This document shows, piece by piece, positions 1-40,651 of a stretch of DNA of 40,651 nt. The notes beneath the pieces were generated by a model. That model saw nothing but the letters and a program-made list of their open reading frames with translations. It was not told the DNA's origin and made no database searches. The DNA lies in the NCBI RefSeq assembly GCF_900113045.1, contig NZ_FONY01000034.1:21243-61893 (forward strand), written 5' to 3'. This stretch comes from Thermoflexibacter ruber (GTDB lineage Bacteria; Bacteroidota; Bacteroidia; Cytophagales; Thermoflexibacteraceae). Positions within the stretch are counted from its first letter, which is position 1, and the number at the start of each line of letters is the position of its first letter. Position numbers and translations under genes: made by a program.

Positions 1-90
1 CAAGGGCAGATTTTGGAGAAAAGGCTTGCATGGTGGCAAGGTAAAGAAAAACAGATAGATGATGTGTTGGTAGTGGGAGTAGTGCTATGA
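1..90 (+). CDS. C-terminal end of a SpoIIE-type (PP2C) protein phosphatase, partial
   Basis: Frame 1 is open from the window edge to a TGA at 88-90 and gives 29 residues that end in WWQGKEKQIDDVLVVGVVL. An amphipathic helix, then W-x-G, then Q-x-DD-[VIM]-L-V-V-G-[VI] and a stop is the usual end of SpoIIE-like PP2C phosphatases; the DD pair belongs to the last metal-binding strand. In Bacteroidota such domains commonly end large sensor proteins (TPR or 7TM-DISM types), but the sensor part lies outside the window. Only the tail is visible, so the family call rests on this motif and the rest of the protein cannot be described. Confidence 0.6.
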   Translation, partial: QGQILEKRLAWWQGKEKQIDDVLVVGVVL

Positions 91-121
91 GATAAATTTT
101 TTTAAAAATTGTACTTTTTAT

Positions 122-150
122 TTTGAATTACAAAAAAAAGTATATTTTTG
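122..150 (+). promoter_or_regulatory. Possible promoter upstream of the DksA-like gene
   Basis: TATTTTTG (143-150) matches the Bacteroidota -7 element TAnnTTTG and a TTTG lies at 122-125. The spacing is 17 rather than the usual 19, and the leader to the start codon at 386 would be more than 220 bases, so this is a weak call. I see no other gene or clear structure in the rest of 91-385. Confidence 0.3.
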
Positions 151-385
151 CGAGCAATTAGATAATTTACTGCAATTTTGGACTTGTCTTAGAAAATTTA
201 GTACAATATTAATTTGTATTTTAATAAGTTAGCGTATAGCCAAACCTTTTTCTAAGTAATCACGTAATACTTATTAAAAAAAGATTAAACCCCAATTCAT
301 CACTGCTTAATATTACTTTACCTATTTTAAACCATATATAATCAAGAGGGTTTCATCTCTGAGTTAATTTTAAACCAAGACGCTT

Positions 386-772
386 ATGAAGTCATCAACA
401 ACAGGAGAAAAAGTTCGCTACTCAGAAGCAGAGTTAAAGGAATTTGAGGAACTTTTATTAGCCAAGCTAAAAGAGTCAAAAGACAAACTTTCTCACCTCA
501 AACAGTCTATGAATAGGCGCGCCACAGGCGAAGACGACAATGTAAACGGCATGAAGTCATTAGAAGATGGTGCCGATGCACTTGAAAAAGAACAACTTAA
601 CCAGCTTGCGGCTCGTACACAGAAGTATGTTACACAGTTAGAAAATGCCCTTGTAAGAATCAAAAATGGTACTTATGGCATTTGTGTAAGCACAGGCAAA
701 TTAATACCCAAGGAAAGGCTGAGGGCTGTGCCACATACTCAATACTCTATTGAAGCGAAAAAAGGTAGCTAA
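386..772 (+). CDS. DksA/TraR-like regulatory protein with a degenerate zinc finger
   Basis: 128 residues. Residues 12-92 form a charged helical hairpin like the coiled coil of DksA. Residues 95-125 (NGTYGICVSTGKLIPKERL, then RAVPHTQYSIEAKK) follow the DksA/TraR C4-type zinc finger, but only Cys100 of the four metal-binding cysteines is present; the others are replaced by Thr, Ser and Ala. The fold signature G-x-C-x-x-[ST]-G-K-x-I-x-x-x-R-L is otherwise kept, and I recall similar cysteine-poor versions in other Bacteroidota. DksA proteins enter the RNA polymerase secondary channel and act with ppGpp on stable RNA promoters; a similar role here is inferred. A strong terminator follows directly, so it is probably transcribed alone. 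Confidence 0.85.
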   Translation: MKSSTTGEKVRYSEAELKEFEELLLAKLKESKDKLSHLKQSMNRRATGEDDNVNGMKSLEDGADALEKEQLNQLAARTQKYVTQLENALVRIKNGTYGICVSTGKLIPKERLRAVPHTQYSIEAKKGS

Positions 773-780
773 AGAATACA

Positions 781-814
781 AAAGGTTGGGATTGGCTTAT
801 CTCAACCTTTTTTT
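781..814 (+). terminator. Rho-independent terminator after the DksA-like gene
   Basis: AAAGGTTGGG (781-790) pairs with CTCAACCTTT (801-810) over 10 bp with one G-U pair and a 10-base loop, and a run of seven T (808-814) overlaps the stem end. Confidence 0.85.
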
Positions 815-891
815 GTACTACATTTTGCAATTAGCAAAAAATTTAAGAACTTTGCAAAAGTTTTTAAGGCTTGTTGTTTTACGCCTAACTT

Positions 892-1461
892 ATGTTACAG
901 ACTTCTCGCTTTCTTACAACCCATATTGAAGCCCTTATATTCTGTTCATCGACGCCGATTAAAATTGAAGAAATTAGGCTATGTTTATCAGAACTATTGG
1001 ATACAGAAGTACCTAACGAGCATATAGAGGCAGGTATTCATGAGCTTATTAGCAAATATCAAAGCGAAGATTTTGCATTTCAAGTATTTTACACAGGTGG
1101 CGGCTATCAGATGCTTACAAAACCTCAGTATCAGACTATCATAAGCCTACAAATCAAACAAAAGTCAAAAAAACGCCTCTCTAATGCGGCATTAGAAACT
1201 TTGGCAGTAATTGCATACAAACAGCCTATCAGCAAAAACGAAATAGAGCAAATTAGAGGAGTAGGGTGTGATTATGCAATTCAGAAGCTATTAGAAAAAG
1301 AACTTATCGAAATCAAAGGGAAGTCAGAAGCCATCGGCAGACCCCTCCTATACGGCACAAGTGCCAAACTAATGGATTATTTGGGAATCAATGACCTCAA
1401 AGAACTACCTACACCCAAAGACTTTAGTAGTGATGCAAGTGAGATAGGCAATCAGCAGTAA
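892..1461 (+). CDS. scpB: Segregation and condensation protein B
   Basis: 189 residues, the normal length for ScpB. It opens with HIEALIFCSSTPIKIEEI, the first helix-turn-helix of the family (LEALLFASSEPLS-like), and continues with LSNAALETLAVIAYKQPISK and EIEQIRGVGCDYAIQKLLEK, the hallmark second winged helix (A-L-E-T-L-A-[VI]-I-A-Y-[KR]-Q-P-[IV]-[ST]-[KR]-x-E-[IV]-E-x-I-R-G). ScpB dimers bind ScpA and the SMC head domains to form the bacterial condensin. scpA is not in the window. The ATG at 892 is the only reasonable start and has no Shine-Dalgarno. The pseudouridine synthase gene follows after 59 bases on the same strand, an association of scpB and rluB seen in many bacteria, so the two are probably co-transcribed. 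Confidence 0.95.
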   Translation: MLQTSRFLTTHIEALIFCSSTPIKIEEIRLCLSELLDTEVPNEHIEAGIHELISKYQSEDFAFQVFYTGGGYQMLTKPQYQTIISLQIKQKSKKRLSNAALETLAVIAYKQPISKNEIEQIRGVGCDYAIQKLLEKELIEIKGKSEAIGRPLLYGTSAKLMDYLGINDLKELPTPKDFSSDASEIGNQQ

Positions 1462-1520
1462 AATAAATCAGCAGGCGGGTAACATCCCCTCACAATTTAG
1501 GTTTAAAGATAAAACAAAAC

Positions 1521-3122
1521 ATGGAAAACAATTACAGAGATAAGAAATCTCGTTCTTCACGCTTGGGAAAGCGCAATGAAGAAAATAAATCAGGCGCAAA
1601 AAATAACTCCGCCAATAGGAAAGAGGCATTTAGCAAAGGTACAAAGTTTGATAAAAAATCAAACAACAGTTTTGACAAGAAAGATGGAACTTTCAAGAAA
1701 AAATCAGGTATTCGCACAGCCCAAAACAAAGAGTATGACATAGAAGAATTGACAGGAACCCAAACTCGCAAATCTAACTTTAAATCTCAAAATAATCGCC
1801 ACAAAAATGAAATGCAGCAAGACGGCGACCACTTTTACGGAAAACCTTTTGAGAAAAAAGAAAATAAGTTTGGAAAGGAAAAATCTAACGGCAAACCTTT
1901 TAGAAAGAAAGAGGGAAGTAGTGAACGCAACGGGAAATCCTTTGAGCCTAAGCGCAGAGGATTTGACGAAAGCAAACCTTTTGAAAAGAGGGAAAAGTCT
2001 TACGACAAACCGTATAGCAAAGAAAATAAGTCTTTTGAAAAGAAAGACCGTACTTACAATAAGTCCTATGATAAAGAAAACAAACCTTTTGAAAAAAAGG
2101 AAAGATTTAGTAACAAAAACACTAAGTTAGAGTTTGAGGACTTTAGCTATGGAGATAGCAATAGTACTAAAAATAAGTTTGGTAGAAATGGCAGACTTTC
2201 CTCTCAAAGACCTCAGCAAAAAGAAGATGTAGTAAAGGACTTCAAAGAAAGAAAGGAAAAAGCCAAAAAAAAGAATATCAAAACGCCAGATTATGACTTA
2301 AAGAAATTCAAAGACATAGAACAAGATTTAGCAAACAAAGAAAAAACAAAACGCAAGAGAATAAATCGCAAGGAGCAAGATGTTTCCTTTGAGGAAGTGA
2401 AAGGTGATGGAGGCGAAGTACGACTAAACCGATTCATCGCTAATGCGGGAGTATGCTCGCGCAGAGAAGCCGATGAACTCATACAAAAAGGTAGAGTAAA
2501 AATCAATGGTCAAGTAATGACGGAAATGGGCTATAGAGTAAAGCCCACAGATTCCGTGTATTTAGACGATGAGCCTTTGAAAAGAGAACGCATTGTTTAT
2601 GTGTTACTTAACAAACCCAAAGACCATATCACGACTACTGATGACCCAGAAGGAAGAAAAACAGTTATGAATTTAGTAAGAAAAGCCTGCAACGAACGCA
2701 TCTATCCCGTAGGGCGACTTGACCGCAATACCACAGGCTTGCTATTACTCACTAACGATGGGGCATTGGCAGAAAAATTGGCACACCCTTCTAATAATAT
2801 CAAAAAAGTTTATCAAATTCTTTTAGACAAGCCAATTACAGAAGACGATTTCAACAAAATTGTAGAAGGTATAGAATTAGAAGACGGTAACATTAAGCCT
2901 GATAAGCTATCTGTGATTTCTGACGATGGCTCTGCCTTAGAAATGCACATACATAGCGGTAAGAATAGAATAGTTCGTCGTATTTTTGAGCATTTAGGCT
3001 ATGAGATACTACGCTTAGACCGAGTAAGCTATGCAGGACTTACAAAGAAAGGACTTACCAGAGGAGAATGGAGATACCTTACTGAGCAAGAGGTAATTAG
3101 GCTAAAATACTTCGTAAAGTAA
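1521..3122 (+). CDS. RluB/RluE/RluF-family pseudouridine synthase with a ~300-residue basic disordered N-terminus
   Basis: 533 residues. Residues 1-297 are low-complexity and strongly basic (Lys, Arg, Asn, Ser, Glu, Phe) with degenerate repeats of the type KPFEKKE, SYDKPYSKENKSFEKKD and KSYDKENKPFEKKE. Residues 300-350 are an S4 RNA-binding domain (VRLNRFIANAGVCSRREADE). The catalytic domain follows with the GRLDRNTTGLLLLTNDG motif; Asp401 is the expected catalytic aspartate. The KxxxRRIFEHLGYEILRLDRV block near the C-terminus is also typical. Family members modify 23S or 16S rRNA uridines near the peptidyl transferase or decoding regions; which site cannot be read from the sequence. The basic tail probably adds non-specific RNA binding. 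A long antisense frame inside the repeats is a by-product of the A-rich coding strand. Confidence 0.9.
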   Translation: MENNYRDKKSRSSRLGKRNEENKSGAKNNSANRKEAFSKGTKFDKKSNNSFDKKDGTFKKKSGIRTAQNKEYDIEELTGTQTRKSNFKSQNNRHKNEMQQDGDHFYGKPFEKKENKFGKEKSNGKPFRKKEGSSERNGKSFEPKRRGFDESKPFEKREKSYDKPYSKENKSFEKKDRTYNKSYDKENKPFEKKERFSNKNTKLEFEDFSYGDSNSTKNKFGRNGRLSSQRPQQKEDVVKDFKERKEKAKKKNIKTPDYDLKKFKDIEQDLANKEKTKRKRINRKEQDVSFEEVKGDGGEVRLNRFIANAGVCSRREADELIQKGRVKINGQVMTEMGYRVKPTDSVYLDDEPLKRERIVYVLLNKPKDHITTTDDPEGRKTVMNLVRKACNERIYPVGRLDRNTTGLLLLTNDGALAEKLAHPSNNIKKVYQILLDKPITEDDFNKIVEGIELEDGNIKPDKLSVISDDGSALEMHIHSGKNRIVRRIFEHLGYEILRLDRVSYAGLTKKGLTRGEWRYLTEQEVIRLKYFVK

Positions 3123-3125
3123 CAG

Positions 3126-3177
3126 GATAAATTTTTGTACTTTGTCAAAGTTTTGATACTTTGACAAAGTATTTATC
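3126..3177. terminator. Bidirectional terminator-like hairpin between convergent genes
   Basis: TACTTTGTCAAAG (3138-3150) and CTTTGACAAAGTA (3159-3171) are perfect 13-bp inverted repeats around an 8-base loop. GATAAA (3126-3131) and TTTATC (3172-3177) extend the dyad past a short one-sided bulge. It sits between the stop codons of the pseudouridine synthase gene (+) and the flavodoxin gene (-), where termination of both transcripts is expected. Confidence 0.75.
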
Positions 3178-3189
3178 TGCTCAAAACCG

Positions 3190-3714
3190 CTACGCCTCTA
3201 TCTCTACTTCAAAACCAAACTCCTGCCAAACCTGTGCTAACCAAGCATTAAGACGTTCTTCGGTAAGTTCTGGCTGATTATCCTCGTCCAATGCCAAACC
3301 CAAGAAATAGCCGTCTCTTTCTCCCTTAGAAGCAGTATGTTCATAGCCCTCAGTCGACCAAAGTCCCAAAATTTCTCCGCCTTGGGCTGTTACTACGTCA
3401 GCAATAGTTCCCACCGCATCAAGATAATACTCAGCGTAACCATATTGGTCGCCAAGCCCATAAATGGCTACTTTTTTCCCTGAAAAATCTAATTTGCTAA
3501 GAGCAGGTAGGTTAGTTTCCCAGTCAGCTTGCAACTCTCCATCGTACCAAGTAGGCGCACCAAAAATAAGATATTCATAATCAAGAATTTTTTGAGGATT
3601 GGTATCTGCCCAATTGTAGATGTCTATGTTTTCTGTGCCGACCAAATCTGCTATTTTCTCAGCAACTTCCTTAGTTTTTCCTGTGTCTGAACCGTAAAAT
3701 AATCCAATTTTCAT
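3190..3714 (-). CDS. fldA: Long-chain flavodoxin
   Basis: 174 residues, typical for long-chain flavodoxins. The FMN phosphate loop is GSDTGKTKEVAEKIAD (residues 9-24, pattern [ST]-x-T-G-x-T). The isoalloxazine-stacking loops are GAPTWYDGELQADW (Trp and Tyr) and GLGDQYGYAEYYLDA. Flavodoxin is a small soluble one-electron carrier that replaces ferredoxin under iron limitation. The gene is the last on the minus strand of the sulfur/siroheme block, 90 bases after the DUF2490 gene, so donation of electrons to the siroheme sulfite reductase is plausible but inferred; no convincing promoter of its own was found in the gap. Confidence 0.95.
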   Translation of the reverse strand: MKIGLFYGSDTGKTKEVAEKIADLVGTENIDIYNWADTNPQKILDYEYLIFGAPTWYDGELQADWETNLPALSKLDFSGKKVAIYGLGDQYGYAEYYLDAVGTIADVVTAQGGEILGLWSTEGYEHTASKGERDGYFLGLALDEDNQPELTEERLNAWLAQVWQEFGFEVEIEA

Positions 3715-3804
3715 TGTTTGCTAATTTAATTGTTCCTTTTATATAGTTTGTAGTTTCTTGTTTATTCTCGTTGATACAGTTTTGAATTGTTTTGTCAAAT
3801 TTGT

Positions 3805-4560
3805 TTACTCCTTTTTTCTCAAATCAAGAGTATGAAAGACAAAAGCCCTGATAGTGTGATTATTGTAATATTTATTTCCCGATGAAAGTTGTTGAAAAAT
3901 GTTCATATAGCCTAACTGAAGCTGAGCATTGGGAGAAATTTGATAACCTAAACCTAAAAAAAGTCTGTTTTGGTCAAAAGTATTATAGGTAATTTCCTTT
4001 CCTAAATTGATATGGAGTTCGTTACTGAAAATAAAACTTAGACTTTGAGGCTCAAAATTCCTTTTTCCTAATGCTACTGCGAGTGAAAAATTATAACGAA
4101 ATCGGTAATTGAAATTATAACCCTCTGCCAACTCATCATCACTTTTGATTTTTTGCCGAAAACGTTGCTCTGACCTGAACCATTGCATTATTTTCATTCT
4201 TTTTGAATTTGTATGCCACTGCACTTGTTGCCAAGGACGATGCTCTGGCTGAGAAATATTTTTATGCCCATCTGCTGGAAAATGATTAATATAAGCATAG
4301 CCCGCAGTGAGTTTTATATGGTCATTGACATAGTAAGTAAGCCCAAAGCGAGCGATACCTGTCGACCATTTTTCTAAAAAATTATCTGTACGCCTCAAAT
4401 GCCCATCAAACCAAAAACCAAGTTTGTTAGTGAACCTTGTTTGGTTGAAGTAAGCAGTCCAAACTTGCTCTCTATCTATTACTTGTTTCAAGTTTTGTGC
4501 AAAAACACTCTGCCCACTTAACCATAAGCAAACAAACAGCGTAAGTCTTTTAATTTTCAT
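3805..4560 (-). CDS. DUF2490 outer-membrane beta-barrel protein
   Basis: 251 residues from the ATG at 4560, chosen over an in-frame TTG four codons upstream because the ATG gives a clean signal peptide (MKIKRLTLFVCLWLSG, cleavage after VFA-Q). The mature part shows DUF2490 features: QVWTAYFNQTRF, KLGFWFDGHLR, RFGLTYYVNDHIKLTAGYAY, EHRPWQQVQW and QWFRSEQRFRQ, alternating aromatic strands that end in an aromatic/charged C-terminus. The stop of the upstream precorrin-2 dehydrogenase gene and this ATG are one base apart (TGAGATG), so the two are translationally coupled. The family has no established function; an outer-membrane barrel at the end of a sulfur/siroheme operon suggests a role in uptake of an inorganic or organic ion, which is inference. 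Confidence 0.8.
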   Translation of the reverse strand: MKIKRLTLFVCLWLSGQSVFAQNLKQVIDREQVWTAYFNQTRFTNKLGFWFDGHLRRTDNFLEKWSTGIARFGLTYYVNDHIKLTAGYAYINHFPADGHKNISQPEHRPWQQVQWHTNSKRMKIMQWFRSEQRFRQKIKSDDELAEGYNFNYRFRYNFSLAVALGKRNFEPQSLSFIFSNELHINLGKEITYNTFDQNRLFLGLGYQISPNAQLQLGYMNIFQQLSSGNKYYNNHTIRAFVFHTLDLRKKE

Positions 4561-4561
4561 C

Positions 4562-5134
4562 TCAGTTCTCAATCAATGAAGCAGTTAGCTCATTGAGTTT
4601 TTTGACCTTTGTTTCAAAATCTCCTTTCAAACTATTTCTAAACTGCTGCAAATTGTCCAACAATTCTTCTATTTCTTCTGGTAAAGCCTCTTCCAAAATT
4701 TCTCTGAATCGCTTGGCAAAAGTAGGCGACTTCCCATTGGTCGAGATAGCAATTTTCAAATCTCCTTTGGTAACAATGCTCCCCAAATAAAAATCGCACA
4801 AATCAGGCGTATCTGCCACATTGACAACAAGATTGCGTCTTTTTGCTTCCTGCCAAATTTGGTAGTTGAGTAGCTTGTCTTCTGTGGCTACTATCAATGC
4901 CTGAAACCCCTCCAAATCTGAATTTTCAAATTTTCTTTTCTTAATTTTTAAGGAGTATTCTCCTTGATATTCAAGGATTTCCTCTTTGATTTCTGGCGCA
5001 ATCAAAGTAACTTTAGCATTGGGGCTGGACTTGAACATAAACGACACTTTTTCTAAGGCTACATTCCCGCCTCCCACTACCAAAATTGGTACTTTGTCTA
5101 ATTTTAAAAATATAGGATATAATAAATTGCTCAT
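4562..5134 (-). CDS. Precorrin-2 dehydrogenase / sirohydrochlorin ferrochelatase (Met8/CysG-N type)
   Basis: 190 residues from the ATG at 5134 (MSNLLYPIFLKL); an in-frame TTG seven codons earlier is less likely. The N-terminus holds the NAD-binding motif VPILVVGGGNVALEK, and the middle holds VVNVADTPDLCDFYLGSIVTKGDLKIAISTNGKSPTFAKRFRE, the signature of CysG N-terminal / Met8p enzymes that oxidise precorrin-2 and insert Fe2+ to give siroheme. The methyltransferase half of CysG is absent and is supplied by the separate cobA gene at 5764-6522, so the two together rebuild CysG. It lies between an unknown membrane protein (49 bases upstream) and DUF2490 (coupled). Its product siroheme is the cofactor of the reductase encoded upstream in the same direction. 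Confidence 0.92.
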   Translation of the reverse strand: MSNLLYPIFLKLDKVPILVVGGGNVALEKVSFMFKSSPNAKVTLIAPEIKEEILEYQGEYSLKIKKRKFENSDLEGFQALIVATEDKLLNYQIWQEAKRRNLVVNVADTPDLCDFYLGSIVTKGDLKIAISTNGKSPTFAKRFREILEEALPEEIEELLDNLQQFRNSLKGDFETKVKKLNELTASLIEN

Positions 5135-5183
5135 ATTTTTATTTTTGGAGTACAATTTTCTAAATCATACAGTTGAAATTATT

Positions 5184-5708
5184 TTACCAAGGACCTGGAT
5201 ACCCGCCACTCAAATTTTTCATAAAAAAGCCATCTACCTTATAATTGCCCTGAGCATCAGTTTTAAGGTCTAAGACAATGTTAATGAAGTAGTTGCTTTC
5301 TCCAAAGTAGCAATCTACTTTCACTCGCAACAAAGACGAACCGTCTATGATATTGGTACTTTCCTCCTTACCAAAAATCTTCCACCGATTAAGTTTGCCT
5401 TTTTCTGTTTGAAGTCTTTGGTAATTGGCTTGGTAGTCTGCCAAAGCATACTTAGCTTTATACGCTTTGGTCGTGAATTTTTCATAGGCTTCTTCTATTT
5501 TCCCTTCGGAAATCAATGTAAAATAAGGAGTTACCAATTTCTGATTGATTTCTTCCTCAAAAGCCACTGTTTTTTGATAGCTCTGGTATAGTCCAAAAAT
5601 TGCTACTGCCAAGCCAAGCAAAATGAGCAACCCATAGCCCTTATAAATACCTAAAACTAATAACAAAATACCTACGATAATGATAAGTACAATTTGGATA
5701 GTGGACAT
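5184..5708 (-). CDS. Unknown membrane-anchored protein in the siroheme operon
   Basis: 174 residues, not recognised. Residues about 5-24 (IQIVLIIIVGILLLVLGIY) and 27-45 (LLILLGLAVAIFGLY) are two closely spaced hydrophobic helices, probably a hairpin anchor. The rest is soluble: a helical segment with PYFTLISEGKIEEAYEKF and TTKAYKAKYALADYQANYQ, then beta-rich stretches (LLRVKVDCYFGESNYFINIVLDL and YKVDGFFMKNL) ending in GGYPGPW. This helix-then-sheet order recalls small NTF2-like/DUF4019-type domains, but I do not claim membership. The gene is packed between cobA (55 bases) and precorrin-2 dehydrogenase (49 bases) on the same strand, so it is likely transcribed with siroheme synthesis. Confidence 0.75.
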   Translation of the reverse strand: MSTIQIVLIIIVGILLLVLGIYKGYGLLILLGLAVAIFGLYQSYQKTVAFEEEINQKLVTPYFTLISEGKIEEAYEKFTTKAYKAKYALADYQANYQRLQTEKGKLNRWKIFGKEESTNIIDGSSLLRVKVDCYFGESNYFINIVLDLKTDAQGNYKVDGFFMKNLSGGYPGPW

Positions 5709-5763
5709 GACTTTAAAATTTTTAGTGGAACAGATAAAATCTATCCAAATATACTTTTTTCGC

Positions 5764-6522
5764 TTATAATTTTGCCAACTCCACTACTGCCTTTCTTTGC
5801 TTTACAAAAAACTCCACAGACTCTCCTATCACAATGATAGCAGGTGCGCCAATTTCTTCCTGCTTTGCTAAACTCACCAAGTCTTGCACTCGCCCTGCTA
5901 CTATTTTCTCATCGGGCAAAGTACCATTCTGCACTATGACCGCAGGAAGGTCGCCTTTGGCATGGTCTTGATAGACCTGTACTATTTTTTCTAATTTGTG
6001 TAACCCCATTAATATTATCACGGTGTCATTTGATTTTACTACGTTATTTATGTCTTCGTTCAATTCGTTGTCGGTAGTAGTAGCAGTCATTACCCTGAAA
6101 CCTCTGCTGACATTGCGTTGGGTAAGAGGAATTTGTAACTGAGAAGGAATTGCAGTGGCTGAGGAAAGTCCTGGTATCACTTCCACAGGAATTCCAAAAC
6201 TTTCTGCTGCCTCTATCTCCTCGCTTGCCCTACCAAACACAAAAGGGTCGCCGCCTTTGAGCCTTACCACATGACCGTATTGGAAGGCATGAGAAATAAT
6301 TAACTGATTGATTTCATCTTGTTTAAAAGATTGATAACCAGCACGTTTCCCTACAAAAAGTTTTACAGCTCTTTGTGGGGCATAAATGAGCAGTTCTTCG
6401 CTAATCAAGGCATCATACAACACTACATCTGCCTCTGCAATGGCTTTTAATCCTTTGACTGTGATTAAATCTGGGTCGCCAGGACCCGCACCTACTAAGG
6501 TTAATTTTGGAGATACTTTCAT
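5764..6522 (-). CDS. cobA: Uroporphyrinogen-III C-methyltransferase
   Basis: 252 residues, standard for the single-domain SUMT enzyme. It uses SAM to methylate uroporphyrinogen III at C2 and C7, giving precorrin-2. Motifs present: LVGAGPGDPDLITVKGLKA (SAM-site glycine loop, residues 9-27), DVVLYDALIS, RLKGGDPFVFGRASEEIEA and VIPGLSSATAIPSQLQIPLT. It is downstream of the reductase gene on the same strand, but separated by a 180-base gap with strong repeated palindromes (see 6567-6597 and 6646-6673), so it may have its own control. Start is ATG at 6522. Confidence 0.95.
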   Translation of the reverse strand: MKVSPKLTLVGAGPGDPDLITVKGLKAIAEADVVLYDALISEELLIYAPQRAVKLFVGKRAGYQSFKQDEINQLIISHAFQYGHVVRLKGGDPFVFGRASEEIEAAESFGIPVEVIPGLSSATAIPSQLQIPLTQRNVSRGFRVMTATTTDNELNEDINNVVKSNDTVIILMGLHKLEKIVQVYQDHAKGDLPAVIVQNGTLPDEKIVAGRVQDLVSLAKQEEIGAPAIIVIGESVEFFVKQRKAVVELAKL

Positions 6523-6566
6523 ATAATTTATCTGTTAGTTTGTTTAAATTTTTAGTTGTTAATTGG

Positions 6567-6597
6567 CTTTTCATGTGATAACACATGACATGAAAAG
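6567..6597. promoter_or_regulatory. Nested palindrome A upstream of cobA (GTGATAACAC core)
   Basis: CTTTTCATGT (6567-6576) and ACATGAAAAG (6588-6597) form a perfect 10-bp inverted repeat. Inside it, TCATGTG (6571-6577) and CACATGA (6582-6588) form a second, mutually exclusive perfect dyad around ATAA. The core GTGATAACAC recurs in palindrome B. There is no T-run, so a terminator is unlikely; an operator, or an RNA switch with two alternative hairpins, fits better. Confidence 0.6.
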
Positions 6598-6645
6598 TTG
6601 TCTTTTTGTTAATTTGTGTAAACCATTGTAACAAGTTATTCTTCA

Positions 6646-6673
6646 GTGTTTTACGTGTTATCACGTAAAACAC
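6646..6673. promoter_or_regulatory. Palindrome B between the reductase gene and cobA (same core, opposite orientation)
   Basis: GTGTTTTACGTG (6646-6657) and CACGTAAAACAC (6662-6673) are perfect 12-bp inverted repeats around TTAT. Read on the minus strand the centre is CGTGATAACACG, the same core as palindrome A, with the two centres 80 bases apart. A third partial copy, GATAACACATCAC, lies at 6688-6700, just after the reductase stop codon. No T-run follows on either strand. Probable binding sites for an unknown dimeric regulator of cobA. Confidence 0.6.
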
Positions 6674-6702
6674 AAATAAAATAAGAAGATAACACATCAC
6701 TG

Positions 6703-8823
6703 CTAACTCAAAACTGAATTTCTATATCCCTTTGCTTTGAGCAAAAACTCTTTGGCTTTTCTTAAATAATTACTTACAAATGAATACATTGGTACTTGCT
6801 CTGCTACTTGCAAGGCAAGCTCAGCAAAAGAACTTCCCAAGTCAATTTTCCCTGTCTGTATAAATTCTCTATCAAATCCATCAATGATACTTTGGTGAGA
6901 ATTTGTTTTAGCTTCTATGCTGATAAGCAACGCTTTAGCAGTGTAAATCATGGCATTGTAAGTATGGTAAGCGGCATCTGCCAACTGTCCCGCATCGAGG
7001 GCAAGCTCAGCAGTATCTATTTTTTCTTCTGTTTCTACGAACAAAGTGGAAATCAGGTCAATGATGACCCCTGCACACTCGCCTATCCCTACTGCTTTTT
7101 GGTAAGAATCCTCATTCCCCCAATCTATCAACTCCTCCTCTGCCACATTGGAAGTATCTGCAAAAGGAGCCAAAAGCGTAAAGAAATATTTTTTCCCTTG
7201 ACGTTGGTAATAGTCGTTATATAACTCATTTTCCAATTTATTTGCCTGATAATCATTGAGTAAAGTACGCAAAGCATCAGGGGTTCTGCGGCTCAAAACT
7301 TTCAAGGTTTTTTCTGCAAACTGCCCTTGTCCGTTGGAAAGTACGCCACCACCTAAGACTACTTGGAAGGCAGGCGCAACCGCTTTCCCAATGTTCATTG
7401 ACATTCCTTGAAAACCAATATTGGCAATGACATGCTGACCGCAAGCATTCATGCAACCACTGATTTTAATGCTAAGTTGGCGATTAGTAGCAAATTGAGG
7501 GTATTCTTTGACCAAAATTTCCTCCAAAACTTCTGCCAAACCCATACTACTTGCCACCCCCAAGTTACAAGTTACCGTACCGGGGCAGGTAGTTACGTCA
7601 AAAGTAGTTTCAAAGCCCACATTTGCTAAGCCGATTTCATCTAAGTAGTTGAAAATAAAAGGCAAGTTTGCTTCTGGAACAAAGCGTAAAAGCAGGTTTT
7701 GGCTTGCCGTAATCCTCATATCATCGCCTGTATAGATGTCAGCAATATGGGCAATTTTGCGAGCCAAAGCAGTGCTAATGTTCCCTTGTGTGATTTTTAT
7801 GCCTACTGCATAGTAGCCTGTTTGCTTTTGGCGAAAAGTATTGGTGGTTTTCCAAAGGGAATATTTGGCTTGCTTGTTTGCAGCTATATGCTCGGTACGA
7901 ATAGCAATTTCTGATAAAGTATTAAGAAGATATTTTTCTTCATTTTCCGAGTTGGAAACTCGGACTACTTGATTTAGCAAAGACTTTTGTTCTTTTTCTA
8001 CTAATCTGAGAAATTCCTCTTGCCCTAACTCTTTGATTAAGAACTTCAAACGCGCTTGCATGCGCTTGTTTCTTTCTCCATATCTATCAAAAACCCTTAA
8101 AGCGGCTTCGGTAAAAGGAATGATTTTTTCTTCTTCTAAAAACTCAAAAGCAGTAAAGGCATGAACAGGTTGTTGCCCTAAGCCACCGCCTACTAAAACT
8201 TTAAAGCCTTTGATTTTCTGACCATTGCGAATCTGAATTTTAGGAATGAAACCAAAGTCGTGCATAAAAGTAAAAGCAGAATCTACTTCGCTTGAGGAGA
8301 AGGCAATTTTAATTTTGCGCCCCATATCCCCACAGATAGGGTTTCTTAAAAAGTATTCAAACATTTTTTGAGCATAAGGCGAAACATCAAAAGGCTCGTA
8401 ATAGTCAATGCCTGCAAAAGCAGAAGCCGTAATATTGCGGACTGTATTGCCACAAGCCTCCCTGATGGTGATTTCATCTTGCTCTAATTCTGCCCAAAGC
8501 TGGGGGGTAACATCTAAGCTAACATAGTGAATTTGAATATCTTGCCTTGTAGTTAAGTGTAAAATTCCGTTGGAGTAGGTATCCGCTACATCAGAAACTC
8601 TGAATAGTTTTTGAGAAGTAATTTTCCCTTGTGGGAATTTAATGCGAATCATTTGCACGCCCGGCTGTCTTTGACCGTAAATGCCTCTAACCAGACGCAG
8701 ACTGCGAAACTTGTCCTCATCTATTTTGCCTTCTCTGTAAAGTCTGATTTGCTTTTCTAATTTGATGATGTCCTGCTCTACTACAGGGTTTTCCAATTCT
8801 AATTCTGTTCTAAAACTTTGCAT
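6703..8823 (-). CDS. Siroheme [4Fe-4S] sulfite reductase (nitrite/sulfite reductase family) with a C-terminal HEPN-like extension
   Basis: 706 residues. Two ferredoxin-like plus siroheme-binding halves are visible; residues 41-70 hold the RGIYGQRQPGVQMIRIKFPQG segment. The cluster and siroheme ligands are Cys413 and Cys419 (TTCPGTVTCNLG) and Cys457 and Cys461 (SGCMNACGQH), all present. Residues about 588-700 are an added all-helical region with AAYHTYNAMIYTAKALLIS and a C-terminal KEFLLKAKG helix, resembling HEPN domains and found on reductases of this type in other Bacteroidota. Sequence alone does not separate assimilatory sulfite from nitrite reductase. The upstream SAM-I riboswitch and poly-Cys leader, and the downstream siroheme genes, favour sulfite reduction to sulfide for cysteine synthesis. 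The long 5' region (8824-9059) separates it from its leader peptide. Confidence 0.9.
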   Translation of the reverse strand: MQSFRTELELENPVVEQDIIKLEKQIRLYREGKIDEDKFRSLRLVRGIYGQRQPGVQMIRIKFPQGKITSQKLFRVSDVADTYSNGILHLTTRQDIQIHYVSLDVTPQLWAELEQDEITIREACGNTVRNITASAFAGIDYYEPFDVSPYAQKMFEYFLRNPICGDMGRKIKIAFSSSEVDSAFTFMHDFGFIPKIQIRNGQKIKGFKVLVGGGLGQQPVHAFTAFEFLEEEKIIPFTEAALRVFDRYGERNKRMQARLKFLIKELGQEEFLRLVEKEQKSLLNQVVRVSNSENEEKYLLNTLSEIAIRTEHIAANKQAKYSLWKTTNTFRQKQTGYYAVGIKITQGNISTALARKIAHIADIYTGDDMRITASQNLLLRFVPEANLPFIFNYLDEIGLANVGFETTFDVTTCPGTVTCNLGVASSMGLAEVLEEILVKEYPQFATNRQLSIKISGCMNACGQHVIANIGFQGMSMNIGKAVAPAFQVVLGGGVLSNGQGQFAEKTLKVLSRRTPDALRTLLNDYQANKLENELYNDYYQRQGKKYFFTLLAPFADTSNVAEEELIDWGNEDSYQKAVGIGECAGVIIDLISTLFVETEEKIDTAELALDAGQLADAAYHTYNAMIYTAKALLISIEAKTNSHQSIIDGFDREFIQTGKIDLGSSFAELALQVAEQVPMYSFVSNYLRKAKEFLLKAKGYRNSVLS

Positions 8824-8895
8824 ATAGTTAAGTTTAAAGTTATTCCTTTATTTCTGTTTGGTATGGTTTGAAATAGTTTGATAGCTAAATAGTTT

Positions 8896-9059
8896 TTGCT
8901 TATTGTTAATTGTTAATTGCTCATTGATAAGATAATGAGATTTTGGGGCAGGAAAACTGCCTTTGCGGGTGAGGTATTCTGTAGCTAAGGCTATTTAAGC
9001 AATAGGGAAAACCAATGCCTAATAGCACTTTTTACAAAACCCAAACACAATGAGGAATT
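8896..9059 (-). promoter_or_regulatory. Region between the poly-Cys leader and the reductase: candidate attenuator structures
   Basis: On the minus-strand RNA this region holds a long imperfect hairpin (outer stem GCTATT / AATAGC, 8990-9026) and a small perfect one (GGCAG / CTGCC, 8947-8961). The segment TTAACAATAAGCAA (8909-8896) can pair with the end of the Cys run, TTGCTGTTGTTAA (9072-9060), over 13 pairs with one bulged A and one G-U. None is followed by a T-run, so if this is an attenuator it would act on translation, Rho access or mRNA stability rather than as an intrinsic terminator. The pairing is my own manual reading. Confidence 0.35.
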
Positions 9060-9188
9060 TTAACAACAGCAACAACAACAGCAAGCAACATTCATCACGG
9101 CAGATGAAGCGAATAGAATAGAAGAAAAATTACCCGAAGAGAGGGTTTTGAGATTTGAATGTTGTGAGAAAAACTGTTTTGTCTTCAT
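9060..9188 (-). CDS. Poly-cysteine leader peptide of the sulfite reductase operon
   Basis: 42 codons, ATG at 9188 to TAA at 9060. The peptide starts MKTKQFFSQH and ends VMNVACCCCCCC: seven consecutive Cys codons (TGC TGT TGT TGT TGC TGT TGT) directly before the stop. It contains no recognisable domain. The start lies 12 bases after the last base of the SAM-I aptamer, and the initiation context AAATCACCATGAA is shared with the second leader at 13754-13861, although the two peptides otherwise differ. A ribosome short of Cys-tRNA would stall in this run, as in the poly-Cys leader ORFs known to attenuate sulfur genes in mycobacteria. Function as a cysteine sensor for the downstream reductase is inferred from position, the Cys run and its independent recurrence. 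Confidence 0.8.
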   Translation of the reverse strand: MKTKQFFSQHSNLKTLSSGNFSSILFASSAVMNVACCCCCCC

Positions 9189-9200
9189 GGTGATTTTTAA

Positions 9201-9320
9201 AATTTATATTTCCCAAAAATTATTTTAGGTCAGGAATTGGCACCGTTCTCTTTGCAAGTATGTCAGAGAGGTTGCCAGAAGGTCATAGAGCCTGTTCTCT
9301 CGCTTCATTCTTTATAAATT
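9201..9320 (-). promoter_or_regulatory. SAM-I (S-box) riboswitch upstream of the sulfite reductase leader
   Basis: On the minus strand the RNA shows the S-box core in order: P1 5' strand AATTTATA (9320-9313), GAGAGAACAGGCTCTATGACC, CTGGCAACC, a P3 stem closed by CTCT/AGAG, then GGTGCCAATTCCTGACC (P4, with GGU/ACC pairing) and the P1 3' strand TATAAATT (9208-9201), fully complementary to the first. GGCAACC and GGTGC(C/T)AATTCC are the most conserved SAM-I blocks. No intrinsic terminator follows; the P1 3' strand lies just before the start codon of the poly-Cys ORF, so SAM binding may control access to that start, or later transcription. Confidence 0.92.
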
Positions 9321-9390
9321 TGCCTTTGTAATCAGCAACCCAATGTAGATGGTTGGGAGATTGTTACAATAACAAATGAATTATTGACTG

Positions 9391-9421
9391 CAAATATAGT
9401 CAGTTTTAAATAAATTACAAA
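9391..9421 (-). promoter_or_regulatory. Promoter of the sulfite reductase unit
   Basis: Minus strand: TTTG (9421-9418), 19 bases, TATATTTG (9398-9391). This is an exact match to the Bacteroidota -33/-7 consensus (TTTG-N19-TAnnTTTG). It lies about 70 bases upstream of the SAM-I aptamer and has the same layout as the promoter at 14057-14087. The remaining stretch, 9422-9494, only leads up to the end of the YeiH-type gene. Confidence 0.85.
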
Positions 9422-9494
9422 TATTTTAGTGATTTTTTAAAAAATTTGTAATGAGTTTTTTTGTGCTTAAACCAAGCAAAACATTCCTTGCTTG

Positions 9495-10748
9495 CTACCC
9501 GAACAGTAAATACGCTAATACCAGAGTAATCAGTATGTTAAAAGTTTGTGCCAATAGAAAAGCATAAAGCGGTTTTGTGCTTTCGGAATTAAAAATATCG
9601 GCAAATTTGGTTTCTAAACCAATGCAAGTGAAGGCAAGGACAAACCAAAAAGTTTGAATGTTTTTTAAGCTATCCTTTACCTTATTGATAAGAATTGGAT
9701 TTAAGAAAAAGGAGAATAAAAGAGAAGCTAACATAAATCCCAAGACGAACTTGGGGAAACGCTCCCAAATTACGCTCCAAGTAGGCTTCAAGGTTTTCCT
9801 ACTTTCATCTATCTTTTTGGTATATGTCCAATACACACTGATAGCGAAAGCAGCAAGCCCAAGCAGTACATTTTGAGAAAACTTGACTATGGTGCTGACT
9901 TTCAAGGCAGTTTCACCTACTAAACTTCCAGAAGCTACCACTGCGCCCGTCGTGTCAATGCTTCCACCGAGCCATGCACCCGTAACTTCCTGAGATAGCC
10001 CCAAATAATTAGCCAGATAGGGCATGAAAATCATCATAGGGATAGCAGTAATCAATACTAAAGAAATCACATAAGAGAGTTTTTTGGTGTTGCCTTTGAT
10101 AGCTCCTGCCGTAGCGATTGCGGCAGAAACGCCGCAAATAGATACCGCGCTGGCTATCATCATGGTCATTTCATCATCTACTTTGAGTTTTTTGCAAAGC
10201 CAATAGGCTACATACCAGACACTTAGCACCACTACCAAAGCCTGCACCAAACCCAAAGCACCTGCTTTGAGAATATCTGAAAAAATCACCGTTGTTCCTA
10301 AAAGCACCAAGCCAATTTTTACAAAAAACTCAGCAGAAAGTGCATGGGTGAACCATTTTGGAAGTTTAGCGGCGTTTCCAATAAGTAAGCCAATACTCAA
10401 ACTAAAAATGACAGCTTCTAAATTCAAGTCTTTGACTTGGCTATTCCCTGCAATAATCATAGCAAGTATGGTTAATAAATAAACTATGGGGAATGCTAAA
10501 AATATGTTTTTCAGAGGTTTGTTCATCAACCATGCTCCTACCATAAAGATACTTAAGGTATATAAAAATTGGAAAGTAATCAAAAGTAAATTCTGAGCAG
10601 CAAGCACCTTTTCAAAAAGGTCTTTGCTGTCTTTCCAAGAAAAAATAGGCACAGGCAGGGTAAAAGCAAAAATAGAAAGACAAATGATAATGAAACCCAG
10701 AGAAACAATCACCCAATCTTCTTGTAGTATAATTCGTTTTTTTGACAT
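9495..10748 (-). CDS. YeiH-family (UPF0324) putative sulfate/sulfite exporter
   Basis: 417 residues with about ten membrane segments spread over the whole length. Family markers: VIFSLSIGLLIGNAAKLP, FFVKIGLVLLGTTVIF, the SICGVSAAIATAGAIKG loop and GAWLGGSIDTTGAVVASGSL with its repeated small residues. The family is annotated as a putative sulfate exporter and in several bacteria is linked to taurine, sulfite or cysteine metabolism; the substrate is not proven. Here it follows the TonB receptor gene by 148 bases on the same strand and so falls under the upstream riboswitch/poly-Cys region unless it has its own promoter. TAACTTTG in the gap (minus strand) is a possible weak -7 box. Its position between two sulfur-responsive regions supports a sulfur-anion role. 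Confidence 0.85.
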   Translation of the reverse strand: MSKKRIILQEDWVIVSLGFIIICLSIFAFTLPVPIFSWKDSKDLFEKVLAAQNLLLITFQFLYTLSIFMVGAWLMNKPLKNIFLAFPIVYLLTILAMIIAGNSQVKDLNLEAVIFSLSIGLLIGNAAKLPKWFTHALSAEFFVKIGLVLLGTTVIFSDILKAGALGLVQALVVVLSVWYVAYWLCKKLKVDDEMTMMIASAVSICGVSAAIATAGAIKGNTKKLSYVISLVLITAIPMMIFMPYLANYLGLSQEVTGAWLGGSIDTTGAVVASGSLVGETALKVSTIVKFSQNVLLGLAAFAISVYWTYTKKIDESRKTLKPTWSVIWERFPKFVLGFMLASLLFSFFLNPILINKVKDSLKNIQTFWFVLAFTCIGLETKFADIFNSESTKPLYAFLLAQTFNILITLVLAYLLFG

Positions 10749-10896
10749 ATCTATTTGATTATAAATTAGTTGTTAGTTATAAAGCAAGCTAAATTAAAAA
10801 TCTGACTTGCCTTGATTAGGGTTACACTTTTAAGACTACCAACAAAGTTAAATGGTTTGTCAATAAATTGATGTAGTTTTAAATTTTTCCTAAGAC

Positions 10897-13464
10897 TTAA
10901 AACACATATCTCAAAGTAATCCCATACGTTCTTGGGTCGCCCAAGACTGCCCCATAATGCCCTGCGTTCCCTGCCGCAGGGAGGAGTTGCTCAAAATAGT
11001 TTTGATTAAAGAGGTTGCGTCCCCACAAGAGCATGGAAATACCATTAGAAGCGCGAAAACCTATTCGTACATTGACCAGCGCATAGCCATCTATGTTCAG
11101 AAATTTAGATGGAGAAGGGCTTGATGAAAAAGAAGAACGATAAAAGTTGTCTAAAGCAAGAAAAAACCTGCCTTTTAAACCTAAAAAGTTTCCTCTGGTG
11201 GACACTTCGCCTCCCAAAGAACCCGCCCATTTGGAAATCCCAGGTAAATCTCCTCCTGAGATGTCTTTGAATGCAGATGCACCTCCTGTTTCTTCCAAAG
11301 GTACAGGGGCATTTTTGAAGGAAACATATTTCCCATCAGTGTAAGCAAGCGCGCCATTCAAGGAAAAGTAATTGCTTACTCTAATGCTTCCGTCCAATTC
11401 TATGCCTATGACCCTTACTCTTTCTGCATTAGAAAGATAGCCCCTGTTTACCCCTACCTCGGCGGTTTGGACTTGGGTTTGGAAATCTTTGATGTCTGTA
11501 TTATGAAAGACTACATTGAAAGTTGATTGTTTGCTGGGTTCTGTTTTTATACCAAACTCAAAATGAGTTACATACTCAGGTTTTATCCTTGCCAAGTCAG
11601 TCAGGACTTCTCCGCTTGCGGTTGGCAAACCACCCAAGTTTACCCCCACAGGCTTGTAACTATTAGAAACAGTTGCAAAAGTGTGAAATCCTTTAAAAGG
11701 TTTGTAAGCCAAAGTAAGTTGCCCTGAAAAATTGTTTTCTTCTACATTTACTTTAAAGGCTTGGTTGGTATAAACAGCATTCTTCAAGGCAAGCAAGGCG
11801 GGGTCAGAAGTTTGCAAACCTCCATAGGTTTCTCGCTTGTAATCCACGTCCTTTTTATCGTAGTTAAAACGAATACCACCTAAAACGTGTAATTTGTCCG
11901 TAATTGCATAGTCAATTTGTCCAAAAGCCGCCGCTCCTAATGTATTTAGTGTAGAAGTTGTTTTGATGCCCAAACCCTCGAACAACCCTGGTGTACGCCA
12001 TAAAGCAGAAGTAGAACTTTGAGAGAATCTCCACTGTGCCGCACCTGCTTCTTCTATGTGGGCGGGTTTACTTACCAAGTTTTGTCCAATGAAAAATACA
12101 CCGACTACCCCACTCAGTTTGGGAGAAAAATCCCCAGCATAGCGAATCTCCTGCGACCAGTTGGTATGCCTTGAAGTTGCTTGGGATTTGGAAAGTACAG
12201 GAAGCCCCGTAAAATCACGGTCATTCATAGGGTCCCAATCCCAAAAACGCCAAGCAGAAGTAGCGGTGAGTTTACCATTCCCTACTTTTGCATCTATATT
12301 CACCGACACCCCTCCAAGGTCATTGCCTGAACGCCAAGGAGAATCGGTGTCTATAATTCGGTCAAAAGGATTGGTACTTGGCAGTTTGTAACCCAAATCA
12401 GCAATGATGCTGTTAAATTGGCGGTAAGCGGGACGTTGGGTAGTTACTACTCCTGCAATAACTTGGGCATAGCCGCTTGGTCTTTGTCTTGAATAATCTC
12501 CTATGAATGTGATATTTAGATTTTCAGTGGGTTTGAATAATAGCTGTCCCCTGAAGCCTAAATTATTTAGCGTATTTTCAGATTTATCAGTTCTCACATT
12601 GTAGAGTGTGCCATCTCTATGCGTACCTGAAAAAGAGAAACGACCTGCAACATGCTTGCTTAATGCTCCTGTGATAGAGGCTTTTGACTGAATAAAGCCA
12701 TAATTTCCATAACTGACTTCAAACGCCCCCCCTGTTTCAAAACTTGGTGCGCGGGTAGTAATATTAAAAGCACCTGCTGTAGTATTTTTCCCAAAAAGTG
12801 TGCCTTGTGGTCCCCTAAGCACTTCTATTTGCTCTATGTCAATAAAGTCAAGCGTAGCGGCAGCAGGGCGAGCATAATACACCCCGTCCACATAAAAGCC
12901 TACGCCAGGGTCTATGCCATCATTAGTCAAACCAAACGTAGAGCCTAAGCCTCTGATATTCAAAGTAGTATTTCGTGGATTGGAAGAGTAAAGCTGTACG
13001 GTAGGCACTAACTCCTTCAAGCGGTTTACGTTGAATGCACCCGCGTCTTCTACTGTAAATCCACGAATAACCGACACAGGGAGAGGAATTTCCTGCACGG
13101 ATTCTTGTCGCCTTCTCGAGGTAACAACTACCTCTGCCAGTTCATTGACATTTTCCTCTAATTTGATTTCTACACTGCTTTCGCTAATAACAAGTTCTTT
13201 TTTCAAATAACCCACATAAGAAACTATCACCGTAAAAGGAAGTTTCTGCCCCGTAATTAAGGCGAACTCTCCGTTGGCATCAGTCGTCGCTCCGTTGGTA
13301 GTGCCTTTGATAGCGATAGTTACACCTACTAAGTTTTCATTGGTGCGAGCATCAACTACTCTACCTGAAACTGTTGCATTAATCACGGGTTTGTCTTGTG
13401 CTGATAAAAATAATGGGAAAAAAACTGCCCCTATGTAAAGAATCGATTTGAAAATATTTTTCAT
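10897..13464 (-). CDS. TonB-dependent outer-membrane receptor, probably for a sulfur compound
   Basis: 855 residues. Signal peptide 1-22 (MKNIFKSILYIGAVFFPLFL, cleaved after SAQ or nearby). Residues 28-105 are a CarboxypepD_reg-like domain (VSGRVVDARTNENLVGVTI, GATTDANGEF). The plug domain spans about 112-240 with EVVVTSRRRQESVQEIPLPV, LNIRGLG and QIEVLRGPQGTLFGKNTTAG. The remainder is a 22-strand-type barrel ending in GDPRTYGITLRYVF with a terminal Phe. No SusD partner gene is present, so it resembles siderophore or small-molecule receptors rather than a glycan system. The ligand is unknown; control by a SAM-I riboswitch and poly-Cys leader upstream suggests a sulfur source such as an organosulfur compound. 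Confidence 0.92.
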   Translation of the reverse strand: MKNIFKSILYIGAVFFPLFLSAQDKPVINATVSGRVVDARTNENLVGVTIAIKGTTNGATTDANGEFALITGQKLPFTVIVSYVGYLKKELVISESSVEIKLEENVNELAEVVVTSRRRQESVQEIPLPVSVIRGFTVEDAGAFNVNRLKELVPTVQLYSSNPRNTTLNIRGLGSTFGLTNDGIDPGVGFYVDGVYYARPAAATLDFIDIEQIEVLRGPQGTLFGKNTTAGAFNITTRAPSFETGGAFEVSYGNYGFIQSKASITGALSKHVAGRFSFSGTHRDGTLYNVRTDKSENTLNNLGFRGQLLFKPTENLNITFIGDYSRQRPSGYAQVIAGVVTTQRPAYRQFNSIIADLGYKLPSTNPFDRIIDTDSPWRSGNDLGGVSVNIDAKVGNGKLTATSAWRFWDWDPMNDRDFTGLPVLSKSQATSRHTNWSQEIRYAGDFSPKLSGVVGVFFIGQNLVSKPAHIEEAGAAQWRFSQSSTSALWRTPGLFEGLGIKTTSTLNTLGAAAFGQIDYAITDKLHVLGGIRFNYDKKDVDYKRETYGGLQTSDPALLALKNAVYTNQAFKVNVEENNFSGQLTLAYKPFKGFHTFATVSNSYKPVGVNLGGLPTASGEVLTDLARIKPEYVTHFEFGIKTEPSKQSTFNVVFHNTDIKDFQTQVQTAEVGVNRGYLSNAERVRVIGIELDGSIRVSNYFSLNGALAYTDGKYVSFKNAPVPLEETGGASAFKDISGGDLPGISKWAGSLGGEVSTRGNFLGLKGRFFLALDNFYRSSFSSSPSPSKFLNIDGYALVNVRIGFRASNGISMLLWGRNLFNQNYFEQLLPAAGNAGHYGAVLGDPRTYGITLRYVF

Positions 13465-13571
13465 TTTTGTTTGTTTAGTAGTTTATTAAATTTTCTAAAT
13501 AAGTGTGCAGATTAAACGTATCCTTGTTTTAGGCAAAGACACTGTTTATCAATTATTTATTAGCTTAAAGG

Positions 13572-13600
13572 CAAATATATAAGTAACTCAACTTTTTCAA
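13572..13600 (-). promoter_or_regulatory. Possible internal promoter for the TonB receptor
   Basis: Minus strand: TTG (13600-13598), 18 bases, TATATTTG (13579-13572). The -7 match is exact and spacing is near ideal. If active, the receptor could be expressed independently of the upstream riboswitch and leader. Confidence 0.45.
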
Positions 13601-13601
13601 G

Positions 13602-13660
13602 CGTTCTTTTTAAAATTATAAAGTATTAGTTATAAATTAGTTATAAATTTTGAAAGAACG
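13602..13660. repeat. 59-bp imperfect palindrome with an internal tandem 11-mer, between leader and receptor gene
   Basis: CGTTCTTT (13602-13609) and AAAGAACG (13653-13660) are perfect ends; the arms continue as AAAATTATAA against TTATAAATTTT with one offset. The loop side carries a tandem repeat (TTTATAACTAA twice on the minus strand). There is no T-run after the stem on the minus strand. It may be a regulatory hairpin in the receptor leader or a protein-binding dyad. Confidence 0.55.
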
Positions 13661-13753
13661 ATTATTTTTGTTGAATTACTTAATAGACAAGAGGTAGATG
13701 AACTTACTTAGCTCACGTATCATTGGATTTCCAGAAAAATAGAAAAGGAATGA

Positions 13754-13861
13754 TTAGCAACAACAACAGCAACACCTCATCGCAGAAGGATTTAACAAGT
13801 GATTATTTTTTGGAAGTTCCAAAATACCCACTAAGGGCAAAAAAGATGTTTTTGAGTTCAT
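13754..13861 (-). CDS. Poly-cysteine leader peptide of the TonB receptor unit
   Basis: 36 codons, ATG at 13861 to TAA at 13754, 35 residues. The peptide begins MNSKTSFLPLVG and ends SAMRCCCCCC: six consecutive Cys codons (TGT TGC TGT TGT TGT TGC) directly before the stop. The start is 12 bases after the second SAM-I aptamer, in the same context (AAATCACCATGAA) as the leader at 9060-9188. Outside the start and the Cys run the two peptides are unrelated, so the Cys run is the selected part. Probable cis-acting sensor of cysteinyl-tRNA supply; the peptide itself need have no function. Confidence 0.8.
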   Translation of the reverse strand: MNSKTSFLPLVGILELPKNNHLLNPSAMRCCCCCC

Positions 13862-13872
13862 GGTGATTTAAA

Positions 13873-13981
13873 AATTTATATTTCCCAAAATGATTTTTAG
13901 GTCAGGAATTGGCACCTTTCTCTTGTGAGGGGTTGCCAGAAGGTCATAGAGCCTGTTCTCTCACTTCGTTCTTTATAAATT
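13873..13981 (-). promoter_or_regulatory. SAM-I (S-box) riboswitch upstream of the TonB receptor
   Basis: Second copy of the aptamer. Minus strand: P1 AATTTATA (13981-13974) pairs with TATAAATT (13880-13873). Between them are GTGAGAGAACAGGCTCTATG, ACCTTCTGGCAACC, a P3 stem (CCTCAC.. / ..), and AGGTGCCAATTCCTGACC. The core blocks are identical to the copy at 9201-9320 while P3 and the linker to P1 differ, showing divergence under constraint. The aptamer is again followed by a poly-Cys ORF, not by an intrinsic terminator. Confidence 0.92.
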
Positions 13982-14056
13982 TGCCTTTGTAAGGAAACAC
14001 AAACAAAATGTGGACTATTTTGAAGGCTGTTACAAGAACAAATGAATTGTTGGGTA

Positions 14057-14087
14057 CAAATGTAGGTATATTTGAATAAATTGCAAA
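14057..14087 (-). promoter_or_regulatory. Promoter of the TonB receptor / YeiH unit
   Basis: Minus strand: TTTG (14087-14084), 19 bases, TACATTTG (14064-14057), an exact Bacteroidota -33/-7 match. The bases between it and the aptamer (CAATTCATTTGTT and TTACAAAGGCAAATTTATAAAG) are shared with the first copy, so the whole control region is duplicated. The stretch 14088-14159 holds nothing further that I can identify. Confidence 0.85.
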
Positions 14088-14159
14088 TATTTTAGTATTT
14101 TTTTGAAAAATTTGTAATAAAAAATCTCATAGGAGAGCATATAAAAGTTAGTAAAATGC

Positions 14160-15476
14160 TCATTCTAACACCTCTGCGACTACAAAGGTACTGCCTCCAA
14201 TAAAAACAACGTCATTTTCTCTTGCTTTGCGTTGTGCAGTGTGGTAAGCAGTTAATACCTCTGGTATGACCTCGCCTTGCAAGCCATAAGTAGCGGCTTG
14301 TTGCTGCAAGATAAATGCGTCTAAGCCTCTCATAATGTTAGGTTTGCAAAAATAATAGTAAGCCTCAGTAGGAAGTATAGCTAAAATTTTGCTCAGGTCT
14401 TTGTCATTTACCACACCAAAGACGATGTGTAAGTGTTCGTAGTGAAGTTTTTTAAGCTGTTTGACGACTTGCCTAATTCCTGCTTCGTTATGTCCAGTAT
14501 CACAAACAGTTAAAGGCTTTTTATTCAGTATTTGCCAACGTCCTTTAAGCCCTGTTAGGCTGACTACTTTTTCTATGCCGTTCCGAATATGCTCTTTGCT
14601 TATTTGATAATTTTCCAGTAATTCTATAGTCTTGATTACGCCACATAGATTTTTTTCCTGATAGCCTCCTTTAAGTGGACAGGTAAGATGAGATAAAAAA
14701 ACAGTTTCTTTTTCTTCATCTATTTTTTTTATAATATCAAAAAAATCACCTTCTTCATAGCTTGTATGCTGGTTATCAAAATAATATGAATTTATTTGGT
14801 ACTCTTCCGAAGCAAAGAAAATAGGACTTTGGGTTTGCATGGCTTTGTCTTTAAAAACTGTTTTAACTTCTTCCTGCAACTCGCTAATGACACAAGGAAC
14901 ATGATTTTTGATGATTCCTGCCTTTTCAAAAGCAATTTCTTGTAAGGTGTTTCCAAGAATATTTTGGTGGTCATAGCTAATATTGGTAATTAGAGCAACC
15001 TCTGGGCTAATCACATTAGTGCTGTCCAATCTTCCCCCCAAACCTGTTTCTATCACTGCTATATCTACTTGCTTTTGAGCAAAATACGTAAATGCCATGA
15101 CGGTAGTGAGTTCAAAAAAGGAAGGCTCTATGGTGGCAATGGCTTGCTGCATGTTTTCTACAAAATTGATGATAAACTCCTGCTCGACTTCTTCGCCATT
15201 GACCTTGATGCGTTCTGTAAAACTTTTTAGATGTGGAGAGGTGTAAAGTCCTGTTTTATAGCCTGCACTCTGCAAAATTGAGGCAATGAGGTGAGAGGAA
15301 CTGCCTTTCCCATTTGTTCCTGCAATATGAACTGACTTGAATTGGAAATGTGGATTGCCTACATATTGGCAAAGAGCAAGAGTATTATGTAGGTCTTTTT
15401 TATAAGCCTTTTCTCCTATGCGTTGAAACATAGGCAATTTTGTATAAAGATACTCGATAGTTTCCTTGAAAGTCAT
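14160..15476 (-). CDS. folC: Bifunctional dihydrofolate synthase / folylpolyglutamate synthase
   Basis: 438 residues, normal for FolC. The ATP-binding P-loop is VHIAGTNGKGSSSHLIASIL (residues about 48-67), followed by GLYTSPHLKSFTERIKVNGE, the folate-binding and omega-loop region. VIETGLGGRLDSTNVISPEV carries the family glutamate and Mg-binding part, and VCDTGHNEAGIRQVV is the C-terminal domain motif (H-N). It adds glutamate to dihydropteroate and to folates in the cytoplasm. The upstream epimerase gene stops three bases before this ATG, so the two share a transcript although the functions are unrelated. Confidence 0.95.
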   Translation of the reverse strand: MTFKETIEYLYTKLPMFQRIGEKAYKKDLHNTLALCQYVGNPHFQFKSVHIAGTNGKGSSSHLIASILQSAGYKTGLYTSPHLKSFTERIKVNGEEVEQEFIINFVENMQQAIATIEPSFFELTTVMAFTYFAQKQVDIAVIETGLGGRLDSTNVISPEVALITNISYDHQNILGNTLQEIAFEKAGIIKNHVPCVISELQEEVKTVFKDKAMQTQSPIFFASEEYQINSYYFDNQHTSYEEGDFFDIIKKIDEEKETVFLSHLTCPLKGGYQEKNLCGVIKTIELLENYQISKEHIRNGIEKVVSLTGLKGRWQILNKKPLTVCDTGHNEAGIRQVVKQLKKLHYEHLHIVFGVVNDKDLSKILAILPTEAYYYFCKPNIMRGLDAFILQQQAATYGLQGEVIPEVLTAYHTAQRKARENDVVFIGGSTFVVAEVLE

Positions 15477-15479
15477 GCT

Positions 15480-16472
15480 TTATTTTAGGTTTTCCCAATA
15501 CCATTGAATTGTTTTTTCAAGCCCATCTTTAATGCTATATCTGGGCTGATAGCCAAGCAGTTGCCTTGCTTTCTCTATGGAAGCGTAGCTATGCCGCACA
15601 TCTCCTTTGCGTTCTGTACCAAAAATAGGTTGGACAGAAGCAATCCGACTATCCAAAGGCGTAAGCAAGTCAATTAATGTATTATATAATTCTATTAAAG
15701 TAGTTTGACCATTAAAAGCAATATTATATATTTGGTTCAGTGCATTTTCATTTTTTGTAGTTATGGCTAATTGATTGGCTTGGACAACATCTTCTATATA
15801 AGTGAAATCACGGGATTGCTTACCGTCTCCATTGATAACAGGCGATTGGTGTCGGATAAGTTGGGAAATAAAACGAGGAATGACTGCACTGTACTCTCCT
15901 TCTGGATTTTGATTTTTCCCATATACATTGAAGTATCGCAAGCCGATGCACTGAATACCATAGAGTTCTGAAAAATTTTGAGCATACAGTTCGTTGGTAT
16001 ATTTAGAAATTGCATAAGGTGATAGTGGTTTGCCTATGTGCTGCTCTATTTTGGGTAAGTACGGGTAATCTCCATAAACAGAGGAACTTGAAGCATAGAC
16101 AAATCGCTTTACTTTGGCTCGGACTGAGGCATGGAGTATATTGACAAAACCACCTACATTGACTTGGGTAGTAGCCATAGGGTCGTAAATAGAGCGAGGT
16201 ACGGAACCCAGAGCGGCTTGGTGTAAGACGTAATCTACCCCTGCAAGTGCTTTTTGGCAATCTTGGGCATGGCAAATATCTCCCTCTATGAGCGTGAATT
16301 TTTTATTAGCAAGTAAATGGTTAATGTTAGCATATCTTCCCGTAGAAAAATTGTCTAAGCAAACAACTTCATTCTCTTGGGCTAATAAGGTTTCGCAGAG
16401 ATTTGAGCCGATAAAGCCCGCACCGCCTGTTACTAAAACTCTGCTATGGGTGATTTGTTGATGATGAGTCAT
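15480..16472 (-). CDS. SDR-family UDP-sugar 4-epimerase (UDP-GlcNAc/GalNAc type, WbpP-like)
   Basis: 330 residues from the ATG at 16472 (MTHHQQITHSRVLVTGG); in-frame starts at 16502 (ATG) and 16529 (TTG) would add an unrelated hydrophobic stretch. The NAD-binding motif is VLVTGGAGFIGSNL, followed by DNFSTGR, the SSSSVYGD active-site region and YAISK with the catalytic Tyr and Lys of YxxxK. The HQAALGSVPRSIYDP and VIPRFISQLI segments fit WbpP/TviC-like UDP-N-acetylglucosamine epimerases more than GalE, but substrate assignment by eye is uncertain. It sits directly after a WecA-like transferase gene and before folC, consistent with precursor supply for cell-surface polysaccharide. Confidence 0.88.
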   Translation of the reverse strand: MTHHQQITHSRVLVTGGAGFIGSNLCETLLAQENEVVCLDNFSTGRYANINHLLANKKFTLIEGDICHAQDCQKALAGVDYVLHQAALGSVPRSIYDPMATTQVNVGGFVNILHASVRAKVKRFVYASSSSVYGDYPYLPKIEQHIGKPLSPYAISKYTNELYAQNFSELYGIQCIGLRYFNVYGKNQNPEGEYSAVIPRFISQLIRHQSPVINGDGKQSRDFTYIEDVVQANQLAITTKNENALNQIYNIAFNGQTTLIELYNTLIDLLTPLDSRIASVQPIFGTERKGDVRHSYASIEKARQLLGYQPRYSIKDGLEKTIQWYWENLK

Positions 16473-16568
16473 TGATTTTTCTTCAGAAACCAATGCAAAC
16501 ATTATAAAAGAATTAGAAAAAAGAAACAATTAGTAATAAAATTATTTCTTTCTCTTTTGCATAAGAAA

Positions 16569-17684
16569 TTACTTCACTTGCTTATTTATCTGTAAGTGAG
16601 TAATTTTGGGATTTACCTCGGCTTCTATGACTTTTTCTTTGCCATTGATTTTATTTACTATGACTTTGAGTAAAGTACTGAGTAAAAAGGCAGTAAACAC
16701 CACAATAGGCACGAGGATATTGTCATTCTTCCCATCGGTAAGTACGGCAAAGATAATAAAGAAAACATTGACCAAACTTACTATCAAAGTAGCTTGGATA
16801 TGGCTTAATTTGGCATCTATGAGTAAATGATGCAAGTGGTTGCGGTCTGGGGAGAAAGGAGAACGTTTTTCTAAGATACGAATAACAAATACTCTCAAAG
16901 TATCAAACAAAGGATAAACCAAAATACAGGAAACCAAGCTAACAGGGCTGAGAAAATGCAACACATTGGTAGTTTTCATGACTGCATTCTGATTGATAAA
17001 GCTAATAGTAAGGGTAGCGGCAGTAAAGCCTAAAATCAGCGAACCGCTATCTCCCATGAAAATATGAGTACGATAGTTGTAAATCAAGAAACCAATCAAT
17101 GCTCCTATCATACTAAAACAAATAATTGCTGTAGTATAGTTATGATTCATGAAAAACCAACCGCCATAAAAACAAAAGATGATAATGCTAATCGTTCCTG
17201 CTAAGCCGTCTATGCCGTCTATCAAATTGAAAGCATTGGTAACTACAATGACTGTCAGCAAGGTAACTGCATAGCCCCAATACTCATTGATTTCATAGAC
17301 ACCTAAAAAGCCATGCAAAGAAGTAAGGCGAATATCCCCTAAGTACATTATCAAGAAAGCGGCAATAGTTTCGATAGTAACCTTTACAGTGGGGCTGAGT
17401 GGCATAAAGTCATCTCGCAAACCCACAATAAAAACGCCTGTAATCGCCGCTGCAAAATATTGGATATTGACAAATTGGTCTTGGATAAATGACCATACCA
17501 ACATGGAAAGAATAAATCCTAAATAGATTGCGATGCCTCCAAAGCGAGGCACTTTATGAGAGTGTATTTTCCTCTCGTCAGGTTCGTCGTGATACTCGTT
17601 GGCATGAGCTACATGGATAATCTCTGGTGTAAGAAAGTAAGTAATAACAAAAGATGATATAAGGCAAAATATAATAGAATACAT
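16569..17684 (-). CDS. WecA/TagO-like undecaprenyl-phosphate sugar-1-phosphate transferase (GT4, MraY superfamily)
   Basis: 371 residues with about ten membrane helices. Superfamily motifs in order: DEPDERKIHSHKVPRFGGIA (cytoplasmic loop 1), GLRDDFMPLSP (the DD Mg-binding pair), NAFNLIDGIDGLAG (the loop with the catalytic Asp), IFMGDSGSLILGF and SPDRNHLHHLL (His-rich loop of polyprenyl-P GlcNAc-1-P transferases). WecA-like rather than MraY, because of the HxHHLL loop. It starts lipid-linked glycan synthesis by moving a UDP-HexNAc phospho-sugar to undecaprenyl phosphate at the inner membrane. The neighbouring epimerase gene (96 bases downstream) fits with this. Confidence 0.9.
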   Translation of the reverse strand: MYSIIFCLISSFVITYFLTPEIIHVAHANEYHDEPDERKIHSHKVPRFGGIAIYLGFILSMLVWSFIQDQFVNIQYFAAAITGVFIVGLRDDFMPLSPTVKVTIETIAAFLIMYLGDIRLTSLHGFLGVYEINEYWGYAVTLLTVIVVTNAFNLIDGIDGLAGTISIIIFCFYGGWFFMNHNYTTAIICFSMIGALIGFLIYNYRTHIFMGDSGSLILGFTAATLTISFINQNAVMKTTNVLHFLSPVSLVSCILVYPLFDTLRVFVIRILEKRSPFSPDRNHLHHLLIDAKLSHIQATLIVSLVNVFFIIFAVLTDGKNDNILVPIVVFTAFLLSTLLKVIVNKINGKEKVIEAEVNPKITHLQINKQVK

Positions 17685-17775
17685 GATAATTTAGGTTGTA
17701 AATTCCAATTTTCCTAAAAAGAAAATTTTTTAGTAATGTTTAAGTTAGTTCATTTGATGCGCCCATTTCTGCATC

Positions 17776-18294
17776 TCACTTATTGGTTAAAGTATCAGTT
17801 TTATCATTAAATGCCTTGTACTTAGTTGGTAAAGCATTGGTCTTCAGGTGAATCATTGGTTTTACCCAATCTAAGAATCCTTTTTTCCATATATACACCA
17901 AACCCAATGCCAAAATCAAAATAAAAATTAGCATTTCTGAAAAACTAAACCACCCCCACAGTCCATCTGTACTTTTGATGTATGCTTTTTTCCCAAAAAC
18001 TACTGACCAAGGAAAAAGAAAAACTAACTCCGCCTCAAATAGCATAAATATCAATCCAACTACATAAAATCTGCTATTAAACTGACCAGAAGCATGGTTT
18101 ACCGTGTCTTCTCCACACTCATAAGCAGCTAATTTTTCCTCATTGGGACGTTTCGGACTTAGCAAACTCGAAATAAATAACGCTAATGGTACAAAGATTA
18201 TTGCACCGATGATAAATAACAAAATAAATCCAAAATCTGTAAGCAAAATTTCTATGGTTAAAATGACTAATCTTATTTGCCCGCAAAAGTACAT
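17776..18294 (-). CDS. nuoA: NADH-quinone oxidoreductase subunit A
   Basis: 172 residues, longer than most NuoA proteins (about 120-150). Three membrane helices: residues about 20-45, 78-98 and 115-136. Family signatures RPNEEKLAAYECGED and FYVVGLIFMLFEAELVFLFPW are present, including the acidic Glu of the second helix. The extra length is at the C-terminus (KPMIHLKTNALPTKYKAF..), a charged tail. NuoA is a membrane subunit of complex I near the quinone site. The next gene on this strand is the WecA-like transferase, so nuoB and the rest of the operon are not downstream; they may be elsewhere in the genome. Confidence 0.93.
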   Translation of the reverse strand: MYFCGQIRLVILTIEILLTDFGFILLFIIGAIIFVPLALFISSLLSPKRPNEEKLAAYECGEDTVNHASGQFNSRFYVVGLIFMLFEAELVFLFPWSVVFGKKAYIKSTDGLWGWFSFSEMLIFILILALGLVYIWKKGFLDWVKPMIHLKTNALPTKYKAFNDKTDTLTNK

Positions 18295-18376
18295 GATATT
18301 AGGTTAAATAAAAAACTTCTGCTATTTTATACTCCATCAAAAGTGTTTTTGAAATTTTCTTTACTCCAAAATCCCT

Positions 18377-18606
18377 GTTCTCTGACACTTTCCGTGTAAA
18401 ACTTAGGTAAGCATTGGACTTTCAGACTAACACCATAGGTGTACTATTTTTGTAGAAAATAATGAATAAAACCGCGCAGCGGTGGCATATTTCACGCCTA
18501 CGACCTTGCTGTAGGTGGGTTGGACTTACTCTTTTCTACCAAGATGACAGCCCTACGGGCTTAAAGTTAGATGTAGTATTGTTCATTGGAAAAAGTGTCA
18601 GAGAAC
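18377..18606. mobile_element. MITE-like non-autonomous element with 15-bp TIRs and near-perfect 10-bp target duplication
   Basis: GTTCTCTGACACTTT (18377-18391) is the exact inverse of AAAGTGTCAGAGAAC (18592-18606). Directly outside are CAAAATCCCT (18367-18376) and CAAAGTCCCT (18607-18616), a direct repeat with 9 of 10 bases identical. The 230-bp interior has no credible ORF but four short hairpins: ACACC-ATA-GGTGT (18430-18442), ACCGC-GCA-GCGGT (18471-18483), CCTAC/GTAGG (18497-18515) and AGCCC-TAC-GGGCT (18549-18561), and is more GC-rich than its surroundings. A 10-bp duplication fits IS4-type transposases, but the mobilising IS is not in the window. Confidence 0.7.
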
Positions 18607-18705
18607 CAAAGTCCCTTTCTTAGCAAGAGAAAGGAATTGAAAAATCATTTTATTTTGAGCATAAAATTGATAGACTGTAAAGTAGTCTTAAAGGTGAAAA
18701 TTACT

Positions 18706-18713
18706 TACCTTTG
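18706..18713 (+). promoter_or_regulatory. -7 promoter element of leucine dehydrogenase
   Basis: TACCTTTG matches TAnnTTTG and lies 43 bases before the chosen ATG at 18757. No good TTTG stands 19 bases upstream, so the -33 part is weak. It lies outside the MITE-like element. The rest of 18617-18756 shows nothing else. Confidence 0.5.
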
Positions 18714-18756
18714 TGCTATCTTAACCAATAAAAAACGTAAAATACTTAAAATCAAA

Positions 18757-19869
18757 ATGTTAGAATCAACAACCTTAGCCGTAAAAGAGCAAGAAAAAAC
18801 AGTCGCTCTTTTTGATACCCTTGCTCAAATGGGACACGAGCAAATCGTATTTTGTAATGACCCTCAGTCTGGTTTAAAAGCAATTATTGCAGTACATAGC
18901 AGTATTTTAGGACCTGCCTTAGGAGGAGTAAGAATGTGGAACTATGCTACAGAGCAAGAAGCCCTCAATGATGTGCTTCGTCTATCAAGGGGCATGACCT
19001 TTAAGAATGCGATTGCAGGACTGAACTTAGGCGGTGGTAAAGCGGTAATCATTAGCAATCCGCGTAAAGATAAGTCAGAAGCATTACTACGAATCTATGG
19101 GAAGTTTGTTAAAAACTTGAATGGTAAGTATTTGACAGCAGAAGATGTAGGCATGACAGAGAAAGATATGGAATATATCAGTATGGAAACAAAATACGTT
19201 ACAGGACTGCCTCATTACTTAGGAGGAAGCGGCGCCCCAGCCCCTATGACTGCTTACGGTACTTATATGGGCATGAAAGCCGCTGCAAAAAAGGTATATG
19301 GTAGCGATAGCTTAGCAGGTAAACGTATTGCGATTCAAGGAGTTGGACACGTAGGCGAAGTATTAGTAGATTACTTGACCAAAGAGGGTAGCAAGGTATT
19401 TATCACAGACATTTATGAAGATAGAATCAAAGCAGTGGCAAATAAATACAAGGTAGAAGTAGTTGATAAAGAAACTATTTATGATTTAGATATGGATATT
19501 TACTCTCCATGTGCTTTGGGTGCAACTGTCAATGATGATACGCTTGACCGCCTGAAATGTACTATCATCGCAGGCTGCGCCAACAATCAACTCAAAGATG
19601 AAAAAATACATGGACAAGAGTGTCTAAAGCGAGGCATTGTCTATGCTCCTGATTTTCTGATTAATGCAGGCGGGGTAATAAATATTGCTACTGAGGTAAA
19701 TGGTAGCTATAACCAAGCATGGGCAAAGGCACAAACAGAAACAATCTATGAAAAAACCTTAGAAGTACTAAATGTTTCGCTTTCACAAGGTCGCAATGCC
19801 CAAGAAGTAGCTATGGAAATGGCTCTCAGACGCATCAATGAGATAGGCAGAATCAAAGCCATGTATTAA
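18757..19869 (+). CDS. Leucine dehydrogenase (Glu/Leu/Phe/Val dehydrogenase family)
   Basis: 370 residues from the ATG at 18757 (MLESTTLAVKEQ). The frame stays open upstream to a TTG at 18586, but that would begin inside the MITE-like inverted repeat and adds 57 residues with no family match. Substrate domain: GPALGGVRMW and GLNLGGGKAVI, with Lys95 as catalytic lysine candidate. NAD domain: IAIQGVGHVGEVLVDYL with the GxGxxG loop. C-terminal DFLINAGGVINIATE is typical. The length and the NDPQSGLKAIIAVHSS segment fit leucine rather than glutamate dehydrogenase. It interconverts branched-chain amino acids and their 2-oxo acids in the cytoplasm, feeding branched fatty acid synthesis. A perfect terminator follows. 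Confidence 0.93.
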   Translation: MLESTTLAVKEQEKTVALFDTLAQMGHEQIVFCNDPQSGLKAIIAVHSSILGPALGGVRMWNYATEQEALNDVLRLSRGMTFKNAIAGLNLGGGKAVIISNPRKDKSEALLRIYGKFVKNLNGKYLTAEDVGMTEKDMEYISMETKYVTGLPHYLGGSGAPAPMTAYGTYMGMKAAAKKVYGSDSLAGKRIAIQGVGHVGEVLVDYLTKEGSKVFITDIYEDRIKAVANKYKVEVVDKETIYDLDMDIYSPCALGATVNDDTLDRLKCTIIAGCANNQLKDEKIHGQECLKRGIVYAPDFLINAGGVINIATEVNGSYNQAWAKAQTETIYEKTLEVLNVSLSQGRNAQEVAMEMALRRINEIGRIKAMY

Positions 19870-19903
19870 TCTTTTCATCATTATTTCATAATGGCTACTA
19901 AGG

Positions 19904-19943
19904 GGTGATTACTTTTTTACATAAGAAAGTAATCACCTTTTTT
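19904..19943 (+). terminator. Rho-independent terminator of leucine dehydrogenase
   Basis: GGTGATTACTTT (19904-19915) and AAAGTAATCACC (19926-19937) are perfect 12-bp inverted repeats with a 10-base loop, followed by TTTTTT (19938-19943). Confidence 0.92.
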
Positions 19944-20046
19944 ATCTCAATTTTTCTAAGCTATCTGACTTATATTTTTATACACATTCATCTACAATAA
20001 AGGATATAATTTCATAAATTTCTCTTATCTTTAAATTTGCGATAAT

Positions 20047-20075
20047 AACTTGGACAAGTTTTATTAATATATTTG
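20047..20075 (+). promoter_or_regulatory. Possible promoter with a dyad, upstream of the OmpL47-repeat protein gene
   Basis: TATATTTG (20068-20075) matches the -7 consensus. Just upstream is the dyad AACTTG-GA-CAAGTT (20047-20060), which overlaps where a regulator of this promoter would bind. The -33 match is poor. Confidence 0.4.
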
Positions 20076-20130
20076 CAAAGCAAGTGCGTTCATTTTCAAG
20101 TTTTACCTCTTACTAATCCTTAATTTCTCT

Positions 20131-21894
20131 ATGAGAAAGCTAATTTTTTCTTGTATTTTTCTATCTATTTTGTCGTTGAGTGATAGTTTTGCTCAACAAC
20201 CTCGAGTACACACAAAGACCAAATACATAGACGAGCAAGGTCGCTATTTTCAACATGTTTCTCTACCTGTTTACCTTTTTTTAAGCACTACTTCCGAAGG
20301 AGAAGAAAGGGTACGCCTACAAACAACGACTAAAAATCCTCAGCAAAATGCCTTTTATTTAGATGGTCATGGAAAGCATTTTATTCGCCACCCTATTACC
20401 AAAGGAAAACAAGCAGGAGATGAGATTCGCTTTGTAATCTATGCCGATGGGATAGCTCCTATTTCATCTATCAAATTTCAGAATGCTCTCTCTTACTATC
20501 ACCCTGAGAAAAAAGTGCAATTTTTTGGGAAAGGACTGACCGCTTCCTTGACTGCCACTGATGAGATGTCTGGGGTACAACAAATATATAGCTCCTTAGA
20601 CAAGTCTGATTATCAGGAATATAAAGGTACAGTTAGTTTTGAGAAAGAAAAGGAATACTTGTATCAGTTTTATACGGTGGACCGAGTAGGCAATGCAGAG
20701 AAGCCACAAGTGCGTAGATTCATGGTGGATTTAACGCCTCCTATTTCAGAGCCGAGCCTTAGGATAGATTTACTTGGTGATGTTATCTCGCCACGTACTC
20801 AAATCGCTCTTTCTGCTACAGATGCAGGGGCAGGAGTAAAAAAAATAGAATATAAAATAGATGATGAGCCTACTTACCGTACTTATACCAATCCTTTTGA
20901 TTTGCGAACACTATCAGACAATGAGCATGTGATTACCTATCGTGCTGTAGATAACGTGGGAAATGTGGAACAGGAAAAAATCTTGCCTATTTACTTAGAC
21001 AAAAACCCTCCCATAGTCAATTCGGAAATCTTGGGAGACCGTTTTGTAGTAGGGGGGAGAACTTATTTCTCAGGAAGGACAAAACTTAAACTACAAGCCT
21101 TAGATAATAAATCAGGTGTGCAAGACATTTACTATTCTATAGATGGAGGAGAATATAAAAAATATGAAGATGCTTTTTATCTGCCTACTAAAGCAGGAAA
21201 TCACTTTGTAAATTATTACGCTATTGATAAAGTAGGGAACAGGGGCAGCGGAAGGTTTGAAAGAGATGTTACTGCAATGTATATGGACTTGACAGGTCCT
21301 AAACTCAGTTTTAGTTTCTCGGGAAAGACTTTTACGATGCAAGACACAGTGTATATTAGCGACCGCACTCAAATCAATCTTTTTGCTTCTGATGCCGAGT
21401 CAGGAGTCCAGCAAATTAGCTATAACCTTCAAGGTCAAGATGATAGCAATGAAATAGATTACTTGGGTAGTCCTTTTACTGTCAGCAAAGAAGGATTGCA
21501 CGAAATCATGTTTTTTGGTTACGACAATGTAAATAACCGCAATAGACAAAAATTTCACTTCATAGTAGATAAAATAGGACCGCAAATCTTTGCTCACTTC
21601 AGCGTAAAGCCCATAGAACAGCGAGTTTTGAGTGCAGTTAGCCCTAATGCTCCCGTTTCTAATAGTGGTATTATCAACGTATATCCCAGACATGTAACAG
21701 TTTTCTTAGCGGCTACCGATGACAAAGTAGGGTATGATAGGATTTACTATAAACTCAATAATAACATAGAGCAACTCTATACCATGCCTATTACTAATTT
21801 CCCCGCAGGAAAGCTGAATATACTGACCATCAGAGCAATAGACAAGTTAGGAAATGAAAGTGTAGAAGAAATGCAATTTCAGACAGACAAGTAA
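20131..21894 (+). CDS. Secreted protein with five OmpL47-type beta-sandwich repeats
   Basis: 587 residues. Signal peptide MRKLIFSCIFLSILSLSDSF, cleaved around AQQ. About five repeats of 90-110 residues follow, each with the pattern [AS]-T/L/S-D-x-x-[SA]-G-V-x-x-I-x-Y, a central Y-x-x-Y, and an end such as YRAVDNVGNVE or YYAIDKVGNRG: ATDEMSGVQQIYSS, ATDAGAGVKKIEYK, ALDNKSGVQDIYYS, ASDAESGVQQISYN and a weaker ATDDKVGYDRIYYK. These are OmpL47/chitobiase-like (Ig-fold) modules used in surface adhesion or as spacers. No catalytic domain and no type IX C-terminal signal is evident, so a periplasmic or surface structural role is all that can be said. It ends at a strong bidirectional terminator. Confidence 0.82.
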   Translation: MRKLIFSCIFLSILSLSDSFAQQPRVHTKTKYIDEQGRYFQHVSLPVYLFLSTTSEGEERVRLQTTTKNPQQNAFYLDGHGKHFIRHPITKGKQAGDEIRFVIYADGIAPISSIKFQNALSYYHPEKKVQFFGKGLTASLTATDEMSGVQQIYSSLDKSDYQEYKGTVSFEKEKEYLYQFYTVDRVGNAEKPQVRRFMVDLTPPISEPSLRIDLLGDVISPRTQIALSATDAGAGVKKIEYKIDDEPTYRTYTNPFDLRTLSDNEHVITYRAVDNVGNVEQEKILPIYLDKNPPIVNSEILGDRFVVGGRTYFSGRTKLKLQALDNKSGVQDIYYSIDGGEYKKYEDAFYLPTKAGNHFVNYYAIDKVGNRGSGRFERDVTAMYMDLTGPKLSFSFSGKTFTMQDTVYISDRTQINLFASDAESGVQQISYNLQGQDDSNEIDYLGSPFTVSKEGLHEIMFFGYDNVNNRNRQKFHFIVDKIGPQIFAHFSVKPIEQRVLSAVSPNAPVSNSGIINVYPRHVTVFLAATDDKVGYDRIYYKLNNNIEQLYTMPITNFPAGKLNILTIRAIDKLGNESVEEMQFQTDK

Positions 21895-21908
21895 AAGTTC
21901 GTGTATAA

Positions 21909-21946
21909 AAAAAAAGGGAGGCTCTCTTAAAAGCCTCCCTTTTTTT
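21909..21946. terminator. Strong bidirectional terminator
   Basis: AAAAAAAGGGAGGC (21909-21922) and GCCTCCCTTTTTTT (21933-21946) are perfect 14-bp inverted repeats around a 10-base loop. It has a T-run on each strand and separates the convergent OmpL47-repeat and TonB receptor genes. Confidence 0.95.
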
Positions 21947-21964
21947 ATGCTCTATATTTTTTGC

Positions 21965-24850
21965 TTAGTTCATAAATTGGTCAAAAGTAAGAGAAACATA
22001 ATACATAGCCCCTACGGTTGGGTTGCCCCAAGCGGTAGTGTAGGCTTTATTTAAGATGTTAGTTCCACCCACTTTGACTAAAGTTTTCATAGAAGGAATC
22101 TTGTAAGTAACTTGTGCATCTAAGGTAGCATAAGCAGGAATCACACTTTGCTGTAAAGTAGCTAAACTTTGATTGACAAAAGAGGACTGCCATACAAACT
22201 CTTGTTGCCAACGATAGGTAAGCCCAAATCCTAAGTTCTTCACTATGTTTCTATTTCCTAAGTTGATGTTGTATCTCCACTTAGGCGTATTGAAAGAAGA
22301 TTGTAGTCCTTCTCTTTTGAAATCATCTTCATTGAGGAGTTCATTGTAAGCAGTATTGAAGCCTGCTGTCCAACTTTTGCCAAAAGCATAATCTATTCCT
22401 AAGGCTGCACCGTGTGCTTTTACGTCAAAGATGGTATTTTCTGGAAAAGAAAAAGTATTTGCTCCACTAATCCCCGCTGATGGATTTTTTACTACTGCCC
22501 TACCTCCATCAAAGTTCTTATATACATTATTAAAGTAGTAAGCATCAATAAGCAACTTATTATTAATCAGTCCTTTATAACCTACTTCCCAAGCAATTAC
22601 TCTTTCTGGTTGGAACTCTCTGGGTTGGTAACGTTGCGGATTGCCTGCTAATATAGAACTTAATGTAAATACATCAGGTTCATTGAGCCTGTATCTATCA
22701 CGGAAGAAGGGTAAACCACCAATTAAACGCGCACTTGGCGTAGCTAAGTCAATGTACTGATTTTGAGTAGTTGGGATACGGAAACCTGTCTGGATAGAGG
22801 CTCTGAAATTGTGTGTTTTTGCCGCAGTAGCTACTAAGGACAAACGGGGGCTAATTTGACCCTTGAAATTTTGGTTCTTATCGTAGCGTGTAGAGGCAGT
22901 AACTTTTAATACTTCTCCAAACTTCTTAGCAATTTGTCCGTAGAAACCATATTCATTGATATTGAACTCTTTTCCATTATCATCTCTGGCAAATAGTGTT
23001 CCTTCAGAGTTCAAAGCATATACGCGATAGTTACCTCCTATAATAATCTCAGCCCATTTAATTTGGTTACTGAAGTTATACATACCCTCAAAGTGGTAAA
23101 GAGCAGTTTTATCTAAAAACTTTGCACCTACTCTGCCCGGTCTGGTTAAATCACCTGGGATAGCCCTATTTTTCACTTCGTTAGCTATTCTATCAAACTC
23201 TGCTGTACCCGCAGGCACTCTTCCTTGGTCGGCGAAGGCACGAGCTGCATTATGAAAGCCATTCGTGCCGTTATTCACTGCGGCTAATCCTGCTTGGTAG
23301 GCTTGTGCAGGGGTTTGTCCTTGCGCCAAGGCAGTTTGCAAAGTAGTGGCAAAAGTTCCTATGGCGGCAGTAGCATAGGTTTGGAAGTATTGAGGGAACC
23401 ATGTTTGACTTGGCTTCCAGCCCTCATTGATACCAGAGCCTAAAATACCTGCGGCATAAGACTGACCCGAGTTTTCCCCTGTAGTATAGGCTCTTACAAA
23501 GAAATTAGACCCTTTCAGTTCTAATTTGCCTTGGTATAAGAAAAAGTTAGACAAGGCATAACGGTCTGCGCCTGTGTAAACAGTAGTGCCAGAGCCATAG
23601 TTACCCTGAGCTATTAACTCTACTTTATCGCTTAGCCTTACGTGCAAGGCGGCATTAAGTTTTAAACTTTTAGTAGTGTAGTCTGCTAAATCTCTTTCTG
23701 CATAACCCGTTCTGGAAATGCTTACGTTAGGAATCAGTTGCTCGAATAGTGTATTCAATGGCACTCCTGTCAATTGAGAGATACCGAAAAGCGGATTAGC
23801 AGCAACGGGTGCAGTGAGATTGGGTCGCAGACTGTTACGCAAATTTACATTGGTCTCATCGCCATAGATATTTACCCCATTATAGCCTAAGTTATTTTCT
23901 CTTGTGCCTGTGGCTAAAGTACTTCCATTGAGCAAACCTTGGTCTCTGATGTCATTAGCTTGCCAGTCTTGTGCTTGAAGGTAAGCAGCGTTAAGTTTGA
24001 AAGCTACTTTGTCATTGAAGGATTTGGCATAGCGTATAGCTCCATCAAAGAAGCCTGTAGTAGGTGTAGAACGTGTTTTTTCATTCATTAAACCTGTACG
24101 GACATTGGCACTCAAACCTTGATATTGGAAAGGATTTTTACTGTTCATCAAGATAATGCCATTGATAGCATTAGGTCCGTAAAGAGCGGAAGCCGCACCA
24201 GGCAACACTTCTACGCTTTCTAAGTCCAACTCTGACATACCTACTATGTTCCCCACAGGGAAGTTCAGCCCTGGCGCTTGATTGTCCATTCCGTCTATCA
24301 ACTGAACAGTACGGGTATTACCATTGGCGTTGAAACCACGCATGTTCACAGAACGGAAAGTCAAACTTTGGGTATTCATATCTATCCCTTTCATGTTTTG
24401 TAGGGCATCATAAAAAGATGCTTGCGGGGTTTCTTTAATAGCACGAATATCCATTTTTTCTACCGAAACAGGAGATTGGAGTACACTCTCCTCCACACGA
24501 GAAGCAGATACCACCACTTCCTGCCCCAATAAAACTTGAGAGACAAGTTCTATACTTAGGTTAGAATTAGCTCCTGTGATTTCTATTTCTTTAGTTTGGT
24601 AGCCAATAATAGATACGCTCAAGGTAACTGGGAGTGCACGAGTAATTTTCAAGGAGAACTTCCCGTTTACGTCGGTAACTGTACCTTGGATAGTCCCTCT
24701 AACAGCAATATTCACCCCTATCAAAGGTTCTTTGGTTTCTGCATCTGTTACTGTACCTGAAACTATGGTAGGTTCTTGAGCAAAAACATTTGTAAAATAT
24801 ACTGCACCAAATAGTATGAGCAGTAAAGATTGAGTAATTAATTTTTTCAT
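21965..24850 (-). CDS. TonB-dependent outer-membrane receptor
   Basis: 961 residues. Signal peptide 1-24 (MKKLITQSLLLILFGAVYFT, cleaved after VFAQ or VFA). Residues 28-105 are the CarboxypepD_reg-like domain (VSGTVTDAETKEPLIGVNI, GTVTDVNGKFSL). Plug about 110-240: EVVVSASRVEESVLQSPVSV, FRSVNMRGFNANGNTRTVQL and ESVEVLPGAASALYGPNAIN. The barrel follows to the C-terminus TFDQFMN, which lacks the usual terminal Phe. No SusD gene is next to it. Ligand unknown. The interval 24851-25158 upstream has no clear -33/-7 pair on its strand, so its promoter is unresolved; there is no riboswitch like that of the other receptor. Confidence 0.9.
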   Translation of the reverse strand: MKKLITQSLLLILFGAVYFTNVFAQEPTIVSGTVTDAETKEPLIGVNIAVRGTIQGTVTDVNGKFSLKITRALPVTLSVSIIGYQTKEIEITGANSNLSIELVSQVLLGQEVVVSASRVEESVLQSPVSVEKMDIRAIKETPQASFYDALQNMKGIDMNTQSLTFRSVNMRGFNANGNTRTVQLIDGMDNQAPGLNFPVGNIVGMSELDLESVEVLPGAASALYGPNAINGIILMNSKNPFQYQGLSANVRTGLMNEKTRSTPTTGFFDGAIRYAKSFNDKVAFKLNAAYLQAQDWQANDIRDQGLLNGSTLATGTRENNLGYNGVNIYGDETNVNLRNSLRPNLTAPVAANPLFGISQLTGVPLNTLFEQLIPNVSISRTGYAERDLADYTTKSLKLNAALHVRLSDKVELIAQGNYGSGTTVYTGADRYALSNFFLYQGKLELKGSNFFVRAYTTGENSGQSYAAGILGSGINEGWKPSQTWFPQYFQTYATAAIGTFATTLQTALAQGQTPAQAYQAGLAAVNNGTNGFHNAARAFADQGRVPAGTAEFDRIANEVKNRAIPGDLTRPGRVGAKFLDKTALYHFEGMYNFSNQIKWAEIIIGGNYRVYALNSEGTLFARDDNGKEFNINEYGFYGQIAKKFGEVLKVTASTRYDKNQNFKGQISPRLSLVATAAKTHNFRASIQTGFRIPTTQNQYIDLATPSARLIGGLPFFRDRYRLNEPDVFTLSSILAGNPQRYQPREFQPERVIAWEVGYKGLINNKLLIDAYYFNNVYKNFDGGRAVVKNPSAGISGANTFSFPENTIFDVKAHGAALGIDYAFGKSWTAGFNTAYNELLNEDDFKREGLQSSFNTPKWRYNINLGNRNIVKNLGFGLTYRWQQEFVWQSSFVNQSLATLQQSVIPAYATLDAQVTYKIPSMKTLVKVGGTNILNKAYTTAWGNPTVGAMYYVSLTFDQFMN

Positions 24851-25158
24851 ACTTACTTTATTGGTTTAAATGGTTATGGGTTTTTATGTTTTGTAAAAAT
24901 TAAAAAAAATAAACGCAACATTTGCTTTGTCAGATAAAAATTTTTGAAATGAGTAATAATGTTATCAAACTGTATTTTGGGGTAATTGTTTATTTAAAAC
25001 TGACCAAAAATCAATAGACTTGTTAAGCAAAGTAAATAAAACGATTTGTATTTTTCCACTATTTTATGGCTAATTTTCATGTTTAAAGCAGTTTTTTTTA
25101 TCTTTCTAAAAGGTATTATCTAAGCCGTTCTAAAAGTCTTAAAAGACCTTGACTGTTT
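24851..25158. other. AT-rich intergenic region between divergent genes; nothing firmly identified
   Basis: This 308-base stretch lies between the start of a TonB receptor gene (-) and the promoter of the small secreted protein gene (+). I found no ORF, RNA gene, riboswitch core or clear -33/-7 pair for the minus-strand gene. TTACTTTG on the minus strand near 25035 is a one-off match only, and GTCTT/AAGAC near 25133-25145 is too short to call. Confidence 0.5.
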
Positions 25159-25190
25159 TTTGGAAATTAGAAAAAAAAAGAGTACCTTTG
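25159..25190 (+). promoter_or_regulatory. Promoter for the small protein and probably the RND efflux operon
   Basis: TTTG (25159-25162), 20 bases, TACCTTTG (25183-25190): a near-ideal Bacteroidota promoter, 64 bases upstream of the ATG at 25254. Confidence 0.65.
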
Positions 25191-25253
25191 TTGCGATATT
25201 TATAAAGTGAATAATTAAATAATTTGAAAGGAGTAGCCGTATCATATAATTCC

Positions 25254-25646
25254 ATGAGAAGTTTTACTAAGGCAAAGTTGTTTTTTGTTTTGCTCTTTTC
25301 CATTATATTTACTTTACTATCCATTTTTAATGTCCCTTCCAACCGAAATATCTTAGCCAAAGAAGCCGCAGAATCCGAGAAAGAAGAATGTAAATCTGAA
25401 AGTGAAAATAACGGTGAACTTTATAATATTTTTGGTTTAAAAAAAGCAAAGTTAGGCAAGAAGTCCCCGCCGCCAGATATATCTTTTATTTATGATGCTA
25501 TATTGCCTAATAATAGTCTTGTACCTTTTTTTTCTATTTATACTTGCATTGCCAAAATTGAAGCAGTTACCACTTGCTATTATAATATTTTCAATCATAC
25601 TCCTCGTTATATAGTTTTCCACGCACTTATTTTCTACGAAGTCTAA
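25254..25646 (+). CDS. Small secreted or membrane-anchored protein of unknown function, upstream of RND efflux genes
   Basis: 130 residues from the ATG at 25254 (MRSFTKAKLFFVLLFSIIFT). An earlier in-frame TTG at 25224 is less likely. Residues 8-27 are a strong hydrophobic segment, probably a signal peptide or anchor. Then comes a short acidic part (ILAKEAAESEKEECKSESENN), a basic patch (GLKKAKLGKKSPPPD) and a hydrophobic, aromatic C-terminal half with three Cys and several Tyr. I do not recognise a family. It lies 133 bases upstream of the efflux adaptor gene, on the same strand and under the promoter at 25159-25190, so it may be an accessory or sensor for the pump. That is inference from position. 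Confidence 0.55.
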   Translation: MRSFTKAKLFFVLLFSIIFTLLSIFNVPSNRNILAKEAAESEKEECKSESENNGELYNIFGLKKAKLGKKSPPPDISFIYDAILPNNSLVPFFSIYTCIAKIEAVTTCYYNIFNHTPRYIVFHALIFYEV

Positions 25647-25779
25647 GCATATACCTCTTGCCAAGTGCTATACATGGCAATACTATCCCATCTATCAACT
25701 AAAATTGTAATCCTACCTGTATAGTCCATACAGCGAAGATTACCTATTCATTCTTCACAAAAGTTATTTTAGAAAATTT

Positions 25780-26865
25780 ATGAAAAAAATTTCATTTATC
25801 TGCATAGGGTTGCTCTCATTGCTACTCTACACAAGTTGTGAGCATCATTCACATCACGCAGAAGAAGCCACCTATTTAGTTACTCAGCCTATTCGTAAAG
25901 ATACTTCTATTTTTAAAGAGTATGTTTGTCAAATTCGCTCTTTCCAACACATTGAGTTAAGAGCCTTAGAAAAAGGATATTTGCAAAATATCTATATAGA
26001 TGAAGGTCAGTTTGTCAAAAAAGGACAACTGATGTTTAGAATCATGCCACTGATTTACCAAGCCGAAGTAGAAAAAGCGGAAGCTGAAGCCAAATTTGTA
26101 GAGGTAGAATACCTGAATACCAAGCAGTTGGCAGATAAAAATATTGTATCGCAAAGTGAGTTGGCATTGGCAAAAGCTAAACTCGATAAAGCACAAGCAG
26201 AATTAGCCTTAGCCCGCACTCACCTGAGCTTTACCGAAGTCAAAGCCCCTTTTGACGGTATCATGGGCAGATTTAATGTACGTTTGGGAAGTTTAGTAGA
26301 TGAGGGAGAACTGCTCACTACCCTCTCCGACAACAGCAAAGTATGGGTATATTTTAACGTTCCCGAAGCGGAGTATTTGGACTTTGCTACGAGCGATAGA
26401 AAAGAAAATCTTTTAAAAGTAAAACTCCAAATGGCAAATGGAAAGCTATTTGACCAAGAGGGAGTGGTAGAAACTATAGAAGCCGATTTCAATAATGAAA
26501 CGGGAAATATTGCTTTCAGGGCTACTTTTGCCAATCCCAAAGGCATTTTACGACATGGAGAAACAGGTAATATTCTGATGCCTGTGCATTTGGAAAATGT
26601 ATTGCTCATTCCACAAAAAGCCACTTTTGAGATTTTAGGCAAAAAGTACGTTTTTGTCATAGACCAAAATGGAGTTGCCAATATGCGTGAGATTGTTACA
26701 GATACAGAAATGCCTCACTTGTTTGAAATCAAGAAAGGAATTAGCGATAACGAGAAAATCTTGATAGAAGGTTTGAGAAAAGTCAAACATGGAGATGAAA
26801 TCAAATGCGACCTTGTCAGCATGCAAAAAGTACTTGCAGAACTCAATCATTTACACGCCGAATAA
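25780..26865 (+). CDS. RND efflux adaptor (membrane fusion) lipoprotein
   Basis: 361 residues. Lipobox LLLYTSC with acylated Cys20, then a His-rich N-terminus (EHHSHHAEE). Barrel-sandwich (lipoyl-like) halves flank a helical hairpin: ALEKGYLQNIYIDEGQFVKKG, the hairpin EAEAKFVEVEYLNTKQLADKN to ELALARTHLSFTEVKAPFDG, and IMGRFNVRLGSLVDEGELL. The beta-barrel and membrane-proximal domains follow (GVVETIEADFNNETGNIAFR, PQKATFEILGKKYVFVI). It is the periplasmic linker between the pump and the outer-membrane channel. It is the first pump gene, 16 bases before the permease gene. The His cluster may bind metal but does not prove a metal pump, as the permease is of the drug type. Confidence 0.92.
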   Translation: MKKISFICIGLLSLLLYTSCEHHSHHAEEATYLVTQPIRKDTSIFKEYVCQIRSFQHIELRALEKGYLQNIYIDEGQFVKKGQLMFRIMPLIYQAEVEKAEAEAKFVEVEYLNTKQLADKNIVSQSELALAKAKLDKAQAELALARTHLSFTEVKAPFDGIMGRFNVRLGSLVDEGELLTTLSDNSKVWVYFNVPEAEYLDFATSDRKENLLKVKLQMANGKLFDQEGVVETIEADFNNETGNIAFRATFANPKGILRHGETGNILMPVHLENVLLIPQKATFEILGKKYVFVIDQNGVANMREIVTDTEMPHLFEIKKGISDNEKILIEGLRKVKHGDEIKCDLVSMQKVLAELNHLHAE

Positions 26866-26881
26866 AAACTTTTAAGTATTT

Positions 26882-29800
26882 ATGTTTAGTAAATTTATTC
26901 AAAGACCTGTATTAGCGATTTCGCTTTCTATTGCTATTGTTTTCATGGGGCTTTTGGCAATGAACAGGCTGCCTATCTCTCAATTCCCTGAAATAGCACC
27001 GCCAAGGGTGAATGTTTTTATAGACTACCCTGGCGCAAGTGCCGATGTATTGGTGCAATCCACCTTGATACCTTTGGAAAGAGCTATCAACGGCGTGCAA
27101 AATATGCAATATATTATTTCTGATGCCACAAGTGCAGGGGAGGCTACTATCCAAGTAGTGTTTGAACCCGGTACCGACCCTAACGCTGCCGTAGTAAACG
27201 TAAAGACACGCGTCGACCAAGTGATGAATAACTTGCCTCCTTTGGTACAGCGTGAGGGTGTGATTATTACTCCTATCCAGCCAAGTATGCTGATGTACGT
27301 CAATCTATACAGCACTGACAAAAACGCCGATGAGAAGTTCTTGTTCAATTATGCCTATGTAAACGTTTTACCTGAAATACAAAGGATTAAAGGCATGGGG
27401 CGCGCCCAAATCTTGGGTAGTCGTCAGTTTGCCATGCGTATTTGGCTCAAACCCGACCGCATGAGAGCTTACAATGTTTCTACTGAGGAAGTAATGAAAG
27501 CCTTAGAGGAGCAAAGCGTCATAGGTCGCCCCGGAAGGCTTGGGCAAAGTTCTGGCAAAACGCCTCAGTCCTTAGAATATGTATTGGTTTATAAAGGTAG
27601 ATTTAACAAACCTGAAGAATACAAAGACATCATTATCAGAGCTACACCCGAAGGTGAAATCTTAAAACTAAAAGACGTTGCTGATGCGGAGTTAGGTAGT
27701 GAGTTCGTCAATATTTATTCCAATAAAGATGGGCTTCCCTCTGCCTCCATAGTATTGAAACAAAACATTGGTAGCAATGCCCAAGAGGTGATTGCTCAGG
27801 TAAAAGCCAAGCTACAGGAACTCAAAAGGGACTTCCCTCCTGGTATGCAATATGAAATTAGCTATGATGTTTCTAAATTTGTAGATGCCTCTATTGACAA
27901 AGTTTTGCATACCTTAGTAGAAGCCTTCGTGCTGGTGGCTTTGGTAGTGTTTTTATTCTTAGGGGATTTTCGCTCTACGCTTATTCCTATCATTGCTGTA
28001 CCTGTATCTTTGGTGGGGGCATTTCTATTTATGCAAGCCTTTGGACTTACTATCAACCTGATTACGCTTTTTGCTTTGGTGTTGGCGATTGGGATCGTGG
28101 TAGATGATGCCATTGTGGTCGTAGAGGCAGTACACGAGAAAATGGAATCCGAACATCTTTCCCCTTACAATGCAGTGAAAAAAGTGTTAGGCGAAATCAG
28201 TGGGGCAATCATCGCTATTACTTTAGTCATGGTATCTGTGTTCGTACCTATTGCCTTCATGCCAGGTCCCGTAGGCGTGTTTTACCGCCAATTCTCTATC
28301 ACTATGGCGAGTTCTATTGTTATTTCGGGGGTAGTAGCTCTTACGCTTACACCTGTGCTTTCGGCAATGATATTGAAAAATACGCATGGCAAACACAAGA
28401 AAAAAAGCCCCGTCGCTTGGTTTTTAGATTGGTTCAATCGTACTTTTGAAAAAGTTACAGGAAAATATACACGTTTTCTTACCCTCATTGTAAATCGGAG
28501 GTTGGTTACTTTTGCCGTTCTATTGGCTTTTTGTGCAGGTATTTATTCGGTAAACGAGGTATTACCCGCAGGGTTTATTCCTAACGAAGACCAAGGAATG
28601 ATTTATGCGATTATCCAAACGCCTCCTGGTTCTACGCTGGAGCGCACCAATGAAGTTTCCCAACAACTCCAAAAAATAGCTGAGGAAGTAGAAGGTATCC
28701 AATCCGTTACATCACTTGCTGGTTATGAAGTGCTTACCGAAGGACGTGGTTCTAATGCAGGTACTTGTTTGATAAACCTGAAAGATTGGGAGCATCGCAA
28801 GCATACAGTCAAAGAAATCATAGAAGAATTAGAAGAGAAAACCCATAATTTAGGAGCGGTCATAGAGTACTTCGAACCTCCTGCTGTGCCGGGCTATGGT
28901 TCTTCTGATGGTTTTTCTTTGCGTATGATAGATAAAAACCCTACTGTGGACTACCAAGAGTTTGATGCAGTCAATATCCAATTTATGGAAGCCCTCCGTA
29001 AAAGAAAGGAACTCACAGGGCTATTTACTTTCTATGCTGCCAACTATCCTCAGTTTGAACTTTTGATAGATAACCAAGCCGCTATGCAGAAAGGTGTATC
29101 TATTGGGAAAGCAATGGAGAATTTAGACATTATGATAGGTAGTACTTATGAGCAAGGTTTTACCCGTTTCAATAACTTTTTTAAAGTCTATACACAGTCT
29201 GCCCCAGAGTACAGACGTATGCCTTCGGACATACTCAACTTGTTTATTAAAAGCGAACATGGCGATATGGTACCTTATTCTTCTTTTATGAAACTGCGAA
29301 AAACCCAAGGTCCTAACGAAATTACTCGTTTCAATCTTTATACTTCTTCTTCTATCAGAGGGGTGCCCGCCCCAGGATATACAAGTGGCGAGGCTATCAA
29401 AGCAATTCAAGAAGTAGCCAAAGAAACTTTACCACAAGGCTATGACATTGCTTGGGAAGGTTTGTCGTATGACGAAGCCCGTCGCGGGAATGAAGCTATT
29501 TACATTTTTGCCATCGTATTGATTTTCGTGTATTTGGTACTTTCTGCTCAGTATGAAAGTTTTATTATTCCTTTGGCAGTACTTTTTTCTCTGCCGCCGG
29601 GTATTTTTGGCTCTTTTCTGTTACTCAAAAGTATGGGCTTGGCAAATGACATTTATGCACAAATCGGTCTGATTATGCTGGTAGGACTTTTGGGTAAAAA
29701 TGCCGTACTAATTGTAGAGTTTGCAGTACAAAGGCAACAGCAAGGTCTAAGCGTTTTTGAGGCGGCTATCGAGGGAGCTAAAATGCGTTTTAGACCTATC

Positions 29801-30124
29801 TTGATGACTTCTTTTGCCTTTATTGCAGGTTTGATACCTCTGGTAAGAGCCACAGGAGCAGGGGCAGTAGGAAACCAAACCATTGGCGCTTCTGCTATGG
29901 GCGGTATGCTCTTAGGAACTATCTTCGGAGTAATTATCGTACCCGGTTTGTACTACATCTTTGGCAAATTGGCTGAGGGCAGAAAACTCATACGCGATGA
30001 AGACGAGAATCCACTTACAGAGGACTTCGTAGAAAGCCATACTGAAATTGCTTTTTCTAAGAATGGAAAGTTTAGAAATTTGGTAAAAAAAATATTAAGA
30101 AAAAATGAAAACAAAGACAATTAA
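26882..30124 (+). CDS. RND multidrug efflux permease (HAE1/AcrB type)
   Basis: 1080 residues with 12 expected membrane helices in two repeated halves. It opens with FSKFIQRPVLAISLSIAIVF. Helix 4 carries the proton-relay pair Asp408 and Asp409 (GIVVDDAIVVVEAVHEKME), and helix 10 carries Lys939 (GLLGKNAVLIVEFA), so the relay is intact. PISQFPEIAPPRVNVFIDYPGA, LPAGFIPNEDQGMIYAIIQ and RFRPILMTSFAFIAGLIPL are HAE1 family blocks. It is a trimeric inner-membrane proton antiporter exporting amphiphilic compounds; substrate not determinable. The end overlaps the outer-membrane factor gene by 20 bases. The C-terminal tail (about 40 residues) is charged and cytoplasmic. Confidence 0.97.
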   Translation: MFSKFIQRPVLAISLSIAIVFMGLLAMNRLPISQFPEIAPPRVNVFIDYPGASADVLVQSTLIPLERAINGVQNMQYIISDATSAGEATIQVVFEPGTDPNAAVVNVKTRVDQVMNNLPPLVQREGVIITPIQPSMLMYVNLYSTDKNADEKFLFNYAYVNVLPEIQRIKGMGRAQILGSRQFAMRIWLKPDRMRAYNVSTEEVMKALEEQSVIGRPGRLGQSSGKTPQSLEYVLVYKGRFNKPEEYKDIIIRATPEGEILKLKDVADAELGSEFVNIYSNKDGLPSASIVLKQNIGSNAQEVIAQVKAKLQELKRDFPPGMQYEISYDVSKFVDASIDKVLHTLVEAFVLVALVVFLFLGDFRSTLIPIIAVPVSLVGAFLFMQAFGLTINLITLFALVLAIGIVVDDAIVVVEAVHEKMESEHLSPYNAVKKVLGEISGAIIAITLVMVSVFVPIAFMPGPVGVFYRQFSITMASSIVISGVVALTLTPVLSAMILKNTHGKHKKKSPVAWFLDWFNRTFEKVTGKYTRFLTLIVNRRLVTFAVLLAFCAGIYSVNEVLPAGFIPNEDQGMIYAIIQTPPGSTLERTNEVSQQLQKIAEEVEGIQSVTSLAGYEVLTEGRGSNAGTCLINLKDWEHRKHTVKEIIEELEEKTHNLGAVIEYFEPPAVPGYGSSDGFSLRMIDKNPTVDYQEFDAVNIQFMEALRKRKELTGLFTFYAANYPQFELLIDNQAAMQKGVSIGKAMENLDIMIGSTYEQGFTRFNNFFKVYTQSAPEYRRMPSDILNLFIKSEHGDMVPYSSFMKLRKTQGPNEITRFNLYTSSSIRGVPAPGYTSGEAIKAIQEVAKETLPQGYDIAWEGLSYDEARRGNEAIYIFAIVLIFVYLVLSAQYESFIIPLAVLFSLPPGIFGSFLLLKSMGLANDIYAQIGLIMLVGLLGKNAVLIVEFAVQRQQQGLSVFEAAIEGAKMRFRPILMTSFAFIAGLIPLVRATGAGAVGNQTIGASAMGGMLLGTIFGVIIVPGLYYIFGKLAEGRKLIRDEDENPLTEDFVESHTEIAFSKNGKFRNLVKKILRKNENKDN

Positions 30125-31535
30125 TTACTATATCATTATAGGGGTTTTATTACTCTCAGCCTGCGTTCCTACACTTAAAAATACCCAAAGACAGGACAAT
30201 TCTTTGCCTCAAAGCTTTGGCAAAGAAGTAGTTGCTGATACCAGCAATATAGCTTATATTCAATGGAAAAACTATTTTAATGATACTAACTTAAACTTGC
30301 TTATTGAAGAAGCCTTAAAAAACAACCAAGAACTCAACATTGTATGGCAAGAAATAGAAATAAGTAAAAATGAGATTACAGCTCGCAAGGGAGAGTACTT
30401 ACCGTTTGTTGGTTTGCGGGCTGGTGCGGGTTTGGACAAAGTGGGAGAATATACTCGACAAGGAGCAGTAGAGGAAAACTTGAAAATCATGGAAGACAAG
30501 TCTTTTCCTAAGCCCTTTACAGACTATATGGTGGGGGCTTTTGCCTCTTGGGAGTTAGACGTTTGGAAAAAGCTCCGAAATGCTAAAAAAGTAGCCGCCT
30601 TGAAGTATTTTTCTACAATGGAGGGGAAAAACTTTCTGATAACCAATCTTGTAGCAGAAATTGCTTATAGCTATTACGAACTTTTAGCATTAGATAACTT
30701 GTTGGAGATTATACAGCAAAACGTAGAAATTCAAAGTAGTGCCTACCAAATCGTAAAGCAAGAAAAAGAAAGCGCAAAAGTTACCCAATTAGCCGTTAAT
30801 CGTTTTGAAGCCCAGTTGCTTAATACCCAAAACTTGCAGTACGAAGTAAAACAGCGTATCGTTGAAACTGAAAACCGAATTAATTTCTTGTTAGGACGCT
30901 ATCCACAGCCTATTGTAAGGAATTCCAAATCCTTTTTTGATATTTCTTTAGACAATGTGCGGGCAGGTATTCCTTCGCAACTTTTGGTCAATCGCCCTGA
31001 TGTTAAGCAGGCAGAGTTAGAGTTACAAGCGGCTCGTTTAGATTTGCAAATTGCAAAGGCTAATTTTTATCCTTCGTTTAGGATAACAGCAGGAGCAGGT
31101 TTTCAAGCTTTTAATCCTTCCTACTTGTTTAGTCCACAGTCTGTTTTATACTCTTTAGCAGGTGATGCCATAGCTCCTTTGGTAAATAGAAATGCCATCA
31201 AAGCAACCTATTTTAACGCTAATGCTAAACAGATTCAGACGCTTTATCATTATCAAAGAAGCATACTTAATGCTTACGTAGAAGTCTTGAATCAGTTAGC
31301 TAAAGCTGACAATTACAGCCAAAGCTACCAAGTCAAGCGACAAGAAGTAGAGATTTTAAACCAATCTGTGGATATTGCCAATAATCTATATCGCAATGCC
31401 CGGGCTGACTATATGGAAGTTTTACTTACTCAACGTGAAGCCCTGAACGAAAAATTAGAGTTAGTAGATGTCAAAGCAAGGTTTTTGGAAAGCAAAGTGG
31501 GGCTTTACAGGGCATTAGGTGGCGGTTGGAGATAA
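30105..31535 (+). CDS. TolC-like outer-membrane efflux lipoprotein (NodT family)
   Basis: 476 residues. Lipobox VLLLSAC with Cys20. Two similar OEP repeats make up the protein: residues about 60-250, and 290-470 with LLVNRPDVKQAELELQAARL and LQIAKANFYPSFRITAGAGF, a NodT-type hallmark. The end QREALNEKLELVDVKARFLE, then GLYRALGGGW, is typical. It forms the trimeric channel that completes the tripartite pump. The start codon lies inside the permease gene (20-base overlap), so the two are translationally coupled. Confidence 0.95.
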   Translation: MKTKTINYYIIIGVLLLSACVPTLKNTQRQDNSLPQSFGKEVVADTSNIAYIQWKNYFNDTNLNLLIEEALKNNQELNIVWQEIEISKNEITARKGEYLPFVGLRAGAGLDKVGEYTRQGAVEENLKIMEDKSFPKPFTDYMVGAFASWELDVWKKLRNAKKVAALKYFSTMEGKNFLITNLVAEIAYSYYELLALDNLLEIIQQNVEIQSSAYQIVKQEKESAKVTQLAVNRFEAQLLNTQNLQYEVKQRIVETENRINFLLGRYPQPIVRNSKSFFDISLDNVRAGIPSQLLVNRPDVKQAELELQAARLDLQIAKANFYPSFRITAGAGFQAFNPSYLFSPQSVLYSLAGDAIAPLVNRNAIKATYFNANAKQIQTLYHYQRSILNAYVEVLNQLAKADNYSQSYQVKRQEVEILNQSVDIANNLYRNARADYMEVLLTQREALNEKLELVDVKARFLESKVGLYRALGGGWR

Positions 31536-31568
31536 GCGAAAATTTTTGACAAATTTTATCGTTGTAAA

Positions 31569-31602
31569 CAGTATAAGGTTACTCGCTTTAAACCTTATAC
31601 TG
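31569..31602. terminator. Perfect hairpin after the efflux operon
   Basis: CAGTATAAGGTT (31569-31580) and AACCTTATACTG (31591-31602) are perfect 12-bp repeats with a 10-base loop. No T-run follows on the plus strand, so it may be a Rho-independent terminator without tail, an RNA-stabilising stem, or an operator of the esterase gene that starts 24 bases later. Confidence 0.5.
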
Positions 31603-31625
31603 TCCACCATAAAACAAATTTTTAA

Positions 31626-32399
31626 ATGAACTTCAGCACAGCCTCTGCCAATGTCCATTTGCTAAATAATGATTTTTTTATGCCCCAACTCCATCGCTAT
31701 CGCCGTATTTGGATTTATCTTCCTTTGGAGTATCCTTATACCGATAAAAGATACCCCGTACTCTATATGCAAGACGGGCAAAATCTTTTTGATGCAACGA
31801 CCTCTTCTTTTGGAGAATGGGGCATAGATAAAACTCTAAATAAATTACAAAGTGAAGGTAATCAAGGTATTATCGTAGTAGGGATAGACAATGGAGGCGA
31901 ACATCGCACCAATGAGTATGCTCCTTGGGCAAGACCTAAATTAGGCGGCGGTGAGGGGTTGCACTACGCTCAATTCATTGCACATACTTTAAAACCTTAT
32001 ATAGATGAGCATTTTCGTACCCAAACTGAAAGAGAGTTTACAGGTATTGGGGGTAGTTCTATGGGAGGTTTGATTTCTTTTTACACTGGACTACACTACC
32101 CTGAGATTTTTTCTAAGTTAGCTATCCTTTCCCCCTCTTTCTGGTTCAATAGGCAGATTTTTGAATGGGTAGCTAAACAGCCCAAAAAGTTTGAAATGCA
32201 AATATGTATGGTCGGAAGCAGAACAGAAAGCAGTACTATGGAGCGGGACATTACAAATATGTATTGGACTTTACGAAATTCAGGATACAGAGAACAAGAA
32301 CTCATATTTGAGATTCGCAACAGAGGAAAGCACAATGAAAAGTTTTGGGGAAAAGAATTTAGTTTTATTTACAAAGAACTATTTGCAAAACACGGATAA
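31626..32399 (+). CDS. Putative esterase (PF00756-type alpha/beta hydrolase)
   Basis: 257 residues, no signal peptide. YRRIWIYLPLEYPYTDKRYP and VLYMQDGQNLFD match the esterase D/IroE-like family; the nucleophile elbow is GIGGSSMGGLISFY with Ser in GSSMGG. The acid residue probably lies in the following strand region, and a His (GKHNEKFW) near the end fits the catalytic base. Substrates of such enzymes include siderophore esters, S-formylglutathione and polysaccharide acyl groups; none can be chosen here. It is convergent with mutL, 20 bases apart. Confidence 0.88.
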   Translation: MNFSTASANVHLLNNDFFMPQLHRYRRIWIYLPLEYPYTDKRYPVLYMQDGQNLFDATTSSFGEWGIDKTLNKLQSEGNQGIIVVGIDNGGEHRTNEYAPWARPKLGGGEGLHYAQFIAHTLKPYIDEHFRTQTEREFTGIGGSSMGGLISFYTGLHYPEIFSKLAILSPSFWFNRQIFEWVAKQPKKFEMQICMVGSRTESSTMERDITNMYWTLRNSGYREQELIFEIRNRGKHNEKFWGKEFSFIYKELFAKHG

Positions 32400-32419
32400 T
32401 TTAAAATCTGCCTCTATTT

Positions 32420-34261
32420 TCAATACAATAAATTCTCTATCTCACTTACAGTCAGTGTTTTGAATATTTTTTTCCCGTCTGGAGCATAGTTAGGATTAGA
32501 ACAAGCAAAAAGTTGGTCAATCAAGGAACTAATTTCTATCTCTGATAAAGGAGTAGAAAGACCTATTGACAAACGCTTAGACATGGTATAAGCTATTTTT
32601 TCTGCCTTATTTAGCTTGAGGTGGGCTTGGTGCTTAGACTGTTCTATGAGTTCTTCTATGAGCATAGCTTCTACACTGACAGGCAGATTAGCAGGAGTAC
32701 CACTGATAATGAGGCTATTGTCTTTGATAAGATAATCAAAACCTAAGTTCCTCAATTCCCACTCCATTTCATTGAGCAAGGCAATATCCACAGGCGATAA
32801 AGATACAATTTCAGGGAAAAGTAGGCGTTGCACCGTTCCTTTACCTCCTTGTATATTTTGTAAAAATTTTTCGTATAGAATACGCTCATGGGCAGCTTGC
32901 TGGTCTATGAGTAAAATTCCTGATTTTATCTGACTGATAATGAAACGATTATGTAGTTGAAAAACTTTTTTCCCTTCTGCCTGCTCCTGCGTAACCGAAC
33001 TTTCTAAGCGGCTTTCAAAGGTCAAGGTTTCTGCTTTTTTGCTTTCTAAAACCTTACGCATCTCGTCGTCAAAACTGTAAAGCTCTTCCCAATGTTGCAA
33101 GTTGCTTTGTTGGCGAGTAGTATTTCTGAACTGTGAATAGCTATTAGATTGCTCTGTAAGTGGCAAATCCCCTAATTCTTTTTGCCAGTCTATCTGGTGT
33201 TCCTCTTCGTTGTGTTGTAAATTTCCAATATTTGTAAAGTTGGTATCCAAGTCAAAATCCATTTTTGGAGCAAGATGATGTTTGCCTAAGGCTTTGCAAA
33301 CTGCTGCCCTGACCAAAGCATAAGCTGTTCTCTCATCTTCAAACTTAATTTCGGTCTTAGTGGGGTGTACATTCACATCGATTTTCTGAGGGTCAGTGTC
33401 TATAATAAGCACATAAAAAGGAAAGCTATCCTCTGGGAGCAAGCCCTCAAAAGCAGTTACTACGGCATGATTGAGGTAAGAATGTTTGATAAAGCGTTGA
33501 TTAACAAAGAAAAACTGCTCTCCACGCGTTCGCTTTGCCGATTCTGGTCTTCCTATGTAGCCCTTGACCCTCATATTAGTCAATTCCTCCTCGCAAGGAA
33601 TTAGTATTTGTTTGTAGTTTTTTCCGAAAAGTCCCACGATGCGATGTGCAAGTTTACCTTTTCTGAGCTGATAAACTTCTATGTCATTATGGAAAAAAGT
33701 AAACTCTATGTCAGGGTTTATCAAGGCAACCCTTTGGAACTCATCGATGATGTGCTTCAGTTCTATAGGGTTGGATTTGAGAAAATTGCGACGTGCAGGC
33801 ACGTTATAAAACAAATTTTTTACGGCTATGCTTGTACCTTTGGCACATTGAATAGGCTTTTGCTCTGTTACTTGTGAGCCAGCCAAACTGATAAAAGTCC
33901 CTAATTCTTCCTCAGGAATTCTGGTTTTCATCTCCACCTGAGCTACTGCCGCAATGGAGGCAAGTGCTTCTCCACGAAAGCCCAAAGTACGAATCTGAAA
34001 AAGGTCATCTACGGTTCTAATTTTGGAAGTAGCGTGTCGCTCAAAGCACATTCGCGCATCAGTTTCTGACATTCCACAGCCATCATCTATCACTTGGATT
34101 AAGGTTTTTCCTGCTTCTTTGATAATCAGTTGGATATGAGAACTTCCTGCATCTATGGCATTCTCAAGTAGTTCCTTGACCACCGAAGCAGGTCGCTGCA
34201 CTACCTCGCCTGCTGCTATTTGATTTGCCAGACTATCAGGAAGTAAACGAATGATATTCAT
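32420..34261 (-). CDS. mutL: DNA mismatch repair protein MutL
   Basis: 613 residues. The N-terminal GHKL ATPase has NQIAAGEVVQRPASVVKELL with ENAIDAGSSHI (motif I), IDDGCGM (motif II), and RTLGFRGEALASIA with the GFRGEAL box (motif III). The C-terminal dimerisation domain carries DQQAAHERILYE (Asp453-Glu464). The endonuclease motif of family members is DQHA-xx-E-xxxx-E, and here His is replaced by Gln (Gln455), with Glu459 and Glu464 kept. MutL couples MutS mismatch recognition to strand incision. A small coiled-coil protein gene precedes it by 7 bases on the same strand and is probably co-transcribed. The convergent esterase gene is 20 bases away. Confidence 0.97.
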   Translation of the reverse strand: MNIIRLLPDSLANQIAAGEVVQRPASVVKELLENAIDAGSSHIQLIIKEAGKTLIQVIDDGCGMSETDARMCFERHATSKIRTVDDLFQIRTLGFRGEALASIAAVAQVEMKTRIPEEELGTFISLAGSQVTEQKPIQCAKGTSIAVKNLFYNVPARRNFLKSNPIELKHIIDEFQRVALINPDIEFTFFHNDIEVYQLRKGKLAHRIVGLFGKNYKQILIPCEEELTNMRVKGYIGRPESAKRTRGEQFFFVNQRFIKHSYLNHAVVTAFEGLLPEDSFPFYVLIIDTDPQKIDVNVHPTKTEIKFEDERTAYALVRAAVCKALGKHHLAPKMDFDLDTNFTNIGNLQHNEEEHQIDWQKELGDLPLTEQSNSYSQFRNTTRQQSNLQHWEELYSFDDEMRKVLESKKAETLTFESRLESSVTQEQAEGKKVFQLHNRFIISQIKSGILLIDQQAAHERILYEKFLQNIQGGKGTVQRLLFPEIVSLSPVDIALLNEMEWELRNLGFDYLIKDNSLIISGTPANLPVSVEAMLIEELIEQSKHQAHLKLNKAEKIAYTMSKRLSIGLSTPLSEIEISSLIDQLFACSNPNYAPDGKKIFKTLTVSEIENLLY

Positions 34262-34268
34262 TGTTTTT

Positions 34269-34589
34269 TTATTCCTTGTTTTGATGTTGTTCCCATTCGC
34301 TTTTTAGCTGTTGGTAGCTCGTTTCTTTTTCTTGTAATTGGGTTTCTATGGTAGAAAGTTTGCTTTGCACAGATTCCAACTTTTTGGCACGAGCGCGTAT
34401 CTCGAGGTCAAATTCTTTTTGTTTTTTATCAAAATCCAACAAAGATTTTTTGTATTCTTTTTTGATTTCTTCTAACTGCTTGTGGAGCGATTTGATTTTC
34501 TTATGAAAGAAAAAATAAGTGCCTGCTCCGCTTAATAGCGCACTAACTACTATCCCAAAAATAAGTCCTGCTGTTCCTTCGAGTATCAT
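34269..34589 (-). CDS. Small membrane-anchored coiled-coil protein of unknown function
   Basis: 106 residues from the ATG at 34589 (MILEGTAGLIFGIVVSALLS); a longer upstream frame is rejected because it covers the promoter. Residues 5-28 form one transmembrane helix, followed by a charged coiled coil of about 75 residues (KKIKSLHKQLEEIKKEYKKS through YQQLKSEWEQHQNKE) with heptad-like Leu and Lys/Glu spacing. Topology: short N-terminus, one span, cytoplasmic coiled coil. It is 7 bases upstream of mutL and shares its promoter. No family is recognised; a link to repair would be only by operon position. Confidence 0.65.
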   Translation of the reverse strand: MILEGTAGLIFGIVVSALLSGAGTYFFFHKKIKSLHKQLEEIKKEYKKSLLDFDKKQKEFDLEIRARAKKLESVQSKLSTIETQLQEKETSYQQLKSEWEQHQNKE

Positions 34590-34618
34590 GAGTAACTTGC
34601 CATTAGATTTTACTTTTA

Positions 34619-34649
34619 CAAATATAAGACAAAAAATAAGAAATCCAAT
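34619..34649 (-). promoter_or_regulatory. Promoter for the coiled-coil protein and mutL
   Basis: Minus strand: ATTG (34649-34646), 19 bases, TATATTTG (34626-34619). The -7 match is exact, spacing is ideal, and the start codon at 34589 lies about 30 bases downstream of the box. Confidence 0.7.
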
Positions 34650-34722
34650 ACATCGAGTACGTGGTATGACTTTAAGAGTAAGACCTACAAGGTAAGATTT
34701 ATCTGTTGAGTCAAAACACCCT

Positions 34723-34774
34723 AAAAAAATTTCCCTCAGCAATACAATACTACCAACTGCATCGCTAAGGGAAA
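34723..34774 (-). terminator. Terminator of the acyl-CoA dehydrogenase gene
   Basis: Minus strand: TTTCCCTTAGC (34774-34764) pairs with GCTGAGGGAAA (34740-34730) over 11 bp with one G-U, followed by TTTTTTT (34729-34723). The loop is long (23 bases) but the T-run is clear. Confidence 0.75.
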
Positions 34775-34794
34775 ACAACATTTAATAGAAACAC

Positions 34795-35970
34795 CTATTT
34801 ACTTTTTTTCATTAACTCTCTGGAAATCACTAATTTTTGAATTTCAGAAGTTCCTTCACCAATCGTACATAACTTGGCGTCACGGTAATATTTTTCTACT
34901 GGAAAATCTTTGCAGTAGCCATAGCCTCCAAAGATTTGCACAGCTTCATTAGCTACCTTACAAGCCACCTCAGAGGCATAATACTTAGCCATAGCAGATT
35001 CCCTATTTACTTTCATACCTTTATTCTTCATATCTGCTGCTCTGTAAATCAACAACTTAGCTGCATCTATTTCTGTTGCCATATCAGCCAGCTTAAATGC
35101 TATCGCTTGGAAAGAGGCAATAGGTTTGTTAAATTGATGACGCTCTTGGGCATAAGCCAGTGCCGCTTCGTATGCGCCTTCGGCTATCCCCAAACTCAAT
35201 GCGGCTATAGAAATTCGCCCTCCTTCTAATACTTTCATAGATTGGATAAAGCCTTCTCCTACTTCCCCTAATACATTTTCTTCTGGAATACGGCAGTCTG
35301 TAAACACCATTTCTGCTGTTTCTGAAAGCCTCATTCCCAATTTATTTTCTTTTTTTCCTGCACTAAATCCCTTTGTTCCTCTCTCCACTACAAAAGCAGT
35401 CATGCCATGAGAATCTCCTACTGCTCCTGTTCTGGCGATGACCACCGCTATATCTCCTGACTTGCCGTGAGTAATAAAATTCTTGGCACCGTTAATTATC
35501 CACTCATTACCATCTTTTACAGCCACAGTTCGCATATTTCCTGCATCAGAGCCAGTATTAGGCTCAGTCAAGCCCCAAGCCCCTAAGTATTCGCAAGTTG
35601 CCAACTTAGGTAGCCATCTTGCTTTTTGAGATTCATTCCCAAATAATAGTATATGATTGGTACACAAAGAGTTATGTGCCGCCATAGAAAGAGCAATAGA
35701 AGGGTCTGCTTTCGCCAATTCTGCAATCGCAGTTACATATTCAAAATAGCCAAACCCAGCCCCTCCATAATAATCAGGGACTAACATACCCATAATGCCA
35801 AGTTCTCCTAACTTTTTAAAAACTTCTATGGGAAAATACTGCTCATCGTCCCACTTATCGCGAAAGGGTGTAATGTGCTTTTTTGCAAAATCACGCACTG
35901 TTTGTGCTATCATTTCTTGATTTTCAGTTTCCGCAAAAAGCGGCGGACTGTCCATTTCTAAAACCTCCAT
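34795..35970 (-). CDS. Acyl-CoA dehydrogenase
   Basis: 391 residues. N-terminal domain with TVRDFAKKHITPFRDKWDDE; FAD-binding WGLTEPNTGSDAGNMRTVAV; middle-domain signature WIINGAKNFITHGKSGDIAV; C-terminal IFGGYGYCKDFPVEKYYRDA and LCTIGEGTSEIQKLVISREL. The catalytic base is expected at Glu in IGEGTSEIQ (the second Glu of that block is at the usual place for short/medium-chain enzymes). It catalyses alpha-beta dehydrogenation of acyl-CoA, passing electrons to ETF. The IAELAKADPSIALSM segment is like butyryl-/isovaleryl-type enzymes. No beta-oxidation neighbours are present. Confidence 0.95.
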   Translation of the reverse strand: MEVLEMDSPPLFAETENQEMIAQTVRDFAKKHITPFRDKWDDEQYFPIEVFKKLGELGIMGMLVPDYYGGAGFGYFEYVTAIAELAKADPSIALSMAAHNSLCTNHILLFGNESQKARWLPKLATCEYLGAWGLTEPNTGSDAGNMRTVAVKDGNEWIINGAKNFITHGKSGDIAVVIARTGAVGDSHGMTAFVVERGTKGFSAGKKENKLGMRLSETAEMVFTDCRIPEENVLGEVGEGFIQSMKVLEGGRISIAALSLGIAEGAYEAALAYAQERHQFNKPIASFQAIAFKLADMATEIDAAKLLIYRAADMKNKGMKVNRESAMAKYYASEVACKVANEAVQIFGGYGYCKDFPVEKYYRDAKLCTIGEGTSEIQKLVISRELMKKSK

Positions 35971-36189
35971 GTTTTTGTGAGTAGATAAAAAAATGTATTA
36001 AAGATTATAAATAAATTTACTTTTATTACCAATGCTAACAGCCTTTGATGAAAATTTGTTTTCAAAAATATATATATCATAAGTAATTTAGAATGATTTT
36101 AAAAAAATTAACTTATTGACTAACAGTCAGAAAAAGACTAATATTTTAATAAATTGCAAAGATATTTTAAAAGTTTTGAAGCTAACTTG

Positions 36190-36197
36190 TAAATTTG
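36190..36197 (+). promoter_or_regulatory. -7 promoter element of the FAD/Fe-S oxidoreductase gene
   Basis: TAAATTTG matches TAnnTTTG, 27 bases before the ATG at 36225. It overlaps the alternative TTG start at 36195, which argues against that start. The -33 element is not obvious. The rest of 35971-36224 shows nothing else. Confidence 0.5.
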
Positions 36198-36224
36198 TCA
36201 AATAACTTAATCTGGAAAAATATC

Positions 36225-39050
36225 ATGAATTTAGCTCCTGCACTCCAGTCTATTTTGCCCAAAGAACGCATCAAAACTCGTTTGATTGACCTGTATGCAT
36301 ACGCAAGTGATGCAAGTTTTTACTACTTAGTTCCCCAAGCCGTAGTCCAGCCTATTTCTGTAGAAGAAATCCAAGCCTTATTTCACTTTTCTAAGAAATA
36401 TCAAATCAACCTCACTTTCAGAACCGCAGGTACAAGCCTGTCAGGACAGGCAGTAACGGACGGAATTTTAGTAGATTTGAGCCAGCATTGGAGAAAAATA
36501 CAAGTAGAAGAAAATGGAGAGAGCGTAAGGGTACAAATAGGAGCAGTCGGAGGAGCAGTAAATACCATATTAAAAAAGTACAAAAGAAAAATAGGACCTG
36601 ACCCTTCTTCTATCAATGCTGCCATGATAGGCGGCATCCTCTCTAACAATGCGAGCGGAATGTGCTGTGGAGTAGCTCAGAACTCTTATCATACTTTAAA
36701 ATACATCAAATTTGTATTACCTAATGGCTTAGTATTCAATACAGAAGAAAAAAGTGATTACCAAAGGCTTGAAATTGAGGCAAAAGAAATTTTTGAAGGA
36801 ATAAAAAAGCTAAGAGAAGAAGTTTTAAGCAATACCTCTCTTGTAGAAAAAATCCGAAAAAAATACAAAATGAAAAATACAGTAGGCTATGGGCTAAATG
36901 CTTTTATAGACTACGAACACCCCTTAGATATTTTGGCACACTTACTTATCGGTGGCGAGGGAACGTTGGGCTTTATAGCTGAAGCAGTCTTACGAACCGT
37001 ACCTGACTATCCATACAAGCTAACAGGAATGTTGTACTTTCCCGATATACAAGCCGCTTGCGATGCTATTCCTGCCCTTAAAGCATCAGGAGTAGAGGCA
37101 TTGGAACTTATGGACTTTCCTGCTTTGAAATCCATAGCAAACTTGAAAGACGCACCTGAGATTTTAAAATCTTTGACAGGCGACCAAACTGCACTATTAA
37201 CTGAATATCAGGCAAATACCAAAGAAGAGTTGCAAGAAAAATTTAATTATGCTTTTGAAAACTGTATTAGCAAATTGCCTCTTGCTTTCGAGCCTGTTTT
37301 TACCACAGATGCTTACCAGCAAGCCAATCTCTGGAAGCTAAGAAAAGGATTGTATCCTGCTGTAGCGGCAGTTCGTCAGAAAGGAAGTGCTATTTTGTTA
37401 GAAGATGTCGCCTTCCCCGTAGAAAACTTAGGAGCAGGCATTAGAGATTTGCGAAAACTCTTTGAAAAGTACAATTATACCTCTGCCAATATCATTGGTC
37501 ATGCCAAGGACGGAAATTTGCATTTTATCTTAACTCAATTAATAAATGAGGAAAAAGAAATCAGACGCTATGCAAATTTTATAGAGGAAATGGTAGAGGT
37601 CGTAGTAAATAAATATCAGGGGGCTTTGAAAGGTGAGCATGGTACAGGCAGAAATATGGCTCCTTTTGTAGAAACAGAGTGGGGAGGAGAAGCCTACCAA
37701 ATTATGAAAAAACTCAAAGAACTCATTGACCCTGAATATCTTTTAAATACAGGAGTGATTATCAATCCTGACAAGTCTGCACATTTGAAGCACCTAAAAA
37801 CCTTACCTATCATAGAGGAGGAAGTAGATAAATGCGTAGAATGTGGTTTTTGTGAAAATCGTTGTCCAAGTCGAGATTTTACGCTTACCCCACGCCAAAG
37901 AATAGGAATCCGCAGGGCTTTGCAAAGATTACAGCAAGAAGGCAAGCAAAAAGAGTGCGCACAAATCTTAGAAGAATACAAATTTGACGGTTTAGCAACT
38001 TGTGCTACCGATGGAATGTGTGCTACTGACTGTCCTGTCGACATCAATACAGGCGAATTGGTAAAGCGACTTCGTAGAGAAAATCACTCACCTTTTGCCC
38101 AGAGAAATGCCCTAAGAATAGCAAAAAATTTTAAGTTAGTAGAAAAAAACACACGATTTAGCCTAAAAGTAGGTAACTTGGTAAATGTTGTTTTTGGGAA
38201 AAAAGCCATGCCTCGCCTTACTTCCTCTTTGCGAAGTATTTACAAAAACTTTCCGCTTTGGAATCAGTATTTAGAGGTAGGGAACGAAGTGAATCATACG
38301 CAAAATAATAGCAAAGTACAAAATCTAACAGCCCAAGCAGACTTTGTTTATTTCCCTACTTGTATTTCTCGCCTCATGGGAGGTACCGCAGCCAATACCT
38401 TGCTATCAGTGGCTAAAAAGGCAAATCTTCATATCTTAATTCCGTACAACATACAAGGGCATTGTTGCGGTCAGGCTTTCTCTTCCAAAGGTTTCTCAGA
38501 AGCCTATCAGTTTACTGCCAACCAAGCTATAGAAAGCCTTTGGACTTGGACAAAAGAAGGGCGACTTCCTGTAATTGTAGATGTTACCTCTTGTACTTTT
38601 ACTTTCCAACATTCTCGGAATTACTTGAGTGCTGAGAACCAAAAAAGATTTGACCAGATGCAGTTCTTAGATACCATTGATTTTGTAGCAGATATTGTCT
38701 TACCTCGTATCCAAATTTCCCAACCCAAAGAAAGCATTGTCTTCCACCCTGTTTGCTCTGTTTATAAAATGGGTTTGCTAAAAAAATTGGAGAAAATAGG
38801 GAAGCTCTGTGCTAAAAATTCAGTGATACCGCAGTTTGCAGGGTGTTGTGGCATGGCAGGGGACAGAGGCTTTTTTGTACCCGCACTTACCCAATCTGCT
38901 ACCCTAAACGAAGCAAGTGAGGTAAAGCAAAAAAGCTACGATGGCTACTATTCTTCTGCTAAAACCTGCGAAATGGCAATGAGCGAGGCAGTAGGGAAAA
39001 GCTATCAATCTATCTTGGAATTAATAGAGGAAGTGAGTGTAAATATATGA
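36225..39050 (+). CDS. FAD-binding and (Fe-S)-binding oxidoreductase (D-lactate / D-2-hydroxyacid dehydrogenase type)
   Basis: 941 residues from the ATG at 36225. An N-terminal GlcD/PCMH FAD domain (TAGTSLSGQAVTDGI, IGPDPSSINAAMIGGIL, GGEGTLGFIAEAVLRTVPDY) is fused to a GlpC-like C-terminal part. The FAD-linked oxidase C-terminal domain has ANIIGHAKDGNLHF and EHGTGRNMAPFVE. Two 4Fe-4S sites follow: CVECGFCENRCP from Cys537 and CATDGMCATDCP from Cys593; the second site has the CxxxxxC spacing seen in family members. CCG-type domains end the protein (GHCCGQAF, FAGCCGMAGDRG). Known relatives oxidise D-lactate or D-2-hydroxyglutarate and pass electrons to the respiratory chain. The exact substrate is unassigned. 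Confidence 0.92.
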   Translation: MNLAPALQSILPKERIKTRLIDLYAYASDASFYYLVPQAVVQPISVEEIQALFHFSKKYQINLTFRTAGTSLSGQAVTDGILVDLSQHWRKIQVEENGESVRVQIGAVGGAVNTILKKYKRKIGPDPSSINAAMIGGILSNNASGMCCGVAQNSYHTLKYIKFVLPNGLVFNTEEKSDYQRLEIEAKEIFEGIKKLREEVLSNTSLVEKIRKKYKMKNTVGYGLNAFIDYEHPLDILAHLLIGGEGTLGFIAEAVLRTVPDYPYKLTGMLYFPDIQAACDAIPALKASGVEALELMDFPALKSIANLKDAPEILKSLTGDQTALLTEYQANTKEELQEKFNYAFENCISKLPLAFEPVFTTDAYQQANLWKLRKGLYPAVAAVRQKGSAILLEDVAFPVENLGAGIRDLRKLFEKYNYTSANIIGHAKDGNLHFILTQLINEEKEIRRYANFIEEMVEVVVNKYQGALKGEHGTGRNMAPFVETEWGGEAYQIMKKLKELIDPEYLLNTGVIINPDKSAHLKHLKTLPIIEEEVDKCVECGFCENRCPSRDFTLTPRQRIGIRRALQRLQQEGKQKECAQILEEYKFDGLATCATDGMCATDCPVDINTGELVKRLRRENHSPFAQRNALRIAKNFKLVEKNTRFSLKVGNLVNVVFGKKAMPRLTSSLRSIYKNFPLWNQYLEVGNEVNHTQNNSKVQNLTAQADFVYFPTCISRLMGGTAANTLLSVAKKANLHILIPYNIQGHCCGQAFSSKGFSEAYQFTANQAIESLWTWTKEGRLPVIVDVTSCTFTFQHSRNYLSAENQKRFDQMQFLDTIDFVADIVLPRIQISQPKESIVFHPVCSVYKMGLLKKLEKIGKLCAKNSVIPQFAGCCGMAGDRGFFVPALTQSATLNEASEVKQKSYDGYYSSAKTCEMAMSEAVGKSYQSILELIEEVSVNI

Positions 39051-39080
39051 TAATTAGAATATTGTGCTAATTTAATTATC
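39049..39080. terminator. Weak dyad between convergent genes
   Basis: GATAATTA (39049-39056) and TAATTATC (39073-39080) are perfect 8-bp inverted repeats that overlap the stop of the oxidoreductase gene and end just before the GT61 stop. AT-only stem, so weak as a terminator. Confidence 0.3.
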
Positions 39081-39082
39081 TA

Positions 39083-40345
39083 TTAAATAATTTCTGCTAC
39101 CTCAAGCGCAACTTTTAATTCTTCTATGCTAACAGTCATATCATCATTGTTGTAGATTTTAGTTTTATCTCTATCTGTGGTATCTAAAATTTCTCCTTCT
39201 GCAAATACATAGAAATATTGAATGTCCTCCAATTGACAACTCATCAGCCAAAAAAGAGGATTAATTGCCTTAGGAGAAGCTATCTCAATAATTTTACTAT
39301 TGGGCTTACAAAATGCAATATTAGTAAGTCCAGCACCGTGAGGTGCTACTATTACGTCTGCATTTGCCATAAGACTTATCTGTTCTTGGAAATTATAATC
39401 TTCCATTACTATTTTTGTAAACCCAAAATCCTGAAGCAAAGAAAATACCTCTGCTTCATTAATAAGCCTCCTATGGGTAACTTGCCCCCTGCTAATGTAA
39501 ATGCGTTTGGGTAAGTCGTTGGTTAATTTAGCGAGAGGTAGGAAGGCATTTCTTATATAATTAACCCTCCAATTCATATTTGATATTCTAAGCACAGACG
39601 GGACAACTAACATATCTGCCACAAAATCAGGATTCCACTGACTTGTTATAATTTTTTTTGCAGGAATACCCAAATACTCAAATGTTTCAACTTGAAATTT
39701 TGAAACATAATCATTGACTAAAAACTTGTCAATATCTTCTACTCGAATCCCTGCCTCTCGTAGCAAACCGAAGCGTGGAATCAAATCCATCATCCAATGA
39801 TAATAACCAGTCAAATCTACTGTCAGTACAGCTACTTTTCCTTTTACTTTAGGAACGCGTTTTCCTTTTAGCTGTTCTTTTAAAAGTTGTGATTGACGAT
39901 TTGGCTCTAAGGTAAAATCCCTAAGCAAGAAATTATCTGGCGTAACAATATCTCCCAAGTTTAAAACACGCCCATTAGGTAAAAATAGAACAGAACTATT
40001 AGTTATTTGAGGGGGGGTATTCGCTAAGTATTCTAACTTCATGATGCTACCTCGAGAAGTCCAAGGAAGTTTGTTTTTAGAGGGATGAACATGAATAATA
40101 TCTTTTTTTAGGCTAACTTTTTCTTCATTTTTTATCTCGATACTATTGTTTTTTATTACCCAGTCTTCTAATGAACCTTCATATAAAGAAAAGGCTGTAG
40201 TATATACCATTTCTGTCTTTAAGGAATTAATATATCCTATAACTTTTGATAGTTTTTTCCAAATAGGCTTAAAAAATTTTATTCTTTGAGGACTTTTTTT
40301 AGCATAAGAATATGCTCTCGTTAGAAGATGTTTGGCTAAACTCAT
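39083..40345 (-). CDS. Glycosyltransferase family 61 protein
   Basis: 420 residues from the ATG at 40345 (MSLAKHLLTRAYSYAKKS); a TTG three codons upstream is less likely. GT61 (DUF563) signature in order: VLTVDLTGYYHWMMDLIPRF, KRIYISRGQVTHRRLINEAE, DYNFQEQISLMANADVIVAP, HGAGLTNIAFCKPNSKIIEI. The NDYVSKFQVETFEYLG segment, with Lys-Ile-Ile-Thr after it, is also family-typical. GT61 enzymes include O-linked GlcNAc/xylosyl transferases; in bacteria they are usually part of surface polysaccharide synthesis. It lies next to an IS630-type transposase end, so the region may be an accessory polysaccharide locus that continues to the right. Confidence 0.85.
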   Translation of the reverse strand: MSLAKHLLTRAYSYAKKSPQRIKFFKPIWKKLSKVIGYINSLKTEMVYTTAFSLYEGSLEDWVIKNNSIEIKNEEKVSLKKDIIHVHPSKNKLPWTSRGSIMKLEYLANTPPQITNSSVLFLPNGRVLNLGDIVTPDNFLLRDFTLEPNRQSQLLKEQLKGKRVPKVKGKVAVLTVDLTGYYHWMMDLIPRFGLLREAGIRVEDIDKFLVNDYVSKFQVETFEYLGIPAKKIITSQWNPDFVADMLVVPSVLRISNMNWRVNYIRNAFLPLAKLTNDLPKRIYISRGQVTHRRLINEAEVFSLLQDFGFTKIVMEDYNFQEQISLMANADVIVAPHGAGLTNIAFCKPNSKIIEIASPKAINPLFWLMSCQLEDIQYFYVFAEGEILDTTDRDKTKIYNNDDMTVSIEELKVALEVAEII

Positions 40346-40468
40346 AATGTACAATGGCTATTGATTTTAAATATAAGCATACAAAATTACACTTCTTTGC
40401 TAATAGCAGTTGGAAATAGCTTACATTGATTAATTAAAACAAAAATTTGTTTTAAAAGCTTATTATAC

Positions 40469-40651
40469 TCAATAAAAATTGGTTTTGGTTTTAGGGATAT
40501 GAAAATTCCAAGAAATTAAGGTTTCTAATTCCTGCTTATATTGGGCAATATGGGTAAAAAACTCACAGACCTTTTCCTTGAAATCTTGAAACTTCCTATA
40601 AAAACAAGTATCAATGACCTTTTTACGCATAAATTTCCATAATCTTTCAAT
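40469..40651 (-). mobile_element. C-terminal part of an IS630-type transposase, cut by the window edge
   Basis: The minus strand is open from 40651 to a TGA at 40469-40471, giving 60 residues. They start IERLWKFMRKKVIDTCFYRK and end NFHIPKTKTNFY. IERLW[KR]x[ML]+K is the block after the last catalytic Glu in IS630/Tc1-mariner DDE transposases, and the FxxFKEKVCEFF helix follows as usual. Just downstream, AAAACAAA / TTTGTTTT (40438-40455) is a dyad that may be part of the element end, but no inverted repeat partner is visible in the window. Confidence 0.7.

Follow-up and report, generated by a model that had tools for sequence, protein, structure and literature searches.

SAM-I riboswitches with near all-A/U P1 stems followed by cysteine-rich leader ORFs in Thermoflexibacter ruber and other Bacteroidota

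Introduction

Upstream of the sulfite reductase gene of Thermoflexibacter ruber, a SAM-I riboswitch aptamer is followed within a few nucleotides by a short ORF with consecutive Cys codons just before its stop, which raises the question of whether riboswitch and ORF act as one regulatory device. A preliminary description of this locus had proposed serial control by the SAM aptamer and by cysteine supply. The available text of PMC1262725 describes poly-Cys leaders in Actinobacteria, in front of cys operons of Mycobacterium and Propionibacterium and of cbs in Bifidobacterium. For Bacteroidota, parts of two further reports mention a suspected leader-peptide attenuation in Flavobacterium psychrophilum (PMC9723704) and, for Bacteroides thetaiotaomicron, sORFs that resemble leader peptides (PMC7366714).

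Results

Aptamers and Leader ORFs in the Window

The window is the whole stretch of 40,651 nt of the T. ruber genome analyzed here. Its first locus comprises the following features.

9391–9421, minus strand: promoter-like sequence TTTG-N19-TATATTTG of the Bacteroidota sigma-A type, 70 nt 5′ of the aptamer
9201–9320, minus strand: SAM-I (S-box) riboswitch aptamer, its P1 made up of A/U pairs only (RF00162, 74.5 bits)
9189–9200, minus strand: spacer of 12 nt, which together with the P1 3′ strand would form the initiation region of a leader without Shine-Dalgarno (SD) sequence
9060–9188, minus strand: leader ORF of 42 codons (MKTKQFF...NVACCCCCCC, then stop), 12 nt past the aptamer
9063–9083, minus strand: seven Cys codons (TGC TGT TGT TGT TGC TGT TGT), followed by the stop
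8824–9059, minus strand: post-leader region, the presumed site of termination or readthrough
6703–8823, minus strand: sulfite reductase (NIR_SIR, Pfam)
5764–6522, minus strand: tetrapyrrole methylase (PF00590)
4562–5155, minus strand: siroheme synthase dehydrogenase part (PF13241 and PF14824)

Rfam confirmed the complete S-box aptamer claimed for 9201–9320(−), with a match over model positions 1–108 (E = 8.2e-16; 74.5 bits against a gathering score of 44.4). The 42-codon ORF that had been placed 12 bases past the aptamer, with seven Cys codons and a stop, is present in the sequence as described, and its architecture is conserved in related loci; the unit does reach the siroheme reductase, since the NIR_SIR gene begins 236 nt past the leader stop. 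The PF00590 gene (5764–6522(−)) is presumably SUMT, an enzyme of siroheme synthesis. A 174-residue protein encoded at 5184–5708(−), within the sulfite reductase unit, had no Pfam match. Residues 598–660 of the sulfite reductase gave a C-terminal match to HEPN (PF05168, E = 1.2e-5, above cut-off), which looks like an unusual fusion.

A second aptamer-leader pair, absent from the preliminary description, is located further upstream.

14057–14087, minus strand: promoter-like sequence TTTG-N19-TACATTTG, 75 nt 5′ of the second aptamer
13873–13981, minus strand: second SAM-I aptamer with an all-A/U P1 (RF00162, 73.4 bits, model positions 1–108, complete)
13754–13861, minus strand: second leader ORF of 35 codons (MNSKTSF...AMRCCCCCC, then stop), 11 nt past the aptamer
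13757–13774, minus strand: six Cys codons, followed by the stop
10897–13464, minus strand: TonB-dependent receptor (Pfam), 3′ of the second leader
9495–10748, minus strand: PF03601 membrane protein (Pfam), between the TonB gene and the first aptamer

We take the PF03601 gene (9495–10748(−)) to be YeiH-like, a member of a putative sulfate exporter family. Eight promoter-like sites of the TTTG-N19-TAnnTTTG type were found in the window, as compared to 2.71 expected, and two of the eight are those located 70 and 75 nt 5′ of the two aptamers; TAnnTTTG is described in part of PMC9723704 as a flavobacterial sigma-A box. No intrinsic terminator-like site was found in window positions 8700–9520, and a weak site at 13518–13542 was the sole one at the second locus.

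Genome-wide, T. ruber has five SAM-I matches, four of them with a Cys leader; these leaders precede genes for sulfite reductase, a TonB protein, O-acetylhomoserine sulfhydrylase (MetY) and PAPS/APS reductase (CysH), the last two named from sequence and not by family search. The fifth match, which has the weakest score, is without a Cys leader. The pattern TGYTGYTGYTGYTRR occurred six times in the genome, representing the four SAM-I leaders and two sequences that are not leader-like. Within the family, SAM-I matches were found in 10 of 13 genomes, and 12 of the 14 matches outside the T. ruber genome were followed by a Cys leader.

Survey of SAM-I Matches and P1 Classes

A total of 287 SAM-I matches in Bacteroidota were compiled, comprising 177 from the T. 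ruber genome, its family, the phylum, and the order (of at least 113 order matches, 100 were taken, and phylum and order are represented by the matches listed), 70 named MetY loci, and 40 further phylum matches; five of the 287 duplicate another locus. A leader was classified as Cys-rich if it contained at least three Cys within 10 residues and if its ORF started 4–16 nt past the aptamer. One leader (L020), for which Rfam ended the aptamer early, was entered by hand.

The aptamers could be divided into two classes by their P1 stem. Type A stems (TTTATA...TATAAA) have a mean of 0.26 G-C pairs out of 8 and a duplex energy of −3.3 kcal/mol, while type B stems (mostly CTTATC...GATAAG and variants) have a mean of 2.39 G-C pairs out of 8 and a duplex energy of −7.7 kcal/mol. 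Under this division, which was drawn after the first loci had been seen, a Cys-rich leader was present at 111 of 169 type A and 0 of 118 type B matches (identified by script, plus L020). The figures were 107/164 and 0/118 after removal of duplicate loci, and 58/99 and 0/118 after removal of the named MetY set. Type B copies are canonical SAM-I riboswitches (RF00162), of the same aptamer family and score range as type A; they differ in having a G-C-containing P1 and no Cys leader against it, whereas the near all-A/U P1 of type A lies against a start codon. The preliminary description had treated a single locus; among the Bacteroidota matches surveyed, the pattern recurs across a sulfur regulon and is tied to a distinct P1 class.

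Of the 58 type A matches for which the script reported no Cys leader, two (L224 and L245) truly have one that was overlooked by the start-codon picker and stands outside the script counts. One type B match (L041) is followed within 240 nt by a (TGY)4 run that is well removed from P1; here a canonical-P1 SAM-I is located before MetY, and the ORF MLQKQYYHIAHNCFTHMMCCCCCCMPFGA, which ends in a stop and has a cluster like that of the type A leaders, lies 147–236 nt past the aptamer.

The named MetY loci, which entered the survey later, represent the best 80 of 588 relatives of a query built from leader-bearing loci. SAM-I was found at 70 of these 80, the other 10 falling below the gathering score, and all 70 are type A, a proportion that should not be read as unbiased given the origin of the query and the selection of its top-ranked relatives. 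An ORF start 4–14 nt past the aptamer was present at 67 of the 70; 53 were Cys-rich by script, to which L224 and L245 are to be added.

Cys and Met Codons in the Leaders

Among 142 unique leaders, 106 were Cys-rich, with a median of 40 codons. In these 106, the last Cys was the final residue in 68 and was located no more than two residues from the end in 98; the body of the leader varies among loci while the Cys cluster persists. Of 71 loci with a (TGY)4 run, 70 have it in frame with the leader; the exception (L224) is a mis-picked start. In the first 177 matches, runs of at least four Cys were present in 37 of 79 leaders near a type A P1; 100 rounds of dinucleotide shuffling gave a mean of 0.01 and a maximum of 1. 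Cys is encoded by a mixture of 387 TGT and 231 TGC codons. The frame test, the shuffles, and the mixed codon usage rule out an origin of the runs by chance or as a low-complexity repeat. Two other tests were set aside: an indel-modulo-3 frame test, since whole-ORF comparison pushes net gaps to multiples of three, and a test of reading-frame length, since the +1 frame often meets the TGA inside ATGA.

Met is also enriched, accounting for 26.7% of residues other than Cys within the clusters, 14.6% of the four residues before them, and 1.1% of the leader body; Met codons appear to belong to the Cys cluster, and their scarcity in the body may come partly from avoidance of internal starts. In a phylogeny with 67 MetY proteins, which leaves out three loci (L234, L256, and L270) that failed the ORF filter, the Cys-leader label (52 present, 15 absent) changes eight times, compared to 13.7 times for shuffled labels, and nine of the 15 absences belong to one Cyclobacteriaceae clade.

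The preliminary description had made conservation of the Cys run in relatives a touchstone. The run is kept in general; exceptions are Algoriphagus (0/5) and parts of two families of the order (f2 and f4), where the near ORF is kept without a Cys cluster (examples are L068, L120, L137, L175, and L200).

A poly-Cys run alone is not diagnostic, since 26 of 29 loci with such a run outside the T. ruber genome lack an in-frame ATG. Two of the others (L090 and L100) have an ATG ORF of <65 codons, and one (L107, genome G033, 1432–1518(+)) is leader-like. The L107 ORF encodes 28 residues (MYNKRNTFNFYKSRMHAMMRMCCCCCCC, followed by the stop) and is located 52 nt 5′ of a phytanoyl-CoA dioxygenase-like gene (assigned by eye); the script found no SAM-I-like core motif upstream, and the ORF would represent a Cys/Met leader without riboswitch.

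Several leaders depart from the common form. Eight in order genus g9 (L144, L146, L148, L150, L180, L186, L189, and L196) have GTG starts after CAAGTTGCCGTG or a near variant. A common QHGCC motif with scattered Cys was seen in L144, L189, L196, L173, and L208, which precede CysH or TonB genes, and L148 and L186 have five terminal Cys and an APC-like transporter gene downstream.

Genes Downstream of the Riboswitches

Sulfur genes are found downstream of the SAM-I matches, i.e., sulfite reductase in the window and MetY, CysH, MetX, and MetH elsewhere. Gene labels were assigned by motif and by eye, with Pfam used for the window genes. Among type A matches, Cys leaders precede MetY in 85/118 cases, CysH in 8/9, sulfite reductase (SiR) in 2/2, TonB in 3/3, an ATP-grasp gene in 4/4, an APC-like transporter in 4/6, another transporter in 1/1, cysteine desulfurase in 1/2, a MetZ/CGS-like gene in 1/4, and unassigned genes in 2/4; none was found before MetX (0/13) or MetH (0/3). 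In these counts, all 70 named loci are entered as MetY, including three (L225, L270, and L293) where the aptamer lies about 1.1 kb 5′ of MetY with space for another gene between, and L210, which is the same locus as L225, is entered as unassigned. Grouped by function, Cys leaders precede 95 of 129 MetY, CysH, and SiR genes, as compared to 0 of 16 MetX and MetH genes; in this sample, cysteine input would thus go with steps that make or use sulfide and not with methionine-only steps.

At one locus (L155, genome G466), metX (identified by motif) starts 9 nt past a type A P1 without any leader, which suggests that P1 may gate a main gene directly.

Leader Initiation and Post-Leader RNA

An SD-like 4-mer was found in one of 144 leaders, and the most common spacing between aptamer and start codon is 9 nt. 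At positions −14 to −12 from the leader start, where the P1 3′ strand (UAUAAA) lies, A accounts for 72–78% of nucleotides. A-rich upstream positions are initiation signals in Bacteroidota. Given the SD-less start, the A-rich P1 3′ strand, and the 9-nt spacing, closing of P1 by SAM would hide the leader start.

Relative to shuffles, the 80 nt past the leader are structured (mean z = −1.42, compared to −0.18 for the leader itself; n = 106); the controls are also below zero, at −0.71 for RNA downstream of type B aptamers (n = 83) and −0.55 within MetY (n = 70). Terminator-like sites occurred in 4 of 109 post-leader regions, compared to 0.9% in mononucleotide shuffles; neither this count nor the terminator search in the window reveals a universal intrinsic terminator. 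No common pairing partner of the Cys run was found in the post-leader RNA (mean z = −0.42). In the folds of L217, L218, and L234, the Cys codons are base-paired to a CAGCAACA- or CGCAACA-like sequence located further downstream, and GCAACA or CAGCAAC was present within 120 nt in 8 of 106 loci, compared to 3.9% in shuffles. Hairpins right past the leader stop were found in Pedobacter (five sequences) and Mucilaginibacter (seven sequences), with 5/15 and 1/6 predicted pairs, respectively, kept through double-sided changes; post-leader hairpins are genus-specific. In Mucilaginibacter and Pedobacter, they directly follow the stop at L235, L256, L265, L277, L284, L294, L240, L280, L281, L286, L287, and L288.

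The excess of C over G per nt was 0.120 in the leader, 0.095 in the UTR, and 0.083 at the start of MetY; since this excess is small relative to the MetY gene itself, a clear rut signature is absent. The median gap between the leader stop and the main start is 140 nt, and a gene for Rho is present in the genome.

Discussion

Regulatory Model and Alternatives

In these loci, about 9 nt separate a near all-A/U P1 from the start codon of a leader with Cys and Met codons at its end, which is mostly located 5′ of genes for sulfide production or use. The serial arrangement of SAM aptamer and Cys leader put forward in the preliminary description has strong comparative support, both in its association with P1 class (111/169 vs. 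0/118) and in the reading frame of the Cys runs (70/71). The arrangement probably represents a two-input RNA switch, in which SAM-I gates an SD-less leader and stalling at Cys/Met codons decides readthrough; the anatomy is observed, while SAM binding, stalling, and termination are deduced from sequence. The P1 3′ strand would double as the initiation signal of the leader, so that SAM binding, by closing P1, would prevent initiation of the leader with no distinct expression platform involved. With low SAM, the leader would be translated. With charged Cys-tRNA (and perhaps Met-tRNA), the ribosome would then reach the stop and leave, and transcription would end in the post-leader region, most likely via Rho; with uncharged tRNA, the ribosome would stall at the Cys codons and block Rho or the post-leader hairpins, and the operon would be expressed. 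The net logic would be ON with SAM and Cys both low. Given the few terminator-like sites, the lack of a common partner of the Cys run, and the presence of Rho, we infer that Rho termination gated by a stalled ribosome is the likeliest route. Against the model stand the type A matches with no Cys-rich leader by script (58/169, of which L224 and L245 do have one), among them groups such as Algoriphagus (0/5), the metX start directly past P1 at L155, the negative z-scores of the controls, the frequency of terminator-like sites above that in shuffles, and the slight C-richness. The fuller version of this reading, i.e., a platform-less SAM-I whose A/U-only P1 strand starts an SD-less leader that is itself a Cys/Met attenuator, with the aptamer sensing SAM and the ribosome sensing amino-acid supply as a serial AND gate over the sulfide-assimilation regulon of Cytophagales and related groups (Sphingobacteriaceae and Saprospiraceae), we hold to have an even chance of being right.

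An unlikely alternative is attenuation of the trp type, in which Cys stalling would switch an antiterminator/intrinsic-terminator pair, with leader translation or transcription under separate control by the SAM aptamer. The loci do have a short ORF with a codon cluster for the amino acid of the pathway between promoter-like site and operon; the structured post-leader regions (mean z = −1.42), the Pedobacter and Mucilaginibacter hairpins with their double-sided changes, and the Cys-codon pairing of L217, L218, and L234 along with the GCAACA/CAGCAAC stretches are consistent with such a switch. However, stem-plus-U-tract sites are few (4/109, with none in 8700–9520 and one weak site at 13518–13542), the hairpins vary among genera, pairing with the Cys run is weak, and a mutually exclusive antiterminator and U-tract terminator was not found in these leaders.

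Opposite polarity is improbable. Full translation of the leader would here free the RNA of Rho, with stalling lowering expression, or the leader would feed termination-reinitiation, as might be expected from M. tuberculosis ppe2, where, according to part of PMC11260477, uORF translation is needed for PPE2 expression. Yet sulfide-making genes would then be repressed exactly at Cys shortage, and the gap between leader stop and main start (median 140 nt) is long, unlike that of reinitiation pairs.

Marginally less probable still is a role of the Cys/Met-rich nascent or free peptide not as a readout of tRNA charging but as a sensor or product that binds a metal such as Cu(I) or reacts with sulfide or oxidants. 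Cys and Met residues bind soft metals, and both are enriched near the C-terminus; however, the downstream genes mostly serve sulfur assimilation, the spacing within the cluster differs among leaders, and residues clustered at the very end would not yet have left the ribosome tunnel when the stop is reached. That the ORF is accidental, with the SAM aptamer alone regulating and the Cys codons meaningless, is hardly credible in spite of the near ORFs without Cys in some groups and the metX and metH copies without a Cys cluster, as it is already contradicted by the reading frame, the shuffles, the TGT/TGC mixture (387/231), and the ties to P1 class and gene class.

Relation to Known Systems

The Actinobacteria leaders resemble those described here in being short ORFs with a Cys run near the stop and sulfur genes downstream, and, as here, no conserved terminator hairpin is described and Rho is proposed; the available text mentions no upstream aptamer (PMC1262725). 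They differ from the leaders reported here, which belong to Bacteroidota, start about 9 nt past a SAM-I, and include Met in the cluster. Like the mycobacterial poly-Cys uORFs, the window leader has its poly-Cys run near the stop. By the title of Canestrari's 2020 report, the mycobacterial ORFs are said to be leaderless; the start of the window leader lies about 200 nt past the promoter-like site, behind the aptamer.

In the Mbox-uORF (pe20) of M. tuberculosis, an aptamer directly controls translation of a small uORF and termination is Rho-dependent (PMC12810186, in part), as proposed for the leaders described here; the ligand there is magnesium, the SD is sequestered by an anti-SD, the peptide is conserved, and the portion available mentions no regulatory codon run. 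The leaders described here share the position of the aptamer immediately 5′ of the uORF start (mode 9 nt, n = 144); unlike the Mbox-uORF, they have an SD-less start, a body that is not conserved, and Cys/Met codons, and SD sequestration by an anti-SD is not apparent among the 144 leaders, one of which has an SD-like 4-mer. Riboswitch and translated uORF also share a leader in the metE and ppe2 B12 riboswitches of M. tuberculosis, one of which serves a methionine gene; PPE2 is translated by termination-reinitiation, and the text available mentions no amino-acid-specific codon run (PMC11260477). In Rhodobacterales, uORFC-8-2, located 5′ of cysS, has tandem Cys codons and a proposed ribosome-mediated attenuation, as well as differing in having two Cys codons and an intrinsic terminator, with no riboswitch described in the accessible part of the source (PMC8632094).

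Poly-Cys leaders and riboswitch-uORF pairs are thus known separately. A report of a SAM-I riboswitch paired with a Cys leader was not found among the matches listed in the full-text literature, which covers few subscription journals, and the pair is undescribed in the available parts of PMC9373788 (on SAM-II) and PMC2965389; within that coverage, the view that this coupling is new in Bacteroidota was not contradicted.

Implications

If the proposed switch holds true, leader-peptide attenuation and metabolite sensing by a riboswitch, both textbook RNA controls, would be joined in series as one device, and a riboswitch would gate a start codon without Shine-Dalgarno pairing. In the sample surveyed, an A/U-only P1 with a Cys leader provides a marker, readable from sequence, by which sulfide-assimilation genes can be told apart from methionine-only ones, and cysteine sensing in Bacteroidota becomes testable.
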